DNA of 64,000 nucleotides from Millisia brevis NBRC 105863 (lineage in GTDB: Bacteria > Actinomycetota > Actinomycetes > Mycobacteriales > Mycobacteriaceae). Below, in pieces: positions 1 to 64,000 of this stretch (positions are counted from its first letter, which is position 1; each line of letters starts with the position of its first letter). The stretch is from assembly GCF_001552615.1 (NCBI RefSeq), contig NZ_BCRN01000001.1:310001-374000 (forward strand). Direction: 5' to 3'. Both the position numbers and the translations under genes were made by a program. The notes under the pieces were generated by a model that saw only the letters and a list, made by a program, of their open reading frames with translations, made no database searches and had not been told where the DNA came from.

Positions 1-2
1 TC

Positions 3-1043
3 TACGAGCCCGACCACCGACCGGAGAACGCCGGGGGCGCCCTGGCGACCGACAGCCGCGGCCTGCTCAAGCGGATGCACGCCGACTTCACCGAGCGCAC
101 CGGCCTGGAGCTGCGGACCGGCACCGAACCGGAGATGACCTGGGAGGGCCCCGGCTTCGAGACCACCTTCCGCCCGGATTCGTCCCCGGCGTACCACATC
201 GAACACCTCGAGCGGTACCGCGTGATCTACCAGAAAGTGATCACCTATGCGCGGGCGATGGGCCTGGACATGATCGAGGGTGACTTCGAGGACGCCGGTC
301 AGGTCGAACTCAACTGGATGTACGACCACGCCGATCTGACCGCCGACCGGCTCGTCACCTACCGGCAGATCGCCAAGCAGGTCGCCCGCGAGCTCGGCAT
401 CGAGTGCAGCTTCATGCCCAAGCCCGGTACCGGCTATATGGGCAACGGCTGCCACCACAACTGGAGCCTGTGGACCGCCGACGGCGAGAACGTCCTGCGG
501 GAGACCGGCCGCGAGGAGCTGCACCTGACCGAACAGGGCCAGTACGCCCTCGGTGGTCTGCTCGAGCACACGCCGGGCGCGATGCTGATCATGGGATCGA
601 CGGTCAACTCCTACAAGCGGTACTGGGACGCCGGCCAGTTCGCGCCCTCGCGGATCGACTGGGGTCTGGACAACAAGACCTGCACCGTGCGGCTGTCGGC
701 GAACGGCCGACTCGAGTACAAGCTGCCCGACGCCTCGGTCAACCCCTATCTCTCGCACGCGGTCATGATCGCCGCGATCGACGACGGTCTGAAGAAGAAG
801 ACCTCGCCGGGCGACCCGACCGTCGGCTCGTCGTACCTGTCGACCGCGCCGGAGATCTTCGACAAGCTGCCGCTGAGCCTGGGCGAGGCGATCTCGGCCT
901 TCAGCGCCGACGACTACCTGCAGCAGTCGTTGGGGCCGGAGCTGTCCGACCTGCTGGTCGACTACAAGACCGACGAATGGGCCCGCTTCAACAGCGCGGT
1001 CACCACCTGGGAGCGCGATATGTACTGGAACGATCTGCCGTGA
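3..1043 (+). CDS. Glutamine synthetase family protein, C-terminal part (5' end outside window)
   Basis: The reading frame is open from the window edge, so only 346 C-terminal residues are visible. They hold the catalytic barrel of the glutamine synthetase fold: a GNGCHHNWSLW segment at the place of the usual G-S-G-x-H-x-H-Q-S-L loop, and RLEYKLPDASVNPYL at the place of the R-x-E-(Y/F)-R-x-P-D-x-x-x-NPY motif. The family ligates glutamate to ammonia or, in GlnA3/PuuA/FluG-like branches, to amines. The altered loop, a Lys where Arg is usual, and two PuuD-like hydrolases downstream suggest gamma-glutamylation of an amine rather than glutamine supply; this is inference. The next gene overlaps its stop codon, so they are probably one operon. 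Confidence 0.88.
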   Translation, partial: YEPDHRPENAGGALATDSRGLLKRMHADFTERTGLELRTGTEPEMTWEGPGFETTFRPDSSPAYHIEHLERYRVIYQKVITYARAMGLDMIEGDFEDAGQVELNWMYDHADLTADRLVTYRQIAKQVARELGIECSFMPKPGTGYMGNGCHHNWSLWTADGENVLRETGREELHLTEQGQYALGGLLEHTPGAMLIMGSTVNSYKRYWDAGQFAPSRIDWGLDNKTCTVRLSANGRLEYKLPDASVNPYLSHAVMIAAIDDGLKKKTSPGDPTVGSSYLSTAPEIFDKLPLSLGEAISAFSADDYLQQSLGPELSDLLVDYKTDEWARFNSAVTTWERDMYWNDLP

Positions 1044-1798
1044 CGGACGCCGATTCGGGACGCCCGGACGGGACCGGGGCGGTCGACGCCGCTCCGGTCC
1101 TGCGGTTGGCCTGCATCGACACCGATGCGCCGCCGCTGTTCGACCTCGCGGCCGCCGACGGCAGCCGCACCGGCTTCGAACCGGCGGTGGCCGAGTTGCT
1201 CGCGCAGCAGCTCGGCCGGCGGCTGGAATGGGCGATCATGCCGTGGGGTCGGATGCTGCCGGCCGTGCGCGACCACGAGGTCGACGCCGTCCTGTGCGGG
1301 CAGGGGGTCATCCCGGCCCGGCTGGAGGTGGTCGACTTCGCCCGGCCCTACGGGGTCTTCCACGAGGGTCTGCTGACCCGTCGCGGTGAAGCGGTGCCGG
1401 GGCCCGAGCATCTGGCGGGCCGGCGGATCGCGGCGATCGAGGGGTCGGCGAACGAGCGGTTGGCGCGCACCTTCCCCGACGCCGAGGTCGTCACCTTCGC
1501 GACCGACAACGTCTACCAGGACATGTTGGCCGCGCTGCGGGCCGGCGAGGTCTTCGGCGTCGTCGACGACGACGTGGTCTTCGTTCCGCTCGGCGACTCC
1601 GACCCCGACTTCGAGCTGGCCTTCGTGGTCAAGACCAACAACCCGTGGGCGGTCGGCGTCGCGAAGGATCGGCCGGAGACCTTCGCGCTGATCGACGCCG
1701 CGATGGCCGCGATCATCGCCGACGGGCGGCATCGCGAGGTCTGGCAGAAGTGGCTGCCGACCCTCGACTACCCCTTCGCCGAGCAGGTCGACCGGTGA
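1040..1798 (+). CDS. Solute-binding-protein-fold (SBP type 3-like) protein without signal peptide
   Basis: This is a 252-residue protein with the bilobal fold of ABC amino-acid-binding proteins (family 3): a first lobe with FEPAVAELLAQQLGRRLEW, the conserved DAVLCG-type strand, a hinge near GRRIAAIEGS, and a C-terminal lobe ending KWLPTLDYPF. The GTG start overlaps the TGA of the glutamine synthetase (GTGA), which implies translational coupling. The first 30 residues are polar and Pro/Asp-rich, with no hydrophobic core, lipobox or twin Arg, so the protein looks cytoplasmic. No permease or ATPase gene is adjacent. It may sense or deliver the amine or amino-acid substrate of its neighbours, but that is inference. 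Confidence 0.82.
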   Translation: MTDADSGRPDGTGAVDAAPVLRLACIDTDAPPLFDLAAADGSRTGFEPAVAELLAQQLGRRLEWAIMPWGRMLPAVRDHEVDAVLCGQGVIPARLEVVDFARPYGVFHEGLLTRRGEAVPGPEHLAGRRIAAIEGSANERLARTFPDAEVVTFATDNVYQDMLAALRAGEVFGVVDDDVVFVPLGDSDPDFELAFVVKTNNPWAVGVAKDRPETFALIDAAMAAIIADGRHREVWQKWLPTLDYPFAEQVDR

Positions 1799-1823
1799 GC
1801 CCGCGCGACACGACGGTGGACGC

Positions 1824-2543
1824 ATGCGGCCGCTGATCGCCGTGCCGGGCAGGCGCAGTCCGCAGGTCGGTGTGCTGCGCTTCTCGGGCACGATCATGGC
1901 CGAGGCAATCGCCGAGGCGGTGTGGGCGGCCGGCGGCGAGCCGCTCGCCCTGCACGGGCCGGATGCCGACCCGGCGGCCGACCTGGTCGCCCGGCTGGGC
2001 CGCTTCGGCGGTGTGGTCATGCCGGGCGGCGGCGATATGGACCCGGCCCGCTTCGGGCAGTCTGCCGCGCCGGAGTCCGAGCCGCCGATGACCCACGACG
2101 ACGACCTCGACTTCGGGGTGGTCGACGCGGTGCTGACGCTCGGCATCCCGACGCTGGCGATCTGCCGGGGGATGCAGGTGCTCAACGTCGCGCTCGGCGG
2201 CACGCTGATCCAGCACCTCGAGCCCGGACCGGTCGTCCACCGCGGCGCGGTCCACGATGTCGCGGTCGATGCGGGCTCCCGGCTCGCGGCGATCGTCGGT
2301 GCGCCGACCGTTCCGGTGTCGTCGTATCACCACCAGGCGATCGACACGGTCGGCCGCGATCTGGTGGTCACCGCCCGAGCGGCCGACGGCTGCATCGAGG
2401 CACTCGAGCACACCGCGGGCACCGTCCTGGCGGTGCAGTGGCATCCGGAGGACCTGCACGCGACGAGTCCGACGGATACCGCGCTCTTCGTCGATCTGAT
2501 CGAGCGCGCGGAAAAGTATGTGACCGATGGGGATCGGACGTGA
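1824..2543 (+). CDS. Gamma-glutamyl-gamma-aminobutyrate hydrolase (PuuD-like) family, copy 1
   Basis: This is a 239-residue class I glutamine amidotransferase-fold hydrolase. The catalytic triad is visible: Cys114 in LAICRGMQ, His207 and Glu209 in QWHPE. The YHHQAID segment typical of PuuD-type enzymes is also present. PuuD cleaves gamma-glutamyl-amine intermediates to free glutamate. The ATG start lies 25 bp after the previous stop, and the gene sits in the same operon as a glutamine synthetase-like ligase. That pairing recalls the Puu route (ligate glutamate, process, hydrolyse), although no gamma-glutamylputrescine oxidase or aldehyde dehydrogenase is adjacent in this window. Confidence 0.85.
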   Translation: MRPLIAVPGRRSPQVGVLRFSGTIMAEAIAEAVWAAGGEPLALHGPDADPAADLVARLGRFGGVVMPGGGDMDPARFGQSAAPESEPPMTHDDDLDFGVVDAVLTLGIPTLAICRGMQVLNVALGGTLIQHLEPGPVVHRGAVHDVAVDAGSRLAAIVGAPTVPVSSYHHQAIDTVGRDLVVTARAADGCIEALEHTAGTVLAVQWHPEDLHATSPTDTALFVDLIERAEKYVTDGDRT

Positions 2544-2591
2544 TCGTCCCACCCGGACGGTCGATCCCGCTACAACTGGAGGACTGAAAAC

Positions 2592-3389
2592 GTGTCGGTG
2601 ACACCCGTTGTGACCCGAGCCGAGGTGGAAGATCCCGGCGCGCTGGACCGTTCGCCCGGCCGACCACACGTCGCGGTACTGGGCTCGCTGAACTATCCGG
2701 ACCTGACCGAGTCGACCGCGGAGCTGGTGCGGCGCTTCACCCGCACCGCCCTCGAAGGCCTCACCGCCGCCGGGGCGTCGTACACCCTGGTCGACTCCTC
2801 CGTGCCGGAGGAGTTGGCGGCCGCGGCGGTCGACGCCGACGCGCTGTTCGTGCTCGGCGGCGGGGATATCGCGGCGGCCTGCTACGGCGGACCGTCCGGC
2901 GAGGTGCCGAACTCCTACGGTGTGGACGAGGCGGTCGATCGCGCCTCGATCGCGCTGATCACCGACTACGCCGACGGCGGGTACCCGGTCCTGGGGATCT
3001 GCCGGGGATCGCAGTTGATCAATGTGACCTACGGCGGGTCGATCATCCCCGACATCACCGATTACGCGCTGCACCACGGCGGCCCGGACGAACCGCTCTT
3101 CCTGGACGAGAAGATCACCGTCGTGGCGGGGACCCGGCTGGCGGGCATCGTCGGCCCCGGCACCCTGGTCGTCCGGTCGGGCCACCATCAGGCGGTCGAC
3201 CGGGTCGGCGACGGGCTGGTCGTGGCCGCCCGCGCGCTCGACGGCGTCGTCGAGGGCGTCGAGGATCCGAACCGTTGGGTGCTCGGGGTCCAGTTCCATC
3301 CCGAGGACGACGACGGCGGGGAGCGCGAGCTGCGCCTGCTGCTCGGCGCCCTGATCGAGGCCGCCGGTCAGCCGAGGGTCTCGGGGTAG
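2592..3389 (+). CDS. Gamma-glutamyl-gamma-aminobutyrate hydrolase (PuuD-like) family, copy 2
   Basis: This second class I amidotransferase-fold hydrolase has 265 residues and a triad of Cys137 (LGICRGSQ), His236 and Glu238 (QFHPE). The start is GTG with a GGAGGA ribosome-binding site about 8 bases upstream. It is clearly diverged from copy 1: the N-terminus is longer, GHHQAVD replaces YHHQAID, and the active-site loop is followed by an acidic DDDGG stretch. Two different hydrolases after one ligase suggest two substrates or a hetero-oligomer. Its 3' end overlaps the convergent S9 peptidase gene by 22 bp. Confidence 0.84.
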   Translation: MSVTPVVTRAEVEDPGALDRSPGRPHVAVLGSLNYPDLTESTAELVRRFTRTALEGLTAAGASYTLVDSSVPEELAAAAVDADALFVLGGGDIAAACYGGPSGEVPNSYGVDEAVDRASIALITDYADGGYPVLGICRGSQLINVTYGGSIIPDITDYALHHGGPDEPLFLDEKITVVAGTRLAGIVGPGTLVVRSGHHQAVDRVGDGLVVAARALDGVVEGVEDPNRWVLGVQFHPEDDDGGERELRLLLGALIEAAGQPRVSG

Positions 3390-5398
3390 TCCGCGGGCAG
3401 GCCCCGGACGTGCTCGCCGAGGAAGGCGAGCACCACCTGGTACCAGAGCTTGGCATGCCGCGGCGTGAGCACCCAGTGGTTCTCGTTGGGGTAGTACAGG
3501 AATCGGTGCACGGTGGTGCCGTCGTCGGCGGCGGGCAGTCCGGAGGCGGACAACAGTTCGTACCACAGCCGCAGGCCCTCGCCGATCGGCACGCGATAGT
3601 CCTTGTCCCCGTGGATGACCAACATCGGGGTGCGGATATCGGCCACGTGCCGGTGCGGTGAATTGTCCAGCGCCATACCGTCGGTCATCTCGCGTGCCCA
3701 GTAGAAGGCGTAGTCGGTGGTCGGTCCGAAGGCGTCGAGCGCCCACAGGCTCGCGTGGGTGACGATCGCGTCGAAGCGATCGGTGTGCCCGGCCACCCAA
3801 TTGGCCATATAGCCGCCGAAGGAGCCGCCCATCGCGGCGGTGCGGTCGGCGTCGATATCGGGCTCGAGTTCCGCGGCGTCGGTGGCGGCCATCAGGTCGG
3901 TGAACGGCGGACCGCCCCAGGCGCCCCAGCCGCGTTGGACGAACTCCTGGCCGTAGCCGGTGGACAGGGCCGGGTCCGGTAGCAGCACCGCGTAGCCGCG
4001 GGCGACCAGCAGCCACGGGCACCACCGCCACGACCAGGTATTCCAGGAGCCGAGCGGGCCGCCGTGTATCCACAGCACCAGGGGCGCGGGCCGCTGCGCG
4101 GACGCATCGGCGGGCACGGCCAGCCAGGACCGCACCCGCACCCCGTCGGCGGTGGTCGTCTCGACCTCGCGCAGGGTGCCGGGCAGTTCCGCGCGCCCGA
4201 TCGGCCCCGGCAGGGCGGTGACCGCACCGTCGCCGAGGTCGATGCGCACCACCTCCGGGGGCACGTCGTAGGCCGCCCGGATCGCGTACGCCACAGATCC
4301 GTCCGGGGCCACGTGCACGTCGGAGTAGGCGGCGGCATCGGTGGTCACCCGTTCGGGCGCTTCCCCGTCGATCGGGATGCGGAAGATCGGCGCACGCCCG
4401 TCGTCGTGGGCCACGACCAGCAGTCCCGATCCGTCCGGCAGCCACACGGTCTGCTCGGGCCACCGATCCCACTGCGGTGCGAGCGGACGCGGCCGTCCGC
4501 CGTCGATATCGGCGATCCACAGCTGCCTTCGGGGCGCATTCTGTGGGGTCGAGAGGGTCTCGCGCTGGTAGGCGACCGACCTACCGTCGGGGCTGATCCG
4601 CGGGTGAGAGAGGTCGGCGTCCGGGTCGTCGAGGATGCGGGCGCGGGAGCCGTCGGCGGTGTCGATCACCTCGAGGACGCTGCGCACGACGCCGCGGGCG
4701 CCCGCGACCTGCAGGTCGACGACCACCAGGGCGCCGTCCGCGCCGATGCTCGGGCTGACCTCCCGCAGCGCCGAGCCGACCGCACCGGTGAGATCGCGCA
4801 GCGTCGCCGGGGCCTCACCCACCTCCCCGACAAACAGTCGCGGCGCGTCGGGGCCCAGATCGTGATCCCAGTAGCGCACCGGGTAGCCGCTGTGCAGGAT
4901 CGCCGAGACCTTGCCCTCGGACCGCAGGTCACGCAGCCGCCGCTCGTCCGCCTCGTCGACCGCGGACGGCAGGGTCGCCGCCGTGACCAGCAGCGTCGAC
5001 GCGTCCCGGGCGGGCAGGAACGCGGCGATCCCGTGGGGGCGGCCGGCGGCCAGGCGGGCCTCACCGCCGTCGGCCGGCAGCAGCCATACCGCGGGCTTGG
5101 CCTTGTCGGCAGCCTGATCGCCGCGCACCCGGGTGGCGATGAACAGCAGATCCCCGGCGGCGGTGAAGGCGGGCGCGCTCTCCCCCTTCGGCCCGCGGGT
5201 CAGCCGGATCGCGGGGGCGATACCCGCCGGGTCGATCTCCCAGAGCGCCGAGACGTAGGCGGTGCCGGCGTCGTCGAGCGCCGAGATCACGGCGACCAGG
5301 CGGGTGCCTTCCGGCGAGAGCGCCAACCCGCCGACCCGCGGCAGCGCCAGGTAGCTGTCGAGGTCGTGAAAGGGGGTATCCGACGAATCGTCGCTCAT
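3368..5398 (-). CDS. S9 family peptidase (acylaminoacyl-peptidase / prolyl oligopeptidase type)
   Basis: This 676-residue protein has an N-terminal beta-propeller-like region with WD/TolB-like repeats (for example LALSPEG and PRISPDGRSVAY) and a C-terminal alpha/beta-hydrolase domain. The catalytic triad is Ser526 in GGSFGGYM, Asp600 in HGDKDYRVP and His641 in NENHWV. The family removes acylated or proline-containing residues from short peptides in the cytosol; no signal peptide is seen. The ATG at 5398 was chosen because the propeller begins directly after it and the upstream extension is low-complexity. A 51-bp divergent gap separates it from the peroxiredoxin gene. Confidence 0.9.
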   Translation of the reverse strand: MSDDSSDTPFHDLDSYLALPRVGGLALSPEGTRLVAVISALDDAGTAYVSALWEIDPAGIAPAIRLTRGPKGESAPAFTAAGDLLFIATRVRGDQAADKAKPAVWLLPADGGEARLAAGRPHGIAAFLPARDASTLLVTAATLPSAVDEADERRLRDLRSEGKVSAILHSGYPVRYWDHDLGPDAPRLFVGEVGEAPATLRDLTGAVGSALREVSPSIGADGALVVVDLQVAGARGVVRSVLEVIDTADGSRARILDDPDADLSHPRISPDGRSVAYQRETLSTPQNAPRRQLWIADIDGGRPRPLAPQWDRWPEQTVWLPDGSGLLVVAHDDGRAPIFRIPIDGEAPERVTTDAAAYSDVHVAPDGSVAYAIRAAYDVPPEVVRIDLGDGAVTALPGPIGRAELPGTLREVETTTADGVRVRSWLAVPADASAQRPAPLVLWIHGGPLGSWNTWSWRWCPWLLVARGYAVLLPDPALSTGYGQEFVQRGWGAWGGPPFTDLMAATDAAELEPDIDADRTAAMGGSFGGYMANWVAGHTDRFDAIVTHASLWALDAFGPTTDYAFYWAREMTDGMALDNSPHRHVADIRTPMLVIHGDKDYRVPIGEGLRLWYELLSASGLPAADDGTTVHRFLYYPNENHWVLTPRHAKLWYQVVLAFLGEHVRGLPADYPETLG

Positions 5399-5449
5399 GG
5401 GTTCGTTCGTAGCAGATTCCGTCGCGAATTTCGGTGCAGAATCGAATCC

Positions 5450-5935
5450 ATGACCGACACGGATATCGCAACCGGGGTGCTGGCTCCCGGAACCACCGCC
5501 CCCGACTTCACCCTTCACGCGACTCCCGATCAGACCCTCTCCCTGCACGAACTGCGCGGCAACCCGGCGGTCCTGGTGTTCTACCCGGCCGACTTCAGCG
5601 CCGTCTGCGGCGACGAGTTGGCGGTGTTCAACCAGGCGCTTCCGCTGCTGCGCAAACACCATGCCGTCGTGGTCGGCATCTCGGTCGACAGCGTCTGGGC
5701 GCACCAGGCGTTCATCAAACACCTGAACCTGCACTTCGACCTGCTGGCGGACTTCGAGCCGAAGGGTGCGGTCTCGCGGCTCTACGGCGCGTACGACACC
5801 GAGCACGGCTTCAGCAAGCGCGCACTGTTCGTCATCGACAAGGACGGGGTGATCACCTGGAGCTACCTGTCCCCCACCGCGGTCAACCCCGGCGTCGACG
5901 GCGTGCTCGACGCCCTGGACGCGCTGTCGGCGTGA
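5450..5935 (+). CDS. Peroxiredoxin, AhpC/TSA family, 1-Cys (AhpE-like)
   Basis: This 161-residue thioredoxin-fold peroxidase has its peroxidatic Cys53 in the YPADFSAVCGDEL segment. That cysteine is the only one in the chain, so it is a 1-Cys enzyme that must be reduced by an external thiol. Length and overall pattern (APDF near the start, LLADF..GAVSRLYG mid-protein) resemble mycobacterial AhpE. It removes hydroperoxides or peroxynitrite in the cytosol. The next gene, 31 bp downstream, encodes a CPYC thioredoxin-fold protein that could serve as its reductant; that link is inference. Confidence 0.9.
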   Translation: MTDTDIATGVLAPGTTAPDFTLHATPDQTLSLHELRGNPAVLVFYPADFSAVCGDELAVFNQALPLLRKHHAVVVGISVDSVWAHQAFIKHLNLHFDLLADFEPKGAVSRLYGAYDTEHGFSKRALFVIDKDGVITWSYLSPTAVNPGVDGVLDALDALSA

Positions 5936-5966
5936 TCGTCATTCCCATTTCCCGAAGGAGTCAGAG

Positions 5967-6497
5967 ATGAGCCTGCACCCTCCCGTCGGACCGGACGATC
6001 ATATCCGCGGGGCGAAGGACGCCGCGCTGGTGATCGTCGAATACGGCGACTACCAATGCCCCTACTGCGGTCAGGCCGAGCCGCTGCTCGAGCAGATGCT
6101 CGCCGCCCACGGCCATCGGGTGGCGCTGGTCTTCCGCAACTTTCCGCTGACCGAGATGCACCCCCAGGCCCTGCCCGCCGCGCTGACCGCCGAATACGCC
6201 GGGACGCACGGCGACTTCTGGAACGTCCACGACACCCTCTTCGCCGAGCAGGACCGGCTGGGCCCGAGCCTCTACGAGGCGATCATCGGGCGGGCCGGAT
6301 TGTCGGTATCCGACTTCGAGCACAGCATCGCCGATCAGTCGAACCCGCTGTACAAGCGGATCGAGGACGACTTCGAAGGCGGCATCCGCAGCGGCGCCAA
6401 CGGCACGCCGGCGTTCTTCGTCAACGGACAGCGATACGACCGCGGCGCGGCGAACCTGGTGCGCGACGTGGCCGAACTGCTGCGCGCCAACCCGTGA
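5967..6497 (+). CDS. DsbA-family thioredoxin-fold protein
   Basis: This 176-residue protein has a CPYC active site (Cys31 and Cys34 in GDYQCPYCGQ) and a cis-Pro loop, NGTPAFFVNG. The layout matches the DsbA/FrnE-like proteins of actinobacteria that are often annotated as disulfide oxidoreductases. There is no signal peptide, so it is probably cytosolic. An AAGGAG ribosome-binding site lies just before the ATG. It follows the 1-Cys peroxiredoxin and precedes a DNA repair glycosylase, which suggests an oxidative-stress group. Confidence 0.88.
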   Translation: MSLHPPVGPDDHIRGAKDAALVIVEYGDYQCPYCGQAEPLLEQMLAAHGHRVALVFRNFPLTEMHPQALPAALTAEYAGTHGDFWNVHDTLFAEQDRLGPSLYEAIIGRAGLSVSDFEHSIADQSNPLYKRIEDDFEGGIRSGANGTPAFFVNGQRYDRGAANLVRDVAELLRANP

Positions 6498-6518
6498 GCC
6501 CGGGGATCACGGCCACGA

Positions 6519-7304
6519 ATGCCTGAGGGGGACACCGTCTTCCAGACGGCGGCCCGGCTGCGCGGCGCCCTGGAGGGGCAGGTGCTGACCGGCTGCGATA
6601 TCCGGGTGCCGCGCTATGCGACCGTCGACCTGACCGGTCTCCGGGTCGACGCGGCACTCTCACGCGGCAAGCATCTGCTGATCCGCGTCGGCGCGCACAG
6701 CATCCACACCCATCTGAAGATGGAGGGGGTCTGGGAGGTCTACCGGCCGCCGGCGCGGTGGCGGCGGCCGGCGCATACCGCGCGCATCGTGCTGGGGGTG
6801 GACGGCGCGCAGGCCGTGGGCTTTTCGCTCGGCATCACCGAGGTGGTGCCGATAGCCGACGAGGAGAAGGCGATCGGGCCGCTGGGTCCCGACCTGCTCG
6901 GCCCCGACTGGGATGCCGGGGTCGCGGCGGCCAATCTGGCACGCGACCCGGACCGTCCGATCGGGTTGGCGCTGCTCGACCAACGCCTGCTGGCCGGCGT
7001 CGGCAACGTCTACCGGTGTGAACTGTGCTTTCTGCGCGGGGTGCACCCGGCGACGCCGGTGGGTCGGGCGGGCGACCCGGACGCCTGGGTCGACCTGGCG
7101 CACCGGTTGCTGGTGGCCAACCGCGATCGACCGGTGCGGGTCACCACCGGCGACCGGCGGCGCGGGCGATCCACCTGGGTCTACGAACGGGCCCGCCGCC
7201 CCTGCCTGCGCTGCGGCACGATCATCCGCACCGGCACGCTCGGCGGCGGGGATTCCGGCGACGACGAACGCATGATCCGGTGGTGTCCCGGCTGCCAGCG
7301 GTGA
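6519..7304 (+). CDS. Fpg/Nei family DNA glycosylase (endonuclease VIII-like)
   Basis: The 261-residue protein starts MPEGDT: Pro2 is the Schiff-base nucleophile and Glu3 the proton donor of the family. Next comes the THLKMEG strand, an H2TH region (LLDQRLLAGVGNVYRCE) and a C-terminal zinc finger (CLRC..CPGC) in the last 38 residues. It excises oxidised bases and cleaves the abasic strand. MPEGDT rather than MPELPE places it with Nei. The linker inside the zinc finger (GTLGGGDSGDDERM) is longer than usual. Confidence 0.92.
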   Translation: MPEGDTVFQTAARLRGALEGQVLTGCDIRVPRYATVDLTGLRVDAALSRGKHLLIRVGAHSIHTHLKMEGVWEVYRPPARWRRPAHTARIVLGVDGAQAVGFSLGITEVVPIADEEKAIGPLGPDLLGPDWDAGVAAANLARDPDRPIGLALLDQRLLAGVGNVYRCELCFLRGVHPATPVGRAGDPDAWVDLAHRLLVANRDRPVRVTTGDRRRGRSTWVYERARRPCLRCGTIIRTGTLGGGDSGDDERMIRWCPGCQR

Positions 7305-7316
7305 TCGGCCGGCCGC

Positions 7317-8291
7317 TCAGGCGCTGCGCTCCGTCGGATCCGACTCGTCGGCGCCCGGGCAGCCGTATTGGGCGCGCAGGCGTCCGCGCACCGACTCCGG
7401 ATGCGGCGCCGGGCGCGGCGGCCAGCGGCGGACGGTCCCGCGCAACCGACCGGCGAAGAAGGCGACCTCCGAGGCCCACCGGGTGCGATCGAGCTTGGTG
7501 ACCGCCTGCGGCAGAAGCGGATTGCGCGTGATGACGTAGAGCGCGGCCATCGCGATCTCCAGCGGCGTCCAGCCGGGCAGACCGTAGTCGCGGAACTCGG
7601 CGTAGGTGCGGGCCTCGGCGATCCCGAATGCGTGCAGGCGCCGCACCAGCTTCCGTCGCGAATCCCGAAGACGATAGGAGACAACCGCTTCCGGCGTGTA
7701 GCCGAGGGTATAGCCGGCCAGCTGGAGCCGCCACGCGAAGTCGGGCTCCTCGCCGGCGATGCGGTAGCTCTCGTCGAAGCCGCCGATCGCGCAGAAGGCA
7801 TCGCGGCGCACCCCGACGTTGCCGCCCGGCGCGCAGGGCAGGAAGCGGGCTCGTTCGAACGACTCGCGGATGGTGGTGACCGGGCGCCAGGCGAGCACCT
7901 CCGGGGAGTTGAGGCTCTCCCCCTCGAGTTCACCGGCGACCGCGTCGTAGTTGTCGGCGGCCGCGACGATGCCGGACAGCCAGGTCGGATGCGCGACATC
8001 GTCGGCGTCGACGAAGACCAGCAGGTCCCCCCGGCTGTGCAGGGCACCGACATTGCGGGCGTGCGCCGCGCCGCGTTGATCGCTCGCGTCGACCACCCGG
8101 ATCGTGGTGCCGTCGGGGGGTGTCGGCAGGTCGCGCAGGTATTCGGCGGTGCCATCGGTCGATCCGTTGTCGGCAAAGACCAATTCACGCGGACCGGCGT
8201 AGTCCTGCGCCAACAGCGCGCGCACCTGCTCCTCAATGGGCACACGCGTATTCAGGAATGGGACGATCACGGAAACGAGCTGTGGTGGCAT
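7317..8291 (-). CDS. Glycosyltransferase family 2
   Basis: This 324-residue GT-A fold enzyme begins with VSVIVPFLN, has the nucleotide-binding DNGSTDG loop and a metal-binding D-x-D in FVDADD. The C-terminal part has no obvious multiple membrane segments. The ATG at 8291 follows a purine-rich GAGGGG site and starts four residues before the first core strand; longer starts add a non-family leader. Its acceptor is unknown. It is convergent with the Nei gene (12 bp apart). Confidence 0.88.
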   Translation of the reverse strand: MPPQLVSVIVPFLNTRVPIEEQVRALLAQDYAGPRELVFADNGSTDGTAEYLRDLPTPPDGTTIRVVDASDQRGAAHARNVGALHSRGDLLVFVDADDVAHPTWLSGIVAAADNYDAVAGELEGESLNSPEVLAWRPVTTIRESFERARFLPCAPGGNVGVRRDAFCAIGGFDESYRIAGEEPDFAWRLQLAGYTLGYTPEAVVSYRLRDSRRKLVRRLHAFGIAEARTYAEFRDYGLPGWTPLEIAMAALYVITRNPLLPQAVTKLDRTRWASEVAFFAGRLRGTVRRWPPRPAPHPESVRGRLRAQYGCPGADESDPTERSA

Positions 8292-8430
8292 AGGACGACC
8301 CCTCGCCGCATGGTCAACTTCTGGCATCTTTCCGGACACGATTGAGGAATCGGACGGTAGCACGCCGGAGTTACATGCACGCGGAAAGCAGCGGCCCCAA
8401 GGTCGTTTCGGTGATCCGGGAAACAGCCGC

Positions 8431-9327
8431 TCAGCTGCCGTGACAGATGTTACCCAGATATTCCGAGAGGTCGCTTCGAGTCGGATCGCCGACCGGGATG
8501 CGCGCATACTCCGGTGCGCCGTCGCCGAAGGCGATCCACACGGGGAAAACGAATGGCTTCTTCGAATCCGCGACGACGTGATCGGCGCAGGTCGCCGGAC
8601 CGATCAACAAGGGCACCCGAAGCTGATCGGAGTCGGCTTCCATTGTCACCGGCAATGGCTGCGCCGGATCGGAGACGACATTCCAGACCACCGATCCGGC
8701 CACCTCGTCGACTCGGATGGGATCGGTCTGCGCGGCGTCGCCGCGCCCGATCGTCAGCGTCGCGTGGCGTTGCGGGAAGCCGGTGGTCGGCACGCCTCCG
8801 GTCGAGTCCGCCGGCCCGTCGAGGGTGAGGGTCATCGAGATCCGTTCGGCGATCCGCTCCGCCGCGCATTCCTCGTTGTGGATGCGGTCGATGATGTCGT
8901 AGGGCTGAGCAAGCGGCACCGTCTCGGTAGCCGATGCGCCGGAGGCGTCGAGATAGGCCACCACCGCCTCGATCGGTTGGACCGAGGCGGCGCAGTCGGC
9001 AGTGCCGAAGGTGACCGGAACGTCGAGGCGCGCACCGGGGCCCATGCTCAGCGGCCGGTCGGAGGGCGGGGTCTCGGCGAATGCGGGCGATCGGAATTGC
9101 ACGGTCTGCAGCGTGATCGCCGCGTCGGAGGCATTGGTGACGGTGATCTGGAAGCGGCCGCCGCGCGCATCATCGTCGCGGCTGCGGTACGCCGACGCCT
9201 CGATCGTCCCCGCCGCCGGCTGCTCGGCCACCGACCCGTTCGCACAGCCGGAGACCAGCACCACCACCCCGAGCAGAAAGGCCCATCCACGCACCCACCG
9301 ACCGTACGTGCGTTTCGGCACGCTCAC
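8431..9327 (-). CDS. Secreted lipoprotein of unknown function
   Basis: The 298-residue protein starts GTG and has a basic n-region, a hydrophobic core (WAFLLGVVVLVSG) and a VSGC lipobox. The mature form would therefore be anchored outside the membrane by a diacylated Cys. The mature part looks like two beta-rich repeats with a conserved Cys pattern (CAAS, ECAAE, TCADH, NICHG). I do not recognise the family. The start is uncertain: a second GTG lies two codons on, a third lies just before the hydrophobic core, and no clear ribosome-binding site is present, so the message may be leaderless. It is divergent from the M20 peptidase gene. Confidence 0.72.
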   Translation of the reverse strand: MSVPKRTYGRWVRGWAFLLGVVVLVSGCANGSVAEQPAAGTIEASAYRSRDDDARGGRFQITVTNASDAAITLQTVQFRSPAFAETPPSDRPLSMGPGARLDVPVTFGTADCAASVQPIEAVVAYLDASGASATETVPLAQPYDIIDRIHNEECAAERIAERISMTLTLDGPADSTGGVPTTGFPQRHATLTIGRGDAAQTDPIRVDEVAGSVVWNVVSDPAQPLPVTMEADSDQLRVPLLIGPATCADHVVADSKKPFVFPVWIAFGDGAPEYARIPVGDPTRSDLSEYLGNICHGS

Positions 9328-9375
9328 CCGCGCTACGCGCGGGTAGACGTACCCGATCGACCCTAGGGTGAGGGG

Positions 9376-10650
9376 ATGGTGTCGATCGACGCGGCTTCCG
9401 AGGCCGCCATGCGACGGATCGTCGATGCGGTGGACGAGGACGCTCTGGTCGCCGACCTGGCCGCGCTGGTCCGGTTCGGGCCGGTGACCGGGAGCGACGG
9501 CGAGTCGGCGGCGCAGCGCTATCTCGCCGATCGGCTCGGGGCGGCCGGGCTGACCGTCGACCTGTGGGCGGAGGACGTCGAGGCCCTGCGCGCGGCGCCG
9601 GGCGGCCCGGGCGACGAGACCGACCGCAGCGAGTTGCTCGGGTTGGCGGCGGCGACCGGACCCGGTTTGCCGGGGATGATCCTGGTCGGGCACGTCGACG
9701 TCGTCCCGAACGGCGATCCGGAGGCGTGGACGGTCGATCCGACCGGCGCGACGATCAGCGGGGATCTGCTCTACGGGCGCGGGGCGGCGGACATGCTCTC
9801 CGGGCTGGCGGTCAACGTCGCGGTGGCGCGGGCGGTGCTCGCCTCGGGGGTGCGGTTGGCCGCCCCGCTGGCGGTGCACAGCGTCGCGTCGGAGGAGGAC
9901 GGCGGCTTGGGGGCGTTCGCGACGCTGCGGCGCGGGCATCGCGGCGGCGCAGCGGTGATCACCGAACCCACCGACGGGCGCCTGGTGGTGGCGTCGGCGG
10001 GGGCGTTGACCTTCCGGCTCGAGGTGCCGGGCCGCGCGGCGCACGGCAGCAACCGGCTCGACGGGGTCAGCGCGTTGGAGGTCTTCGAGCGGGTGCACCG
10101 GGCGTTGCGGGATCTGGAGGAGCGCCGCAACGCCGGCGGGGACGCCCGCTTCGGCGGTAACCCGCTGCCCTATGCGCTGTCGATCGGCATGGTGCGGGCG
10201 GGTGAATGGGCGAGCACGGTGCCCGATCTGGTGGTCGCCGACGGCCGCTACGGGGTGCGCATCGGGGAGGATCCGGCGGCCGCGCGGGCGGAGTTCGAGC
10301 AGGTGGTGGCCGGTCTGGGCGCCGTCGATCCGTGGCTGCGGGAGCACCCGGTGGGCGTGACGTGGCCCGGCGGTCAGTTCGCCTCCGGATCGGTCGACGA
10401 CGGGCACCCACTGATCGGCGAGGTCGCCGACGCGGTGGCGACGGTCCGCGGGGAAAGCCCGCAGTTGGTGGCGGCACCGTACGGCAGCGACCAGCGGCAC
10501 TACACCGCCGCCGGAGTTCCGACGGTGCTGTACGGGCCCGGCGCGCTCACCGACGCGCACGCCCCGGACGAAAAGGTGTCGCTGGCGGACACGTTGGCGG
10601 TCGCGCGGACCCTCGCTGTGCTGGTCGCGCGGCGCTGCGGGGCGCACTGA
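9376..10650 (+). CDS. M20 family metallopeptidase (ArgE/DapE/CPG2-like)
   Basis: This 424-residue di-zinc amidohydrolase has the ordered metal ligands of the family: His in GHVDVVPNG, the bridging Asp in GRGAADMLSG, Glu-Glu in SEEDGG, a ligand in ITEPTD, and the late His in DAHAPDE. The dimerisation lid (AAHGSNRLDG) lies between. Members hydrolyse N-acyl amino acids or small peptides; the substrate is not evident. The ATG overlaps a GGTGAGGGG ribosome-binding site. Only 48 bp separates it from the divergent lipoprotein gene. Confidence 0.9.
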   Translation: MVSIDAASEAAMRRIVDAVDEDALVADLAALVRFGPVTGSDGESAAQRYLADRLGAAGLTVDLWAEDVEALRAAPGGPGDETDRSELLGLAAATGPGLPGMILVGHVDVVPNGDPEAWTVDPTGATISGDLLYGRGAADMLSGLAVNVAVARAVLASGVRLAAPLAVHSVASEEDGGLGAFATLRRGHRGGAAVITEPTDGRLVVASAGALTFRLEVPGRAAHGSNRLDGVSALEVFERVHRALRDLEERRNAGGDARFGGNPLPYALSIGMVRAGEWASTVPDLVVADGRYGVRIGEDPAAARAEFEQVVAGLGAVDPWLREHPVGVTWPGGQFASGSVDDGHPLIGEVADAVATVRGESPQLVAAPYGSDQRHYTAAGVPTVLYGPGALTDAHAPDEKVSLADTLAVARTLAVLVARRCGAH

Positions 10651-10739
10651 GCCGAACGGTGAACCAGTCGCAGGTTGGCGTCCGGCGGCAAGACTTCCGT
10701 CGGTGCGTCTGGGACAATCGTCCCGGAGGAGGCAGAGTC

Positions 10740-11231
10740 ATGGCGTTCAGGGGCGAGGTGCTTTCGGTTGCAGCATTGCTGGATGCTGCCCGTGCCACGC
10801 CCGAGACCGCGCCCGATTCGAGTGTCGACGTGCGGCACACCGCCGCGCAGAACGCCTCCGTCTGCCACACACTCCTGGCAGATGGCCAGGGCCTGGATGA
10901 GTGCTGGCGATTCGCCATTCTCCAAACACTGGACGACTACACTTCCGCCCTGCGAAGAGGCGGCCCCGCGCGTGCAGCCGAGGTGTTCACCGAGGAACCG
11001 CGCCGGACGGCCGCAGCAGAAGTCGATGCAGCGTTCGCCGCGCTTGCCGACTACCTCGCCGAGCGGGATGGATGGCAGGTACCTGCCTGGGCACAAGATT
11101 CATCACGTCGCACCTCCATCTGGTATCCGGCGGTGCCGGCGATCTTCCGGGACGAGGCGGACCGAGACAGTCCCGAAGCCTTCCGGCGGCGTGGGATTCT
11201 CATTACTTCCCGCTCCCTGGCGAGGGCATGA
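10740..11231 (+). CDS. Conserved hypothetical partner of a nucleotidyltransferase-like gene
   Basis: This is a 163-residue soluble protein with a GGAGGAGG ribosome-binding site. The C-terminus (a DGW.VPAW segment, then FRRRGILITSRSLARA) is a pattern I recall from small actinobacterial proteins encoded just before nucleotidyltransferase-like DUF6036 genes. The next ATG overlaps its TGA (ATGACC over TGA), so the two are translationally coupled. The layout resembles a two-gene toxin-antitoxin module with the first gene as antitoxin, but no DNA-binding motif is recognisable and the role is inference. Confidence 0.75.
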   Translation: MAFRGEVLSVAALLDAARATPETAPDSSVDVRHTAAQNASVCHTLLADGQGLDECWRFAILQTLDDYTSALRRGGPARAAEVFTEEPRRTAAAEVDAAFAALADYLAERDGWQVPAWAQDSSRRTSIWYPAVPAIFRDEADRDSPEAFRRRGILITSRSLARA

Positions 11232-11792
11232 CCGGAAGCGGACCACTCGATGCCGACGGGGTACGCGCCCTGTTCGCCGAGTTGTCCGACCGCCTCGCAG
11301 CCGCAGACGTGGCTGCACAACTGTTCGTGGTGGGCGGGGCGGCGATGGCGCTGGCCTACGACCGTGACCGTCTCACCCGTGACGTGGACGCGCTGTTCGT
11401 CCCAGCTCCGGAGGTGCGGCAGATCGCCGAAGAGATGAGTGAGCCGCACGGACTGGAACCGGACTGGCTCAACGACGCCGCCAAGGGTTTCCTGCCGGGC
11501 GCGGACGAGCACCCACAAACCGTATTCGAGTCCGAGTCGCTGCTGGTACGCGTACCGTCACCGGAGTATCTGTTGGCGATGAAGCTGCATGCCTCTCGCG
11601 ACGATCGCGACCTCGACGATGCAGCGCTGCTCTTCAATCGGCTCGGCTATACATGCGCGCAGGAGTGCATCACTCTGCTCGCCGGCACCTACCAAACCAG
11701 CCCGGTCAGCTCCTGCCGCGCCACGCTACGTCGCCGAGGAGGTCGCCACACGCGCCCGGACCTACCGCGATACCGAGGAATCGAAAGAATAG
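11228..11792 (+). pseudogene. Nucleotidyltransferase-like (DUF6036-type) protein, frameshifted near its 3' end
   Basis: The first ~155 residues follow the nucleotidyltransferase pattern VGGAAMALAYDRDRLTRDVDALF (read in two halves: VGGAAMALAY, then RLTRDVDALF), then ESLLVRVPSPEYLLAMKLHA and a DLDDAALLF helix. After LLAGTY (about 11695) the same frame runs into unrelated basic residues and on across the next gene. The +1 frame instead gives PRYVAEEVATRARTYR and a stop at 11792, which looks like the natural C-terminus. A one-base indel between about 11697 and 11735 best explains this. It could be a true mutation or a sequencing error. Confidence 0.7.
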
Positions 11793-11812
11793 CCCCGTTC
11801 CTTCAGGTACAC

Positions 11813-13951
11813 CTATCCGGCGGGCGTCACATCCGTTCCCGATCCCTTGACCGACGCCTTGGCCCGGTTCTGCGGTCGCACCGCCCGGGTGCCGCGGACG
11901 AATCCGGTCACCGAGATCTCGGCCGACACCAGCGCGTCCTCGCCGGCGACAAACGGGTGGAACGCCACCCCGGCGCCGCCGCGCCCCTTGACGGGGATAT
12001 CGGCGACCTCGGTGACCTTCCAGCCCTTGTCCGAGATCGACAGGAGCGCCTCACCGTTCGCGCAGGACACCGGCAGCGCGGCGATCACCTCGTCACCGTC
12101 GGCGGCGAGCTTCACCCCGGCGACGCCGTTGCCCGCGGCGCCCTGCGGGTTGACCGCGGCCGGGTCGATGCGCAGGATCTTGCCGCGGCGGGTCACCAAC
12201 GCCAGGTGGTAGCCCTCGGGCAGTACCCCGGAGCGCAGCAGCCCGGTGATGTCCGGGGCCACCGGGATATCGCGGATCTTGAAGGGCAGGCCGCCGCCGG
12301 TGGTGAACTTGACCCGACCGTCGGTCCACACCGCCCAGCCCAGGCCGGAAGTGAGCAGCTCGCCGTGGCTGTCGGAGAAGACGCCGCGATCGTCCAGGCG
12401 CCACGCGGTATTGACCTTCCGCTCGCGCGGACCGTCGTCGTCGGCGCCGGTCGCCACCGGGGTCGCGTCGTAGTCGAGCACGGTGCGCCGGTCGAACTCG
12501 GGGCCCTTGAACAGTTTCGCGGTCGCCACCAGCTCTCGGTCGATGACCGTGCGCCGCGCGTCGGGGTTGGAGACCAGCTCGGTCAGCTCGGCGAACTCGG
12601 CGTCCAGCTTGTCGGCCTCGGCCTGCAGCTCGATCACGTCGAGCTTGGTCAGCCGGCGAAGCTGTAGGGCCAGTACGTAGTTGGCCTGTTCCTCGTCGAT
12701 CTCGAAGTGCGCCTGCAGGCCGGTGCGGGCCTCGTCGACGGTGTCGGAGCCGCGGATCACCGCGACCGCGGCGTCGATGTCGAGGTGGATCTTCATCAGG
12801 CCCGCCACCAGATGTCGCCGGGCGGTGACCTTTTCGAGCCGGTACTCGCTGCGGTGCAGCACCACCGAGTCCCGCAGGTGCAGGAAGGCGCCGATCAGCT
12901 CGCGGACATTCCACCAGCGGGGCACCCGGTCCTCGTCGAGGGCGACCAGGCTGGCGGCGAAGGTCGACTCGAGCGGTGTGAGGGCCAGCAGTTGGTCGCG
13001 GATCTGCTCGGCGTTGTGGCCGCGCTTGGCGGTGACCACGATGCGCAGCCCGTTGCGGCGGTCGGTGAGGTCGGACATGTCGGCGACCCCGGACATCTCA
13101 CCGGATTCCACCAGCGCTCGAATCCGGTCCTGCACAGTATTGCTCGCGACGCCGGGCGGCAGTTCGGTGACAATGCAGTTCTTGCCCTCGACGTTGATCG
13201 TGCCGCGAACGGTCAGCTGCCCGCGCCCGGTGGTGATGTATTCGCGCAGCCCGGCGGTGCCGACAACGGTGGCCCCGCATCCCCAGTCGGGACCGGGGAT
13301 CAGCTTCATCAGGGTGTCGTCGGTGGTGTTGGGCCGGGCGAGCAGTGCCCGGCAGGCGGCCATGATCTCGCGCGGATTGTGCGCGGGCACCTTGGTGGCC
13401 CAGCCTTCGGCGATACCGACGGCACCATTGCACAGCAGCACCGGCCATTGAGCGGGCAGCATCGTCGGCTCGGTCCACTCGCCGTCGAAGGTCGCCACCA
13501 TCGGCACGGCGTGGTCGTCGAGTTCCGCGGTCAGCGCGGCACCCGGTGCGGACAGCCGCATCTCGGTATACCGGTCGGCGGCGGGGATATCGCCCTGGAT
13601 GCGGGGGAAGGCGCCCTGCCCGTCGATGACCTTGACGCGCTGGAAGTCCGCGGCCATCAGCGCGGCGGCCCCGTACATCGAGGCGCCGCCGTGCGGGTGC
13701 AGGTTGCCGGTCACCGCGGAGCAGACCTTGGAGGACTTCTGCGGCTTGTTGCCGGGCAACAGCTTCGAGTCGTGCATCTGGTACAGCAGGCGGCGCTGGC
13801 CGGGCTTGAGCCCGTCGAACGCGGACGGGATGGCGCGGTCGCTGACGCTGTAGAGCGCAAACGTCAGCTGGTAGTGGTTCCAATAGTCGTCGGCGCTCTG
13901 GTCGAGCACCAGCTCGGGATTCTGCTCGGGAACGTCCAGGGTGGCGGTCAC
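11813..13951 (-). CDS. Type IIA DNA topoisomerase, GyrA/ParC-like subunit (TopoN/M-type)
   Basis: The 712-residue chain has the winged-helix and tower of GyrA/ParC (FDGLKPGQRRLLYQM, then HPHGGASMYGA), with the DNA-linking Tyr128 in AADRYTEMRL. It is about 120 residues shorter than actinobacterial GyrA, and the C-terminal beta-pinwheel has no GyrA-box (QRRGGKG), so negative supercoiling is not expected. The partner subunit lies 10 bp upstream in the same operon. A second type II topoisomerase of this kind (TopoN/M) is known from Mycobacterium smegmatis; assignment here rests on recognition of pattern and context. The gene overlaps neither neighbour. Confidence 0.88.
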   Translation of the reverse strand: MTATLDVPEQNPELVLDQSADDYWNHYQLTFALYSVSDRAIPSAFDGLKPGQRRLLYQMHDSKLLPGNKPQKSSKVCSAVTGNLHPHGGASMYGAAALMAADFQRVKVIDGQGAFPRIQGDIPAADRYTEMRLSAPGAALTAELDDHAVPMVATFDGEWTEPTMLPAQWPVLLCNGAVGIAEGWATKVPAHNPREIMAACRALLARPNTTDDTLMKLIPGPDWGCGATVVGTAGLREYITTGRGQLTVRGTINVEGKNCIVTELPPGVASNTVQDRIRALVESGEMSGVADMSDLTDRRNGLRIVVTAKRGHNAEQIRDQLLALTPLESTFAASLVALDEDRVPRWWNVRELIGAFLHLRDSVVLHRSEYRLEKVTARRHLVAGLMKIHLDIDAAVAVIRGSDTVDEARTGLQAHFEIDEEQANYVLALQLRRLTKLDVIELQAEADKLDAEFAELTELVSNPDARRTVIDRELVATAKLFKGPEFDRRTVLDYDATPVATGADDDGPRERKVNTAWRLDDRGVFSDSHGELLTSGLGWAVWTDGRVKFTTGGGLPFKIRDIPVAPDITGLLRSGVLPEGYHLALVTRRGKILRIDPAAVNPQGAAGNGVAGVKLAADGDEVIAALPVSCANGEALLSISDKGWKVTEVADIPVKGRGGAGVAFHPFVAGEDALVSAEISVTGFVRGTRAVRPQNRAKASVKGSGTDVTPAG

Positions 13952-13961
13952 GGTGGGTCTC

Positions 13962-15995
13962 CTACGTCAAATCCAGCGCGGAGGTGTCGACCATGGAGGC
14001 CACATCGGCCATCCAGGTGCGCCGCCCCTCCGGCGGTCCGCCGAACAGAATGTGGTGCAGCCGCTTCTCGTCCTCGTCGAGGTGTACCCGAATCACGGTG
14101 CGCCGCTGCGGGTCCAGCACGGTATTCCAGAAGTCGTCGGCATCCATCTCGCCGAGACCTTTGTTGCGCTGCACCTCGACCTTGCGCTTGGAGGAGGCCT
14201 TCAAGCGGGCCACCGCGGCGTCGCGTTCCGACTCGTCCTGACAGTAGATCCGCTCGGTACCGTCCTTGACCACGAACAGCGGCGGCAGGGTCACGTAGAC
14301 CATGCCCGCCTCGACCAGCGGCCGGTAGAAGTCCAGGAACATCGAGATGAGGCTGGAGTTGATGTTGCCGCCGTCGGGGTCGGCGTCCGAGGCGAAGAGG
14401 ATGCGGTCGTAGCGACATTGCTCGGGATCGCAGGTGTCGCGCACCCCGCAGCCCAGGATGCGCTCGATCGCGTCGAACTCGTCCTTGACCCGCGCCTTGG
14501 TGAGGGTGAAGCCGTACACGTTGGGCGGCTTGCCTTTCAGCGGGAACGCCGCCTGGAAGGTCGCGTCGCGGGCGGCCTTGATGGTGCCGAGCGCCGAGTC
14601 GCCCTCGCAGAGGAATAGTTCGGCGCCCGACCCGCGTCCGGTCTCCCTGCTGGGTAGCAGCTTCGGCGGCAGCGACAGGTTGGTACCGAGCCCCTTGGCC
14701 CGCGAGGCCGCCCGCGAGCGCGCCTTGGCACCCTCGGCGCTGCGGCGGGCGCGGGCCGACTCGAGGGCCAGCTTCGTCCACAGGCTCACCGCGTCGCCGT
14801 TGGTGGGGTTGGCCGCCCAGATCGTCACGCTGCGTGCGACATCCGGGGCCATCGCGACGTTGAGCGAACGCGATGACACCGCGGTCTTGGCCTGCGAATC
14901 CCAGGCGACGTCCGGGGCACGCGTGTCGACGGCCAGCGCGGTGACCGCGGCGAAGTCCTGCGGCTCGGGACCTTCCTCGCCCTTGGCCAGGCCCAGATCG
15001 CGGATGCGCGACGCCCGGTCGGCCAACGCCTCGGACAGCCCCTTCATCGCTGCGTTGAGATGCGACCCACCGCCGGGGGTGCGCACGGTATTGCAGAACG
15101 CGGCCACGGTGGCCGGTTCCGCCGGGCCGGCGCTGAGCGACCAGCGGAACGGGGTGGGCCCGCGGCCGGTGGTGTACTCGCCGCGCCCCTCCACCGTCGA
15201 GCGCACGCCGGGTACGGGGGTATCGCCGGCGGTGCACATCAGGCTCAGCAGCGCCTCGGTGCCCCACGGGCCGCTGAACGGTTCGAGCAGGGCGGCGGGC
15301 AGTTCCTCGCCGGGGCGCCCCTCATCGACGACGACCAGGTGCACCCCGGGAGACATCCGTGCGGCGGCGTGCGCGCGCAGCAGGACCTCGCCGATGTCCA
15401 CGCTGGTGTCGGGCACCACGGTCGGATCGAACAGGATGCGCACCGTCGTACCGTGCAGGTCGGGTTTGCGATTGCTCACACCGCGCAGTTTCTGGGCGTC
15501 CGCGCGGGTGAAGGGGGCCTCGGCGTCGAATTCCTTGCCCTCGAAGGTGCCGGGGTAGCCGCCGCCGAAGCTCTGCAGGTAGGTCTTGCCGGCGCGGCGC
15601 ACCGTCACGTCGGTGCGGGCGGAGATGAAGACCGCCGCGGCGGCGCCGATGCCGTTCAACCCGGCGCCGGTGCTCGCGGCGTCGGCGTGGGCGGAGAACT
15701 TCCCGCCGGCGCGGGCGGTGCCCAGCGTCTTGACGATGCCGTTCTTGCCGGTCACCGGGTCGGAGTCGACCGGCAGGCCGCGACCGTCGTCGGCGACGCT
15801 GACCGAACCGTCCGCATGCAGGGTGATCGTGACCTGCGAGCCCCCGTGGGCGGGGACGGCGACCTCTTCGATCGCGTTGTCGACCAGCTCGCGCAGGGCC
15901 GTGTTGAGCACGTCGAGACCCAGGTTGACCGCCGGCCGCAGGCGGGTGTGCTGGACATCATCGAGCTCGGTGATGTCTGCGGCGGTGTAACTCAA
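13962..15995 (-). CDS. Type IIA DNA topoisomerase, GyrB/ParE-like ATPase subunit (TopoN/M-type)
   Basis: The 677-residue protein has a GHKL ATPase domain (Asn40 in RELVDNAIEE, DDGRGLPV at 69-76, GLNGIGAA at 112), a transducer, and a TOPRIM domain with Glu464 in CEGDSALG and the Asp pair in SDADPDGGN (537-541). KGLGEMDADDFW near the end is the usual C-terminal signature. Departures from housekeeping GyrB are GDSALG for GDSAGG, DPDGGN for DVDGAH, and a GCGVRDTCDPEQC cysteine cluster (516-527). The start is TTG after a GGAAAGGA site; no ATG fits. It is translated just before the GyrA-like subunit. Confidence 0.88.
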   Translation of the reverse strand: MSYTAADITELDDVQHTRLRPAVNLGLDVLNTALRELVDNAIEEVAVPAHGGSQVTITLHADGSVSVADDGRGLPVDSDPVTGKNGIVKTLGTARAGGKFSAHADAASTGAGLNGIGAAAAVFISARTDVTVRRAGKTYLQSFGGGYPGTFEGKEFDAEAPFTRADAQKLRGVSNRKPDLHGTTVRILFDPTVVPDTSVDIGEVLLRAHAAARMSPGVHLVVVDEGRPGEELPAALLEPFSGPWGTEALLSLMCTAGDTPVPGVRSTVEGRGEYTTGRGPTPFRWSLSAGPAEPATVAAFCNTVRTPGGGSHLNAAMKGLSEALADRASRIRDLGLAKGEEGPEPQDFAAVTALAVDTRAPDVAWDSQAKTAVSSRSLNVAMAPDVARSVTIWAANPTNGDAVSLWTKLALESARARRSAEGAKARSRAASRAKGLGTNLSLPPKLLPSRETGRGSGAELFLCEGDSALGTIKAARDATFQAAFPLKGKPPNVYGFTLTKARVKDEFDAIERILGCGVRDTCDPEQCRYDRILFASDADPDGGNINSSLISMFLDFYRPLVEAGMVYVTLPPLFVVKDGTERIYCQDESERDAAVARLKASSKRKVEVQRNKGLGEMDADDFWNTVLDPQRRTVIRVHLDEDEKRLHHILFGGPPEGRRTWMADVASMVDTSALDLT

Positions 15996-16168
15996 CTGCG
16001 GGTCCTTTCCGGTGGCAAACCGCGCGGGGCGGCGTACGCATTCTGCCCTGGACCGCCGACACCGTGCGCCATGCCGCGGTGCGCGGCACCCGGCGCGTCC
16101 GTCTCATTCAACAGAAGCACAGGTCGAACCGGACAGCCACCGACGGGCCCGCAGGGCGGCGAACGGCG

Positions 16169-16199
16169 CGAGGCGGGCCCCACCGGAAGGCCCGCCTCG
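16169..16199 (-). terminator. Intrinsic-type hairpin after the cysteine hydrolase gene
   Basis: A perfect 11-bp GC stem (16169-16179 with 16189-16199) with a 9-base loop lies 24 bases beyond the stop of the minus-strand hydrolase. No U-tract is present, which is usual in actinobacteria. It isolates the topoisomerase operon from readthrough. Confidence 0.6.
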
Positions 16200-16222
16200 T
16201 TCCCGTTCGCCGTCCCGGGCGG

Positions 16223-16858
16223 TCAGCCCACGGCGAGTTCGCGACCCTGCAGCGCCGAGACCACCAGGTTGCTCTTGGGCAGTTCCGTGCCGGCGGCCAC
16301 GGCGGCCGTCCAGTCGGCGGTGGTCGCCACGGCGGCGAAGTTCGACTGGTAGAGCACCATCAGCGTGGTGTGCAGCTGCTCGGCATCGACGTGGCCGGCC
16401 TCGTTGGCCAGGTTGATCGCGCCGGTGGCGTCGGAGAGGATCTCGGCGGTGAACCCCAGACCCTCGGCTTCCACCGCGGTGGCCAGGTCGCAGTTGTTGG
16501 TCATATAGCCGACGATGGTGATGGTGTCGATCGCATTGGCGCGCAACCATTCCGCCACATCGGTACCGGCGAAGACGCTGCCGTAGTCCTTGTGGACGAG
16601 CTTCGGGGACGACCCGACGGCCGCCTCGACGTCGGGGTGCAGCGCCCAGCCCGCGGACCCCTCGACGAAGACCGGTGCGCCGGCGGGCATCCGATGCTGG
16701 ATCACGGCGATCGGGATATCCTGCGCGGCGGCGACACCGATCGCGGAGACGATGGCGGCCAGCGACTCGTCGCGGGGCGGGTACTGGATCTGGAGGGGGC
16801 CGGTGAAGTACTCCTGCTGAACGTCGACGACGAGGAGCGCGCGGCGCGGTGCGGTCAT
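16223..16858 (-). CDS. Cysteine hydrolase (isochorismatase-like) family protein
   Basis: This 211-residue Rossmann-like hydrolase has the family triad visible: Asp12 in LLVVDVQ, Lys90 in KLVHKDYGS and the nucleophile Cys123 in GYMTNNCDLA. The family includes nicotinamidases, N-carbamoylsarcosine amidases and isochorismatases. The substrate is not apparent, since the usual TDVC loop is replaced by TNNC. It is divergently transcribed from a GlxA-type AraC regulator across 166 bp, a common arrangement in which the regulator controls the hydrolase. Confidence 0.87.
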   Translation of the reverse strand: MTAPRRALLVVDVQQEYFTGPLQIQYPPRDESLAAIVSAIGVAAAQDIPIAVIQHRMPAGAPVFVEGSAGWALHPDVEAAVGSSPKLVHKDYGSVFAGTDVAEWLRANAIDTITIVGYMTNNCDLATAVEAEGLGFTAEILSDATGAINLANEAGHVDAEQLHTTLMVLYQSNFAAVATTADWTAAVAAGTELPKSNLVVSALQGRELAVG

Positions 16859-17024
16859 GGTGGGTTCTCCCGAGTTGGGCGATGCCGGTACTGCTTTCGG
16901 CGTTGTCGGGACCCATCCTGCAAGGCCGGCCGCCGGGCGACGAGTGGCATGGATGCATACTTTCGATGGTTTTGTGCCACCATGGTGCCGGGCGCCGGTG
17001 GACGTCCCCGACGCGGGAGGCGAC

Positions 17025-18047
17025 ATGCGCATAGCGGTGTATGCGTTCGACGGCATCACCATGTTCCATCTGGCGGCGCCGCTGATGGTCTTCGGTGAGC
17101 TGGCGCGCCTCGGGCTGGCCGACGACTGGGAGGTTCGGCTGTGGTCGGACCGTCCCGGTTCCATCCGCACCGCGGAGGGCTATCCGATCGGCGAGATCGA
17201 GGGGCCGGAACTGGTCGACTGGGCGCGGATCGTGATCGTGCCGTCCTGGCCGCAGCCCGTGATCCCCTCCGACGAGGGGTTTCAAGGATTGCTGCGCACC
17301 GCCCACGAGCGCGGGGCGATCATCGTGGGACTGTGCCTGGGCGCGTTCCCGGTCGCCGAGAGCGGAGTGCTGAAAGGGCGTACCGCGGTGACACATTGGG
17401 AGCTGTTGCCGGAGCTGACCGAGCACCTGCCGGGGACCGATATGCAGACCTCGGTGCTCTACATCGACCACGGAGACGTGCTGACCTCGGCGGGGACGGC
17501 GTCGTCCATCGACGCGTGCCTGCACCTGCTGCGCCGGCACCTGGGATCCGCAGCCGCGAATCGGGTGGCGCGCAGTCTGGTCGTGGCCCCGCATCGCGAC
17601 GGCGGACAGTCCCAGTACATCGAACGGCCGCTGGCCCATGCCCCCACCGACACCGCGATCGCCGACGTGCAGCAGTGGGCCCTCGGCCACCTGACCGAGG
17701 AGTTGTCGGTCGACCGGATGGCCACCCGAGCGAATATGAGTCGCCGCAGCTTCATCCGGCGGTTCACCACCACCACCGGGATGACGCCGGCGCGCTGGAT
17801 CCTCGCCCAGCGCCTGAACGAGGCCCGCACACTGCTGGAGACCACCGACTGGAGCGTCGACGAGGTGGCCTCGGCCTGCGGATTTGCCAGCACGGTGACG
17901 TTCCGGCAGAACTTCACCGCGGCGTTCGCGACCACCCCGACCGCCTACCGGCGCCACTTCGCCGGCACGACCGTTCAGACCCGGGTGGTGTGCACTGGTC
18001 TTCCTCAGCGCGAGGCCGAGGAGACTATGCCCTCGGACCGCCGCTGA
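17025..18047 (+). CDS. GlxA-family transcriptional regulator (DJ-1/PfpI plus AraC HTH)
   Basis: The 340-residue protein has an N-terminal DJ-1/PfpI amidotransferase-like sensor domain (1 to about 170, with Cys in GLCLGAFPVAESG) and a C-terminal double HTH of the AraC family (about 220-317: LSVDRMATRANMSRRSF, then WSVDEVASACGF). A GGGAGG ribosome-binding site precedes the ATG. It probably regulates the divergent cysteine hydrolase. Residues 322-340 and the stop lie inside a 77-nt inverted repeat, so the native C-terminus, expected soon after AYRRHF, appears to have been replaced. Confidence 0.88.
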   Translation: MRIAVYAFDGITMFHLAAPLMVFGELARLGLADDWEVRLWSDRPGSIRTAEGYPIGEIEGPELVDWARIVIVPSWPQPVIPSDEGFQGLLRTAHERGAIIVGLCLGAFPVAESGVLKGRTAVTHWELLPELTEHLPGTDMQTSVLYIDHGDVLTSAGTASSIDACLHLLRRHLGSAAANRVARSLVVAPHRDGGQSQYIERPLAHAPTDTAIADVQQWALGHLTEELSVDRMATRANMSRRSFIRRFTTTTGMTPARWILAQRLNEARTLLETTDWSVDEVASACGFASTVTFRQNFTAAFATTPTAYRRHFAGTTVQTRVVCTGLPQREAEETMPSDRR

Positions 18048-18064
18048 GGAAGACCGTTGCACAC
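17988..18064. repeat. 77-nt palindromic element, copy A
   Basis: Arms of 23 bases (17988-18010 and 18042-18064) pair with two mismatches around a 31-base centre. The ends read GTGTGCA and TGCACAC. The element contains the last codons and stop of the GlxA-family gene. Size and central pattern (GAGGC..AGAC..CTCG..CGC) match the palindrome at 43673-43749. It may also act as a terminator. Confidence 0.75.
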
Positions 18065-18098
18065 ACCCCCGGCTGAACACTCACCCGGCGGCCAGGCC

Positions 18099-18452
18099 TC
18101 AGTCGAGCAGGTCGACGGCCAATTCCGGCGGCCGGGCGACCACCGCGTGCGCGCCGCGGATCACGATGGGCCGCTCGATCAGTTTCGGGTGCTCGGCGAG
18201 AGCGTCGAGCAGGGTGTCGCGGTCGGCGCCCTTCAGCCCCAGTTCCCGGAACAGCGCCTCGCCGGTGCGGGTGATCGCCAGCGGGTCGTCGGTGCCCAGC
18301 AGTGTCAGCATCTGCTCGAGCTCGGCCCGGCTCGGCGCGTCGTCGAGGTAGCGGCGGATCTGCGGGGTGACACCGCGCTCCTCGAGCAGGGTCAGGGCCC
18401 CGCGGCTCTTCATGCAGCGCGGGTTGTGCCAGATCGTCACGGGTTCGGACAT
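18099..18452 (-). CDS. arsC: Arsenate reductase (ArsC glutaredoxin-coupled type) family protein
   Basis: This 117-residue thioredoxin-fold protein has the catalytic Cys in NPRCMKSRG and the P-loop-like ERPIV segment of the ArsC/Spx family. ArsC reduces arsenate to arsenite using glutaredoxin or mycothiol-type thiols. No arsenite efflux or ArsR gene is adjacent, so it may serve a background detoxification role or be an ArsC-like protein of other function. Confidence 0.85.
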   Translation of the reverse strand: MSEPVTIWHNPRCMKSRGALTLLEERGVTPQIRRYLDDAPSRAELEQMLTLLGTDDPLAITRTGEALFRELGLKGADRDTLLDALAEHPKLIERPIVIRGAHAVVARPPELAVDLLD

Positions 18453-18577
18453 ATCTCTCTCCTATGCCAACCGACTGCCCGGGCGCAAGTACCCGGCGGG
18501 GTCGCGCGGATCCGGCCCTTTCCGTCCTACTGCGCGGAAGGGTCGTCGTCGCGCCGACCGCGCGGGAGGCTCACCGA

Positions 18578-20026
18578 ATGCCCGAAAGCAGTCCGCATCA
18601 GCACATCCGATTCAACGCCTTCGACATGAATTGTGTGGCCCATCAATCGCCGGGACTGTGGCGGCATCCGGACGACCGCTCCCGCGAGTACCACACGATC
18701 GACTATTGGGTTTCGCTGGCGAAACTGCTGGAACGCGGTGGTTTCGACGGGCTATTCCTCGCGGACGTGCTGGGCACGTACGACGTCTTCGCCGGAACGG
18801 ACGAGGCGGCTATCCGGCAGGGCGCGCAGATCCCGGTCAACGACCCGTTGCTGCTGGTCTCCGCGATGGCGCACGCCACCGAGCACCTGGGGTTCGGCGT
18901 CACCACCGGCACCGGTTTCGAGCATCCGTACCCCTTCGCCCGCCGGCTGTCGACGCTCGATCACCTCACCCGCGGACGGGTCGGTTGGAATGTCGTCACC
19001 GGATATCTGCCCTCGGCGGCCCGCAACCTCGGCGCCGACGATCAACTCGAACACGACAGCCGCTACGACCACGCCGACGAATATCTCACCGTCCTGTACA
19101 AGCTCTGGGAGGGTTCCTGGGAGCGCGACGCGGTGCTGCGCGACCGGGAACGCGGCATCTTCGCCGACCCGGCCAAGGTCCACCATATCGGCCATCGCGG
19201 AACACATTTCACCGTTCCGGGGGTACATCTGTCCGAGCCGTCACCGCAGGGGTCACCGGTGATCTACCAGGCCGGCGCCTCGCCGCGTGGGCGCCGATTC
19301 GCCGCCCAGCACGCGGAGGCGATCTTCGTGGCCGCGCCGACCAAGGCGATCCTGCGGACCGTGGTCGCCCAGATCCGCGAGGAACTTGTCGCCGCCGGAC
19401 GCGACGCCTACGACGCGAAGATCTACACGCTGCTGACGATCATCACCGATTCCACCCCGGAGGCCGCTCGCGCCAAGGCGGAGGACTACCGGCGGTACGC
19501 CAGCGACGAGGGCGCGCTGGTGTTCATGTCCGGGTGGATGGGCATCGACCTGGCGTCCTACGACCTGGACGAGCCGATCGGCAATGTGCACAGCAATGCG
19601 ATCCAATCGGCGGTTGCGGCGTTCCGGCAGGCGTCGGAGTCCGGTTCCGAGTGGACGGTCCGCGATATCGCCGCCTGGGGTGGGATCGGCGGGACCGGTC
19701 CACTGCTGATCGGTTCGGGCGACGAGATCGCCGAGGCGCTGCGCGGCTGGGTCGACGAGACCGATGTCGACGGCTTCAACGTCGCCTATGCGATCACCCC
19801 CGGATCGTTCGAGGACATCGTCGAACACGTGATCCCCGCATTGGAACGGCGCGGCTGGTACGACCGCACGTACACGCCGGGCACGTTGCGGCACAAGCTG
19901 TTCGGCCGAGGCGATCTACTCCCGGACAATCATCGGGGCGCCGCGTACCGGCCGGGCGGACCACTGTCGACCATCGACGATTCGGCGCGCGTGCGAACGA
20001 CGGCCGCGGGAGTCAGTATCGGGTGA
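18578..20026 (+). CDS. FMN-dependent monooxygenase, NtaA/SnaA/DmoA family
   Basis: This 482-residue luciferase-like TIM barrel matches the NtaA/SnaA/SoxA/DmoA branch: FNAFDMNCVAHQSPGLW near the start, GRVGWNVVTGY, and SPVIYQAGASPRGR. Members use FMNH2 from a separate reductase to oxidise nitrilotriacetate, dimethyl sulfide, dibenzothiophene sulfone and similar compounds. The ATG at 18578 follows a GGGAGG site, and an upstream extension would be non-homologous. No flavin reductase gene is adjacent. It converges on the AcoR/MimR-like regulator gene with a 14-bp overlap. Confidence 0.88.
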   Translation: MPESSPHQHIRFNAFDMNCVAHQSPGLWRHPDDRSREYHTIDYWVSLAKLLERGGFDGLFLADVLGTYDVFAGTDEAAIRQGAQIPVNDPLLLVSAMAHATEHLGFGVTTGTGFEHPYPFARRLSTLDHLTRGRVGWNVVTGYLPSAARNLGADDQLEHDSRYDHADEYLTVLYKLWEGSWERDAVLRDRERGIFADPAKVHHIGHRGTHFTVPGVHLSEPSPQGSPVIYQAGASPRGRRFAAQHAEAIFVAAPTKAILRTVVAQIREELVAAGRDAYDAKIYTLLTIITDSTPEAARAKAEDYRRYASDEGALVFMSGWMGIDLASYDLDEPIGNVHSNAIQSAVAAFRQASESGSEWTVRDIAAWGGIGGTGPLLIGSGDEIAEALRGWVDETDVDGFNVAYAITPGSFEDIVEHVIPALERRGWYDRTYTPGTLRHKLFGRGDLLPDNHRGAAYRPGGPLSTIDDSARVRTTAAGVSIG

Positions 20027-21602
20027 TCCGCAGCGCCCGCATCTTGGCGTAGAGCGTGGTCCGGGAGATACCGAGCTGCCCGGCGGCGCGCACCTTGTTG
20101 CCGCCGCAGTCGTGCAGCGCCGCGACGATCGCGTCGCGTTCCGCCCGGTCGATCGGGGCGAGCGGACGGATCGGCTCGAGGGACCGATAGGCCTCGGGCA
20201 GGTCGTCGATGACCGCCCCGCCGGTGCGCCGATGTTCGACGACGTACTCGATCACCGACCGCAGCTCGCGCAGGTTGCCCGGCCAGGTATGGCAGGCGAG
20301 GGCCCGCAGCGCTCCCGGGGTCAGATGTAGCGACGGGTCCGCCCCGACCGTCGACAGCATCGCCTGCACCAGTTGCGGCAGCTCGCCGAGCCGATGCGCC
20401 AACGGCGCGGTGCTGCGCCGGTCGACACATTGGCCCGCCAGCGCGGCGGCGCGCCCGGTCAGACCGTCGGAGGGGCCGGTGACCAGGATCAACTGCGGAT
20501 CCGCGCGCCCGGCGATGTGGTCGCCGATCATCGCGATCAGGTTCTCCGGCAGCAGGTCGAGGCCGTCGACCACCAACGTGCCCTGTCCGGACCGCACCCG
20601 GGCGGCGAAGTCCGCCGCCCACGCCTCGCTGCCGTCGAGCAGCGCGCCGGCCGCGGTCAGCACGGTGACCGGCTGTTCGGTCGCGGCGCTGCGCGCCTGA
20701 GTGCTGCGCCCGGAGCCGGGGGGCCCGTCGATCAGGATCGGCGCGTTCTGCCGCACCCGGGTCACCGGGGCCGCCGGCTGCTGGGCTTCCGGTTCGATAT
20801 CGAGCAGCACCCCGCCGCGGGTCACCCGAGCCGCGCGCACCCGGGCGCGCACCCCGGACTGCAGCATCAGATCGGTGCTGGTGCGATCGCCCATCTCCGC
20901 GACGATCATCCGCAGCAGAGCCAGGTCGGTCGAGGTCAGCAGGTCGAGCGCCGCCTGGTTGGACATCAGCACGTCGTGTCCGACCGCGACGACGGCGCGG
21001 CGGCGGCCACCGGCGGATTGGAAGGCGCGCAGCAGTTGGGCGTCGCTGGCCCGGCTGCGGTCGAGGAGGCGTTGTTCGATCTCGGCGACCGCCCGGGCCA
21101 CCAGCGGCGCGACCAGCGGGTGCGCGTGCTGGGTGAGCGTCGACAGGTCGAGCACGCCCTCGATCCGGCGGGTGACCGGATGAAAGATCGGGTGCCCGTA
21201 GCAGCTGAAATTGCGCAGCTTGCGGGCGAAGTGTTCATCGCCGTTGACCGTGATGCTGCGCCGGGTCTCGAGGACGGTGCCCGGCGCGTTGGTGCCGACG
21301 ACGTCCTCGAGCAGGCAGGTGCCGACGTCGACGCCGAGGCTGTCCAGCGAGGAGCGCACCGTGGAATCGCCGCTCCACAGGTGGGCCAGCCGCGCCTCGC
21401 GGTCGACCAACAGGGTGCTGAATTTGGAGCCGGCGAGATCGTCGGCCAGCTTCTGCAGGACCGGTCGCGCGGCCGTCAGCAGCGGGCTGTCCCGGTCGAC
21501 TTTCTGCTGGTCGATCCGGTCGAGCGCGGACTCGGGTTCCAACCCGGCCAGCTCGGCTCGACGCCACGATTCGGCGATGGGGGCGCGCAAGGCAACCGTC
21601 AT
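20013..21602 (-). CDS. AcoR/MimR-like transcriptional regulator (GAF, degenerate AAA+, Fis HTH), copy 1
   Basis: The 529-residue protein has an N-terminal GAF-type sensor region (VVGTNAPGTVLETRR), a reduced AAA+ core and a C-terminal Fis HTH (NKVRAAGQLGISRTTLYAKM). Walker A reads GPPGSGRST, with Arg in place of Lys, and the GAFTGA loop that contacts sigma-54 is absent. TWPGNLRELRSVIEY is retained. ATPase-driven sigma-54 activation is therefore unlikely. In actinobacteria such proteins (for example MimR) activate oxygenase or alcohol-oxidation operons. The ATG at 21602 is set by a GGAGGT site. It probably controls the divergent aldehyde dehydrogenase. Confidence 0.87.
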   Translation of the reverse strand: MTVALRAPIAESWRRAELAGLEPESALDRIDQQKVDRDSPLLTAARPVLQKLADDLAGSKFSTLLVDREARLAHLWSGDSTVRSSLDSLGVDVGTCLLEDVVGTNAPGTVLETRRSITVNGDEHFARKLRNFSCYGHPIFHPVTRRIEGVLDLSTLTQHAHPLVAPLVARAVAEIEQRLLDRSRASDAQLLRAFQSAGGRRRAVVAVGHDVLMSNQAALDLLTSTDLALLRMIVAEMGDRTSTDLMLQSGVRARVRAARVTRGGVLLDIEPEAQQPAAPVTRVRQNAPILIDGPPGSGRSTQARSAATEQPVTVLTAAGALLDGSEAWAADFAARVRSGQGTLVVDGLDLLPENLIAMIGDHIAGRADPQLILVTGPSDGLTGRAAALAGQCVDRRSTAPLAHRLGELPQLVQAMLSTVGADPSLHLTPGALRALACHTWPGNLRELRSVIEYVVEHRRTGGAVIDDLPEAYRSLEPIRPLAPIDRAERDAIVAALHDCGGNKVRAAGQLGISRTTLYAKMRALRITRY

Positions 21603-21835
21603 TCGCTTGTGACCTCCGCACACGTTCCCGAGGTCTACACCTCACTGTGTCCCCTATCACAGGGTACCCCGCCCGGTATGACCGTTGGGGCGCTCCGTTG
21701 CTCCGGGACGCCGGTTGTCCAGAACCTGAACACCCCGGCCGCCGGCCGCCGGGGACTCTGGGCGGTACCGGTGGTCGTGACTCACCTCACATCATCCGCC
21801 GTCCGCATTGTTGCGCTACCTCCCGGAGGACCCCC

Positions 21836-23344
21836 ATGACCGAGATCCTGAGCCCGCCCGAGACGTCCGTGCTGCCTTCGGTCCGCGACTGGCTCGCCCG
21901 CCCCCACCAGCTGTTCATCGGTGGACAGTGGGTCGACGCCGCGTCCGGGCAGACCTTCGAGACCCGCGACCCGGCCACCGGGCAGGTCCTGACGTCGGTC
22001 GCACACGGCGGAGCCGAGGACGTCGATCGGGCGGTACGCGCGGCCCGCAAGGCCTTCGAGGGTGAGTGGTCGCTGTGGACGCCGGCGCAGCGCCAACGGC
22101 TGCTCTTCCGCATCGGTGAGGCGATCTACGACCACGCCGAGGAACTCGCCCAGCTCGAATCGCTCGACAACGGCAAGTCCGCGGGCGTCGCCCAGGCCGT
22201 CGACATCACCTGGGTCGCCGAGCTCTTCCAGTACTACGCCGGCTGGGCCACCAAGATCGAGGGTCGCACCATCCCGGTGTCGGTGCCGTGGGCGCCGGGC
22301 ACCAAGTGGCACGCCTACACGCTGCGCGAGCCGATCGGCGTCTGCGGCGCGATCGTGCCCTGGAACTTCCCGCTGCTGATGGCCGCGTTCAAGGTGCCCG
22401 CCGCCCTGACCACCGGCAACACCGTCGTCCTCAAGCCCGCCGAGGACACCCCGCTCACCGCGCTGCGCCTCGCCGAGATCATGGCCGATGCGGGTCTGCC
22501 CGACGGCGTCTTCAACGTGATCACCGGATACGGAGACGCCGGCGCGGCCCTGGCCGCGCACGACGACGTCGACAAGATCGCCTTCACCGGATCGACCGAG
22601 GTGGGCAAGCTGATCGTCGACGCCGCCAAGGGCAACCTCAAGAAGGTCACCCTCGAGCTCGGCGGCAAGAGCCCGCAGGTCGTCTTTGCCGACGCCGATC
22701 TCGACCTGGCGATCCCCGGAACCGCGTCCGGCTTCCTGTTCAACCACGGCCAGACCTGCACCAGCGGCACCCGCATCCTGGTCGAGGACAAGATCTTCGA
22801 CGAGTTCATGCAGGGTGTTGCCGACGCGGCGTCCGCCAGCCGGCTCGGACCGGGCCTCGACCCGTCCACCGACGTGGGCCCGCTGGTCTCCCAGGTGCAG
22901 CTCGACCGCGTCCTCGGCTACATCGATCAGGGCCTCAGCGACGGTGCCCGCGCGCTGACCGGCGGCCGCCGCCACGGCGACACCGGCTACTTCGTCGAAC
23001 CGACCGTGCTGGTCGACGTCGACGCCTCGTTCAGCGTCTACCGCGAGGAGATCTTCGGGCCGGTCGTGGTGGCCACCCCGTTCAACGCCGAGCAGGGCCC
23101 GCAGGCCGCGGCGAACGACACCCCCTACGGCCTGGCGGCATCGGTGTGGACCACCGACGTGTCCAAGGCACATCTGACCGCCCGGCAGGTCAAGGCCGGC
23201 ACCGTGTGGATCAACGCGCACAACGCTTTCGACGCCGCGCTGCCGTTCGGTGGCTACAAGCAGTCCGGTTGGGGTCGTGAACTCGGCGCCGCCGCGATCG
23301 ACGCCTACACCGAGCACAAGTCGATCAATACCTTCCTGGGCTGA
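21836..23344 (+). CDS. NAD(P)-dependent aldehyde dehydrogenase
   Basis: The 502-residue enzyme has all family motifs: the VPWNFPLLM nucleotide loop, FTGSTEVGK, general base Glu274 in LELGGKSP, nucleophile Cys308 in GQTCTSG, EEIFGPV and [13 protein letters not shown]. It oxidises aldehydes to carboxylates in the cytosol. A GGAGGA ribosome-binding site is present. The gene is divergent from an AcoR/MimR-type regulator across 233 bp and is followed by an acyl-CoA ligase gene, although a strong hairpin lies between the two. Confidence 0.94.
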
Positions 23345-23369
23345 CCTACCCGGTTTGTTGGGTAGATCA

Positions 23370-23409
23370 CTCGGCCGGGTCGCGAAACCCCCCACGCGAC
23401 CCGGCCGAG
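23370..23409 (+). terminator. Strong hairpin after the aldehyde dehydrogenase
   Basis: A perfect 15-bp stem (23370-23384 with 23395-23409) and a 10-base A/C loop lie 26 bases after the stop. A smaller CTACCC/GGGTAG hairpin sits between the stop and this stem. It is expected to separate the dehydrogenase from the ligase gene. Confidence 0.75.
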
Positions 23410-23525
23410 CCCGGTATACCGAAGCGAACGGGTCCGTTTCGTCCCGACCCACGGGCCCCGCAGCAGCGTCACCGACGCCGCCGACCGCGCAGCCAGACCG
23501 CACGCCATCGATCGAAGGAGATCCC

Positions 23526-25157
23526 ATGACCGGGGACGACCTGACCCTCTCGTACGCCGCCGGACCGACCGACCAGCCGTTGCTCGAGGACACCATCGGG
23601 GATCGGTTCCGGACCACGGTCGCCGATCGGGGCGACGCCGAAGCGCTCGTCGAGCGGGTGTCCGGGCGGCGCTGGACCTGGAACGAACTGGGTGAGGCGG
23701 TCGACGCGGTCTCCCGGGGCCTGATCGCCGCCGGCATCGATACGGGCGACCGGGTGGGCATCTGGGCGCCGAACTGCGCCGAGTGGGTGGTGACCCAGTT
23801 CGCAACCGCCCAGGTCGGCGCGGTGCTCGTCAATGTCAACCCGTCCTACCGGACGCACGAATTTTCCTATGCGGTCAACCAATCCGGCATGAAGATGCTG
23901 ATCGCCGCGTCGAGTTTCAAGACCAGCGACTACCGCGGCATGGTCGAGGAGACTCGCGATCGCTGTCCGTCCCTGGAGCGGGTGGTCTACCTGGACACCG
24001 ACGATTGGGCGACGCTGATCGCCGAGGGCGCGGACCAGGCCCCCGAGCTGCTGGTCGACCGGATGGCAGCGCTGAGCAATACCGATCCGATCAACATCCA
24101 GTACACGAGCGGCACCACCGGAAATCCGAAGGGCGCCACCCTCAGTCACCGCAACATCCTCAACAACGGCTACTTCGTCACCGAGACGATCCGCTTCACC
24201 GACGCCGACCGGCTGGTGATTCCGGTGCCGTTCTATCACTGCTTCGGCATGGTGATGGCCAACCTGGGCTGCATCACCCACGGCGCCACGATGATCATCC
24301 CCGCGCCGGGCTTCGAGCCGCGTGCCACCCTGGACGCCGTCGAACAGGAGAAGGCGACCGCCGTCTACGGCGTGCCGACGATGTTCATTGCGATGCAGAA
24401 TGATCCGTCGTTCACCGGGCGGGATCTGTCGTCGCTGCGCACCGGCATCATGGCCGGCTCGATCTGCCCGATCGAGGTGATGAAGCGCTGCGTGGATGAG
24501 ATGCACATGGGCGAGGCGTCGATCGCCTACGGCATGACCGAGACCTCGCCGGTGTCGACGCAGACCCTCGCCGACGACGACCTGCAGCATCGCACCGAGA
24601 CGATCGGCAAGGTGCACCCGCACGTCGAGATCAAGGTGGTCGACCCGGCGACCGGCGAGACGGTGCCGCGCGGCACGTCCGGCGAATTCTGTACGCGCGG
24701 TTACTCGGTGATGCTCGGCTACTGGGAGGACCCGGCGAAGACCGCCGAGGCGATCGATGCGGACGGCTGGATGCACACCGGCGACCTGGCCGTGATGAAT
24801 CCGGACGGCTACTGCGCGATCGTCGGCCGGATCAAGGACATGGTGATTCGCGGCGGCGAGAACATCTACCCGCGCGAGATCGAGGACTTCCTCTACGGCC
24901 ACCCGGATATCGAGGACGTCCAGGTGGTCGGCGTTCCGGACCAGAAGTACGGCGAGGAGCTGTGCGCCTGGATCCGGATGAAGTCCGGCGCCGCCGATCT
25001 GGACGCCGAAGCGATCCGCGAGTTCGCCACCGGCAAGCTCGCGCACTACAAGATCCCGCGCTACGTGATGATCGTCGACGAATTCCCGATGACGGTCACC
25101 GGTAAGATCCGCAAGGTACAGATGCGCGAAGAAGCGCGGGAGATGTTGGGCCTCTAG
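23526..25157 (+). CDS. AMP-binding acyl-CoA ligase (FadD-like)
   Basis: This 543-residue adenylate-forming enzyme has the P-loop [12 protein letters not shown], the adenine motif [10 protein letters not shown], the hinge [20 protein letters not shown] and the C-terminal catalytic Lys in TGKIRK. It activates a carboxylate as acyl-AMP and transfers it to CoA. The signature and length match medium- or long-chain ligases of the FadD35 type. A GAAGGAG site precedes the ATG. Its place after the aldehyde dehydrogenase suggests stepwise aldehyde to acid to acyl-CoA processing. Confidence 0.92.
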
Positions 25158-25163
25158 GACGTT

Positions 25164-25191
25164 CGGCGGCGGGTTGTCCTACCCGCCGCCG
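25164..25191 (+). terminator. Hairpin after the acyl-CoA ligase
   Basis: A perfect 10-bp GC stem (25164-25173 with 25182-25191) with an 8-base loop lies 6 bases after the stop codon. The rest of 25192-25393 shows no gene that I can support. Confidence 0.65.
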
Positions 25192-25393
25192 ATTCCGCTC
25201 CCGGGGCAATCGCGCGGTCAGCCGTCGCCGCCGCTGCCGAAACATGCCGTTGGGCCGAGCAGCAGCGCAAGTAGGGGGCGCGGCCGAACCCAGCGCGAAT
25301 GCCGACCAGGAGTAGTTCTCCCGGAGGGCCGCACCCGCTACTCCGGGACTGAGCGCAGCCGTCGGCTTCGCATGTCTCCCGGCGATGTCATGG

Positions 25394-25606
25394 TTATCCG
25401 CCCTGAAGAAACGCCACCACTGGCGCCGCCGAGCCCGTCGCGAGCTCCGCCGAGCCCACGGAGAGGGCCCTGATGAAGTTCCAGAGCGGGCTCCCGACCC
25501 ACGGCGGACTGGCGATGGTCGCGGCGGCGATTCCGGGTGCCGCCACCCCCGCGCCGATCGCGATCGCCGACGCGGCCAGTACTCGTTGAAGTCGACGGTT
25601 CCACAT
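25394..25606 (-). CDS. Small secreted protein, 70 residues, unknown function
   Basis: The protein starts with a basic n-region (MWNRRLQR), a hydrophobic core (VLAASAIAIGAGVAAP) and an A-x-A type cleavage site at GIAAA. That leaves about 40 mature residues with no Cys (WVGSPLWNFIRALSVGS and a Gly/Ala-rich tail). AAGGAG lies 6 bases before the ATG, and a well-spaced promoter lies further upstream, so the gene is probably real despite its size. I do not recognise a family. The mature peptide could be an amphipathic membrane-active or surface peptide, which is speculation. Confidence 0.7.
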   Translation of the reverse strand: MWNRRLQRVLAASAIAIGAGVAAPGIAAATIASPPWVGSPLWNFIRALSVGSAELATGSAAPVVAFLQGG

Positions 25607-25637
25607 GATTGCTCCTTGCTGCCGGGTTCGGTCGGTC

Positions 25638-25678
25638 ATCTCTACACTTTGAACATTGGATACTCAATGTCCAAAGTG
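25638..25678 (-). promoter_or_regulatory. Promoter with overlapping 14-6-14 palindromic operator
   Basis: On the minus strand TTGAGT (25662-25667) and TAGAGA (25639-25644) are 17 bases apart, a standard sigma-70-type promoter. An inverted repeat (arms 25645-25658 and 25665-25678, 13 of 14 bases matching) covers the -35 and spacer. Binding there would block RNA polymerase. The arms are AT-rich in a GC-rich region. The cognate repressor is unknown. Confidence 0.75.
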
Positions 25679-25779
25679 GGCTCAGCGTAGCGCGCCGACG
25701 GTCCACGCTCCAGACCCGGCCGGCCGGGCGCACGAAGGGAGAGCCCCGGATCGGGGCGGTGCGTTCCTATACTCGCGGC

Positions 25780-26601
25780 ATGACGGGCGCGGACCTGACC
25801 GGTGTGCCGGAGACAGCGCTCTGGACGCTGCGCAATCGGGCGGTCGAGGCCGCCCGGCCGGATGCGTATATCGACGATCCGCACGCCGTTCGACTCTTCG
25901 AGCAGCTGGCCGGCGACGACCTCGACCGTTTCGGCAAGCCGAGCCAGACCCATCCGCTGCGGGCGCTGGCCTTCGACCGGGAGATTCGCGACTACCTCGA
26001 CCTCCATCCGGGTGCGCCGGTGGTCGCCCTGGGTGAGGGTCTGCAGACCAGCTACTGGCGACTCGACCGGCCCGACGTGCGCTGGTTCTCGATCGATCTG
26101 CCCGAGATGGTCGCCGTGCAGGACCGGCTGCTGCCGGCGGAGCCGAACATCACCCGCATCGGGGTCTCGGCGCTCGACCGCAGCTGGCTCGAGGAGGTGC
26201 CGACGGGTCCCGCGATCATCAGCGCCGAGGGACTGTTCATGTATCTGCCGCGCGAGGACGTGCACGCGCTGATCGCGGACATGGCCGCGCGCTTCCCGAG
26301 CGGGCGGTTGATCTACGACTCGATTCCCGGCTGGTTCAGCCGCATGACCCTGCGCGGCAAGGTGCGTCTGACCGAGCGGTACGTCGCCCCGCCGATGCCG
26401 CACAGCCAGACCGTCGATCAGGGCGCCGAGCTGCCCAATCGGATTCCGGGGGTCGTCGCCGCCAGGGAGGTGCAATTGCCGCCCGGACGCGGACTGTGGG
26501 GATCATCGCCGGTATCGGCTGTCCTGCGACGGGTGGCCGACCTTCCGGTGATTCGCAACCGGCGTCCCTCGATCACCGCCCTCGACTTCGCCGAGGCGTA
26601 G
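25780..26601 (+). CDS. Class I SAM-dependent methyltransferase, LCM/TcmP-like
   Basis: The 273-residue protein carries a leucine carboxyl methyltransferase-like fold: VPETALWTLRNRAVEA, DDPHAVRLFEQL, VVALGEGLQTSYWRLD (the SAM-binding GxGxxT region) and ISAEGLFMYLP. This branch is typical of mycobacteria and related genera and methylates small molecules; the substrate is unknown. The stop is 35 bp before the ABC exporter gene, so they may be co-transcribed. Confidence 0.87.
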   Translation: MTGADLTGVPETALWTLRNRAVEAARPDAYIDDPHAVRLFEQLAGDDLDRFGKPSQTHPLRALAFDREIRDYLDLHPGAPVVALGEGLQTSYWRLDRPDVRWFSIDLPEMVAVQDRLLPAEPNITRIGVSALDRSWLEEVPTGPAIISAEGLFMYLPREDVHALIADMAARFPSGRLIYDSIPGWFSRMTLRGKVRLTERYVAPPMPHSQTVDQGAELPNRIPGVVAAREVQLPPGRGLWGSSPVSAVLRRVADLPVIRNRRPSITALDFAEA

Positions 26602-26636
26602 ACCCAACCTCCCGAATCGGCCCGACGCGCGGGCCG

Positions 26637-29600
26637 ATGTCCGAGCGCGCTGGTAGTACGGAGAGGGGCCGGCACCCGCCGACCGCAGCCTCGAGCGCGG
26701 GAGTCACCACGAATACGCCACCCACCGAGCGGGAACCGGGCTGGATCCGGCGGCTCTTCGCCTATATCCGCCGCTACCCGGTCCTCGCGATCATCACCGC
26801 CGTGGCCTCGGCGTCGCTGGCGCTCAACGCGCTGGTACCGCTGTTGACCAAGGAGGTGGTCGACGACATCGACGGCGGTCGCACCGACGACACCTCCCGG
26901 GCGCTGATCGGCCTGGTCCTGGTGGCCGTCGCCCTCTTCGCGACCACCTTCCTGCGGCGCTGGGCGGCGGGAAAGCTGAGCCTCAACGTCCAGTACGACC
27001 TGCGCCGGGACGTCTTCGCCGCCATCCAACGCCTCGACGGGGCGGGCCAGGATCGACTGCGCACCGGCCAGGTGGTCTCGCGCGCGAACTCCGACCTGCA
27101 GATGGTGCAGGGCACGATGGCGATGGCGCCGATGGCGTTCGGGCAGATCATCAACGCCGTGGCGGCGTTCGCGCTGATGGCGTGGCTCTCCCCGCTGCTC
27201 ACCCTGGTCGCGTTGATCGTCCTACCCGCCGCGATCTACCTGTTCCGACAGTTCCGGGAGCAGCTGTTCCCGGCGAGTTGGGCGGCGCAGCAGGCCGCGG
27301 CGGACGTCGCCGACGTGGTCGAGCAGGACGTCACCGGGGTACGGGTGGTCAAGGCGTTCGGCCAGGAGGACCGCGAGATCGCCCGGCTCGGCGCCGCCGG
27401 TCGCGCGCTGTACGCCCTGCGGCTGCGGTCGGCGCGCATTCAGGGCCGCACAACGGTGCTGCCCAGCGTGGTCACCTTCGGGCAAGTCCTGGTGCTGCTG
27501 CTCGGCGGGTGGCTGGCGATCCACGGGTCGATCAGTCTGGGCACCTTCGTGGCGTTCACCCTGTACATGGCGTCGCTGTCCGCTCCGACCCGGTTCATCG
27601 TCATGCTCTTCGTCATCGCCCAGCAGGCGGGTGCCGCGGCGGATCGGGTGCTGCAGATCGTCGATCTCGACGCCGGGATCACCGAACCGGAGCATCCCCG
27701 CACCCTTCCCGCCGGCGGCCTGGATGTGCGCTTCGACCGGGTCTCCTTCGGTTACGACGGGCCGAGCGATTCGGTGCTGCGCGAGGTCACCCTCGATATC
27801 CCCGCCGGGTCGACCGTGGCGGTCATCGGGCCGTCCGGCTCCGGGAAGTCGACCCTCTCCCAGCTGTTGCCGCGCTTCTACGATCCGTCGACCGGAACGA
27901 TCCGGATCGGCGATATCGACCTGCGCGACCTGGCCTTCGCCGACCTGCGCCGCGCGGTCGGGGTGGTCTTCGAGGAAGCGTTCCTGTTCAGCGACTCGAT
28001 CGCGTCGAATATCGCCTACGGCCGCCCCGACGCGACCGATGCGCAGATCCGGGCCGCCGCACGGGCGGCGGAGGCCGACGAGTTCATCTCCGCCCTGCCC
28101 GACGGCTACGACACCGTCATCGGCGAACGGGGTCTGACCCTCTCGGGTGGTCAACGCCAACGGCTGACCCTCGCGCGCGCCCTGCTGTCCGACCCGCGGG
28201 TGCTCGTCCTCGACGACGCGACCAGCGCGGTCGACCCGGCGACCGAGGCGGCGATCCTCGACACCCTGCGCCGCATCACCGCACAGCGCACCACGATCCT
28301 GATCGCGCATCGCCGCTCCACCCTGGCGCTGGCCGACACGATCGTGGTGATGGACGCCGGCCGGGTGGTCGACCACGGCACCGCCGAGGAACTCGACGAG
28401 CGATGTCCGCTCTACCGACAACTGCTCGGCACCCGCCTGACCGACCACACCCGCGCCGCGACCCTGGTGCCCGGGCCGGACGGGGTCACCGCGGCGCTCT
28501 GGCCCGCCGCCGAAGCGGATACCTCGCCCAACGAGCGGCCGCACGAGGCGCGTAGCCCCGGCGGAGGACGCGGCTTCGCGATGGGAGCGATGGCCGACAT
28601 CCCGGTCACCCCCGAACTGCTCGCCCGGGTTGCCGCCCTACCCCCGGCGCGCGACGAACCGATCCTCGACCCGGACGACTCGGCCGAACCCGCCGCCTCG
28701 CCCACCCCGACCGAACCGGCCCCCGCCGCATCCGTTCCCGGCGCCCCCGTCTCCGCAGCACCCGCCGCCACAGCGCCCGTCTCGGCAGCCTCCGTCGGCG
28801 CGGGTTCGGTCACCGGAGAGGCGGTCACCGGAGAGGCGGTAGCCGCGCAACAACATCGGCCGTACTCCCTGCGCCGCGCCCTGCGCCCGGTGCGCGCGCT
28901 GCTGGTGGTGGCGCTGGGCCTGGTCGCCATCGACGCCGCGGCCACGACCGCGATCCCCGCCCTGCTGCGTTCGGGCGTCGACCACGGCGTGGCGATCGGG
29001 TCGATGTCCGCGGTGACGTGGTTCGCGATCGCCGCCGGCGCCATCGTGATCGGCGACTACGTCGTCCAGCGGGCGCAGATCGTCGTGATGGCCCGCGCGG
29101 GCGAGTCGACCCTGCTCAACCTGCGGCAACGCGAATTCGCCCACCTCAACCGGCTCGGCCTCGACTACTTCGAACGCGAACTCGCCGGCCGCATCATGAC
29201 CCGGATGACCTCCGACGTCGACGCGCTGTCGAGCTTCCTGCAGACGGGGCTGCTGACCACGGTCGTGGCGATCACCATGTTCATCGCCACCGCGATCGCG
29301 CTGCTGGTGATGAACTTCTCGCTGGCCCTGGTCGCCTTCGCCGTGCTGCCTCTGGTGGTCTTGGCGACGGTCGTCTTCCAGCGCTATTCGTCACGCAAGT
29401 ACACCCTCGCGCGCGAGCAGGTCGCCGACGTCAACGCCGACCTGCAGGAGAACGTCGCCGGGCTGCGGGTCTCGCAGACCCTCGGCCGGCAGGACCGCAA
29501 TTCGCAGATCTTCGCGGACAAGGCGGACGCCTATCGCCGCACCCGGATCCGCGCGCAGGTGGCGATCTCGTTGTACTTCCCGCTGATCGCGATGCTCGCC

Positions 29601-30569
29601 GACCTGGCCGCGGTGGCGGTGCTCGCCGTCGGCGCCGGACGGGTCTCGGCCGGGACGCTGACCGCCGGCACGCTGCTGGCCTTCGTGCTCTACCTCGACG
29701 CGCTGTTCACCCCGATCCAGCAGTTGTCGCAGACATTCGACTCGTTCCAGCAGGCGCGGGTGGCGCTGGCCCGAATCGGCGACCTGATGGCCACCCCGAC
29801 CTCGGTGCCGCCGCCGGTCGACCCGGTTCGGCCGAAGCACCTGACCGGCGATATCGACCTCGACGACGTGACGTTCGCCTACTCGGCGGATACGGCACCC
29901 GCGCTCGACCACGTCGACCTGCGACTCGAGCCCGGCGAGACCGTGGCGGTCGTCGGCAGGACCGGGGCCGGCAAGTCGACGCTGGTAAAGATGATCGCCC
30001 GGTTCTACGACGTCACGTCCGGGCGGGTGCTGGTGGACGGGACCGATGTGCGCCGCTTCGACCTGCCGAGCTATCGGCGGCGGCTGGGCGTGGTGCCGCA
30101 GGAAGCGCACCTCTTTGTCGGAACGGTTGCCGAGAACATCGCCTACGGCCGGCCCGATGCGCCGCGCGCCGATATCGAGGCAGCCGCCCGCGCCGCCGGG
30201 GCGATCGATGTGATCGCCGCGCTGCCCGGCGGCTTCTCCCACCGGGTCGACGAGCGCGGCCGCAACCTTTCGGCCGGCCAGCGTCAGTTGATCTCCCTCG
30301 CCCGCGCCCAGCTGGTGGAGCCCGATGTGTTGCTGCTGGACGAGGCGACCGCCGCGCTCGACCCGTCCGCCGAGGTCGCGGTGCTCGACGCGACCAGCGC
30401 CCTGGCCCGCGACCGCACCACCCTGATCGTCGCGCACCGGCTGACCACCGCCGCCCGCGCGGACCGCATCATCGTCATGGACAAGGGGCGCATCGTCGAG
30501 ACGGGGCAGCACGACGAATTGCTCGCCTCGGGCGGCACCTACGCGGGGTTGTACGCCGACCGGGTGTGA
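26637..30569 (+). CDS. Fused heterodimer-type ABC exporter (TMD-NBD-TMD-NBD), Rv0194-like
   Basis: One 1310-residue chain holds two complete half-exporters. The first TMD is about 35-340. NBD1 has Walker A with Lys404, LSGGQ at 502-506 and Walker B ending Asp526-Asp527. A Pro/Ala-rich linker spans about 610-740. The second TMD is about 745-1050. NBD2 has Lys1113, LSAGQ at 1211-1215 and Walker B Asp1235-Glu1236. NBD1 lacks the catalytic Glu (Asp527), and NBD2 has the altered signature LSAGQ, so one ATP site should be degenerate and one active. M. tuberculosis Rv0194, a multidrug exporter, has the same fused design. The linker contains a tandem 15-bp repeat (VTGEA twice). Confidence 0.93.
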   Translation: MSERAGSTERGRHPPTAASSAGVTTNTPPTEREPGWIRRLFAYIRRYPVLAIITAVASASLALNALVPLLTKEVVDDIDGGRTDDTSRALIGLVLVAVALFATTFLRRWAAGKLSLNVQYDLRRDVFAAIQRLDGAGQDRLRTGQVVSRANSDLQMVQGTMAMAPMAFGQIINAVAAFALMAWLSPLLTLVALIVLPAAIYLFRQFREQLFPASWAAQQAAADVADVVEQDVTGVRVVKAFGQEDREIARLGAAGRALYALRLRSARIQGRTTVLPSVVTFGQVLVLLLGGWLAIHGSISLGTFVAFTLYMASLSAPTRFIVMLFVIAQQAGAAADRVLQIVDLDAGITEPEHPRTLPAGGLDVRFDRVSFGYDGPSDSVLREVTLDIPAGSTVAVIGPSGSGKSTLSQLLPRFYDPSTGTIRIGDIDLRDLAFADLRRAVGVVFEEAFLFSDSIASNIAYGRPDATDAQIRAAARAAEADEFISALPDGYDTVIGERGLTLSGGQRQRLTLARALLSDPRVLVLDDATSAVDPATEAAILDTLRRITAQRTTILIAHRRSTLALADTIVVMDAGRVVDHGTAEELDERCPLYRQLLGTRLTDHTRAATLVPGPDGVTAALWPAAEADTSPNERPHEARSPGGGRGFAMGAMADIPVTPELLARVAALPPARDEPILDPDDSAEPAASPTPTEPAPAASVPGAPVSAAPAATAPVSAASVGAGSVTGEAVTGEAVAAQQHRPYSLRRALRPVRALLVVALGLVAIDAAATTAIPALLRSGVDHGVAIGSMSAVTWFAIAAGAIVIGDYVVQRAQIVVMARAGESTLLNLRQREFAHLNRLGLDYFERELAGRIMTRMTSDVDALSSFLQTGLLTTVVAITMFIATAIALLVMNFSLALVAFAVLPLVVLATVVFQRYSSRKYTLAREQVADVNADLQENVAGLRVSQTLGRQDRNSQIFADKADAYRRTRIRAQVAISLYFPLIAMLADLAAVAVLAVGAGRVSAGTLTAGTLLAFVLYLDALFTPIQQLSQTFDSFQQARVALARIGDLMATPTSVPPPVDPVRPKHLTGDIDLDDVTFAYSADTAPALDHVDLRLEPGETVAVVGRTGAGKSTLVKMIARFYDVTSGRVLVDGTDVRRFDLPSYRRRLGVVPQEAHLFVGTVAENIAYGRPDAPRADIEAAARAAGAIDVIAALPGGFSHRVDERGRNLSAGQRQLISLARAQLVEPDVLLLDEATAALDPSAEVAVLDATSALARDRTTLIVAHRLTTAARADRIIVMDKGRIVETGQHDELLASGGTYAGLYADRV

Positions 30570-30649
30570 CGCGACTCGCACCTTTCTCCCACCCGAAAGG
30601 GCATCATCGGTGGCTGCAGCTCGAGGCCGGGCTGAAAGGAGGGAGTCGG

Positions 30650-31042
30650 GTGTCCGACGCACACGATCTGGTGGATCGGTTCTACGCGCTGTTCGTCTCC
30701 GTCGATCCGGAGGGAGCGCGCGACATCCTCGCCCCCGACTGGGTCAATCACCCGGCCGATGAGGGGCGCAACCCGGACGTGGCCGGGTTCATCCAGGGAA
30801 TCGGCGACCTGGGGTCTGCCCTGACGCCGCTGCGGATCCGTCGTCTCGTAACCGTGGTCGAGGGCGATCTGGTGGTCTGTCGGATGCACCTGTCGGGCCG
30901 GTTCGTCTCCGCGTTCGGTGGCTACGAGCCCACCGGGCAGGAATCCGGCTTCGACGCGATGGACATGCACCGCATCGCCGACGGCCGCATCGCCGAAACC
31001 TGGCATTTCGAGCGCCTGGAGATGCTCGCGGACGGGCGATAG
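30650..31042 (+). CDS. SnoaL-like / NTF2-fold ester cyclase family protein
   Basis: The 130-residue cone-shaped alpha+beta protein has the SnoaL-type pattern: LVDRFYALF, DILAPDWVNHP, FIQGIG, and DMHRIADGRIAETWHFE at the end. It starts GTG after an AGGAGGG site. Members include polyketide cyclases and many small-molecule hydrolases or isomerases; the substrate is not evident. It follows the ABC exporter gene by 80 bp. Confidence 0.85.
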   Translation: MSDAHDLVDRFYALFVSVDPEGARDILAPDWVNHPADEGRNPDVAGFIQGIGDLGSALTPLRIRRLVTVVEGDLVVCRMHLSGRFVSAFGGYEPTGQESGFDAMDMHRIADGRIAETWHFERLEMLADGR

Positions 31043-31090
31043 CGCCCGCCGACACGCGGCCGATCTCGGGCAGCCCGTGCCGTCCACAGA

Positions 31091-31109
31091 ACCCCCGTTT
31101 TCCGGGGGT
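31091..31109 (+). terminator. Small hairpin after the SnoaL-like gene
   Basis: A 7-bp stem (ACCCCCG with CGGGGGT) and a TTTTC loop lie 49 bases after the stop. The site is plausible but short. Confidence 0.45.
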
Positions 31110-31192
31110 CCGTGACGATTATCGTCGCACCCCGCCGCTACGGCCGAGTCTGTGGCGGCTACCTGTCCGACCCTCGCGCTACCGTTCGCGCC

Positions 31193-31582
31193 ATGAGCCC
31201 TTCCCTGGACGCGATCGGCATCGTGACCACCGAACTCGAACGGTCCCTGGCCTTCTACCGACTGCTCGGCGTCGACGTTCCCGCCGCCGGCGAAGGCCAC
31301 GTCGAGGCGACGCTGCCCAATGGGCTGCGGCTGATGTGGGACACCGTCGAGGTCATCCGCTCGTTCAACCCCACCTGGCAGCCGCCCACCGGCGGCCCGG
31401 GGCAGTCATTGGCCTTTCTGTGCGCGAATGCGGTGGAGGTCGACACCATCGTGGAAGCGTTGGCAGCGAACGGGTTCACCGTTGCCCGGCCGCCGTGGGA
31501 TGCATCGTGGGGTCAACGCTATGCGACCGTGGTCGACCCGGACGGCAACCACGTCGATCTCTTCGCGGCCTTGTCCGGGTAG
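31193..31582 (+). CDS. VOC superfamily (glyoxalase/bleomycin-resistance-like) protein
   Basis: This 129-residue protein has two beta-alpha-beta-beta-beta repeats: LDAIGIVTTELERSLAFYRLLGVDVP in two pieces (LDAIGIVTTELERS, then AFYRLLGVDVP), and WGQRYATVVDPDGNHVDLF at the end. The terminal Glu metal ligand of classical glyoxalases is replaced by Asp-Leu-Phe, and metal use is uncertain. Function is not assignable. Confidence 0.86.
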   Translation: MSPSLDAIGIVTTELERSLAFYRLLGVDVPAAGEGHVEATLPNGLRLMWDTVEVIRSFNPTWQPPTGGPGQSLAFLCANAVEVDTIVEALAANGFTVARPPWDASWGQRYATVVDPDGNHVDLFAALSG

Positions 31583-31638
31583 ATATCCGGGACATTCCGG
31601 ATGGTCCGGATGCGCGGTAGTCGCCATAGTTGAACACC

Positions 31639-32268
31639 ATGCAGGCCAACCGAAGACGCGTCACGACGCGGCGGGCTCGCCAGACGTTGGTGTGGGTGCA
31701 CGTGCTGTCGTCGGTCAGTTGGATGAGTCAGGCGCTCGCCTTGTTCGTACTGTTGAGCGACCGCACCGCGGCGTCGTCGGCGGCCGCGCACCTGCTCGAC
31801 ACCACTGTTCTGGTGTTGTCCGCCAATACATCCGCGATGACCGGCTTCCTGTTGGCGGCCACCACGACGTGGGGGTTCTTCCTACACTGGTGGGTGCTGG
31901 TGAAGTTCGTCATCACCGTCGGCCAACTGGTCGTGGGGATCGTGATCCTGTCCCCGAATCTCAATGCCGCAGGAGCCCAGCCGCACCCGATGCTGGTCGC
32001 GGGGACTGTAGTGATGGCATCACTGATCGCAGTACAGGCGTTGCTGTCGATCACCAAGCCGTGGGGCCGAGTCCCGGGGCGGCCGGGGAAGCCGGCGCCG
32101 ACGGCCGACGCTGTGGTGATAGCCGCGCCGATCGCGGTGCTCGCGGATATCGGCATCTTCCTGGTGATCGGCCAACCCATTCCGGCCTGCTCATTCGTGG
32201 TGCTGATCGCGGGCCTTGTCACCCGGCGCGCAGGCCGTCCGGGGCGTCGACTTCCCGTTGCGGCCTAA
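31639..32268 (+). CDS. Integral membrane protein (DUF2269-like)
   Basis: The 209-residue protein has five or six hydrophobic segments (for example LVWVHVLSSVSWMSQALALF and VLVKFVITVGQLVVGIVIL) and a Pro/Gly-rich cytoplasmic loop near residue 145. His and Trp residues sit in the first helix, as in DUF2269-type membrane proteins. The ATG at 31639 is preferred over a TTG three codons earlier; no strong ribosome-binding site decides. Function is unknown. Confidence 0.72.
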   Translation: MQANRRRVTTRRARQTLVWVHVLSSVSWMSQALALFVLLSDRTAASSAAAHLLDTTVLVLSANTSAMTGFLLAATTTWGFFLHWWVLVKFVITVGQLVVGIVILSPNLNAAGAQPHPMLVAGTVVMASLIAVQALLSITKPWGRVPGRPGKPAPTADAVVIAAPIAVLADIGIFLVIGQPIPACSFVVLIAGLVTRRAGRPGRRLPVAA

Positions 32269-32391
32269 CCGGTTCCGCGCCTCGCGGACTCGGCCCATTC
32301 GACGCGTCCCGCCCGGTTCCCTCCCCGGCGAACGGACCCACCCGGCGACGACCTACGGCGGGAACTCGGCGGGGAACTACTTGAGGAAACG

Positions 32392-32430
32392 CCGGAACCC
32401 CGGCGGACCGATCGGCCGCCGGGGTTCCGG
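32392..32430. terminator. Bidirectional terminator between convergent genes
   Basis: A perfect 15-bp inverted repeat (32392-32406 with 32416-32430) with a 9-base loop lies between the membrane protein and the convergent esterase gene. It ends 14 bases before the esterase stop codon, so it serves both directions. The remainder of 32269-32391 shows nothing else. Confidence 0.78.
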
Positions 32431-32444
32431 TTGGTAGGTGCAGG

Positions 32445-33626
32445 TCAGGCCGGCGGGTTGGCGTACGCCGCGGTCTCGAACTCCAGGTACTTCACGAACG
32501 AGGTCGCGTCACCGAACGGCAGGATCTGGGTGGCCCAGAAGCCGCCGAAACCGTTCTCCCGGTCGATCCAGTAGAACAGGTTGGCCAATCCGGCCCAGCC
32601 CTGTCCGCCCGCGGGCCGACCGGTCGGCGCCGGCTCCTCGTTGCGCATGAACGGCAACGACCACGACTTGCTCACGCCGGGGAAGAACTCGGCATCGTTG
32701 GACAGCGAGGGGATGACACCCGGCAGGGCGCCGACCGACAGGTCCTCGGCCAGGTGGCGCTTGACCGCGTACTCGACGGTGTCGGCCTGCAGGATCCGGC
32801 CGTTGTCCCCCTGCCCGTCGTTGAGCCACGCCCGAATGAACTTCAGATAGTCGCCCACGGTCCCGTACAGACCGTGACCGCCGAAGTCGATATCGGGCGG
32901 AGACGGCAGCTCGAGTCCGTTGTAGGTCAGCGACCCGTCGGCATTCCGGTCGTGCATACCGGCGAGACGGGCGCGGCGGGGGTCGTCGAGCGCGAAGGTG
33001 AACGACTCGATGCCCAACGGCGCGAAGATCTCCGACGCGAAGACCTCACCGAGCCGCTTGCCGGTGATGCCCTCGACCACCTGACCGGCCCAGTCGATGT
33101 TGGAGCCGTACTCCCACTTCGTGCCCGGGTCGAACAGCAGCGGGGTGGTCAGTGCAGCCCGCGTCGCGGTGATGACGCTGGGCTGCCCCTTCTCCTCCGC
33201 GAGCCGGGCGTAGTTCTCGTTGAAGAAATCGTACCCGAAGCCGCCGCTGTGGGTGAGCAACTGACGGGTGGTGACCTGCGTCTTCGGGGTGCGCAGGATC
33301 GGCTCGCCCGCGGAGTCGAAGCCCTCGATCACCTGGGCTTCGGCCAGCCACGGGGCGTAGTTCTGGGCCGGCGCGTCCAGATCGAGCTTCCCCTGCTCCA
33401 CCAGCTGCAGCGCCGCGGTCGCGGTGAAGGCCTTCGTGGTGGAGAACAGCGCGAAGATGTCGTCGACGGTGATCGGCTCGTCGCCGTCCACCCTGCGGTT
33501 GCCCGCCGCCCCGAGGTAGACGGTGTCGTTGCGATCGGTCAGTCCGGCGACAACACCCGGAACCGGCGCGTCACCCGTGACCGCCGCCTGCAGAATGGCG
33601 TCGGCGGCTTCCCGGAATTCGGTCAT
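32445..33626 (-). CDS. Serine hydrolase, beta-lactamase/family VIII esterase-like
   Basis: The 393-residue protein has the penicillin-binding-protein fold with S62-T-T-K65 as the nucleophile motif, Y173-G-S-N176 as the second, and HSGGFGYDF between. No signal peptide is present, so it acts in the cytosol and is more likely an esterase than a beta-lactamase. It lies 47 bp downstream of a Baeyer-Villiger monooxygenase gene on the same strand. Ester products of that enzyme are its probable substrate (inference). Confidence 0.9.
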
Positions 33627-33673
33627 GTTGGAGAGTTCCCTTCAAATGTGTTCGGTGACCTGTGTTTCGGCGG

Positions 33674-35311
33674 TCAGCGGAGGTCAAAACCTTTGTATCC
33701 CGCGCGGGCGACGTCGAGGGTGCGTTCGCGGTAATCCCCTACTCCGCCCGTATAGGACAGGACCCGACGCGGCTTGCCCTCGACGTTCGAGCCGGTGTAC
33801 CAGGAGTTGGTGCGGGAGATCAGATTTGCGCCCGCGGTCTCATCGTGGTGTTCCACCCACTGCTGCTCCGCCTCGGCGGTCGGTTCGATGACCTTCGCCC
33901 CGGTTTCGCGGACGTGATCGAGAGCGGCGCTGATCCACTCGGTCTGCTGCTGCAGGCAGGTCGTCATATTGCACAGCGCCGCCGACGGGGCCAGCGGTGC
34001 GCCGGTGGTCAGCAGGTTCGGGTAGCCGTGCACCATCAGACCCATCGTGGTGCGAATTTCCCGGCTCCAGTCATCGGCCAGAGCGCGCCCCTCCCGGCCG
34101 CGGATATCGATACGGGTCAGCGCGCCGGAGCCGGCGTCGAAGCCGGTCGCCAGGATGATGACGTCGAGCTCGTGGACCGTTCCGTCGGCCAATTGCACGC
34201 CCTCGGGAACGATGCGGGCGATCGCATTGTCGCGAACGTTGACCGCCGTGACGTTGTCGCGGTGGTAGACCTCCAGGTAGCGGGTCTCCAGCGGGACGCG
34301 GTGGGTGCCGAAGCCGTAGTCGGTGGGCACGAGCAGGTCGATCAGCTCCGGGTCCTGGAGCCGGTCGCGCATCTTGGCGCGCACGAACTCGGAGACCTCC
34401 TCGCTGACGTCCTCCTCGAAGAACATTTCGATGAAGCCGGCCAGCCACATCTTGAGCGACCCGTTGTCGTAGATCTCCTCCATGAGCTCGAGGCGCCGCT
34501 CGGGGGTCAGGTCGGCCCAGACGTACTGGAAGTCGTACTCGAAACCGCTGAAGGTATGCGGCAGGGTCTCGCGCAGTTCCTGGAAACGGTCCTTGTAGGC
34601 GGTGACGTCGTCCGGTCCGAACTGCGGGTTGCGCATCGGCAGCACGTACTGCGGGGTGCGCACGAAGATGGTCAGTTCCTCGACGCGTTCGGCGATCGTC
34701 TGGATCACCTGGATGCCGGTGGCGCCGGTGCCGACGACGCCGACCCGCTTGCCGTCGAGGTCGACATCCTCCTTGGGCCACCGCGAGGTATGGAAGATCT
34801 TTCCGGAGAAATCGCTCTGACCGGGGAAGACGTTCTCGAGCGGGGCCGACAGCATGCCGGCGCAGGTGATCAGGAACTGGGTGTTGATCACTTCACCGGT
34901 GTTGGTGGTGACCGTCCAGCGGCCGGTGTCCTCGTTCCAGACCGCAGAGGTGATCGTCGTGGAGAAGGAGATATCGCGGCGCAGGTCGAGGGTCTCGGCG
35001 ATGTAGTGCAGCCACCGCTCGATCTCGGGCTGGTCGGGGAACCGCTGGCTCCAGCTCCAGTTCTTGTAGAGGTCCTCGTCGAAAAGGTACTGGTAGATGT
35101 ACGCCTCCGAGTCGAAGCGCGCACCCGGGTAGCGGTTCCAGTACCAGGTGCCGCCGACGTCGGTTGCGGTGTCGTAGGCGTGCACCCGCAGCCCGCGTTC
35201 GCGCAGCTGATGGAGCTGGTAGAGCCCGGCAACCCCGGCGCCGATGATCAGCGCGTCGAGCTCCCGAGTGGCGGGGGCCGACTGCTGCGGGTCGGTGAGC
35301 GTATCCGTCAT
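33674..35311 (-). CDS. Flavin-containing Baeyer-Villiger monooxygenase (CHMO-like)
   Basis: The 545-residue enzyme has two Rossmann motifs (GAGVAG at 24-29 and GTGATG in the NADPH domain) flanking the BVMO fingerprint F168-SGKIFHTSRWP-179 that defines type I enzymes. It inserts oxygen next to a ketone to give an ester or lactone using FAD and NADPH. Length matches cyclohexanone monooxygenase. The ATG at 35311 follows AGGAGGA. Together with the downstream esterase it forms a ketone-degradation unit. It is divergent from an AcoR/MimR-type regulator. Confidence 0.93.
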   Translation of the reverse strand: MTDTLTDPQQSAPATRELDALIIGAGVAGLYQLHQLRERGLRVHAYDTATDVGGTWYWNRYPGARFDSEAYIYQYLFDEDLYKNWSWSQRFPDQPEIERWLHYIAETLDLRRDISFSTTITSAVWNEDTGRWTVTTNTGEVINTQFLITCAGMLSAPLENVFPGQSDFSGKIFHTSRWPKEDVDLDGKRVGVVGTGATGIQVIQTIAERVEELTIFVRTPQYVLPMRNPQFGPDDVTAYKDRFQELRETLPHTFSGFEYDFQYVWADLTPERRLELMEEIYDNGSLKMWLAGFIEMFFEEDVSEEVSEFVRAKMRDRLQDPELIDLLVPTDYGFGTHRVPLETRYLEVYHRDNVTAVNVRDNAIARIVPEGVQLADGTVHELDVIILATGFDAGSGALTRIDIRGREGRALADDWSREIRTTMGLMVHGYPNLLTTGAPLAPSAALCNMTTCLQQQTEWISAALDHVRETGAKVIEPTAEAEQQWVEHHDETAGANLISRTNSWYTGSNVEGKPRRVLSYTGGVGDYRERTLDVARAGYKGFDLR

Positions 35312-35361
35312 CGAAGTCCTCCTGTGAGCGGTGTCACTTCCTTTCGAAATCGTGTGGGCCC

Positions 35362-35394
35362 GGGACACTCGGTCGGGTGTCCCAAGTTGGGACA
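35362..35394. promoter_or_regulatory. Nested palindromic operator between BVMO and regulator genes
   Basis: TGTCCCAAGTTGGGACA (35378-35394) is a perfect palindrome around one central base. It overlaps a second inverted repeat, GGGACAC (35362-35368) with GTGTCCC (35377-35383). Three GGGACA-type half-sites lie in the middle of the 167-bp divergent gap, the expected place for the regulator to act on the BVMO promoter and its own. Confidence 0.72.
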
Positions 35395-35478
35395 GCTCCC
35401 AACCCTTCGGATAGTGGTCAATCGCCGTCACCATCGCGATAATGGTGTGTTGTAGCTCACATCCGATGGGTAGATGCA

Positions 35479-37230
35479 TTGTCCGACCAACGATGGGCGG
35501 AATCGGTCGATCACCAGCGACTTCGATTCGCCGCCGCACGCGCCGAGTTTCTCGACGGCGGCGACACCACGGCCCTGGCTGTTCCCGACCTGGTGGCGGC
35601 GTCGTGGCGGCGCAGCGCCTCCGCAGGCGTCGACGCGACCCGCTATCGGGTGACCTACCACTCCGATATCGACGTCGACTCGCGCCTGGCGCGGTGCGCG
35701 CGGCCGGTCCTCGAGCGCCTGACCAGGGACATGGCCGATGTGCCCGTCTCGATCGCGCTGACCGATTCGCGCGCCCGCATCATCGAACGCCGGGACTGTT
35801 CCAACGCCGTCGGCCGCGTCCTCGACCGGGTCGATTTCAACCCCGGCTTCAGCTTCGAAGAGGGCGGGGTAGGCACCAACGGGGTCGGCACCGTCTTCGA
35901 AACCCGCCAGCCCGTCAGCGTCGTGGGCGCCGCCCACTTCAACGAATCGCTGATCCCCTTCGCCTGCGCCGGGGCACCGGTTCTCGATCCGTTGACCGGC
36001 CGCATCGAGGGTGTCCTGGATGTCAGCCTGCTGTCGGAGAGTTGGAATCCGCTGATCCACGCGTTGGTCCGCAACGCCGCCGGCGATATCGGGCGCAATC
36101 TGCTGCTCGACCGCGGCCATACCCAGCAGGCCCTCTTCGAGGCCTACCTGCGAGCCGACGCCCGCAGCGCGCAGGCGGTGCTGGCCGTCGGGGACACCGT
36201 GATGCTTAATCGGCGGGCGCAGCATCTGTTGTCCGCCCCCGAACAGGCAATACTGCGCGACCACGCGCGCTATCTGATGAGCCGCCACGAGCCGTCCATC
36301 GATGTGCTGACCCTGCCCAGCGGCCGGCAGCTGCGGATGCGCATCACCCGGGTGCACACCGGCGGCGACGTCACCGGCGTGGTCCTGGTGCTGGCCGATG
36401 CCGCCGCTCGGGTCGAACCCCGCGACGACGCCCTGCCGATCGACGGTCGCTGCGCGGCCTGGCAGCAGGCGAGCGAACGGACCGACCGCGCCCTCGCCGT
36501 GGGGGGAAACCTGCTGCTCACCGGCGAGGCCGGGGCAGGTCGCGCCACCCTCGCCGCCCGGCGCTTCCGCCGCCGTCATCCCGACGGTCGGCACGCGATC
36601 GTCGACGCGGCCTTCCTCGCGGGAGGTGGGCGGATCACCCTCGATGTGCCGGCCGGTACCCCGATGTTGCTGATCCTGCGCGATATCGACGCCGTTCCGG
36701 AACCGGGCATCACCCGGTTGGCGGCGATGATCCGCACCCTGTCCGCCGGGCCGGACACCACCATCGCCGCCACCGCCGCGGCCGGGCGTCCGGTCGATCC
36801 GCGGGTGACGGCCCTGTTCGACTACGGCGCGGATGTGCCGGCGCTGCGCTTCCGATCCGCCGACCTGCCCGATCTGATCGTCGAGCTGACCGCCGAGTTG
36901 TCGCCGAGCCGGCGCACCCGCGTCGGGCCCACCGCGATGCGGGTGCTCGCGGCGCACCCGTGGCCGGGCAATATCCCCCAGTTGCGCGACGCGATCGCCG
37001 ACGCGCTCGACCAGCGCCCCGCCGGCGAGATCACCGCCGACGACCTGCCCGGATACTGCCGCTCGACCACCCCGCGCCGGCTGACCGCGATCGAGGTCTC
37101 CGAACGCGACACGATCGTCGCCGCCCTGGACAACGCCGCCGGCAACCGGGTGCGCGCCGCCGCGGCGCTGGGCATCTCGCGCAGCTCGCTCTACCGAAAA
37201 CTCAAGGCGTACGGCATCACCGACGTCTGA
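35479..37230 (+). CDS. AcoR/MimR-like transcriptional regulator, copy 2
   Basis: The 583-residue protein has a GAF-type region (GVGTNGVGTVFETRQPVSV), a degenerate AAA+ domain (GEAGAGRAT, with Arg for the Walker Lys, and no GAFTGA) and a C-terminal Fis HTH (NRVRAAAALGISRSSLYRKL). HPWPGNIPQLRDAI is kept. The start is TTG; nearby ATGs are out of frame. It shares the architecture of the 20013-21602 regulator but diverges in sequence. It probably senses a ketone or alcohol inducer and activates the divergent BVMO-esterase operon. Confidence 0.87.
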   Translation: MSDQRWAESVDHQRLRFAAARAEFLDGGDTTALAVPDLVAASWRRSASAGVDATRYRVTYHSDIDVDSRLARCARPVLERLTRDMADVPVSIALTDSRARIIERRDCSNAVGRVLDRVDFNPGFSFEEGGVGTNGVGTVFETRQPVSVVGAAHFNESLIPFACAGAPVLDPLTGRIEGVLDVSLLSESWNPLIHALVRNAAGDIGRNLLLDRGHTQQALFEAYLRADARSAQAVLAVGDTVMLNRRAQHLLSAPEQAILRDHARYLMSRHEPSIDVLTLPSGRQLRMRITRVHTGGDVTGVVLVLADAAARVEPRDDALPIDGRCAAWQQASERTDRALAVGGNLLLTGEAGAGRATLAARRFRRRHPDGRHAIVDAAFLAGGGRITLDVPAGTPMLLILRDIDAVPEPGITRLAAMIRTLSAGPDTTIAATAAAGRPVDPRVTALFDYGADVPALRFRSADLPDLIVELTAELSPSRRTRVGPTAMRVLAAHPWPGNIPQLRDAIADALDQRPAGEITADDLPGYCRSTTPRRLTAIEVSERDTIVAALDNAAGNRVRAAAALGISRSSLYRKLKAYGITDV

Positions 37231-37252
37231 TCCGTCTCACCGCGGAGCCGGC

Positions 37253-38041
37253 TCAGACCTCGACATCCCGGTAGCGTGGCTCGCGCCGTTCGAAGAATGC
37301 CGCAGCACCCTCGAGATGCTCGCCCCCCGGAATGAGGTCGGCCCAGTAGTCGCGTTCGATCCGCAGGCCGCGGTCGAGCGGCACATCGAGACCCTCGTCC
37401 ACACAACGCTTCACGTGGCGCACAGCTGCGGGTCGGTTGCCGGCGATGCGGCGGGCCAGGGCGAGGGCCTCATCGACGGGGTTGTCGACGTCGACCAGCC
37501 GATCGACCAGACCGATGCGCAGCGCTTCGGTGGCGTCGATCGGATCGGCCGTGTACATCATCAGTTTCGCCGCACCGGCACCGACGGTGCGCGCGAGCCG
37601 TTGGGTGCCACCGGCGCCGGCCAAGAGACCCCAACGCGTTTCGGGTAAGCCCAGCGAGGCCCCGCGACCGGCGATACGAATGTCGCAGGCCAGGGCCAAC
37701 TCCAGACCGCCGCCCAGGGCGGAGCCGTTGATCGCGGCGATCACCGGGGCCGGGACAGCAGCGACCTCGTCGAGAAGCGCCTGAACATCGGTGACGAAGG
37801 CCAAGGCCTGCGCGCGGGTGCTCAAGGATTCGAACCGGTGGATGTCGCCGCCCGCGCAGAAGTGTTTCTGGTCGCTGGCGAGCACGATGGCCCGGGCGTC
37901 GCTGCGGCGCAACCGCTCGGTGATCGTCCGCAGCGCATCACCGAAAGGCACGGTGAAGGCGTTGACGGGTGGGTTGCGCATGGTCACCAGCACGATGCCG
38001 GGCTCGACGGTCTCCGCGGTGATCACATCGGGCCCCGGCAT
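37253..38041 (-). CDS. Enoyl-CoA hydratase/isomerase family protein
   Basis: The 262-residue crotonase-fold protein has oxyanion-hole segments (CAGGDIHRF and NGSALGGG) and a catalytic Glu in LPETRWGLLAGAGGTQRL. It hydrates or isomerises enoyl-CoA thioesters. The ATG overlaps the stop of the upstream acyl-CoA ligase gene (TGATG), indicating coupled translation and a shared pathway. It converges on the regulator gene 22 bp away. Confidence 0.9.
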   Translation of the reverse strand: MPGPDVITAETVEPGIVLVTMRNPPVNAFTVPFGDALRTITERLRRSDARAIVLASDQKHFCAGGDIHRFESLSTRAQALAFVTDVQALLDEVAAVPAPVIAAINGSALGGGLELALACDIRIAGRGASLGLPETRWGLLAGAGGTQRLARTVGAGAAKLMMYTADPIDATEALRIGLVDRLVDVDNPVDEALALARRIAGNRPAAVRHVKRCVDEGLDVPLDRGLRIERDYWADLIPGGEHLEGAAAFFERREPRYRDVEV

Positions 38042-39624
38042 CAGCGAACCTCCCGCGCGGGTACGCGCTGGTCCTCTCCCGTCGTGCGTTCGGCCAGGGG
38101 CTGCTTGACGACCTTGCCCGACTCGTTCCGCGGAATCGCGTCGATGAACTCGATGAAGCGCGGGGCCTTCTAGCCGGCGATGGTGGTACGCGCCCACTCC
38201 GCCAGCTCCAGGCGGGACGGCGTTGCCCCTTCGCGCGGGATGATCAAGGCCTTGACGGTTTCACCCCACTGCGGGTCCGGGATGCCGATGACGGCTACGT
38301 CGGCGACGTCGGGATGGGTGCGCAGAGCGTTCTCGACCTCCATCGGATACACGTTCTCGCCACCCGACTTGATGAGGTACTTGGTGCGGTCGATCATCCG
38401 CAGCAAGCCGCCGCCGTCGTGTACGAAGGTGTCCCCGGTGTGATGCCAACCATTGCGCAGCGTCTCGGCGGTCGCCTCCGGCTGATTCCAATATCCCGCC
38501 ATCACCGTGCCGCCGCGGATCACCAGCTCACCCGGCTCCCCGTCCGCGACGTCGTCGCCGTCCGCATCGACGATGCGCCAGGCCAGTCCGGGCAGCACCG
38601 AGCCGTAGGTGCGCGGGTCGGCCCGAACCTGGTCCGCCGTGGCCCGGGTGATCTTCGTTCCGGACTCGGTCTGGCCATAGATCGCTACGTATTGCGCGTC
38701 GAGGAGTTCGGCGACCCGATCGACGATGCCCGGGCGTTCGAGGCCCGCACCGGAGATCACCAGCCGCAGCGATCCCACCTTGTGTTCACTGCGGGCCGGG
38801 GAGTCCAGGAACGGACCGCTGATGCCGGGGACCACGAAGACGATGGTCACCCCGTGCTGCTAGATGAGCTGGTACATCCGGGCCGGGTCCGGGGCCGCGA
38901 GCGTCACGACGGTGCCGCCCAGGCACAGTTGCGAGAACAGCGTGCCGAGGCCGGCCACATGGAAGTACGGCAGAAGAGCCAGGTAGACGTCGTCGGACGT
39001 CATGTCGATGGCCGCCGCCATATTCATCGCGTACCCGGTCCAGGTGCGTTGGCGCAGCTCGCACCCCTTGGCCCGGCCGGTCGTGCCGCTGGTGAACAGC
39101 AGGGTCGCGGCGCTCTCCCCGGTGCTGTGACCCTCGAGCGGCTCGCCCGCATCGGGCAGGCTCGTCAGGGCGGTCCACCCCGGCCGCGGATCGTCGAGAG
39201 TCAGACGCAGGGGGATGTCGCGCTCGGCCAGGATCGCCGCTGCGAGCGGCGTCATCTTCGCGTCGGTGACGATCGCGCAGGCCCCGGCGTCCGCCAGGTT
39301 GGCGGCCGCCTCGACCGGATTGAGGCGCAGGTTGAGCGGCACGGCGATCGCACCCAGCTCGGCGAGCGCCCACAGTAGTTCGACGTATCGCAGGGAGTTC
39401 AGCGCCACGATACCGACTCGACCACCGGACTCGACTCCGACCGCTTGCAGCCGACCGGCCAGCGACTCGACCCTACGGAGCAGTTCCCGGTAGGTCACCG
39501 ACTCGCCGGTAACTCCGTCGATCACGGCGACCGTGTCCGGCCGCTCCCGCGCGTGACGTCGCAGGTACTCGGACAGGGACGGGCTGGCGACAGTCGAGAT
39601 CAACGCCGAGGGCTCCACTCTCAT
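38041..39624 (-). pseudogene. Acyl-CoA ligase (FadD-like) interrupted by two in-frame TAG codons
   Basis: The frame runs 528 codons from ATG 39624 to TGA 38041. It has the family P-loop (LLFTSGTTGRAKG), YGQTESGTKITR, the hinge TKYLIKSGGENVYPME and PRNESGKVVKQPL near the end. TAG stops interrupt it at 38860-38862 (after MYQLI, before QHGVT) and at 38170-38172 (TIAG*KAPRF). One base change each restores Gln and probably Tyr. No frameshift is present. A palindromic operator lies over its start and a TetR gene is divergent. Either a recent pseudogene or a real nonsense-carrying gene. Confidence 0.85.
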
Positions 39625-39660
39625 CTCCCAACATACTGACTAGTTAGAATGTGGGGAGAT
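39623..39660. promoter_or_regulatory. Palindromic operator between ligase and TetR genes
   Basis: Arms 39623-39634 and 39649-39660 match at 11 of 12 bases around a core containing TGACTAGTTA, itself near-palindromic. The site touches the ligase start codon and ends 36 bases before the TetR ATG. It is the probable TetR binding site for control of both promoters. Confidence 0.75.
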
Positions 39661-39696
39661 TAGCATCGCGCCTCGAACTGCGAAATAGTTCGTCTC

Positions 39697-40332
39697 ATGC
39701 CAGCGTCCAAGGGAACGTCCGGTACCGCGATCCCCAATGAGGAGCGCCGGCGCCGCAATACCCAGCGGATCCTCGACGTGTCCGAGCAACGAATCGTCCG
39801 ATCCGGATACGCGGCCGCCACGATGGACCGGATCGCCGCCGATGCCGAGGTCACCAAAGGCACGCTGTACTTCTACTTCGACAGCAAGGAAGCGCTGCTC
39901 GACGCCTTGCTCCAGCGCTCGGAGGACACCATCTTCGCGCCGGCCCTCACCCTGCTCGACGATCGGACGACAGGCGCTGCCGAGCGACTCATCGCCTACT
40001 TCAATTACATGGGAGCGAGCACGGACCGGATAGGCGGCTATTTGTTGCCGGTCACGGCATCGCTCCAGCTGGATGCGGTCCCGGACGCCGCGCTCCGGCG
40101 GATCGGCCGCCTCTACGAGACGATTCAGACCCGCCTCGCGGCCGTGATCTCCGACGGCATGACCGGTGGGGAGTTCACCCCGGACGTACCGGCCCGGGAA
40201 CGTGCGGCTTTCATCACGGCCACCATGGACGGAATGCTGCTCGAGTGGCATCGCCGCGGCGCCCAACTCGACGGCGCCGCGTTCCTGCGCGCCGGGCGTC
40301 GGTGCATCGCCGCGGGATTGCGGTATTCCTAG
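39697..40332 (+). CDS. TetR/AcrR family transcriptional regulator
   Basis: The 211-residue protein has an N-terminal HTH (RILDVSEQRIVRSGYAAATM, then TKGTLYFYFDSKEALLDALL) and a ligand-binding helical C-terminal half. It is divergent from the acyl-CoA ligase/enoyl-CoA hydratase unit, with a palindrome between, so it most likely represses that unit and is released by an acyl-CoA or related compound (inference). Confidence 0.9.
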   Translation: MPASKGTSGTAIPNEERRRRNTQRILDVSEQRIVRSGYAAATMDRIAADAEVTKGTLYFYFDSKEALLDALLQRSEDTIFAPALTLLDDRTTGAAERLIAYFNYMGASTDRIGGYLLPVTASLQLDAVPDAALRRIGRLYETIQTRLAAVISDGMTGGEFTPDVPARERAAFITATMDGMLLEWHRRGAQLDGAAFLRAGRRCIAAGLRYS

Positions 40333-40446
40333 CCGAGGACGCCGGACGTCGTCCTAACGAAAGCCCAAGGGATGCCGCATCACTGACGTCCGACCTGCGG
40401 TCTCTCCGGATGCGCCGACGGGCGGTGAGATCCTGACAATGGCCTT

Positions 40447-40473
40447 GTAACACGTCGGCAAGCGGTGTTTTAC
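40447..40473 (+). promoter_or_regulatory. GlnR-like box array upstream of the nir operon
   Basis: GTAAC (40447), GCAAG (40458) and TTTAC (40469) are spaced exactly 11 bp apart, the a-n6-b-n6-a geometry of actinobacterial GlnR sites. The array ends 24 bases before the first gene of the operon. Nitrogen-status control of nirBD by GlnR is known in actinobacteria; this particular site is a prediction. Confidence 0.5.
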
Positions 40474-40496
40474 GCGTCGTCGCGATAGTGGCTGAT

Positions 40497-40844
40497 ATGT
40501 CCAGCACACCGCACTTCCTACAAGGTGTCTTCACGTTCACCGGTGGCGGGCTGACCAAGCCGTCGCAGATCGACCCGGCCCTGTCCTACGTCGTCCCCTC
40601 CGGCCTGACCGCGCAGCCCTTGTACTTCCGCGGTGGCAACAGCAGCGACGAACTGATCTACGTCAGCCTCGTACGTGACGGTTCGGTGATGCGCATCTTC
40701 CCGATCGGCGCGAAGTCCTCGGTCAACGTCCCGCTGCGGGTGGTCGAGGACGTCGACCCGGACTCGACGCTGGAACTGATGCTCGCCGCCCCCGACGGCG
40801 CGACCGGCGAGGTCGTGATCGACTTCGGAATGATGGTGTTCTGA
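40497..40844 (+). CDS. Small conserved protein of the nirBD operon, unknown function
   Basis: This 115-residue soluble beta-rich protein (FLQGVFTFTGGG near the start, QPLYFRGGNSSDELIYV mid-chain) has no Cys or recognisable cofactor motif. I recall similar small proteins beside nirB in related genera, sometimes given molybdopterin-related names without support. Its TGA overlaps the nirB ATG (TGATG), so it is translationally coupled to nitrite reductase. An assembly or stability role for NirB is a reasonable guess. ATG 40497 is preferred to a GTG three codons upstream. Confidence 0.75.
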   Translation: MSSTPHFLQGVFTFTGGGLTKPSQIDPALSYVVPSGLTAQPLYFRGGNSSDELIYVSLVRDGSVMRIFPIGAKSSVNVPLRVVEDVDPDSTLELMLAAPDGATGEVVIDFGMMVF

Positions 40845-43318
40845 TGCGCTCGCTCGTGGTGGTGGGCAACGGCATGGCCGGCGCCCGCACCGTCGAGGAA
40901 ATCCTGGGCCGTGGCGGCGGGGAGCAGTTCGCCATCACGATGATCGGCGACGAGCCCTACGGCAACTACAACCGCATCATGCTCAGCCACGTCCTCGCCG
41001 GCGAAACGTCCGTGGACGACGACGATCTCATGCTCAACCCGATGGCCTGGTACTCCGAGAACGGTGTCACTCTCTACGCCGGGGACAGCGCGGAATCGAT
41101 CGACCGCTTCGCCAAGACCGTCACCTGCGCGAGCGGGCGCGTCGTGCCCTACGACGTGCTGGTGATCGCGACCGGCTCCAATACGTTCTTCCCGAATATG
41201 GACGGCCTACGCGAGCCCGACGGGCATTTGGCGCGCGGGGTCTTCGGGTTCCGCACGATCGCCGACACCAACGGCATGCTGCAGATGGCCGGCTCGCGCG
41301 ACCACCTCAAGGCGGTGGTGATCGGCGGCGGTTTGCTCGGCCTGGAGGCGGCCTACGGGCTCAAGACCCAGGGTGTCGACGTCGATGTGGTGCACTCCCC
41401 CGGTCACCTGATGAACCAGCAACTCGACGAGCGCGGCGGTCGGGTGTTGCGCAACAAGATCGAGTCCCTCGGCGTCGGGGTGTACACCGGTAAGCGCACC
41501 ACCTCGGTGCTGCGCGCCGACGACGGTTCGGTTGCGGGCGTGGGGTTCACCGACGGCGAGTCGCTGCCCGCCGACATGATCGTGGTGACCGCCGGCATCC
41601 GCCCCAACGTCGAACTCGCCCGCCGCGGCGGCCTGGTGATCGAGCGCGGCATCGTCGTCGACGACCAGATGCGCTGCGAGGACGAGGGATCGATCTACGC
41701 GGTCGGCGAATGCGCCCAGCACCGCGGCGACCTCTACGGCCTGGTCGCGCCGCTGTGGGAACAGGCGGTCGTGTTGGCTGACGTGCTCTCGGGCGCCAAT
41801 CCGACTGCGGCCTATCACGGTTCGCGGCTGACCACGAAACTCAAGGTCGCCGGGGTCGACGTCGCGGCGATGGGCGTCAAGGGACCCGAACGCGACGACG
41901 ACGAGTTCGTCCAGTTCTACGAACCGCGCTCCGGCACCTACAAATCCGTGGTCGTGCGCGACAACAAGTTGATCGGCGCCATGCTGCTCGGCGATATCTC
42001 CAAGGCGAGCTTCCTGACGCAGGCCTTCGACGAGAAGGTGCCGCTGCCCGACGAGCGCATCTCGATGCTCTTCGACATGGGTACACCGTCGGCAGAGACC
42101 GGTGCCGCCGAACTCTCCGACGACGTGCAGGTCTGCAACTGCAACGGCGTCACCAAGGGCGCCATTGTCGCGTGTGTGCACGGCGGCGCCACAAGTGTCG
42201 CCGAGGTCTGCGCGGCCACCCGCGCCGGCAAGGGCTGCGGCTCGTGCAAGCAGATGGTCGCGGACATTGTCGAATTCGCCGCCGGCGACGCGTTGACCGT
42301 CGACGCCTCGGCCGACTGGTATGTCCCGGCGATCCCGCTGACCAAACCGGAGTTGATCGACGCGATCCGCCGCCAGGATCTGCGCTCGGTCACCGAGGTC
42401 TTCGCCGCCCTCGCCCCGAACGGCGAGGATGCCGCCGCGAAGATGCCGTTGGCGTCGCTGCTGCGGGTGGTGTGGGGCGCCGAATGGAAGCGCGAGCCGG
42501 GAGCGCTGTTCATCAACGACCGGGTACACGCCAATATCCAACGGGACGGCACCTTCTCGGTGGTGCCGCAGATGCGCGGCGGAGTCACCTCGCCGGAGCA
42601 ACTGCGCAAGATCGCCGACGTCGCCGAGAAGTACAACATCCCGATGATCAAGGCGACCGGCGGCCAGCGCATCGACCTGCTCGGCGTGAAGAAGGAAGAT
42701 CTACCCAAGGTGTGGAAAGACCTGGGGATGCCGTCCGGGTACGCCTACGGCAAGAGCTTCCGCACGGTGAAAACCTGTGTGGGCACCGACTATTGCCGCT
42801 TCGGCCTCGGCGACTCCACCGCCCTGGGCATCGCCCTCGAGACCCGCTACCAGGGGCTCGAGTCCCCGGCGAAGCTCAAATTGGCCGTGACCGGGTGTCC
42901 GCGCAATTGCGCGGAGTCGCTGTGCAAGGACTTCGGCGTCGTCGCGGTCGGCGACGGCAAGTGGGAGATCTACGTCGGCGGCGCGGCCGGCGCACACATC
43001 CGCAAGGGCGATCTGCTGGCGACGGCGGATTCGCCGGAGGAGGTGGTTCGCTTGTGCGGGCTGTTCATCCAGCACTACCGCGAACAGGGCAAGTGGCTCG
43101 AGCGCACCTACGCCTGGGTGCCGAGGGTGGGCATCGAGGAACTGCGCGCGATCCTGGTCGACGACCGCGACGGCCTGGTCGCGGGCCTGCAGGAGCGCAT
43201 CGACGAGGCGGTCGCCGGCTACATCGACCCGTGGCTCGACCGGGAGGAGCCGAAGTCCCCGGCGCAGTTCACCTCGGCGCTGCCGTTGCTCCCATTGCCC
43301 ATGGTGCCGGTCCGATGA
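40844..43318 (+). CDS. nirB: Assimilatory nitrite reductase, large subunit
   Basis: The 824-residue enzyme has an N-terminal FAD/NAD(P)H Rossmann domain (VVGNGMAGARTVEEIL, then VVIGGGLLGLEAAYGL) and a BFD-type [2Fe-2S] domain (CNCNGVTKG..GKGCGSCK). Two ferredoxin-like half domains and the sirohaem/[4Fe-4S] cysteines follow (TCVGTDYCRFG and TGCPRNCAESLC). It reduces nitrite to ammonium with NAD(P)H in the cytosol. It overlaps genes on both sides (TGATG and ATGA). Confidence 0.96.
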   Translation: MRSLVVVGNGMAGARTVEEILGRGGGEQFAITMIGDEPYGNYNRIMLSHVLAGETSVDDDDLMLNPMAWYSENGVTLYAGDSAESIDRFAKTVTCASGRVVPYDVLVIATGSNTFFPNMDGLREPDGHLARGVFGFRTIADTNGMLQMAGSRDHLKAVVIGGGLLGLEAAYGLKTQGVDVDVVHSPGHLMNQQLDERGGRVLRNKIESLGVGVYTGKRTTSVLRADDGSVAGVGFTDGESLPADMIVVTAGIRPNVELARRGGLVIERGIVVDDQMRCEDEGSIYAVGECAQHRGDLYGLVAPLWEQAVVLADVLSGANPTAAYHGSRLTTKLKVAGVDVAAMGVKGPERDDDEFVQFYEPRSGTYKSVVVRDNKLIGAMLLGDISKASFLTQAFDEKVPLPDERISMLFDMGTPSAETGAAELSDDVQVCNCNGVTKGAIVACVHGGATSVAEVCAATRAGKGCGSCKQMVADIVEFAAGDALTVDASADWYVPAIPLTKPELIDAIRRQDLRSVTEVFAALAPNGEDAAAKMPLASLLRVVWGAEWKREPGALFINDRVHANIQRDGTFSVVPQMRGGVTSPEQLRKIADVAEKYNIPMIKATGGQRIDLLGVKKEDLPKVWKDLGMPSGYAYGKSFRTVKTCVGTDYCRFGLGDSTALGIALETRYQGLESPAKLKLAVTGCPRNCAESLCKDFGVVAVGDGKWEIYVGGAAGAHIRKGDLLATADSPEEVVRLCGLFIQHYREQGKWLERTYAWVPRVGIEELRAILVDDRDGLVAGLQERIDEAVAGYIDPWLDREEPKSPAQFTSALPLLPLPMVPVR

Positions 43319-43668
43319 CCAGCGTCTCCAGCGAGGTCGCCGTCGGAGTGGCGGGGGACCTACTGCCGGGTGAGGGCCGGGCGTATGCGGTGGCGAATAC
43401 GCAGATCGCGGTCTTCCGGATGACCGACGGCTCTTTGCGGGCGACGGATGCGGTGTGCCCGCACAAGGGCGGGCCGCTGGCCGATGGGCAGTTCGACCTC
43501 GGCCGTGGCCAGGCGGGCACCGGCGCATCCGATCTGGGCCAGGTGGTGTGCCCCTTGCACCAGTACGCGTTCCGGTTTGCCGATGGGGAGTGCAGTTCGG
43601 CCGGGATTGGGGCGGTGCGGGTGTACCGGGTCGAGGATCGGGGTGGGGAGATTGTGGTGTGGTTGTGA
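43315..43668 (+). CDS. nirD: Nitrite reductase small subunit, Rieske type
   Basis: The 117-residue protein is all beta with an intact Rieske cluster: C-x-H in CPHKGG and C-x-x-H in CPLHQYAF. Some NirD proteins have lost these ligands, but here they are kept. The ATG overlaps the nirB stop. It supports electron transfer or stability of NirB. A 77-nt palindrome begins 4 bases after the stop. Confidence 0.94.
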   Translation: MTSVSSEVAVGVAGDLLPGEGRAYAVANTQIAVFRMTDGSLRATDAVCPHKGGPLADGQFDLGRGQAGTGASDLGQVVCPLHQYAFRFADGECSSAGIGAVRVYRVEDRGGEIVVWL

Positions 43669-43672
43669 GGCG

Positions 43673-43749
43673 CTGTGCAAACCTGCACGTTCTTGAGGCG
43701 CCAAGACAATAGTCTCGTTCGCGGCCCAAAACCATGCAGGTTTGCACAG
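43673..43749. repeat. 77-nt palindromic element, copy B
   Basis: Perfect 15-bp arms (43673-43687 and 43735-43749), reading CTGTGCAAACCTGCA and its complement, continue as an imperfect stem. Total length and centre (GAGGC..AGAC..CTCG..CGC) match the element at 17988-18064, although the arms differ. It lies between nirD and a DUF559 gene and may also end nirBD transcription. Confidence 0.75.
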
Positions 43750-43807
43750 GCTGTTCCCTCTATCCACAGATCTGCGCACCCCCTCCCCTCGCCCGGCCGA
43801 ACCGCAG

Positions 43808-44644
43808 ATGCTGCAAGGCGTGGACAACAACCTGAGCGGCGTCGCCTCTCGGCACACCCTGCTGAAGACGGTTTCGCGCGCTGAACTTCAGCAACTGGTG
43901 CGCACCGGACAGCTCCGGCGAGTGCGGCGCGGCTGGTTCGCCGCGCCCAATGCCAACCCCACGGTGGTCTCGGCGGTGGCGGCCGGAGGTGTGCTGAGCT
44001 GCGTGTCCGCGCTCGCGCATTACGGAGTATGGGTGCCGCCGCAGGACCGCGTACATGTGCGCGCCCGAGACGCGGCAACTCGAGGAGACCGCAGCTTCTG
44101 CCGGCAACACGGCGGACCGGTAGCCGAGGACGGTGCCGTCGATGACATCCCCACCGCGCTTCGCCACGCGGTTCGCTGCTTGGACGACGAGGGGATCGTG
44201 GTCGTCTGCGACTCGCTCCGGAACCTGAAGCTGATGACGCCGACGGGGCTGACAGCGACGCTGCGGCGAGCCCCCGCGCGCATCCACAACCTGCTGGAAC
44301 GCTGCGACGAAGCGGAGTCGGGGACCGAGACGATGGTCCGGTTGCGGCTGCGCAGCAAGGGGATCGAGGTCACCCCGCAGGTCCGGATCGACGGGATCGG
44401 CCGGGCCGATCTGCTGGTGGGTCGGCGGCTGATCCTGGAGGTCGACGGACGGATGTACCACGACAGCGCGGTGCGGTTCGAGGCCGACCGGCAGCGGGAC
44501 CGCAACGCGGTGGAACGCGGCTACGTGGTGATTCGGCTGACCTACCGCCAGGTGCTGTACGACTGGCCTGCGGCGGAAGCGGCGATCCTGGAGGTGGTGC
44601 GCCGCCGCGACCACATCCGGTGGTTGCCCGGACAGACGCGCTAG
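43808..44644 (+). CDS. DUF559 (Vsr/PD-(D/E)XK-like) endonuclease-domain protein
   Basis: The 278-residue protein has an N-terminal winged-helix-like region ([24 protein letters not shown], as in AbiEi-type proteins). Its C-terminal DUF559 nuclease-like domain has the motif [16 protein letters not shown] followed by [15 protein letters not shown] and [10 protein letters not shown]. The D-x(n)-E-x-D/K pattern fits a restriction-type nuclease fold. Its role is unknown; such genes occur in variable spots of actinobacterial genomes. The start is uncertain (TTG at 43742 gives 22 more residues). The stop overlaps the convergent nitrate reductase gene. Confidence 0.82.
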
Positions 44645-47600
44645 TAGACGTCCCGGACGTAGCGCTTGTCGGCGGCGAGGGCCTTGACGTAACTCTCCGC
44701 GCTTCCGGGGGCGAGCTTGCCGAACTGCGCCACCACGCCCTTCAGCGCGGCGTCGACGTCCTTGGCCATGCGGTTCGCGTCGCCGCAGACGTAGATCGAC
44801 GCGCCGTCGTGCAGCCAGCGGTAGAGCTCCTCGCCGTGCTCGCGCATGCGGTCCTGCACGTAGATCTTCGAGGTCTGGTCGCGGGAGAAGGCGACGTCGA
44901 GGCGGGTGAGCAAGCCATCGGCGAGCATCCCGGTCAGCTCGTCGCGGTAGTAGAAGTCGGTGGCGGCGTACTGCTCGCCGAAGAACAGCCAGTTCGGGCC
45001 GGTGTGGCCGAGTTCGCGGCGCTCGTGCAGGAAGGCGCGGAAGGGCGCGACGCCGGTGCCGGGGCCGATCATGATCATCGGCGCGGCCGGGTCCTCGGGC
45101 GGGCGGAAGTGCTTGGTGGGGGTGACGAAGATGCCGACGTCCTCACCCTCGGCGTGGTCGGCGAGGAAGGTGGAGCAGACCCCGGCGCGGGGGGTGCCGT
45201 GCACGTTGTAGCGGACGGCGGAGACGGTGAGCTGCACCTGATCGGGGCTGGTCAGCGGGCTCGACGAGATCGAATACTGCCGCGGGGCGAGCGGCTTGAT
45301 GACGCTGACCCAGTCCGCGGCGGCGGCGCGCACCGGGTGGGCGGCGAGCAGGTCGACCGACTGGCGACCCCACGTCCAGGCGGTCAGCTTGTCCTTGTTG
45401 CCGGGCTCGACCAGCTCGCGCAGATCGGCGTCACCGGTGCGGTCGGCGGCGAACCGCATCAGCTCCGGAGTGATCTTGGCGAATTCGAGGCGCTCGCGCA
45501 AAGCGCGGCGCAGCGGCATCTCGCCGGCGTCGGGCAGATCGACCACCTCGTCGCCGTCCAGGCCGGTGGCGGTGAGCCACTCGTCGATCAGCGCCGGGTC
45601 ATTGCGCGGCCACACCCCGAGGGCGTCGCCGGCGCGGTAAGAAAGCGAGTCGGCCGGCAAGTGGAAGCCGAAGCTGCGCACGTCCTTCTGCGAACCGTCG
45701 GCGTTGAGTTTGACGTTGCGCGCCAGCGAAGTGACGAAGGGGTTCTTGCGGGAATACGACGGAGCCACCGGTGCAGCGGGGCTCGTGCGGTCGGTCACCG
45801 TGGCCCCACCGACGGCGGTCGCACCGACACCGGCAGCGGGATCGGGGGCAGGGGTGCCGGAAGCAGGGGCGTCGGGGGCGGGGTCGGCAAGGATGTCGGT
45901 GACGGCGTCGAGCCAGCCGCCGGCGGCGTCCTCGTAGTCGGGCTCGCAGTCGACCCGGTCGAGGATGCGCTCGCCGCCGAGCTCGTCGATGCGCGCGTCG
46001 AGCTTGCGGCCGTGCCCGCAGAAGTCGTCGTAGCTCGAGTCGCCGAAGGCGAGCACCGCATAGCGCACCCCGGACAGGTCGGGGGCGCCATCGCCGTGCA
46101 GCGAATCCCAGAAGCTGCTGCCGTTGTCGGGTGGGTCGCCGTCGCCGGTGGTCGAGGTGACAAACAGGACGGTGTCGGCGTCGGCGAGGCCGGCGGTCCC
46201 GGCGTCGTCCATCGAGGCGACGGTGACGTGCCGACCGGAGCCGGAGACCCGCTCGACGCAGGCGGCGGCAAACTCCTCCGCGTTGCCCATCTGCGAGGCC
46301 CACAGGACGGCAACCTTTCCGCCGGGCTCCTCGGCGGGCGTGGCGACGCGGTCGGCCAGGGACGTTCCGGCCAGGACGCCGCCGGTGGGCAGACCCGCAG
46401 CAGGCGGTATCGCGGCGGGCAACGGCTCGCGGGAGAACATCCCGTCGAGGATGCCGCTCGCCCAGATGCGCGTCGATTCCGAGAGCGGAGCGCCGGCGGG
46501 TACGACCGGTCGACTACCGGCGGGTGGGTGGGCGCGCAGCCCGGCCACCAGTCCGGCCAGGGAGAGGCCCTCGGCGGGCGCAGGCTGCAGGGCCGGGGTG
46601 GTGACGCCGAAAGCGGCGGCCAGGGCGTCGAAGTCGATAGCCGCGGCCGACCCGAACGCAGCCGACCCTCCGGTACCGGATCCGCCGGGAACGGGCGAGG
46701 AATCGTCGGTCACGGGCACCTCCGCGGGGACGCGGGTCAGCGCGACGGCGCAGACCTTGAACTCGGGCTGCTGCGAGAGCGGATCGATCGCGTCGGAGGT
46801 CACCGCGTTGATCGACAGGTCCTCGCCGAACATGTCGTTCCAGTGGAAGGGCACAAAGGTGTTGCCCGGCCGCACCCGGTCGGAGATGCGCGCCGGCAGG
46901 ACTGCGCGGCCGCGGCGGGAGACGATCTCGATGCGGTCGTCCGGGCCGATGTCCAGGCGGGCGGCGTCGTCGGGGTGGATCTCGGCAAAGGGCTCGGGGG
47001 CGAGCTTGTTGAGCTTCGCGACCCGGCCGGTCTTGGTGAGGGTGTGCCAGTGGTGCGGCAGCCGGCCGGTGTTGAGCAGGAAGGGGAAGTCGTCGTCGGG
47101 CATCTCGGCCGGGTCGACGTGCGGGCGGGCGAAGAACTGGGCGCGCCGGTTCGGGGTGGCAAAGGCCAACGCCGGGACCGAGCCGTCGGGGTTGCGGTGC
47201 AGGGTTTGGCTGACCCCGTCGTTGAGATAACGGATCGGGTGGCGGCCGTCGGGCGTTGAATCCTCGGGCGGGCAGGGCCACTGGGTGGGGGTACGGCGCA
47301 GCCCGTCGTAGGTGATGCCGCGCAGGTCATAGCCGGTGCGGGGGTTCGCGAAGGCGCGGATCTCATCGAAGATCTGCTCGGCGCGCTCGTAGGAGAACGC
47401 CTCCTTGTAGCCCATCTCGCAGGCGATGCGGGCGATGATCTCCCAGTCGGGCAGCGCCTCGCCGGGGGCGTCGACCACCGGTTCGAAGAGGGTCACATTG
47501 CGTTCGGAGTTGACCATGGTGCCGGTCGACTCGGTCCACAGCGTCGCGGGCAGGGCGACGTCGGCGTAGACGTTGGTTTCGGTGTCGGCGAAGACGTCCT

Positions 47601-48897
47601 GGGTGATCACCAGGTCGGCGCGGGTCAGCCCGTCGATGACGTTCGAGCGGTTGGCGACGGAGGCGACCGGGTTGGTGCAGATGATCCAGCAGGCCTTGAT
47701 CTCGCCGGCGACCATGCGTTCGAACATGTCGATCGTGCCGCCGCCGACGTCGGTGCGCACCGTGCCCGGGTCGAGGCCCCACTGCGTTTCGACAAACGCC
47801 CGGTCGGCGTCGGCGAGGACGGCGCGCTGGCCGGGCAGGCCCGGTCCCATGTAGCCCATTTCGCGGCCGCCCATCGCATTGGGCTGCCCGGTCAGCGAGA
47901 ACGGCCCGCTGCCGAGCCGGCAGATCGCGCCCGTCGCCAGATGCAGGTTGACCAGGGCGTTCGTATTCCAGGTGCCGTGCGTGGACTGGTTGAGGCCCAT
48001 CGTCCAGCAGCTCATCCAATTGCCGGCGGTGCCGATCATCTCCGCGGCGGCGCGCAGGTCGGCCTCGGGAATGCCGGTGATCTCCGCGACCCGTTCCGGC
48101 GGGTACTGCGCGGCGAAGTCGGACATCTGATCGAAGCCGTCCGTGTACTCCGCGACGAAGTCGTTGTCGATGTACCCGCCGGTGATCAGCAGGTGCAGGA
48201 GCCCATTGAGCAGGGCGAGGTCGGTACCCGCCTTGACCTGTAGGAACAGGTCGGCCTTGTCGGCGGAGGCGGTGCGGCGGGGGTCGACGACGATCAGCTT
48301 CGCGCCCGCCTTGATGCGGTCCATCATCCGCAGGTGCAGGATCGGATGGCAGTCGGCGATATTCGAGCCGATGACGAAGAAGACGTCGGCGTGGTCGAAG
48401 TCCTGGTACGAGCCGGGCGGGCCGTCGGCGCCGAGGGACTGCTTGTAGCCGGTGCCCGCGCTGGCCATGCAGAGCCGGGAGTTCGACTCGATCCACTTGG
48501 TGCCGATGAACCCCTTGGCCAGCTTATTGCTCAGGTACTGCGCCTCCATCGACATCTGCCCGGAGACGTAGAGGGCGACCGCGTCGGGGCCGTGTTCGTC
48601 GATGATCGCGCGCAGCCGGCGGGCGGTGTCGGTGATGACCCGGTTCATATCGCCGGGCATCGGAGGGACGCCGCGCTCGGGGCGCACCATCGGGCGGGTG
48701 AGCCGGCCGCCGGAGTTGAGCATGTCGGCGGTGGTCGAGCCCTTGGTGCACAGTCGGCCGAAGTTGGTGGGGTGGTCCTTGCGGCCGGTGGTCTTGGTGA
48801 CCACCCGAACGCCGTCGTGTTCGTCGGAGGCGATGTCCATGCCGCAGCCGACGCCGCAGTAGGCGCACAGGGACTGCACGACGCGGGCCGCGGTCAT
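44641..48897 (-). CDS. Single-chain assimilatory nitrate reductase fused to a diflavin reductase
   Basis: The 1418-residue protein begins with a [4Fe-4S] site (Cys11, 14, 18 and 50) and a molybdopterin-guanine-dinucleotide oxidoreductase domain to about residue 720. A Pro/Ala linker follows. Next come a flavodoxin-like FMN domain ([15 protein letters not shown] and so on, about 870-1015), another Pro-rich linker, and a CysJ-like FAD/NADPH module ([17 protein letters not shown]) ending RYVRDVY. Electrons can pass NADPH-FAD-FMN-FeS-Mo in one chain to reduce nitrate to nitrite, which NirBD then reduces. This fusion type is known in actinobacteria (NasN-like). Confidence 0.94.
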
Positions 48898-48977
48898 GGC
48901 GCCGTCCCGTTCGCGTTCATGATTCCAGCGTCCGGTAGGCGTGTTTCAGCGATCCGAGACCGGGGTTACACCCCTGT

Positions 48978-49193
48978 TTACGTGATCTCTCCACTCCGAC
49001 GGCGGGGCGGTGAGGGTGGCCGCGGATGCACCGCGGCCACCCTGACGGCGCCGGTCACCAACGCTGCGACGACCAGCAACACCATTCCGACGCCGAAGAC
49101 CGCCGCGGTCAACACAACCCACGTCCAGGTCAGGACGGCATCGACCGCCGCCCGCACCGCACCCGGGCGACCGGCCTTCGACGCCGACATCAT
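48978..49193 (-). CDS. Small membrane protein, 71 residues
   Basis: After MMSASKAGR comes one long hydrophobic stretch (WTWVVLTAAVFGVGMVLLVV, extending to VAALVTGAV) and a basic Pro/Arg-rich tail (PRPPSPPRRRSGE). The start codons ATGATG overlap the TGA of the upstream acetoin-type reductase, giving translational coupling. I do not recognise a family. The overlap and clean membrane segment support a real gene. Its 3' end runs into the region upstream of the nitrate reductase gene. Confidence 0.6.
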   Translation of the reverse strand: MMSASKAGRPGAVRAAVDAVLTWTWVVLTAAVFGVGMVLLVVAALVTGAVRVAAVHPRPPSPPRRRSGEIT

Positions 49194-49957
49194 CGGTAGA
49201 CCAGCCCGCCGTCGATCAATACCGCCTGTCCGGTCATGTAGTCCGAATCCGGTCCCGCCAGATAGGAGACGAACGCGGCGACATCCTCGGGGGTCTGCGC
49301 CCGCCCGAGCGCGATTCCGCCGACGTACTTGTCGTACGTCTCGCCCTCGGCAGCGCCGGTCAGCTCCGCGAAGCGCTTGTCGATGTCGACCCACATATCG
49401 GTTCCCACGACACCGGGGCAGTAGGCGTTGACGGTAATCCCGTGCGCGGCATACTCCTTGGCGGCCGCCTGAGTCAGCGCACGGACGGCAAACTTTGTGG
49501 CGCTGTACACGCCGAGCAGGGCGAAGCCGTCGTGCCCGGCGATCGATGACGCGTTGATGATCTTGCCGGACTGTCCCAACGCCTGGAACTTCGCGGCAGC
49601 GGCCTGGATTCCCCACAGCACACCGTCGACGTTGACCGACCAGATCTTCGCGACGTCGGCGGGCCGCACATCGTCGATGGGGGCAACCTGCGCGATACCG
49701 GCGTTGTTGATGATCACATCGAAGCCGCCCAACGCCTCGTGCGCATGGTCGACCGCCGCGAACACCTGGTCGCGGTCGCCCACGTCGGTGACGAAGGTCG
49801 TCGCCTTGGCGCCGATCTCGCGGACCTCCGCGGCCACCGACTCGATTCCCTCGGCATTGACATCGACCAGTGCGATGTCGTGGCCGTCACGGGCCAGCCG
49901 CAGTGCGATTCCCCGACCGATTCCGCGACCACCACCGGTCACGAGCACGACGCTCAT
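49190..49957 (-). CDS. Short-chain dehydrogenase, acetoin (diacetyl) reductase-like
   Basis: The 255-residue classical SDR has the TGGGRGIG cofactor loop, NNAG, and the catalytic Ser in NASSIAG with Tyr151 and Lys155 (YSATK). The AQVAPI and GVVGTDMWVDID segments match (S)-acetoin-forming diacetyl reductases (BudC/ButA). It would interconvert diacetyl, acetoin and butanediol with NAD(H). The following small membrane gene overlaps its stop. 49958-50142 shows no gene. Confidence 0.9.
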   Translation of the reverse strand: MSVVLVTGGGRGIGRGIALRLARDGHDIALVDVNAEGIESVAAEVREIGAKATTFVTDVGDRDQVFAAVDHAHEALGGFDVIINNAGIAQVAPIDDVRPADVAKIWSVNVDGVLWGIQAAAAKFQALGQSGKIINASSIAGHDGFALLGVYSATKFAVRALTQAAAKEYAAHGITVNAYCPGVVGTDMWVDIDKRFAELTGAAEGETYDKYVGGIALGRAQTPEDVAAFVSYLAGPDSDYMTGQAVLIDGGLVYR

Positions 49958-50142
49958 GCGCGCACCTCCGACAGTGCGCTCGGACGCTTGTACTCCGCTG
50001 TACGCATCAGCTTCTCCTGATTCCTGGGCTCACCCGATAGGCACCATGGTGATGTGAGCTACGGCACATTCACCAGGGTTGCAGGGAGTTGCAGTGCGGC
50101 GGTTCCCTTCCCGGCGGGTCGAGCACCCGTCCCGGGCGGGAC

Positions 50143-50877
50143 TCAGCGTCCGGTGGCGCGGAAGCTCAGGCCGTGGATGTCGGCTCCCGCGTGGGCGCCG
50201 GTGAGGCTGACCGCGGTGATCGCCTCCCGGTCGCCGGAGACGAATTCGATGGTCCCGCCCGGCAGCGGGATGGTGGCGTCGACCGGGTCGATCCCCAGCA
50301 CGGTCGACAGCTCCGCGCAGGCCTTCGGCGGGTCGATGGAGGTGATCTGCAGCGCGGCGAGGTCGTACGGGCCGCGTTCGACGGTGCCGGGCGCGATATC
50401 ACCGTGGATCTGCTCGCGGGGCGGGTCGTAGGTGATGAAGAACGGCATCCAGGGGTAGCGGTCGCAACCGGCAAAGACCTCGACGAACGAGACTCCGTGT
50501 TCGAAGAGGTCGACGTCGAATTCCGCGACCTCGTAGCCGAGATCCCGTAGCCGTTTCGCGGTGCTGCGAGCATCGGTGACGTTGATCGCGAAGGTGATCG
50601 CGCCGTTCCCGCCACGCAGCGCGTCGATGGCCGGGGTGAGCAGCTCGACCCGGCGCTCGTAGCGCGATCGGTGCAGGTCACCGTGGTCGGTGACGCTCAG
50701 GATTTCGATATACCGGGCGTCGAGCCGCCAGCCACCGTTCTGGAAGCCGTCGACCACCGGGTTGCTGTGGGCGGGAAGCCCCGCCGCGCGGTACTCGGCC
50801 ACGGCGGCGGGGACATCCCGAACCCAGTGCAGCAGGTGGTCGAACGCAGGCTTCTCGACCGACTCGACGCTGTCCAT
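50143..50877 (-). CDS. VOC family protein with glyoxalase-like double domain
   Basis: The 244-residue protein has an N-terminal Glyoxalase_3-type half (FDHLLHWVRD, AEYRAAGL, NGGWRLDARYIEIL) and a diverged C-terminal half (LAALQITSIDPPKACAEL). The HLLH and YIEIL strands supply possible metal ligands. The substrate is unknown. A weak ribosome-binding site precedes the ATG. It lies 39 bp downstream of the Na/Pi carrier's 3' end on the opposite side and appears independent. Confidence 0.82.
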   Translation of the reverse strand: MDSVESVEKPAFDHLLHWVRDVPAAVAEYRAAGLPAHSNPVVDGFQNGGWRLDARYIEILSVTDHGDLHRSRYERRVELLTPAIDALRGGNGAITFAINVTDARSTAKRLRDLGYEVAEFDVDLFEHGVSFVEVFAGCDRYPWMPFFITYDPPREQIHGDIAPGTVERGPYDLAALQITSIDPPKACAELSTVLGIDPVDATIPLPGGTIEFVSGDREAITAVSLTGAHAGADIHGLSFRATGR

Positions 50878-50916
50878 CCCGGCAATCCTAAGCGGCCGGC
50901 GACCCTGAGCGAACCC

Positions 50917-52674
50917 TCAGCGGGATACCGCTCCGATGACCTGGTCGACATCCCGATCGACGGTCCCGCGCTGCTGCTCGATGCGATCCATCAGGCTCTC
51001 CGCCCGCTCCAGCGAACCGAGCAATGCGAACAGCGCGCCCTTCTCACCGGGCTCGACACCGGGGGTGTCGATGATCTCCCGGCGCAGGCCCTCGAAGTTC
51101 AGCGGCACGTCGGCGCCCGCCACCCGGTCGGCGGCGGCAACCCCGTCACCGTTGACCTCGGGGGTCTCGGCGACGAGCAGTTCGGCCTCGCCGTCGGTGA
51201 CGAGGCGTTCGGCCGGCGCTTCCGGCGACGGCACCTCGACCAGATGCTCGAGGCGACGATCGAGACGGCCGAGACCGACGTCGAGGATCGCCCGGCCGGC
51301 CGGGCTGAACTCGTCGCGCTTCATCCGTCGTGCGATCTGCGCGAGCGTCTCGTTCAGCGATCCGGCGAAGTCGATCTCCTCGATCATGTCGGCGACCAGG
51401 GCGACCTGCTCCCGCTCGAGCGGGCGATCGAGCACCGCCGCCGCGTAGGAACGGATCTCTCGCGACAGGCTGTCCATCGAGTCGTAGTGGTCCGCGGGAT
51501 CGTCCGGGGCGTTCTTCTGTCCGCGAGCGATGTCGAGGAAGCGGGTGCTGCCCTCGAGGGTGCGGGCGATCTCGTTGCGCATCGCCGGCACCGCCGCCGA
51601 GTAGTCGCCGATGATCTTGCGGTCGAGGTACTTCGGCAGCGAGTAGTCCTCGAGGTCCTCGTCCTCGGTATGCCCGATGCGGCTGAGGACCCGTTCGAAG
51701 ACGTTGACGAAGGGGAACAGGATCAGCACGTTGAAGATATTGAAGAAGATCGAGAACAGGCCCACCGCAACGGGAACGAGGGGAAAGGTTTCGTTGCCGT
51801 CGATGACGACCGGGACGCCGGGGTCACCGCCGAAGAAGCCCATCACCCAGGTGAGCACCTGGATCGCGGGGAAGAACAGCGCCAACACCACGCTGACGCC
51901 GATGAAGTTGAACGCGATGTGCGCGTATGCGGTTCGTTTCGCGTTCTTCGACAGGTTGAGCGAGGCGATCCACGAGGTGATCGTGGTGCCCAGGTCGGCG
52001 CCGATCGCGAAGGCGATAGCGGTCTTCCACTCCAGGACGCCGGAGGCGCCGAGGCCCATCACGATGCCGATCGTGGCGGACGACGAGTGGATCATCGCGG
52101 TGACGAGGGCGGCGATCAGCGCGCAGGTCAGCACGCCGAAGAAGGTCGAGGCGTCCAGGTTGGACAGCACCGCCATCACCTGCGGCATCTCCCGCAGCGG
52201 CTTGAGGCCGCCGGTCATCAGGTTGAGGCCGTAGAAGATCAGTGAGAAGCCCATCGCGGCCAGGGCGATATTGCGCAGCTTCTCGGTCTTGCCGAAGACG
52301 TAGATCACCGCGAAGATGCCGCTGAACAGCAGGCCGATCGGGCCGAGCGGCAGGGCGATCAGGCCGTTGCCGAGGGTGGTGCCGATATTGGCGCCCATGA
52401 CGACGCCGATCGCGCCGCGCAGGGACAGCACGCCGGCATTGACCAGGCCGACGGTCATGACGGTCATCGCGGTGGACGACTGGATGATGCCGGTGATGAT
52501 CGTGCCGGCCATCACGCCCTTGGCGGGGCTGCCGGCCATCTTCGCCAGCCACTGGCGCATCTTGTTGACCGACAACGCCTGGATGCCGCGGTCCATGAAC
52601 TCGAGACCGAGCAGGAAGATGCCCAGACCGCCGATGACGGGGACCAGGATGTCCTTGAATACATCTACGTCCAT
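50917..52674 (-). CDS. Na/Pi cotransporter family protein (NptA-like, PhoU-like tail)
   Basis: The 585-residue membrane protein has two inverted PNaS repeats with the Q-S-S motifs (GIIQSSTAMTV and AMIHSSSATIG) and about eight to ten hydrophobic segments in the first 340 residues. The long soluble C-terminal helical region (about 360-585) resembles PhoU. It takes up phosphate with sodium. The upstream gene encodes a PstS-like phosphate-binding protein on the same strand, 65 bp away, suggesting a joint phosphate function. Confidence 0.93.
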   Translation of the reverse strand: MDVDVFKDILVPVIGGLGIFLLGLEFMDRGIQALSVNKMRQWLAKMAGSPAKGVMAGTIITGIIQSSTAMTVMTVGLVNAGVLSLRGAIGVVMGANIGTTLGNGLIALPLGPIGLLFSGIFAVIYVFGKTEKLRNIALAAMGFSLIFYGLNLMTGGLKPLREMPQVMAVLSNLDASTFFGVLTCALIAALVTAMIHSSSATIGIVMGLGASGVLEWKTAIAFAIGADLGTTITSWIASLNLSKNAKRTAYAHIAFNFIGVSVVLALFFPAIQVLTWVMGFFGGDPGVPVVIDGNETFPLVPVAVGLFSIFFNIFNVLILFPFVNVFERVLSRIGHTEDEDLEDYSLPKYLDRKIIGDYSAAVPAMRNEIARTLEGSTRFLDIARGQKNAPDDPADHYDSMDSLSREIRSYAAAVLDRPLEREQVALVADMIEEIDFAGSLNETLAQIARRMKRDEFSPAGRAILDVGLGRLDRRLEHLVEVPSPEAPAERLVTDGEAELLVAETPEVNGDGVAAADRVAGADVPLNFEGLRREIIDTPGVEPGEKGALFALLGSLERAESLMDRIEQQRGTVDRDVDQVIGAVSR

Positions 52675-52739
52675 GAACGGACCTTTCTCGGATGTGCTGC
52701 TTCGGACGCCGCGGGTGCGCCCGGCCGGGGAGCGGGCGG

Positions 52740-53873
52740 TCAGACGGCCCGGTAGTCGAAGACGTCCTGCCAATAGCCGTGGACGGCGGTGACCGCGGCG
52801 GTGGGCAGGGGCAGATAGCCGAGGTCGGAGGCCTCGGTGTCGTAGCGATCGAGCAGGTAGTTGAGGTAGGCGAGCGTGCGCGGGGTGTCGCTGGTCTGCT
52901 CGCGCCGGAGCATCGCGTAGATCGCCACCGTCATCGGGTAGGCGGCCGGATCGGTCACCTCGGGGACCGAGGACGCGAAGTTGTCGTCCGCCGACCAGGA
53001 CACGTCGCTGACCGCAGCGGACATCGCTTCCGGGGTCGGACCGGTGAAAGCGCCTCCGGCATTGAGCAACTCGACGGTGCGCAGCCCGGCGCGGACGGTC
53101 TGACCGGCTTCGACGTAGCCGATCGCGCCGGGGCGTTCGGCGAGCGCGGTCAACATACCGCTGCTGCGCTCCACGCCGGTGCCGGTCGGCCAGGTCAGGG
53201 TGGTGGCGGTGCCGAGGTCCCAGTCCGGGCTGCCCGTCGCCAGGTACGAGGTGAACCCGTAGGTCGAGCCGGAGCCGTCGCTGCGGTGGATCGGGTCGAT
53301 CGCCAACTCGGGGAGCGCGAGATCGGGATTGAGCGCGACGAGCGCCGGGTCGTTCCAGCTGGTGATATCACCGCGGTAGATCGCCGACAATGTCGCCGCG
53401 TCCAATCGAAGCGGCGCATTGTCCGGAATGTCCAAATTATGCGCGACGGCTATCGCACCGGCGGCGATGGGGAATTGCACCGCATCACGTTCGGTGAGAG
53501 CCTCCGCCGACAACGGATAATCGGCGACGGCGAAGTCGACGTCCGGTTCGGACAGGCGCATGATGCCGCCGAGCGAGCCCACCGGTTCGTAGCTGATGCC
53601 CTGTCCGGACAACACCCAGTCGTTGCCGGTCTGCGTCGGCCGGTCGGGATTATCCGCGGTCTGCGCGTTGCGAAATGCGTTGGCGGACTGCACGATCAAC
53701 GGTTGCGCCAGGGTCGATCCCGCGCCGATCACCTCGGTCTGGCGGCCGGAATTGACCATGATGATCGCGATGATGCCGACGATGATCGCCACGAACAGTG
53801 GCATCAGAAGTCGGCGTCGCCTCCCCGATTTGGTATCCAGAACGGGTACCCCGTCATCAACGCTGCCGAGCAT
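52740..53873 (-). CDS. PstS-like substrate-binding protein with N-terminal membrane anchor
   Basis: The 377-residue protein has a basic stop (RRRR), one transmembrane segment (LLMPLFVAIIVGIIAIIMV) and no lipobox or clear cleavage site. The phosphate-binding-protein fold follows, with GAGSTLAQPL, a YRGDITSWNDP segment and SDGSGSTYGFTSYL. It appears to be tethered outside the membrane by its N-terminus, unlike lipoprotein PstS. A GGAGG ribosome-binding site sets the start. It is followed by the NptA-like carrier rather than pstCAB. 53874-54035 should hold the promoter. Confidence 0.88.
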   Translation of the reverse strand: MLGSVDDGVPVLDTKSGRRRRLLMPLFVAIIVGIIAIIMVNSGRQTEVIGAGSTLAQPLIVQSANAFRNAQTADNPDRPTQTGNDWVLSGQGISYEPVGSLGGIMRLSEPDVDFAVADYPLSAEALTERDAVQFPIAAGAIAVAHNLDIPDNAPLRLDAATLSAIYRGDITSWNDPALVALNPDLALPELAIDPIHRSDGSGSTYGFTSYLATGSPDWDLGTATTLTWPTGTGVERSSGMLTALAERPGAIGYVEAGQTVRAGLRTVELLNAGGAFTGPTPEAMSAAVSDVSWSADDNFASSVPEVTDPAAYPMTVAIYAMLRREQTSDTPRTLAYLNYLLDRYDTEASDLGYLPLPTAAVTAVHGYWQDVFDYRAV

Positions 53874-54035
53874 CGGCTTTCCTCCGCACGTCGAGCACAT
53901 TCGAGCAAACATTTCGATGGCCGAATGGGGCCGACGATGATGTTCATATTCGAAAGTGAACGACGTGCGGCATCTCGGGGATGTCCGGGATGACGGGAAT
54001 GTGGAGCTTTGGTAACCGTGGGTCGGAAAACCGAG

Positions 54036-54911
54036 TTAACGCCCGACTTCGGGTTTCCTTGTGGGCGCCTTACCTATTGCCTGCGCCACAATGGGCGCGC
54101 CCGGGCCAAGAACGATGGTGTAGTGGTTCACATCCGGTACGTCGACGACGTCGGTGCGCAGTAAGTCGGCGATCTCCCCGACCCGCTCGTCCGGATAGAG
54201 CGGCGGCACCTCGTCGAACAAACCTCTTGGGGCACGCAGGAATTCGATCGGCTGCGGCAGAGCCGCCAGCGCCTCCCGATAGCCATTGCGACCGTCGAGT
54301 TCGACGACATTCGTCAGCACCGCGTCGGCGTTGACCGACGAACGCAGATGTGGTTCGACACCGACCAGATCGTGATCGACGTAGTCGCTCAGGTCGTCGT
54401 TCCAATACGGGCCGAGCGCCGGATGCGCCTGCCAGAAGCGCCGATAGGCCGACCGGTCCGGAAACTCGACCGACAGGCGCTGCATCGCCGGCCCCAGCGC
54501 CGCGGCGGGATCGTCGACCGTGGGCAGGGGGACACCCCCGTCGACGAGGACGAGCGCCGAGACCCGGTCCGGATGCCGATCCGCCAGGGCGGCAGCGACG
54601 AAAGCGCCCATCGAATGTCCCACCACCACTACCGATTCGACACCGGCGTCGTCGAGGACTGCGATCAGGTCGGCGACATGGGATGCGAAGTCGTATGGGG
54701 CGGGCAGGGTTCCGGAGGCACCGCGGCCGCGCAGGTCCGGAGCGATCACCCGCACCCCGGGCAGTTCGCGGGCGACGGCGGCCCAACTGCGACTGTTGGC
54801 GGTGATGCCGTGGATCGCCAGGACGGTCGAGGCACCGTCCGGGGTGTAGACGGTGCCCCCGAGGACGCCGCCGGCCACCGGTACGGCCAGGTCGGTGAGC
54901 GAGGTGGTCAC
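54036..54911 (-). CDS. Alpha/beta hydrolase
   Basis: The 291-residue hydrolase has HGITANS (oxyanion loop), nucleophile Ser100 in GHSMGA and a late His in NHYTIVL. It has a cap region with an FWQAH segment. The GTG start overlaps the TGA of the preceding dehydrogenase gene (GTGA), so they are coupled. It could release hydroxy acids such as 3-hydroxybutyrate from esters for the dehydrogenase, but this is inferred from context only. Confidence 0.88.
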   Translation of the reverse strand: MTTSLTDLAVPVAGGVLGGTVYTPDGASTVLAIHGITANSRSWAAVARELPGVRVIAPDLRGRGASGTLPAPYDFASHVADLIAVLDDAGVESVVVVGHSMGAFVAAALADRHPDRVSALVLVDGGVPLPTVDDPAAALGPAMQRLSVEFPDRSAYRRFWQAHPALGPYWNDDLSDYVDHDLVGVEPHLRSSVNADAVLTNVVELDGRNGYREALAALPQPIEFLRAPRGLFDEVPPLYPDERVGEIADLLRTDVVDVPDVNHYTIVLGPGAPIVAQAIGKAPTRKPEVGR

Positions 54912-55669
54912 CGGGAGGTCCAGCCGCCGTCCATCGTGTACGAGGCGCCGTTGACCATGCCGGCGACCGGACTGGCCAGCCAGGTCACCAGGGAGGCGAC
55001 CTCGGCGGGTTCGACCAGCCGCTTGACCGCCGATTCGGTCAGCATGATCTTCTCGACGACGTCGGACTCCGGGATGCCGTGCACCCGGGCCTGGTCGGCG
55101 ATCTGCTTCTCCACCAACGGGGTCCGCACGTAGCCGGGGTTGACGCAGTTGCTGGTTACCCCGTGTGGGCCGCCCTCGAGCGCGGTCACCTTGGACAGAC
55201 CCTCGAGACCGTGCTTGGCGGCGACATAGGCGGACTTGAACGGGGAGGCCCGCAGCCCGTGGACGCTGGAGATATTGATGACCCGGCCGTAACCGCGCTC
55301 GTACATCCCCGGCAGCGCCGCGCGGATCAACAGGAACGGCGAGTCGAGCATGATCGCCATGATCCGGCGGTACTTGGCATAGTCGAAGTCCTGGATCGGA
55401 CTGACGTGCTGAATACCGGCGTTGTTGATCAGAATGTCGGTGTCGAGGCTCAACTCGGCCTGCGCGTCGGTGTCGGTGAAGTCGATCACCCAGGCCTCGC
55501 CACCGATCTCGGCGGCGACGCGCTCGGCGGCCTCCGCGTTCACGTCGGCGACCCGCACCTTGACACCCTGTTCGGCGAGCGCAGCGGCGCACGCCGCCCC
55601 GATGCCACTGGCACCGCCGGTGATGACCGCGCGCTTGCCCGCCAATCCCTGTTCCGCACCCTGCGACAT
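54908..55669 (-). CDS. Short-chain dehydrogenase, 3-hydroxybutyrate dehydrogenase-like
   Basis: The 253-residue SDR has TGGASGIG, NNAGIQHVSPI, ISSVHG and the catalytic Tyr148-Lys152 (YVAAK). The NNAGIQHVSP and SVHGLRASPFKSAY segments are typical of 3-hydroxybutyrate dehydrogenases, which oxidise 3-hydroxybutyrate to acetoacetate. It is the first gene of a two-gene unit with the alpha/beta hydrolase, and is divergent from the SRPBCC gene. Confidence 0.88.
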   Translation of the reverse strand: MSQGAEQGLAGKRAVITGGASGIGAACAAALAEQGVKVRVADVNAEAAERVAAEIGGEAWVIDFTDTDAQAELSLDTDILINNAGIQHVSPIQDFDYAKYRRIMAIMLDSPFLLIRAALPGMYERGYGRVINISSVHGLRASPFKSAYVAAKHGLEGLSKVTALEGGPHGVTSNCVNPGYVRTPLVEKQIADQARVHGIPESDVVEKIMLTESAVKRLVEPAEVASLVTWLASPVAGMVNGASYTMDGGWTSR

Positions 55670-55821
55670 GGGTCCAGCCTGGCACGCGGACCCTCCTGTT
55701 GGTGGGGCCTTCCGCAATACCGCCCGCTCGGGTAGTTCGAACCCCCATTTCGACGGGGTCCGAGGGTTAGTGTCGGCGACGGGCCGTCCGCGCGGCTCGT
55801 TCCCGACCCGAGGAGGTTGTC

Positions 55822-56304
55822 GTGTCCGATCGAACCGAATCCACCGCCGATCCGATCCTCGAGGAGTCGGTGCACATCGCCGCGCCGCCGGCGCGGGTCT
55901 GGGAGACGATCGCCGATATCCGGCGCATGCCGGAGTGGAGTCCGCAGGTCGAATCGACCCGGTTGCGCTCCGGTTTCGACACGGTCGACCTCGGCGCGCA
56001 GTTCAGCAGCCGCAATGTGCGCGGCGAATTCGCCTGGATCACCCGCGGCGAGATCGTGCGCTTCGAGCCGTCGACCACGCTGGCGTTCCGCATCCTGGAA
56101 AACCACGCGATCTGGTCGTTCACGCTGGTGCCGGACGGTGACGGCACGCTGCTGACCGAGCGGCGCGAATCCCCGGACGGGCTGTCCGACGCCTCGCACG
56201 CCGTGGTCGAGCAGTACCTGGGTGGGGCGGAGACCTTCACCGCCGAGATGCGCGCCGGGATGCGCGAAACTCTGGGACGGATCCGCACCGCCGTCGAAAG
56301 CTGA
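55822..56304 (+). CDS. SRPBCC (START/polyketide cyclase-like) family protein
   Basis: The 160-residue helix-grip protein begins with the classic ESVHIAAPPARVWETIADI strand and helix and MPEWSPQV, and closes with a long C-terminal helix (TFTAEMRAGMRETLGRIR). Such proteins bind lipids or polyketide-like ligands; many actinobacterial members have no known function. It starts GTG after GAGGAGG. It is convergent with aroD (4-bp gap). Confidence 0.88.
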   Translation: MSDRTESTADPILEESVHIAAPPARVWETIADIRRMPEWSPQVESTRLRSGFDTVDLGAQFSSRNVRGEFAWITRGEIVRFEPSTTLAFRILENHAIWSFTLVPDGDGTLLTERRESPDGLSDASHAVVEQYLGGAETFTAEMRAGMRETLGRIRTAVES

Positions 56305-56308
56305 GCCC

Positions 56309-57100
56309 CTAGCGCCGGCTGTGCAGCAGGTCCAGGACCCCGCGCAGCTCGGCCGCCTCCACCTGACCGGGCGCGCTGGCGGTACCGACCGAACCGAAGG
56401 TCAGGCAGGAGCCGAAGGTCTCCCCCGCCAATCGGGAGATCACCCCGAGTCCACCCATCGACATGGTGATCGCGGGGCGTGCGCCCGGGTCGGCGGTGTA
56501 CTCGGCGGTCGCGTCGAGCAGGGTCAGCACGTCGCGGGCGTCGCGCGGCATCACCGCGATCTTGACGACGTCGGCGCCCGCCTTCTGCTGGGTACGCAGC
56601 CGTTCGACGATCTCGTCCTTCGGCGGGGTGGCGGCGAAGTCGTGCGAGCTCATCACCACGACCACCCCGGCGCCGTGGGCGGCGGCGACGACGCGGGCGA
56701 GGGTGGCCGGCTCGGTGAACATCTCGACGTCGATCGCGTCGACCTCGCCGCCGGCGATCGCCGCGTACAGCAGCTTTTCGTAGGCGTCGGGAGTGATCTC
56801 GCGCTGCCCACCCTCGAGGCGGCTGCGGAAGGTCAGCAGGATCGGCAACGTCTCGGGCAGCGCGGCGCGCACCCCGGCGATCGCCGCCCGCACGGCCTCG
56901 GTCGTCTCGTCCCGCAGGAAGTCGATCCGCAGTTCGACGACGTCGATCACCTCGGTCGGCAACTTCGCGGCGTCAGCCCGCAGTCCCTCGACCGTGTCGG
57001 CGACCAGGGGGACGCAGAGCGCGGGCCGACCGACGCCGAGCACCGTCGAACGCAGGGTGACGCCGGTCGTTGCCGTGGTGTCGAGATCTCCGCCGGTCAT
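56309..57100 (-). CDS. aroD: Type I 3-dehydroquinate dehydratase
   Basis: This 263-residue TIM-barrel enzyme has the catalytic Glu57 in VVELRIDFL, His153 in SSHDF and the Schiff-base Lys180 in VVKIAVMP. The MSMGGLGVISRL and GSVGTASAPGQ loops also match AroD. It dehydrates 3-dehydroquinate to 3-dehydroshikimate. Actinobacteria normally use the unrelated type II enzyme (AroQ) in the shikimate pathway, so this copy may serve quinate catabolism or be an acquired substitute. No other aro gene is adjacent. Confidence 0.92.
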   Translation of the reverse strand: MTGGDLDTTATTGVTLRSTVLGVGRPALCVPLVADTVEGLRADAAKLPTEVIDVVELRIDFLRDETTEAVRAAIAGVRAALPETLPILLTFRSRLEGGQREITPDAYEKLLYAAIAGGEVDAIDVEMFTEPATLARVVAAAHGAGVVVVMSSHDFAATPPKDEIVERLRTQQKAGADVVKIAVMPRDARDVLTLLDATAEYTADPGARPAITMSMGGLGVISRLAGETFGSCLTFGSVGTASAPGQVEAAELRGVLDLLHSRR

Positions 57101-57144
57101 CGGATCAGCGTAATGCGCCCGCAGAAGCGCGGGAGCCGCATCGC

Positions 57145-57222
57145 CCGGTCGGCAACTCTTCGCATGTACCCCGGTCGGCAGACCTCCACATGTACCCCGG
57201 TCGCTAGACCTCCGCATGTACA
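57145..57222 (+). repeat. Three tandem 26-bp direct repeats (iteron-like)
   Basis: Units at 57145-57170, 57171-57196 and 57197-57222 share CCGGTCGGCAGACCTCCGCA followed by TGTACC with a few changes. They sit head to tail without spacers between the aroD start and the antitoxin-like gene. The third unit runs into the palindrome at 57217-57231. They are a likely array of regulator binding sites on the same helix face about every 2.5 turns. Confidence 0.85.
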
Positions 57223-57231
57223 CTGTGTACA
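57217..57231 (+). promoter_or_regulatory. Palindromic operator at the antitoxin-like gene
   Basis: TGTACACTGTGTACA is a 7-1-7 inverted repeat with perfect arms, 17 bases before the chosen start codon. With the upstream repeats it suits autoregulation by the antitoxin or the toxin-antitoxin complex. Confidence 0.65.
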
Positions 57232-57248
57232 CGATGGAAGGTGGAGCC

Positions 57249-57659
57249 ATGGGCGCCGGTGTTGAGTACGAGACCGTTCGTGAAGCTCGGGATCATTTGA
57301 AGGACATCCTGGACGCGGCGGACGCCGGCACGCCCGTGACCGTCGTCCGCGACTCCCGCCGGGTCGCCGCCGTCGACGCCGATCGGCTGGTTCGCTTCCT
57401 GATCGGGGTCCGGCCATCGGGGGCCAAGGCGATCGCGGAGAACGACGGCTGGTCGCTGTTCATCCCCGGGGTTCCGGTCGCCGGTGATGGCGCGACCCTG
57501 GACGACGCCGTGGAGGAGATGATCGACGCCTTGCGCGACTACGCCATCGACTGGGTGGATCACCTGCGGAATGCCCCCAATCATGCCGACAACTGGGCTC
57601 TCGTGCAGATCGTGTCCCTGGCCTCGGACGAGCAACTGCGCGACTGGCTGCTGGCCTGA
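57249..57659 (+). CDS. Antitoxin-like (Phd/prevent-host-death type) protein
   Basis: The 136-residue protein begins YETVREARDHLKDILDAA and continues TPVTVVRDSRRVAAVDADRL, the beta-alpha layout of Phd/YefM antitoxins. An extra acidic C-terminal region (DDAVEEMIDALRDYAIDW) could wrap the toxin. AAGGTGGAG before ATG 57249 decides the start; earlier ATGs lie inside the operator. The partner gene follows after 5 bp. Confidence 0.78.
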   Translation: MGAGVEYETVREARDHLKDILDAADAGTPVTVVRDSRRVAAVDADRLVRFLIGVRPSGAKAIAENDGWSLFIPGVPVAGDGATLDDAVEEMIDALRDYAIDWVDHLRNAPNHADNWALVQIVSLASDEQLRDWLLA

Positions 57660-57664
57660 AATCG

Positions 57665-58096
57665 ATGGCGCAACGACACCGACCCGCCACGCGGACCGAC
57701 CACCACACGTTCTGCACGGTGGAGGGCTGGTCCCAGCGACGCAGCGCCACCGGCAGACGCGGGACCCACCACGTCAATTTCGAGTTGGCCCTCCCCGACG
57801 GCCGCATCCTGTACACCCGGATCAGCCATCCGGTCGATCGCACGGACTACGGACCCGGGATCTGGAAGCACATCCTGCGGGATCAACTCGATGTCACGGA
57901 CTCCGAGTTCTGGGCCTGCGTACTCGACAAGGTGCTGCCCGACCGGGGCCGGATCGAGGTGCCCACCGAAGCGATCCCGGCGGGAGTGGTCCGCGTCCTC
58001 GTTCGGGAAGCGCACATCCCAGAGGCCGAGGTGCGAGCCATGACCAAGGCCGAAGCCCTTAAACGACTCACCGATCACTACCAGCGCGAGCAATGA
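57665..58096 (+). CDS. Putative toxin of a type II toxin-antitoxin pair
   Basis: The 143-residue basic protein (SQRRSATGRRGTHH, ILYTRISHPVDR, IWKHILRDQLDV, MTKAEALKRLTDHY) resembles proteins annotated as cytotoxic translational repressors next to prevent-host-death antitoxins. No RelE catalytic residues can be assigned with certainty. Genes are 5 bp apart and co-directional with hsdM, 52 bp downstream, so the pair may stabilise the restriction-modification locus. Confidence 0.68.
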   Translation: MAQRHRPATRTDHHTFCTVEGWSQRRSATGRRGTHHVNFELALPDGRILYTRISHPVDRTDYGPGIWKHILRDQLDVTDSEFWACVLDKVLPDRGRIEVPTEAIPAGVVRVLVREAHIPEAEVRAMTKAEALKRLTDHYQREQ

Positions 58097-58148
58097 CCGA
58101 CGCGCAACCGGCCCCGGCGGTGATCACCCAAGCACTACAGTTGCCCGA

Positions 58149-59603
58149 ATGATCACCGGTGACCTGAAGAACAAGATCGATCGAATTTGGGACTCCTTCT
58201 GGTCCGGAGGCATCAGTAACCCGATCGAGGTCATCGAACAGATCACCTACCTGCTCTTCATCCGCCGGCTCGACGACGTGCACACCCGCGCCGAGAAGCG
58301 CGCCTCGACCATCGGCGGGCCCATTGAGGACCCGGTATTCCTCCCGGGCCAAGAGCACCTGCGGTGGAGCCGCTTCAAGAACGCCGCTCCGGAGGTGATG
58401 CACAAGACCGTCGGTGACGAGGTCTTCCCGTTCCTACGCAGGATGGGCGACGGCACGACCTACAGCGATCACATGAAGGACGCTCGGTTCACGATCCCGA
58501 CCCCAGCGCTGCTGTCGAAGGTCGTCGACATGCTCGACGACATTCCGATGGACAATCGCGACACCAACGGCGACCTGTACGAATACCTGCTGTCCAAGAT
58601 CGCCAGCGCTGGTGTCAATGGCCAGTTCCGCACACCACGGCACATCATCCAAGCGATGGTGCAGATGACGGCGCCGAAGCCCCAGGACGAGATCTGCGAT
58701 CCGGCCTGCGGTACGGCCGGCTTCCTGGTCGCCGCCGGCGAGTACGTCCGCGATACGCACAAGGACGCTCTGCTGGTCGAGGACTCACGCAATCATTTCA
58801 ACCGCTCGATGTTCCACGGTTACGACTTCGACTCCACCATGCTGCGCATCGGCAGTATGAACATGCTGCTCCACGGCGTGGAGGCTCCTGACATTCGCTA
58901 CCGCGACTCGCTCTCCGAGGGCGCGAGCGAGGACGCCGAGAAGTACACCCTGATCCTGGCCAACCCGCCGTTCGCGGGCTCCCTCGACTACGAGTCCACT
59001 TCCAAAGACTTGCAGCGGGTGGTCAAGACCAAGAAGACCGAACTACTCTTCCTCGCCCTGTTCCTCAAGCTGCTCAAGCCGGGCGGACGAGCGGCGGTCA
59101 TCGTTCCCGACGGGGTGCTGTTCGGATCCAGCACTGCGCACAAGGCGCTCCGAAAGATATTGGTCGAGGATCAGAAGCTCAACGCGGTGGTCAAGCTGCC
59201 GAGCGGTGTCTTCCGTCCATACGCCGGTGTCTCCACCGCGATCCTGTTCTTCACCAAGACCAACTCCGGCGGCACCGACGACGTGTGGTTCTACGACGTC
59301 CGAGCCGACGGCTTCTCCCTCGATGACAAGCGCAACCCGATCGAGGCGAACGACTTGCCCGACCTACTCGCCCGCTGGAAAAATCGCGGAGCCGAGTCAG
59401 AACGAACCCGCACGGAGCAGTCCTTCCTTGTGCCGAAGGCCGACATCGTCGCCCAGGAATACGACCTATCCTTGAACCGCTACAAAGAAGTGGTTTACGA
59501 CGAGGTCGAGCACCGTCAGCCGCTAGATATCATTGCTGACATCGAGGAACTGCAGGACGAGATCTCGAAGGGGCTCGTTGATCTGAAGGCGATGCTGTCG
59601 TGA
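58149..59603 (+). CDS. hsdM: Type I restriction-modification system, methyltransferase subunit
   Basis: This 484-residue N6-adenine methyltransferase has an N-terminal HsdM_N helical domain (LKNKIDRIWDSFWSGG), the SAM motif CDPACGTAGFLVAA (from Cys183) and the catalytic N272-PPF in LANPPFAGS. It methylates adenine at the sequence defined by HsdS and forms the MTase with two HsdM and one HsdS. The stop overlaps the GTG of hsdS. Confidence 0.95.
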   Translation: MITGDLKNKIDRIWDSFWSGGISNPIEVIEQITYLLFIRRLDDVHTRAEKRASTIGGPIEDPVFLPGQEHLRWSRFKNAAPEVMHKTVGDEVFPFLRRMGDGTTYSDHMKDARFTIPTPALLSKVVDMLDDIPMDNRDTNGDLYEYLLSKIASAGVNGQFRTPRHIIQAMVQMTAPKPQDEICDPACGTAGFLVAAGEYVRDTHKDALLVEDSRNHFNRSMFHGYDFDSTMLRIGSMNMLLHGVEAPDIRYRDSLSEGASEDAEKYTLILANPPFAGSLDYESTSKDLQRVVKTKKTELLFLALFLKLLKPGGRAAVIVPDGVLFGSSTAHKALRKILVEDQKLNAVVKLPSGVFRPYAGVSTAILFFTKTNSGGTDDVWFYDVRADGFSLDDKRNPIEANDLPDLLARWKNRGAESERTRTEQSFLVPKADIVAQEYDLSLNRYKEVVYDEVEHRQPLDIIADIEELQDEISKGLVDLKAMLS

Positions 59604-60754
59604 AGCAATTTGCGCTCGGTGAACTTATCGGGCCAGCGAAGACGTTGCGAGCCGGAAACAGCGTTTACCCCGTGCTCTCTATGACGATGCACGAGGGACT
59701 TGTTGATCAGGAACGCAGATTCAAGAAACGGATAGCAAGCTCTGACCTGTCCGAGTACAAGGTCGTTCGCCGAAGTCAATTGGTAGTTGGATTCCCCATT
59801 GACGAAGGCGTCCTCGACTTTCAAGAACTTTACCCCGAAGGAATCGTCAGCCCCGCATACGGCATCTGGGACATTCTGGATGACCGACACGTCGATCGCC
59901 GCTATCTGAAGCTTTTTCTCCGCTCACCTCAAGCCCTCGCCTACTACAAAGCAAAGCTGCGGGGGAGCACAGCCCGACGACGGTCGCTACCGAACCCCAT
60001 CTTCCTGGCGCAGCCGATACCGCTCCCACCCCTCCCCGAGCAGCGCCGCATCGCCGCGATCCTCGACCACGCCGATGCCCTCCGCGCCAAGCGCCGCCAA
60101 ATCCTCACCCGCCTCGAAACCCTCGCCCAGTCGATCTTCCACGACATGTTTAGGGAACTTGAGGCTGACAAGCCTCTCGGTCAAGTCGCAAAGATCCAGG
60201 GTGGGCTGCAGGTCTCAGCGAAGCGGGTTGCCCTGCCGGTGGAGGTCCCCTACCTCAGGGTTGCGAACGTCCACAGGAACAAGCTTGACCTCACCGAAGT
60301 AAAGAGCCTACGAGGTACGGTCAGCGAGGTCAGTAGAACCCAACTGACGGATGGCGATCTTCTATTCGTCGAAGGGCACGCCAATCCAAACGAAGTCGGT
60401 CGAGTAGCGGTCTGGACCGGCGCGATTCCCGGATGCGTTCACCAAAATCACCTCATCCGGGCCAGGCTCAACCGCGAATTTATTAATCCAGCTTTCGCCA
60501 CCTATTGGTTCAACTCGGAAAGGGGCGCCCAACACTTCCGCAGGGCAGGCAAGACTACATCGGGTTTGAACACGATAAGCGCATCCACGGTGCGGTCCGC
60601 GCCGACTCCACTGCCTAGTATCAGATCGCAGATGGAATTCGCGCGCAGCATAGACCAGATAGGGAGGCAGCGGGCCGTTGAGATTTCCGCGAGCGAGGCG
60701 ACGAACGACCTGTTTACTTCCCTCCAGGCCCGCGCCTTCCGGGGTGAACTGTAG
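59600..60754 (+). CDS. hsdS: Type I restriction-modification system, specificity subunit
   Basis: The 384-residue protein has two target-recognition domains separated by a conserved helical spacer (LPPLPEQRRIAAILDHADAL, then RAKRRQILTRLETL). A second conserved end follows (MEFARSIDQIGRQRA). The GTG start overlaps the hsdM stop. Third positions are less GC-biased than in the rest of the window, especially in the target domains, consistent with exchange of specificity by recombination or recent transfer. Confidence 0.93.
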   Translation: MKQFALGELIGPAKTLRAGNSVYPVLSMTMHEGLVDQERRFKKRIASSDLSEYKVVRRSQLVVGFPIDEGVLDFQELYPEGIVSPAYGIWDILDDRHVDRRYLKLFLRSPQALAYYKAKLRGSTARRRSLPNPIFLAQPIPLPPLPEQRRIAAILDHADALRAKRRQILTRLETLAQSIFHDMFRELEADKPLGQVAKIQGGLQVSAKRVALPVEVPYLRVANVHRNKLDLTEVKSLRGTVSEVSRTQLTDGDLLFVEGHANPNEVGRVAVWTGAIPGCVHQNHLIRARLNREFINPAFATYWFNSERGAQHFRRAGKTTSGLNTISASTVRSAPTPLPSIRSQMEFARSIDQIGRQRAVEISASEATNDLFTSLQARAFRGEL

Positions 60755-60788
60755 GTCATGTCCGTCGAATTGCGGAGGTGACGCATAG

Positions 60789-61073
60789 ATGGCACAAGCC
60801 GCGTCCACCCGCAGAAGTCGCGATGCCCGCGGAGAAAGGACCCGCACCGGTTCTGGAGCGCTTACCGTCACCTTGGGTGGCTTCGGTGTTCTGGTCGAAG
60901 CGCCTCCCTTCTTCAAGCTACAAATCCGACAGCTCCTTCCCGCGCAACACACATCTCGGACCACAGCACATTCAGTCGTGTTCACCAACCAGAACAGTGC
61001 TTGCCGGCTGCGGCAGGAGTTTACTCTGGAACGGCTCACTCGCCATTTTCATCTCGACGACGAAGGTGCGTGA
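60789..61073 (+). CDS. Doubtful small ORF between hsdS and hsdR (94 residues)
   Basis: The ATG is 10 bases after a GGAGGTGA ribosome-binding site. The product is basic (MAQAASTRRSRDARGERTRT) with no recognisable domain or membrane segment. Base composition here is lower in GC and has no strong codon bias, so it may be non-coding or a relic. It is reported because the 60755-61082 gap is the longest in the window and this is the best candidate inside it. The stop lies 9 bp before hsdR. Confidence 0.3.
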   Translation: MAQAASTRRSRDARGERTRTGSGALTVTLGGFGVLVEAPPFFKLQIRQLLPAQHTSRTTAHSVVFTNQNSACRLRQEFTLERLTRHFHLDDEGA

Positions 61074-61082
61074 CTGAACCCG

Positions 61083-64000
61083 ATGGGCAACTTCGCTTTC
61101 GTACACCGAACGCTGCCATCAGCGTATGAGGACTGTGCACGGGCGGAGTCCTACCTGGTGTCCGACCCTCGTACGGCCTGCTTCTACAGCCGCCGCGCCG
61201 TCGAAGTTCTTGTCGGATATCTCTATGACGTCCTGTCACTGCCGCCGCCTTACCGCAACGACCTGGCCGCGAAAATCAACGCTGCCGGTTTCAAGGCGAA
61301 GGTGCAGCCGGACATCATCCGGAAGCTGACGGTCATCCGGAAAATCGGGAACGCGGCCGTTCACGAGAACGGGCGCATCCGCCCGGATGTCCCGCAGCAG
61401 GTTCTACGCGAGCTTCTTCACGTCATGGTGTGGGCCTCCTTCCATCACTCTCCGCACCCGGACATCGTGCCGTTGCAGGCACGGTTCGATCCGGCCCTTG
61501 CTGCCAAGGCTGCGCCGCTGTCGCGGGAGCAGGTCGATCAGCTCGCCAAGCAGTTCCGAGAACGGGACGAGGCGCGGGCGCGCGAACTGGCCGAGAAGGA
61601 CGAGGCGCTCGCCGCACATCAAGCGCAGATCGTTGAATTGCAGCAACAGATCGCAACTGCGCAAGCGCTGGCGGCCCCCGATACGCGCGACTACAACGAG
61701 TCGGACACCCGCGAGCTGGTCATCGATGTGCTGTTGCAGGAGGCGGGGTGGGTGCTCGACCAGAAACGTGATTGCGAATATGAGGTCACGGGCATGCCGA
61801 GCCCGGGCGGCAAGGGGAAAGTCGACTACGTGCTCTGGGGAGCGGACGGTCGCCCGCTGGCCCTCATCGAAGCCAAACGCACCTCCAAGTCTCCGGAAGT
61901 CGGTCGGCAGCAAGCGAAGCTCTACGCCGACTGCCTCGAGGCACAGTTCGGCCGCCGACCGGTCATCTTCTACACCAACGGCTACGAACACCGCATCTGG
62001 GACGACACCGGGGGCTACCCGCCTCGCGACATCCAAGGGTTCTACACCCGTGACGAGCTCGAACTACTCGTCCAACGGCGTCAGAGCAAACAGCCGCTAC
62101 CTACCGAATCGGTCAACACCGAGATCGTCGGGCGCCCCTACCAGGCGCGAGCCATCAAGGCGGTAGCCGATGCCTTCGACCAGAAACAGCGCGAGGCGCT
62201 GCTGGTGATGGCCACCGGATCGGGGAAGACTCGCACCACCATCGCCCTGGTGGACCTGCTGCAGAAGGCAAATTGGGTCAAACGGGTGCTATTCCTCGCC
62301 GACCGTACCGCCCTGGTAAACCAGGCCGTCAACGCGTTCAAACAACACCTGCCCGGGTCAACAACCGTCAACCTGCTCACTGAGAAGGGGGTCGACGGTC
62401 GGGTCTACGTCTCCACCTACCCGACGATGATGAATGCGATCAACGAGTTCGATGGCACGGAAAGACGTTTCGGGCCCGGATACTTCGATCTGGTGGTTAT
62501 CGACGAGGCGCATCGGTCGGTGTACGCCAAGTACGGTGCGATCTTCGAGTACTTTGATTCGCTGCTCGTCGGCCTGACTGCCACCCCGAAGGACGAGGTG
62601 GACCACAACACCTACCGCCTGTTCCACCTCGAAGACGGCGTCCCCACCGACAGCTACCCGCTCGACGAGGCGGTCGCTTCCGGCTATCTCGTCCCGCCCA
62701 AGGGTATCGCCGTCGGCACGACGTTCCTGCGGTCCGGCATCACCTACGACGATCTCACCGACGAAGAAAAGGAACAGTGGGACGCGCTGGACTGGGGCGA
62801 AGACGGGCCACCGACGGAGGTCGGCGCCGAGGAGATCAACCGCTTCCTCTTCAACGAAGACACCGTCGACAAGGTCTTGGCGCACCTCATGCTCGGCGGG
62901 CACAAGGTGGCCGGCGGGGATCGCCTCGGGAAGACGATCATCTTCGCGAAGAACCAGGCGCATGCGGAGTTCATCGCCACCCGCTTCGACGTCGCCTACC
63001 CGGAACTGGCCGGCAGCTTCGCCCGGGTGATCACCCATGGCACGCCTTACGCGCAGAGCCTGATCGACGACTTCTCGGTCGCGGACAAGGCCCCGCATAT
63101 TGCCATCAGCGTCGACATGCTCGACACCGGGATCGACGTACCCGAGATCGTCAACCTGGTGTTCTTCAAGTTGGTTCGGTCCAAGTCGAAGTTCTGGCAG
63201 ATGATCGGCCGCGGGACCCGGCTGTGCCCCGATCTGTTCGGCCCCGGCCAGGACAAGCACGACTTCTACGTTTTCGACTTCTGCCAGAATCTCGAGTACT
63301 TCCGTCAAAACCTCCCCGGCACCACCGGAAGCACCCAAAAATCGCTCGGGCAACGTCTCTTCGAAGCTCGCGCCGGTCTTGCCGTTGCCCTCGGCGACTC
63401 CGAACCGGAGCTGCGCGCAGATACCGTGGAGAAGCTGCGGGAGATAACCGCAGGCATGAACCTGGACAATTTCATTGTCCGCCCGCACCGCCGTGTAGTG
63501 GAGAAGTACTCCACCCCGGATGCCTGGGCGACGCTCACCCCCGAGGATTCGGACGCTATCCGTGAACTCGCGGGGTTGCCGTCCACCCTTCGCGATGACG
63601 ACGAGGAGGCCAAGCGCTTCGACCTGCTGATCTTGCGCCGTCAGCTGGCCCAGTTGCAGGGCGACGCCGTGCAGGCGGAGCAAATCCGCGAGCGTGTGCA
63701 GCACATCGCATCGTCGCTGCTGGGGAAGACTACGATCCCCGGCGTTGCTGCGCAGGCAGAGTTGCTGGAGGCCCTCAACGGCGAAGAATGGTGGGTCGAC
63801 GTGACTCTCCCGATCCTTGAGCAGGCCCGCCGTAAGCTCCGCTCCCTGGTGCGATTCACCGACAAGGTGCGCCGCAATCCGGTCTACACCGACTTCGAGG
63901 ACACCCTCCAAGAGGCAACGCACATCTCACTGCCCGGTGTGACACCCGGGACCGACTTCGAGCGTTTCCGTGCCAAGGCCGAAGCCTACCTGCGTGAACA
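61083..64000 (+). CDS. hsdR: Type I restriction enzyme, HsdR helicase-nuclease subunit (3' end outside window)
   Basis: The frame is open to the window edge (972 codons seen). An N-terminal DUF4145/HEPN-like helical region (SAYEDCARAESYL, then IRKIGNAAVHENG) and a coiled coil (about 140-200) precede the PD-(D/E)XK nuclease (Asp248, Glu263, Lys265 in LIEAKR). The SF2 translocase follows: Walker A 376-383 with Lys382, DEAH at 474-477, GLTATP, and QMIGRGTRL near 705. It translocates on unmethylated DNA and cleaves. With hsdM and hsdS it makes a complete EcoEI-like system. Confidence 0.95.
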   Translation, partial: MGNFAFVHRTLPSAYEDCARAESYLVSDPRTACFYSRRAVEVLVGYLYDVLSLPPPYRNDLAAKINAAGFKAKVQPDIIRKLTVIRKIGNAAVHENGRIRPDVPQQVLRELLHVMVWASFHHSPHPDIVPLQARFDPALAAKAAPLSREQVDQLAKQFRERDEARARELAEKDEALAAHQAQIVELQQQIATAQALAAPDTRDYNESDTRELVIDVLLQEAGWVLDQKRDCEYEVTGMPSPGGKGKVDYVLWGADGRPLALIEAKRTSKSPEVGRQQAKLYADCLEAQFGRRPVIFYTNGYEHRIWDDTGGYPPRDIQGFYTRDELELLVQRRQSKQPLPTESVNTEIVGRPYQARAIKAVADAFDQKQREALLVMATGSGKTRTTIALVDLLQKANWVKRVLFLADRTALVNQAVNAFKQHLPGSTTVNLLTEKGVDGRVYVSTYPTMMNAINEFDGTERRFGPGYFDLVVIDEAHRSVYAKYGAIFEYFDSLLVGLTATPKDEVDHNTYRLFHLEDGVPTDSYPLDEAVASGYLVPPKGIAVGTTFLRSGITYDDLTDEEKEQWDALDWGEDGPPTEVGAEEINRFLFNEDTVDKVLAHLMLGGHKVAGGDRLGKTIIFAKNQAHAEFIATRFDVAYPELAGSFARVITHGTPYAQSLIDDFSVADKAPHIAISVDMLDTGIDVPEIVNLVFFKLVRSKSKFWQMIGRGTRLCPDLFGPGQDKHDFYVFDFCQNLEYFRQNLPGTTGSTQKSLGQRLFEARAGLAVALGDSEPELRADTVEKLREITAGMNLDNFIVRPHRRVVEKYSTPDAWATLTPEDSDAIRELAGLPSTLRDDDEEAKRFDLLILRRQLAQLQGDAVQAEQIRERVQHIASSLLGKTTIPGVAAQAELLEALNGEEWWVDVTLPILEQARRKLRSLVRFTDKVRRNPVYTDFEDTLQEATHISLPGVTPGTDFERFRAKAEAYLRE

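Follow-up and report, generated by a model that had tools for sequence, protein, structure and literature searches.

A cytoplasmic solute-binding-fold protein encoded in a probable pip/mor-type operon of Millisia brevis

Described systems related to the locus

The cytochrome P450 of the pip/mor gene clusters has been known since the late 1990s. In Mycobacterium sp. HE5 the mor cluster presumably has the order morABC (P450, ferredoxin and reductase) followed by a glutamine synthetase (GS)-like gene, an arrangement of P450-ferredoxin-ferredoxin reductase-GS which is also that of the Millisia brevis operon described here. A GS-like gene 3′ of the P450 and ferredoxin genes is a feature of pip/mor clusters and, to our knowledge, it has been noted earlier without a role in the pathway being assigned to it. 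Oxidation of N-heterocycles by PipA and MorA has been reviewed, as has the function of the P450, ferredoxin and reductase of HE5, with expression of the GS-like gene being tied to ammonia assimilation in one study (PMC9477822). In M. smegmatis, the use of piperidine and pyrrolidine is regulated by the FadR-like protein PipR, MSMEG_6700 (PMC2018728), while MSMEG_6695 is a P450 gene adjoining IS1096 (PMC3662644) and MSMEG_6693 is a GS-like gene (PMC7816997). Within the literature covered by our search there was no mention of MSMEG_6688-6692, and no description of a solute-binding protein (SBP)-fold protein or of the genes lying 3′ of the pip GS.

The Puu system of E. coli (PuuA, PuuC, PuuD, PuuP) shares with the M. 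brevis operon the logic of a gamma-glutamyl ligase, a C26 hydrolase and a permease, and a PuuC-like aldehyde dehydrogenase and a GABA transaminase occur in relatives of the operon. However, the M. brevis operon has two hydrolases, an SBP and a GS that scores under the cut-off for gamma-glutamylputrescine synthetase, and its amine, as proposed here, would be freed from a ring by the P450 rather than imported as a diamine.

Gene content and order

The window is a stretch of 64,000 nucleotides from M. brevis NBRC 105863 (contig NZ_BCRN01000001.1, positions 310,001 to 374,000, forward strand), and the following four genes lie at its left edge:

3..1043, + strand: C-terminal 346 aa of a predicted 460-aa type III GS-like gamma-glutamyl amine ligase (Pfam Gln-synt_C, 5e-70)
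1040..1798, + strand: cytoplasmic SBP_bac_3-fold protein, 252 aa (SBP_bac_3, 1.4e-22)
1824..2543, + strand: Peptidase_C26/PuuD-like hydrolase a (Pfam C26, 8e-47)
2592..3389, + strand: Peptidase_C26/PuuD-like hydrolase b (Pfam C26, 5e-37)

The first-pass annotation had placed these genes in one operon, and all of the features it gave are present, including the GTGA overlap by which the GTG start of the SBP (1040) runs into the TGA stop of the ligase (1041-1043). The edge of the window splits the operon, with its upstream half and the start of the ligase lying outside. The ligase ORF is complete there, its ATG being situated 340 nt to the left of the window. Further upstream, co-linear and on the same strand, are genes for a GntR/FCD regulator (FCD 5e-15, GntR 4e-14; the gene adjoins that of the P450), a cache-domain protein, a CYP151-like P450, a ferredoxin and a ferredoxin reductase, giving the order P450-ferredoxin-ferredoxin reductase-GS-SBP-C26a-C26b. 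An APC permease (AA_permease_2) is encoded divergently from the operon. The absence of a transporter partner, as first annotated, holds for ABC systems, no ABC permease being found in the adjoining upstream sequence and no ABC permease or ATPase genes being identified at the clusters examined, but not for the APC permease. A promoter scan gave nothing exceeding chance.

Among PDB entries the P450 matches 3p3l best by a wide margin, at 252 bits, with the next distinct protein reaching 175. We take 3p3l to be AurH, a CYP151A, and the M. brevis P450 is likely to be a member of the CYP151 family. The order of genes is the same as in the pip locus of M. smegmatis (PipR MSMEG_6700, IS1096, P450 MSMEG_6695, ferredoxin, GS MSMEG_6693), although the M. 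brevis operon has a reductase and lacks IS1096. Gene order, the GntR class of the regulator and the P450 family together suggest that the four genes of the window are probably the downstream end of a catabolic operon of the pip/mor type, whose substrates would be pyrrolidine, piperidine, morpholine or closely similar cyclic secondary amines. The locus had initially been proposed as an unusual gamma-glutamylation route standing by itself. This proposal is not sustained, as the upstream half corresponds to the known pip/mor-type P450 cluster with a dedicated APC permease and a GntR regulator.

The ligase and the two hydrolases

The best PDB match of the ligase is the glutamate-methylamine ligase 9qur (1.6e-53). 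Its best-scoring family model is that of type III glutamate-ammonia ligase (TIGR03105), at 282 bits under a cut-off of 469.6, while the match to the gamma-glutamylputrescine synthetase PuuA (GGputSyn, NF045547; 6e-56, 189.9 bits) is also under its cut-off of 650. Metal-binding and catalytic residues are kept in 39/39 GS sequences of the clusters, and the possibility of a degenerate or inactive ligase was rejected on this ground. The Asp of the ammonia site (DGSS motif) is absent from the cluster GS and the flap Glu is replaced by Phe in all 39; the GlnA-type GS of the same genome has both residues, and an ordinary ammonia-ligating GS is therefore unlikely. The protein contains the motifs GNGCHHNW and RLEYKLPD. 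An altered HxH loop and a Lys in place of the usual Arg had been singled out earlier as peculiarities, and both are indeed present; however, they are traits of the whole subfamily, with His266 and His267 found in 39/39, Asn268 in 38/39 and the Lys in 37/39 of its ligases.

Both hydrolases have intact Cys-His-Glu triads, as had been noted from the sequence, these being Cys114-His207-Glu209 in hydrolase a (AIC114/QWH207PE209) and Cys137-His236-Glu238 in hydrolase b (GIC137/QFH236PE238), and both triads are kept in homologues. Hydrolase a matches 3fij (5e-27) and PuuD 6vtv (1.4e-18), and hydrolase b matches 7d4r (5e-20) and PuuD (2e-9). With the PuuD equivalog model (NF008471) they score 74.9 and 45.7 bits respectively, under the cut-off of 266. 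In one relative the two hydrolases are fused. The presence of a GS of the type III/amine-ligase kind together with PuuD-type hydrolases agrees with the gamma-glutamylation chemistry suggested for the locus at the outset.

The SBP-fold protein

The SBP has no hydrophobic leader and none is gained from another start, while in many of its homologues an in-frame stop is found 5-11 codons ahead of the domain, which makes a signal peptide impossible in these. It shares its fold and the positions of its ligand-binding Arg and Asp with polar amino-acid SBPs (GlnH/GlnP SBD, LAO, AncQR) and with cyclohexadienyl dehydratase but, unlike polar amino-acid SBPs, has neither a signal peptide nor an ABC partner. 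Arg94 and Asp177, which in the profile match to AncQR (3e-39) align with the ligand-binding Arg and Asp of amino-acid SBPs, occur in 38/38 homologues. Cys86, Asp176 and Asn138 are invariant residues specific to the subfamily, Cys86 being part of a conserved Cys-Gly-Gln motif where polar amino-acid SBPs have the usual Ser/Gly-x-Thr/Ser. An AlphaFold model built from four sequences is of moderate quality (pLDDT 64, pTM 0.54) and matches amino-acid SBPs with TM 0.5-0.6.

The invariant alpha-amino-acid-binding Arg and Asp suggest that the intracellular ligand of the protein is probably glutamate or a gamma-glutamyl amide. This is in keeping with the first-pass annotation, which had pictured an SBP-fold protein without an export signal serving as an intracellular substrate carrier or sensor. 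It is this unstudied protein, cytoplasmic and without an ABC partner, that is the new part of the system.

Distribution in other genomes

Comparison of the neighbourhood across relatives shows the P450-GS-SBP block to be recurrent, occurring at 38 places in at least five genera, which argues against a chance arrangement. The same set and order of genes was found in R. wratislaviensis, Mycobacterium sp. URHB0044, a Rhodococcus MAG and three more genomes of three families. A further 30 loci belong to a genus read as Mycobacterium and include both P450-ferredoxin-GS and P450-ferredoxin-ferredoxin reductase-GS forms. The SBP is present in 31/31 Mycobacterium CYP151 loci examined and, counted by genome, in 29/29 Mycobacterium genomes with CYP151 as against 1/219 others, the single exception having a split CYP151 gene beside GS-SBP. 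Nearly all intact copies of this type of operon thus include the SBP. CYP151-like P450s found in other families of organisms (44-57% identity) have none of the partner genes.

The cluster of R. wratislaviensis also has an aldehyde dehydrogenase whose best NCBIfam match is PuuC (6.7e-173) and a GABA transaminase scoring above its cut-off. No PuuC or GabT gene adjoins the operon in the M. brevis genome. The aldehyde dehydrogenase at 21.9 kb in the window, which lies approximately 18 kb away, was considered as the missing PuuC but not assigned as such, as it is only the closest by identity (48%) of 17 aldehyde dehydrogenases.

Plasmid pGKT2 of Gordonia KTR9 (the RDX plasmid, cyp151-GS-xplBA) shares a GntR-cache-P450 (70%)-GS (76%) block with M. 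brevis. There, the block is followed by genes for an FAD-dependent reductase and another P450, presumably XplB and XplA, and has no SBP or C26 gene, which implies that the SBP is dispensable in at least some clusters.

Proposed pathway and alternatives

The content, order and conservation of the genes, the conservation of residues and, from the sequence, the cytoplasmic location of the SBP are observed directly. In the pathway proposed for M. brevis, whose substrates and reactions we infer along with the role of the SBP, the amine would be imported by the APC permease and hydroxylated at the carbon adjoining the nitrogen by the CYP151-like P450 system (P450, ferredoxin and reductase). The resulting hemiaminal would open to an omega-amino-aldehyde, the freed amine of which would be gamma-glutamylated by the type III GS-like ligase, blocking re-closure to the cyclic imine. 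Oxidation of the gamma-glutamylated aldehyde would then fall to an aldehyde dehydrogenase, which in relatives is PuuC-like, a PuuD-like hydrolase would release glutamate and GABA or 5-aminovalerate, and a transaminase would perform the final step, with the PipR-like GntR/FCD protein as regulator. The SBP would most likely bind the gamma-glutamyl amide or glutamate in the cytoplasm through its conserved amino-acid head-group site, and may serve the ligase and hydrolase steps by retaining this ligand, handing it over or sensing it. Tentatively, the SBP fold may have been recruited to the cytoplasm as a dedicated binding protein or enzyme for gamma-glutamyl intermediates, conserved across actinobacterial families; on that reading it could possibly hold or process a reactive intermediate between the P450, the gamma-glutamyl ligase and the PuuD-type hydrolase, which would amount to a binding-protein step of catabolism inside the cell.

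The SBP could instead have turned into an enzyme that acts after the P450 and before the ligase, with the hemiaminal or the cyclic imine as its substrate, a reading that we consider rather unlikely. Catalysis has arisen in this exact SBP family, cyclohexadienyl dehydratase (CDT) being derived from an amino-acid SBP (PMC7683729), and both AncCDT-1 and CDT are among the PDB matches of the protein, which also has the invariant Cys86, Asp176 and Asn138. In addition, the SBP still adjoins the P450 at three loci where the GS has moved (L130-L132), as it does in a paralogous M. brevis cluster (C13) without an adjoining GS, and from the latter it may be that the step which the SBP serves is that of the P450 and not the glutamyl one. 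Against this, all 38 homologues retain the canonical Arg and Asp of the ligand site, as binding proteins do, no catalytic residue set was identified, and at one locus (L046) the GS-SBP pair adjoins a dimethylformamidase-like gene without a P450. An ordinary role of the SBP as part of a transporter, with a mis-called start or with ABC partners elsewhere, is most improbable and was rejected; its membership of the SBP_bac_3 family and the annotation of the R. opacus 1CP homologue as an 'ABC transporter substrate-binding protein' point that way, but many homologues have no room for a leader, the clusters have no identified ABC genes, and uptake is probably carried out by an APC permease. An ordinary Puu pathway for acyclic amines or polyamines, in which the P450 is incidental, would account for the PuuA/PuuD-like nature of the GS and C26 genes, the GGputSyn match and the PuuC- and GabT-like genes of relatives. 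It is nevertheless improbable and was disfavoured since a P450 system is present, with P450, ferredoxin and often reductase genes clustered with the GS at the 38 loci, and since the PuuA score falls short (190 bits against 650); furthermore, the syntenic M. smegmatis locus controls piperidine and pyrrolidine use.

The conserved GS-SBP-C26 block and the PuuC and GABA transaminase genes of relatives offer a testable role for the GS, namely gamma-glutamyl protection of the amino-aldehyde. They also bring to light a cytoplasmic SBP-fold protein that had been overlooked and that all mycobacterial clusters sampled possess. Should this protein bind or process gamma-glutamyl intermediates, a transport-protein fold would be serving as an intracellular metabolic component, in operons through which soil actinobacteria probably consume ring-shaped amines.

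Organization of the operon

The left edge of the window (G000:C1:310001-374000 in a genome of 5.65 Mb) falls within an operon, the upstream part of which lies in the 12 kb of DNA 5′ of the window (L008; window position equals L008 position minus 12000).

Genes of the operon and the divergent permease gene
L008:5627-7138, −, AA_permease_2 gene, divergent from the operon
L008:7235 or 7301-8089, +, GntR/FCD regulator
L008:8086-8799, +, cache/PDC-domain protein
L008:8885-10120, +, P450
L008:10239-10430, +, ferredoxin (63 aa)
L008:10433-11647, +, ferredoxin reductase
L008:11661-13043, +, glutamine synthetase (GS)-like ligase (460 aa)
window 1040-1798, +, solute-binding protein (SBP)-fold protein
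window 1824-2543, +, C26 hydrolase a
window 2592-3389, +, C26 hydrolase b

The GTGA overlap of the ligase and SBP genes, the leaderless SBP and the triads of both hydrolases are all present as described in the first-pass annotation. Nearly all clusters of this type encode a cache/PDC-domain protein alongside the GntR regulator; it has no obvious membrane-sensor partner gene and may be another sensor-fold protein working within the cell.

Relation to piperidine and morpholine clusters

The operon is a new member of a known catabolic operon type, its predicted place among the clusters for piperidine, pyrrolidine and morpholine use resting on gene order, regulator class and P450 family. The closest solved structures to its P450 are 3p3l and 3p3o, well ahead of the next distinct protein, both of which we take to be AurH, a CYP151A. 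Its gene order agrees with that of the Mycobacterium smegmatis pip cluster, in which piperidine and pyrrolidine use is under the control of a GntR-type regulator, MSMEG_6700 (PMC2018728), MSMEG_6695 is a P450 adjoining IS1096 (PMC3662644) and MSMEG_6693 is one among the GS-like genes (PMC7816997). A GlnR binding site (peak 49) lies between MSMEG_6695 and IS1096, with regulation of the IS gene not being detected (PMC3662644). Piperidine and morpholine are substrates of PipA and MorA (summarised in PMC9477822).

Ligase and proposed lower pathway

Among solved structures, the ligase is closest to a glutamate-methylamine ligase and to a type III ligase that shares its GNGCH motif. Catalytic and metal residues are intact in 39/39 cluster GS, while the DGSS ammonia-site motif is absent; where the GlnA-type GS of the Millisia brevis genome has its flap Glu, all 39 have Phe. 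The altered loop and Lys, noted at first as oddities of this ligase, instead define the subfamily (His267 in 39/39, Asn268 in 38/39 and Lys in 37/39), and suggest that the acceptor is probably an amine and not ammonia.

The Rhodococcus wratislaviensis cluster additionally encodes a PuuC-like aldehyde dehydrogenase (PuuC being its best NCBIfam match, at 576 bits, below the 850-bit cut-off) as well as a GABA transaminase scoring above cut-off, which with the C26 hydrolases would give a Puu-like lower pathway fed by the P450. Hydroxylation next to the nitrogen would yield a hemiaminal, opening to an amino-aldehyde prone to re-closing as a cyclic imine; once gamma-glutamylated on its amine, this could stay open for oxidation, after which a hydrolase would give back the glutamate. 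Such a gamma-glutamyl pathway appears coherent.

In Millisia brevis, the aldehyde dehydrogenase nearest to the PuuC-like enzyme (48%) is encoded at window 21854-23344 (+) and might supply the missing oxidation step in trans; 16 others of this genome also match. Both hydrolases are fused in L045 (G406 contig 12, ~7310-8803, −) as one 512-aa ORF with two triads, and so probably act jointly.

Conservation and related loci

The block P450-ferredoxin-reductase-GS-SBP-hydrolase a, accompanied by hydrolase b, permease, GntR and cache genes, is found in R. wratislaviensis NCTC13229 (L026), in Mycobacterium sp. URHB0044 (L047), in a Rhodococcus MAG (L049) and in three genomes of three families (L043, L044, L045). 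In L049, the contig of which begins partway through the permease gene, genes for GntR, cache and hydrolase b were not found on that contig. Of 248 genomes in the genus to which G560 belongs, presumably Mycobacterium, 29 have the P450 and 30 the SBP, every P450 genome being among the 30 (hypergeometric p ~5e-37, uncorrected for relatedness); the one further SBP genome, G620, carries the cluster as well, with its P450 split. All 31 P450 loci examined in this genus have the SBP, immediately 3′ of the GS in 28 and of the P450 in three.

R. opacus 1CP (L083) has a GS-SBP pair with no P450 beside it, as does L046, where a dimethylformamidase-like gene is adjacent. The latter pair (G452 contig 37, 964-7146) adjoins dimethylformamidase beta-like and GcvT-like aminomethyltransferase genes, which suggests an additional use in a (di)methylamine-type pathway. 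A second copy in the Millisia brevis genome (L009, G000:C13:157051-159025, minus) pairs a CYP151-like P450 (65%) with an SBP (47%) and lacks the GS; it neighbours a luciferase-like monooxygenase, an aldehyde dehydrogenase, an alpha/beta hydrolase and two AA_synth genes, and probably serves another heterocycle pathway. On pGKT2, the RDX-degradation plasmid of Gordonia KTR9 (L081, 10512-17523), a regulator-cache-P450-GS block is immediately followed by genes for an FAD-dependent reductase and for another P450, which we take to be XplB and XplA; its GS (13367-14563) has no entry in the distributed gene table. CYP151-like P450s of other actinobacterial families (L067-L080, 44-57% identity) lack nearly all partner genes and thus probably act in other pathways.

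The SBP-fold protein

In homologues the SBP usually starts at or overlaps the end of the GS, and in many an in-frame stop lies 5-11 codons 5′ of the domain, which leaves no space for a signal peptide. A profile built from 14 homologues matches the amino-acid SBP structure AncQR (3e-39) and glutamine/arginine SBPs. Arg94 and Asp177, which with Cys86, Asn138 and Asp176 are invariant in 38/38 homologues, align with ligand-site positions of AncQR that we take to bind the alpha-carboxylate and alpha-amino groups, as in LAO/GlnH. A gamma-glutamyl amide, or another ligand whose amino-acid head group is free, would fit both this site and the GS linkage. Alternatively, the protein could be an enzyme evolved from an SBP ancestor, as is cyclohexadienyl dehydratase (PMC7683729), a reading made possible by its directly adjoining the P450 in L009 and in the related loci L130-L132; the structure model is weak (pLDDT 64), too low to separate binding protein from enzyme. 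Apparently undescribed in the open-licence literature, with mention elsewhere possible, the SBP-fold protein is by these comparisons a strongly conserved cytoplasmic component.
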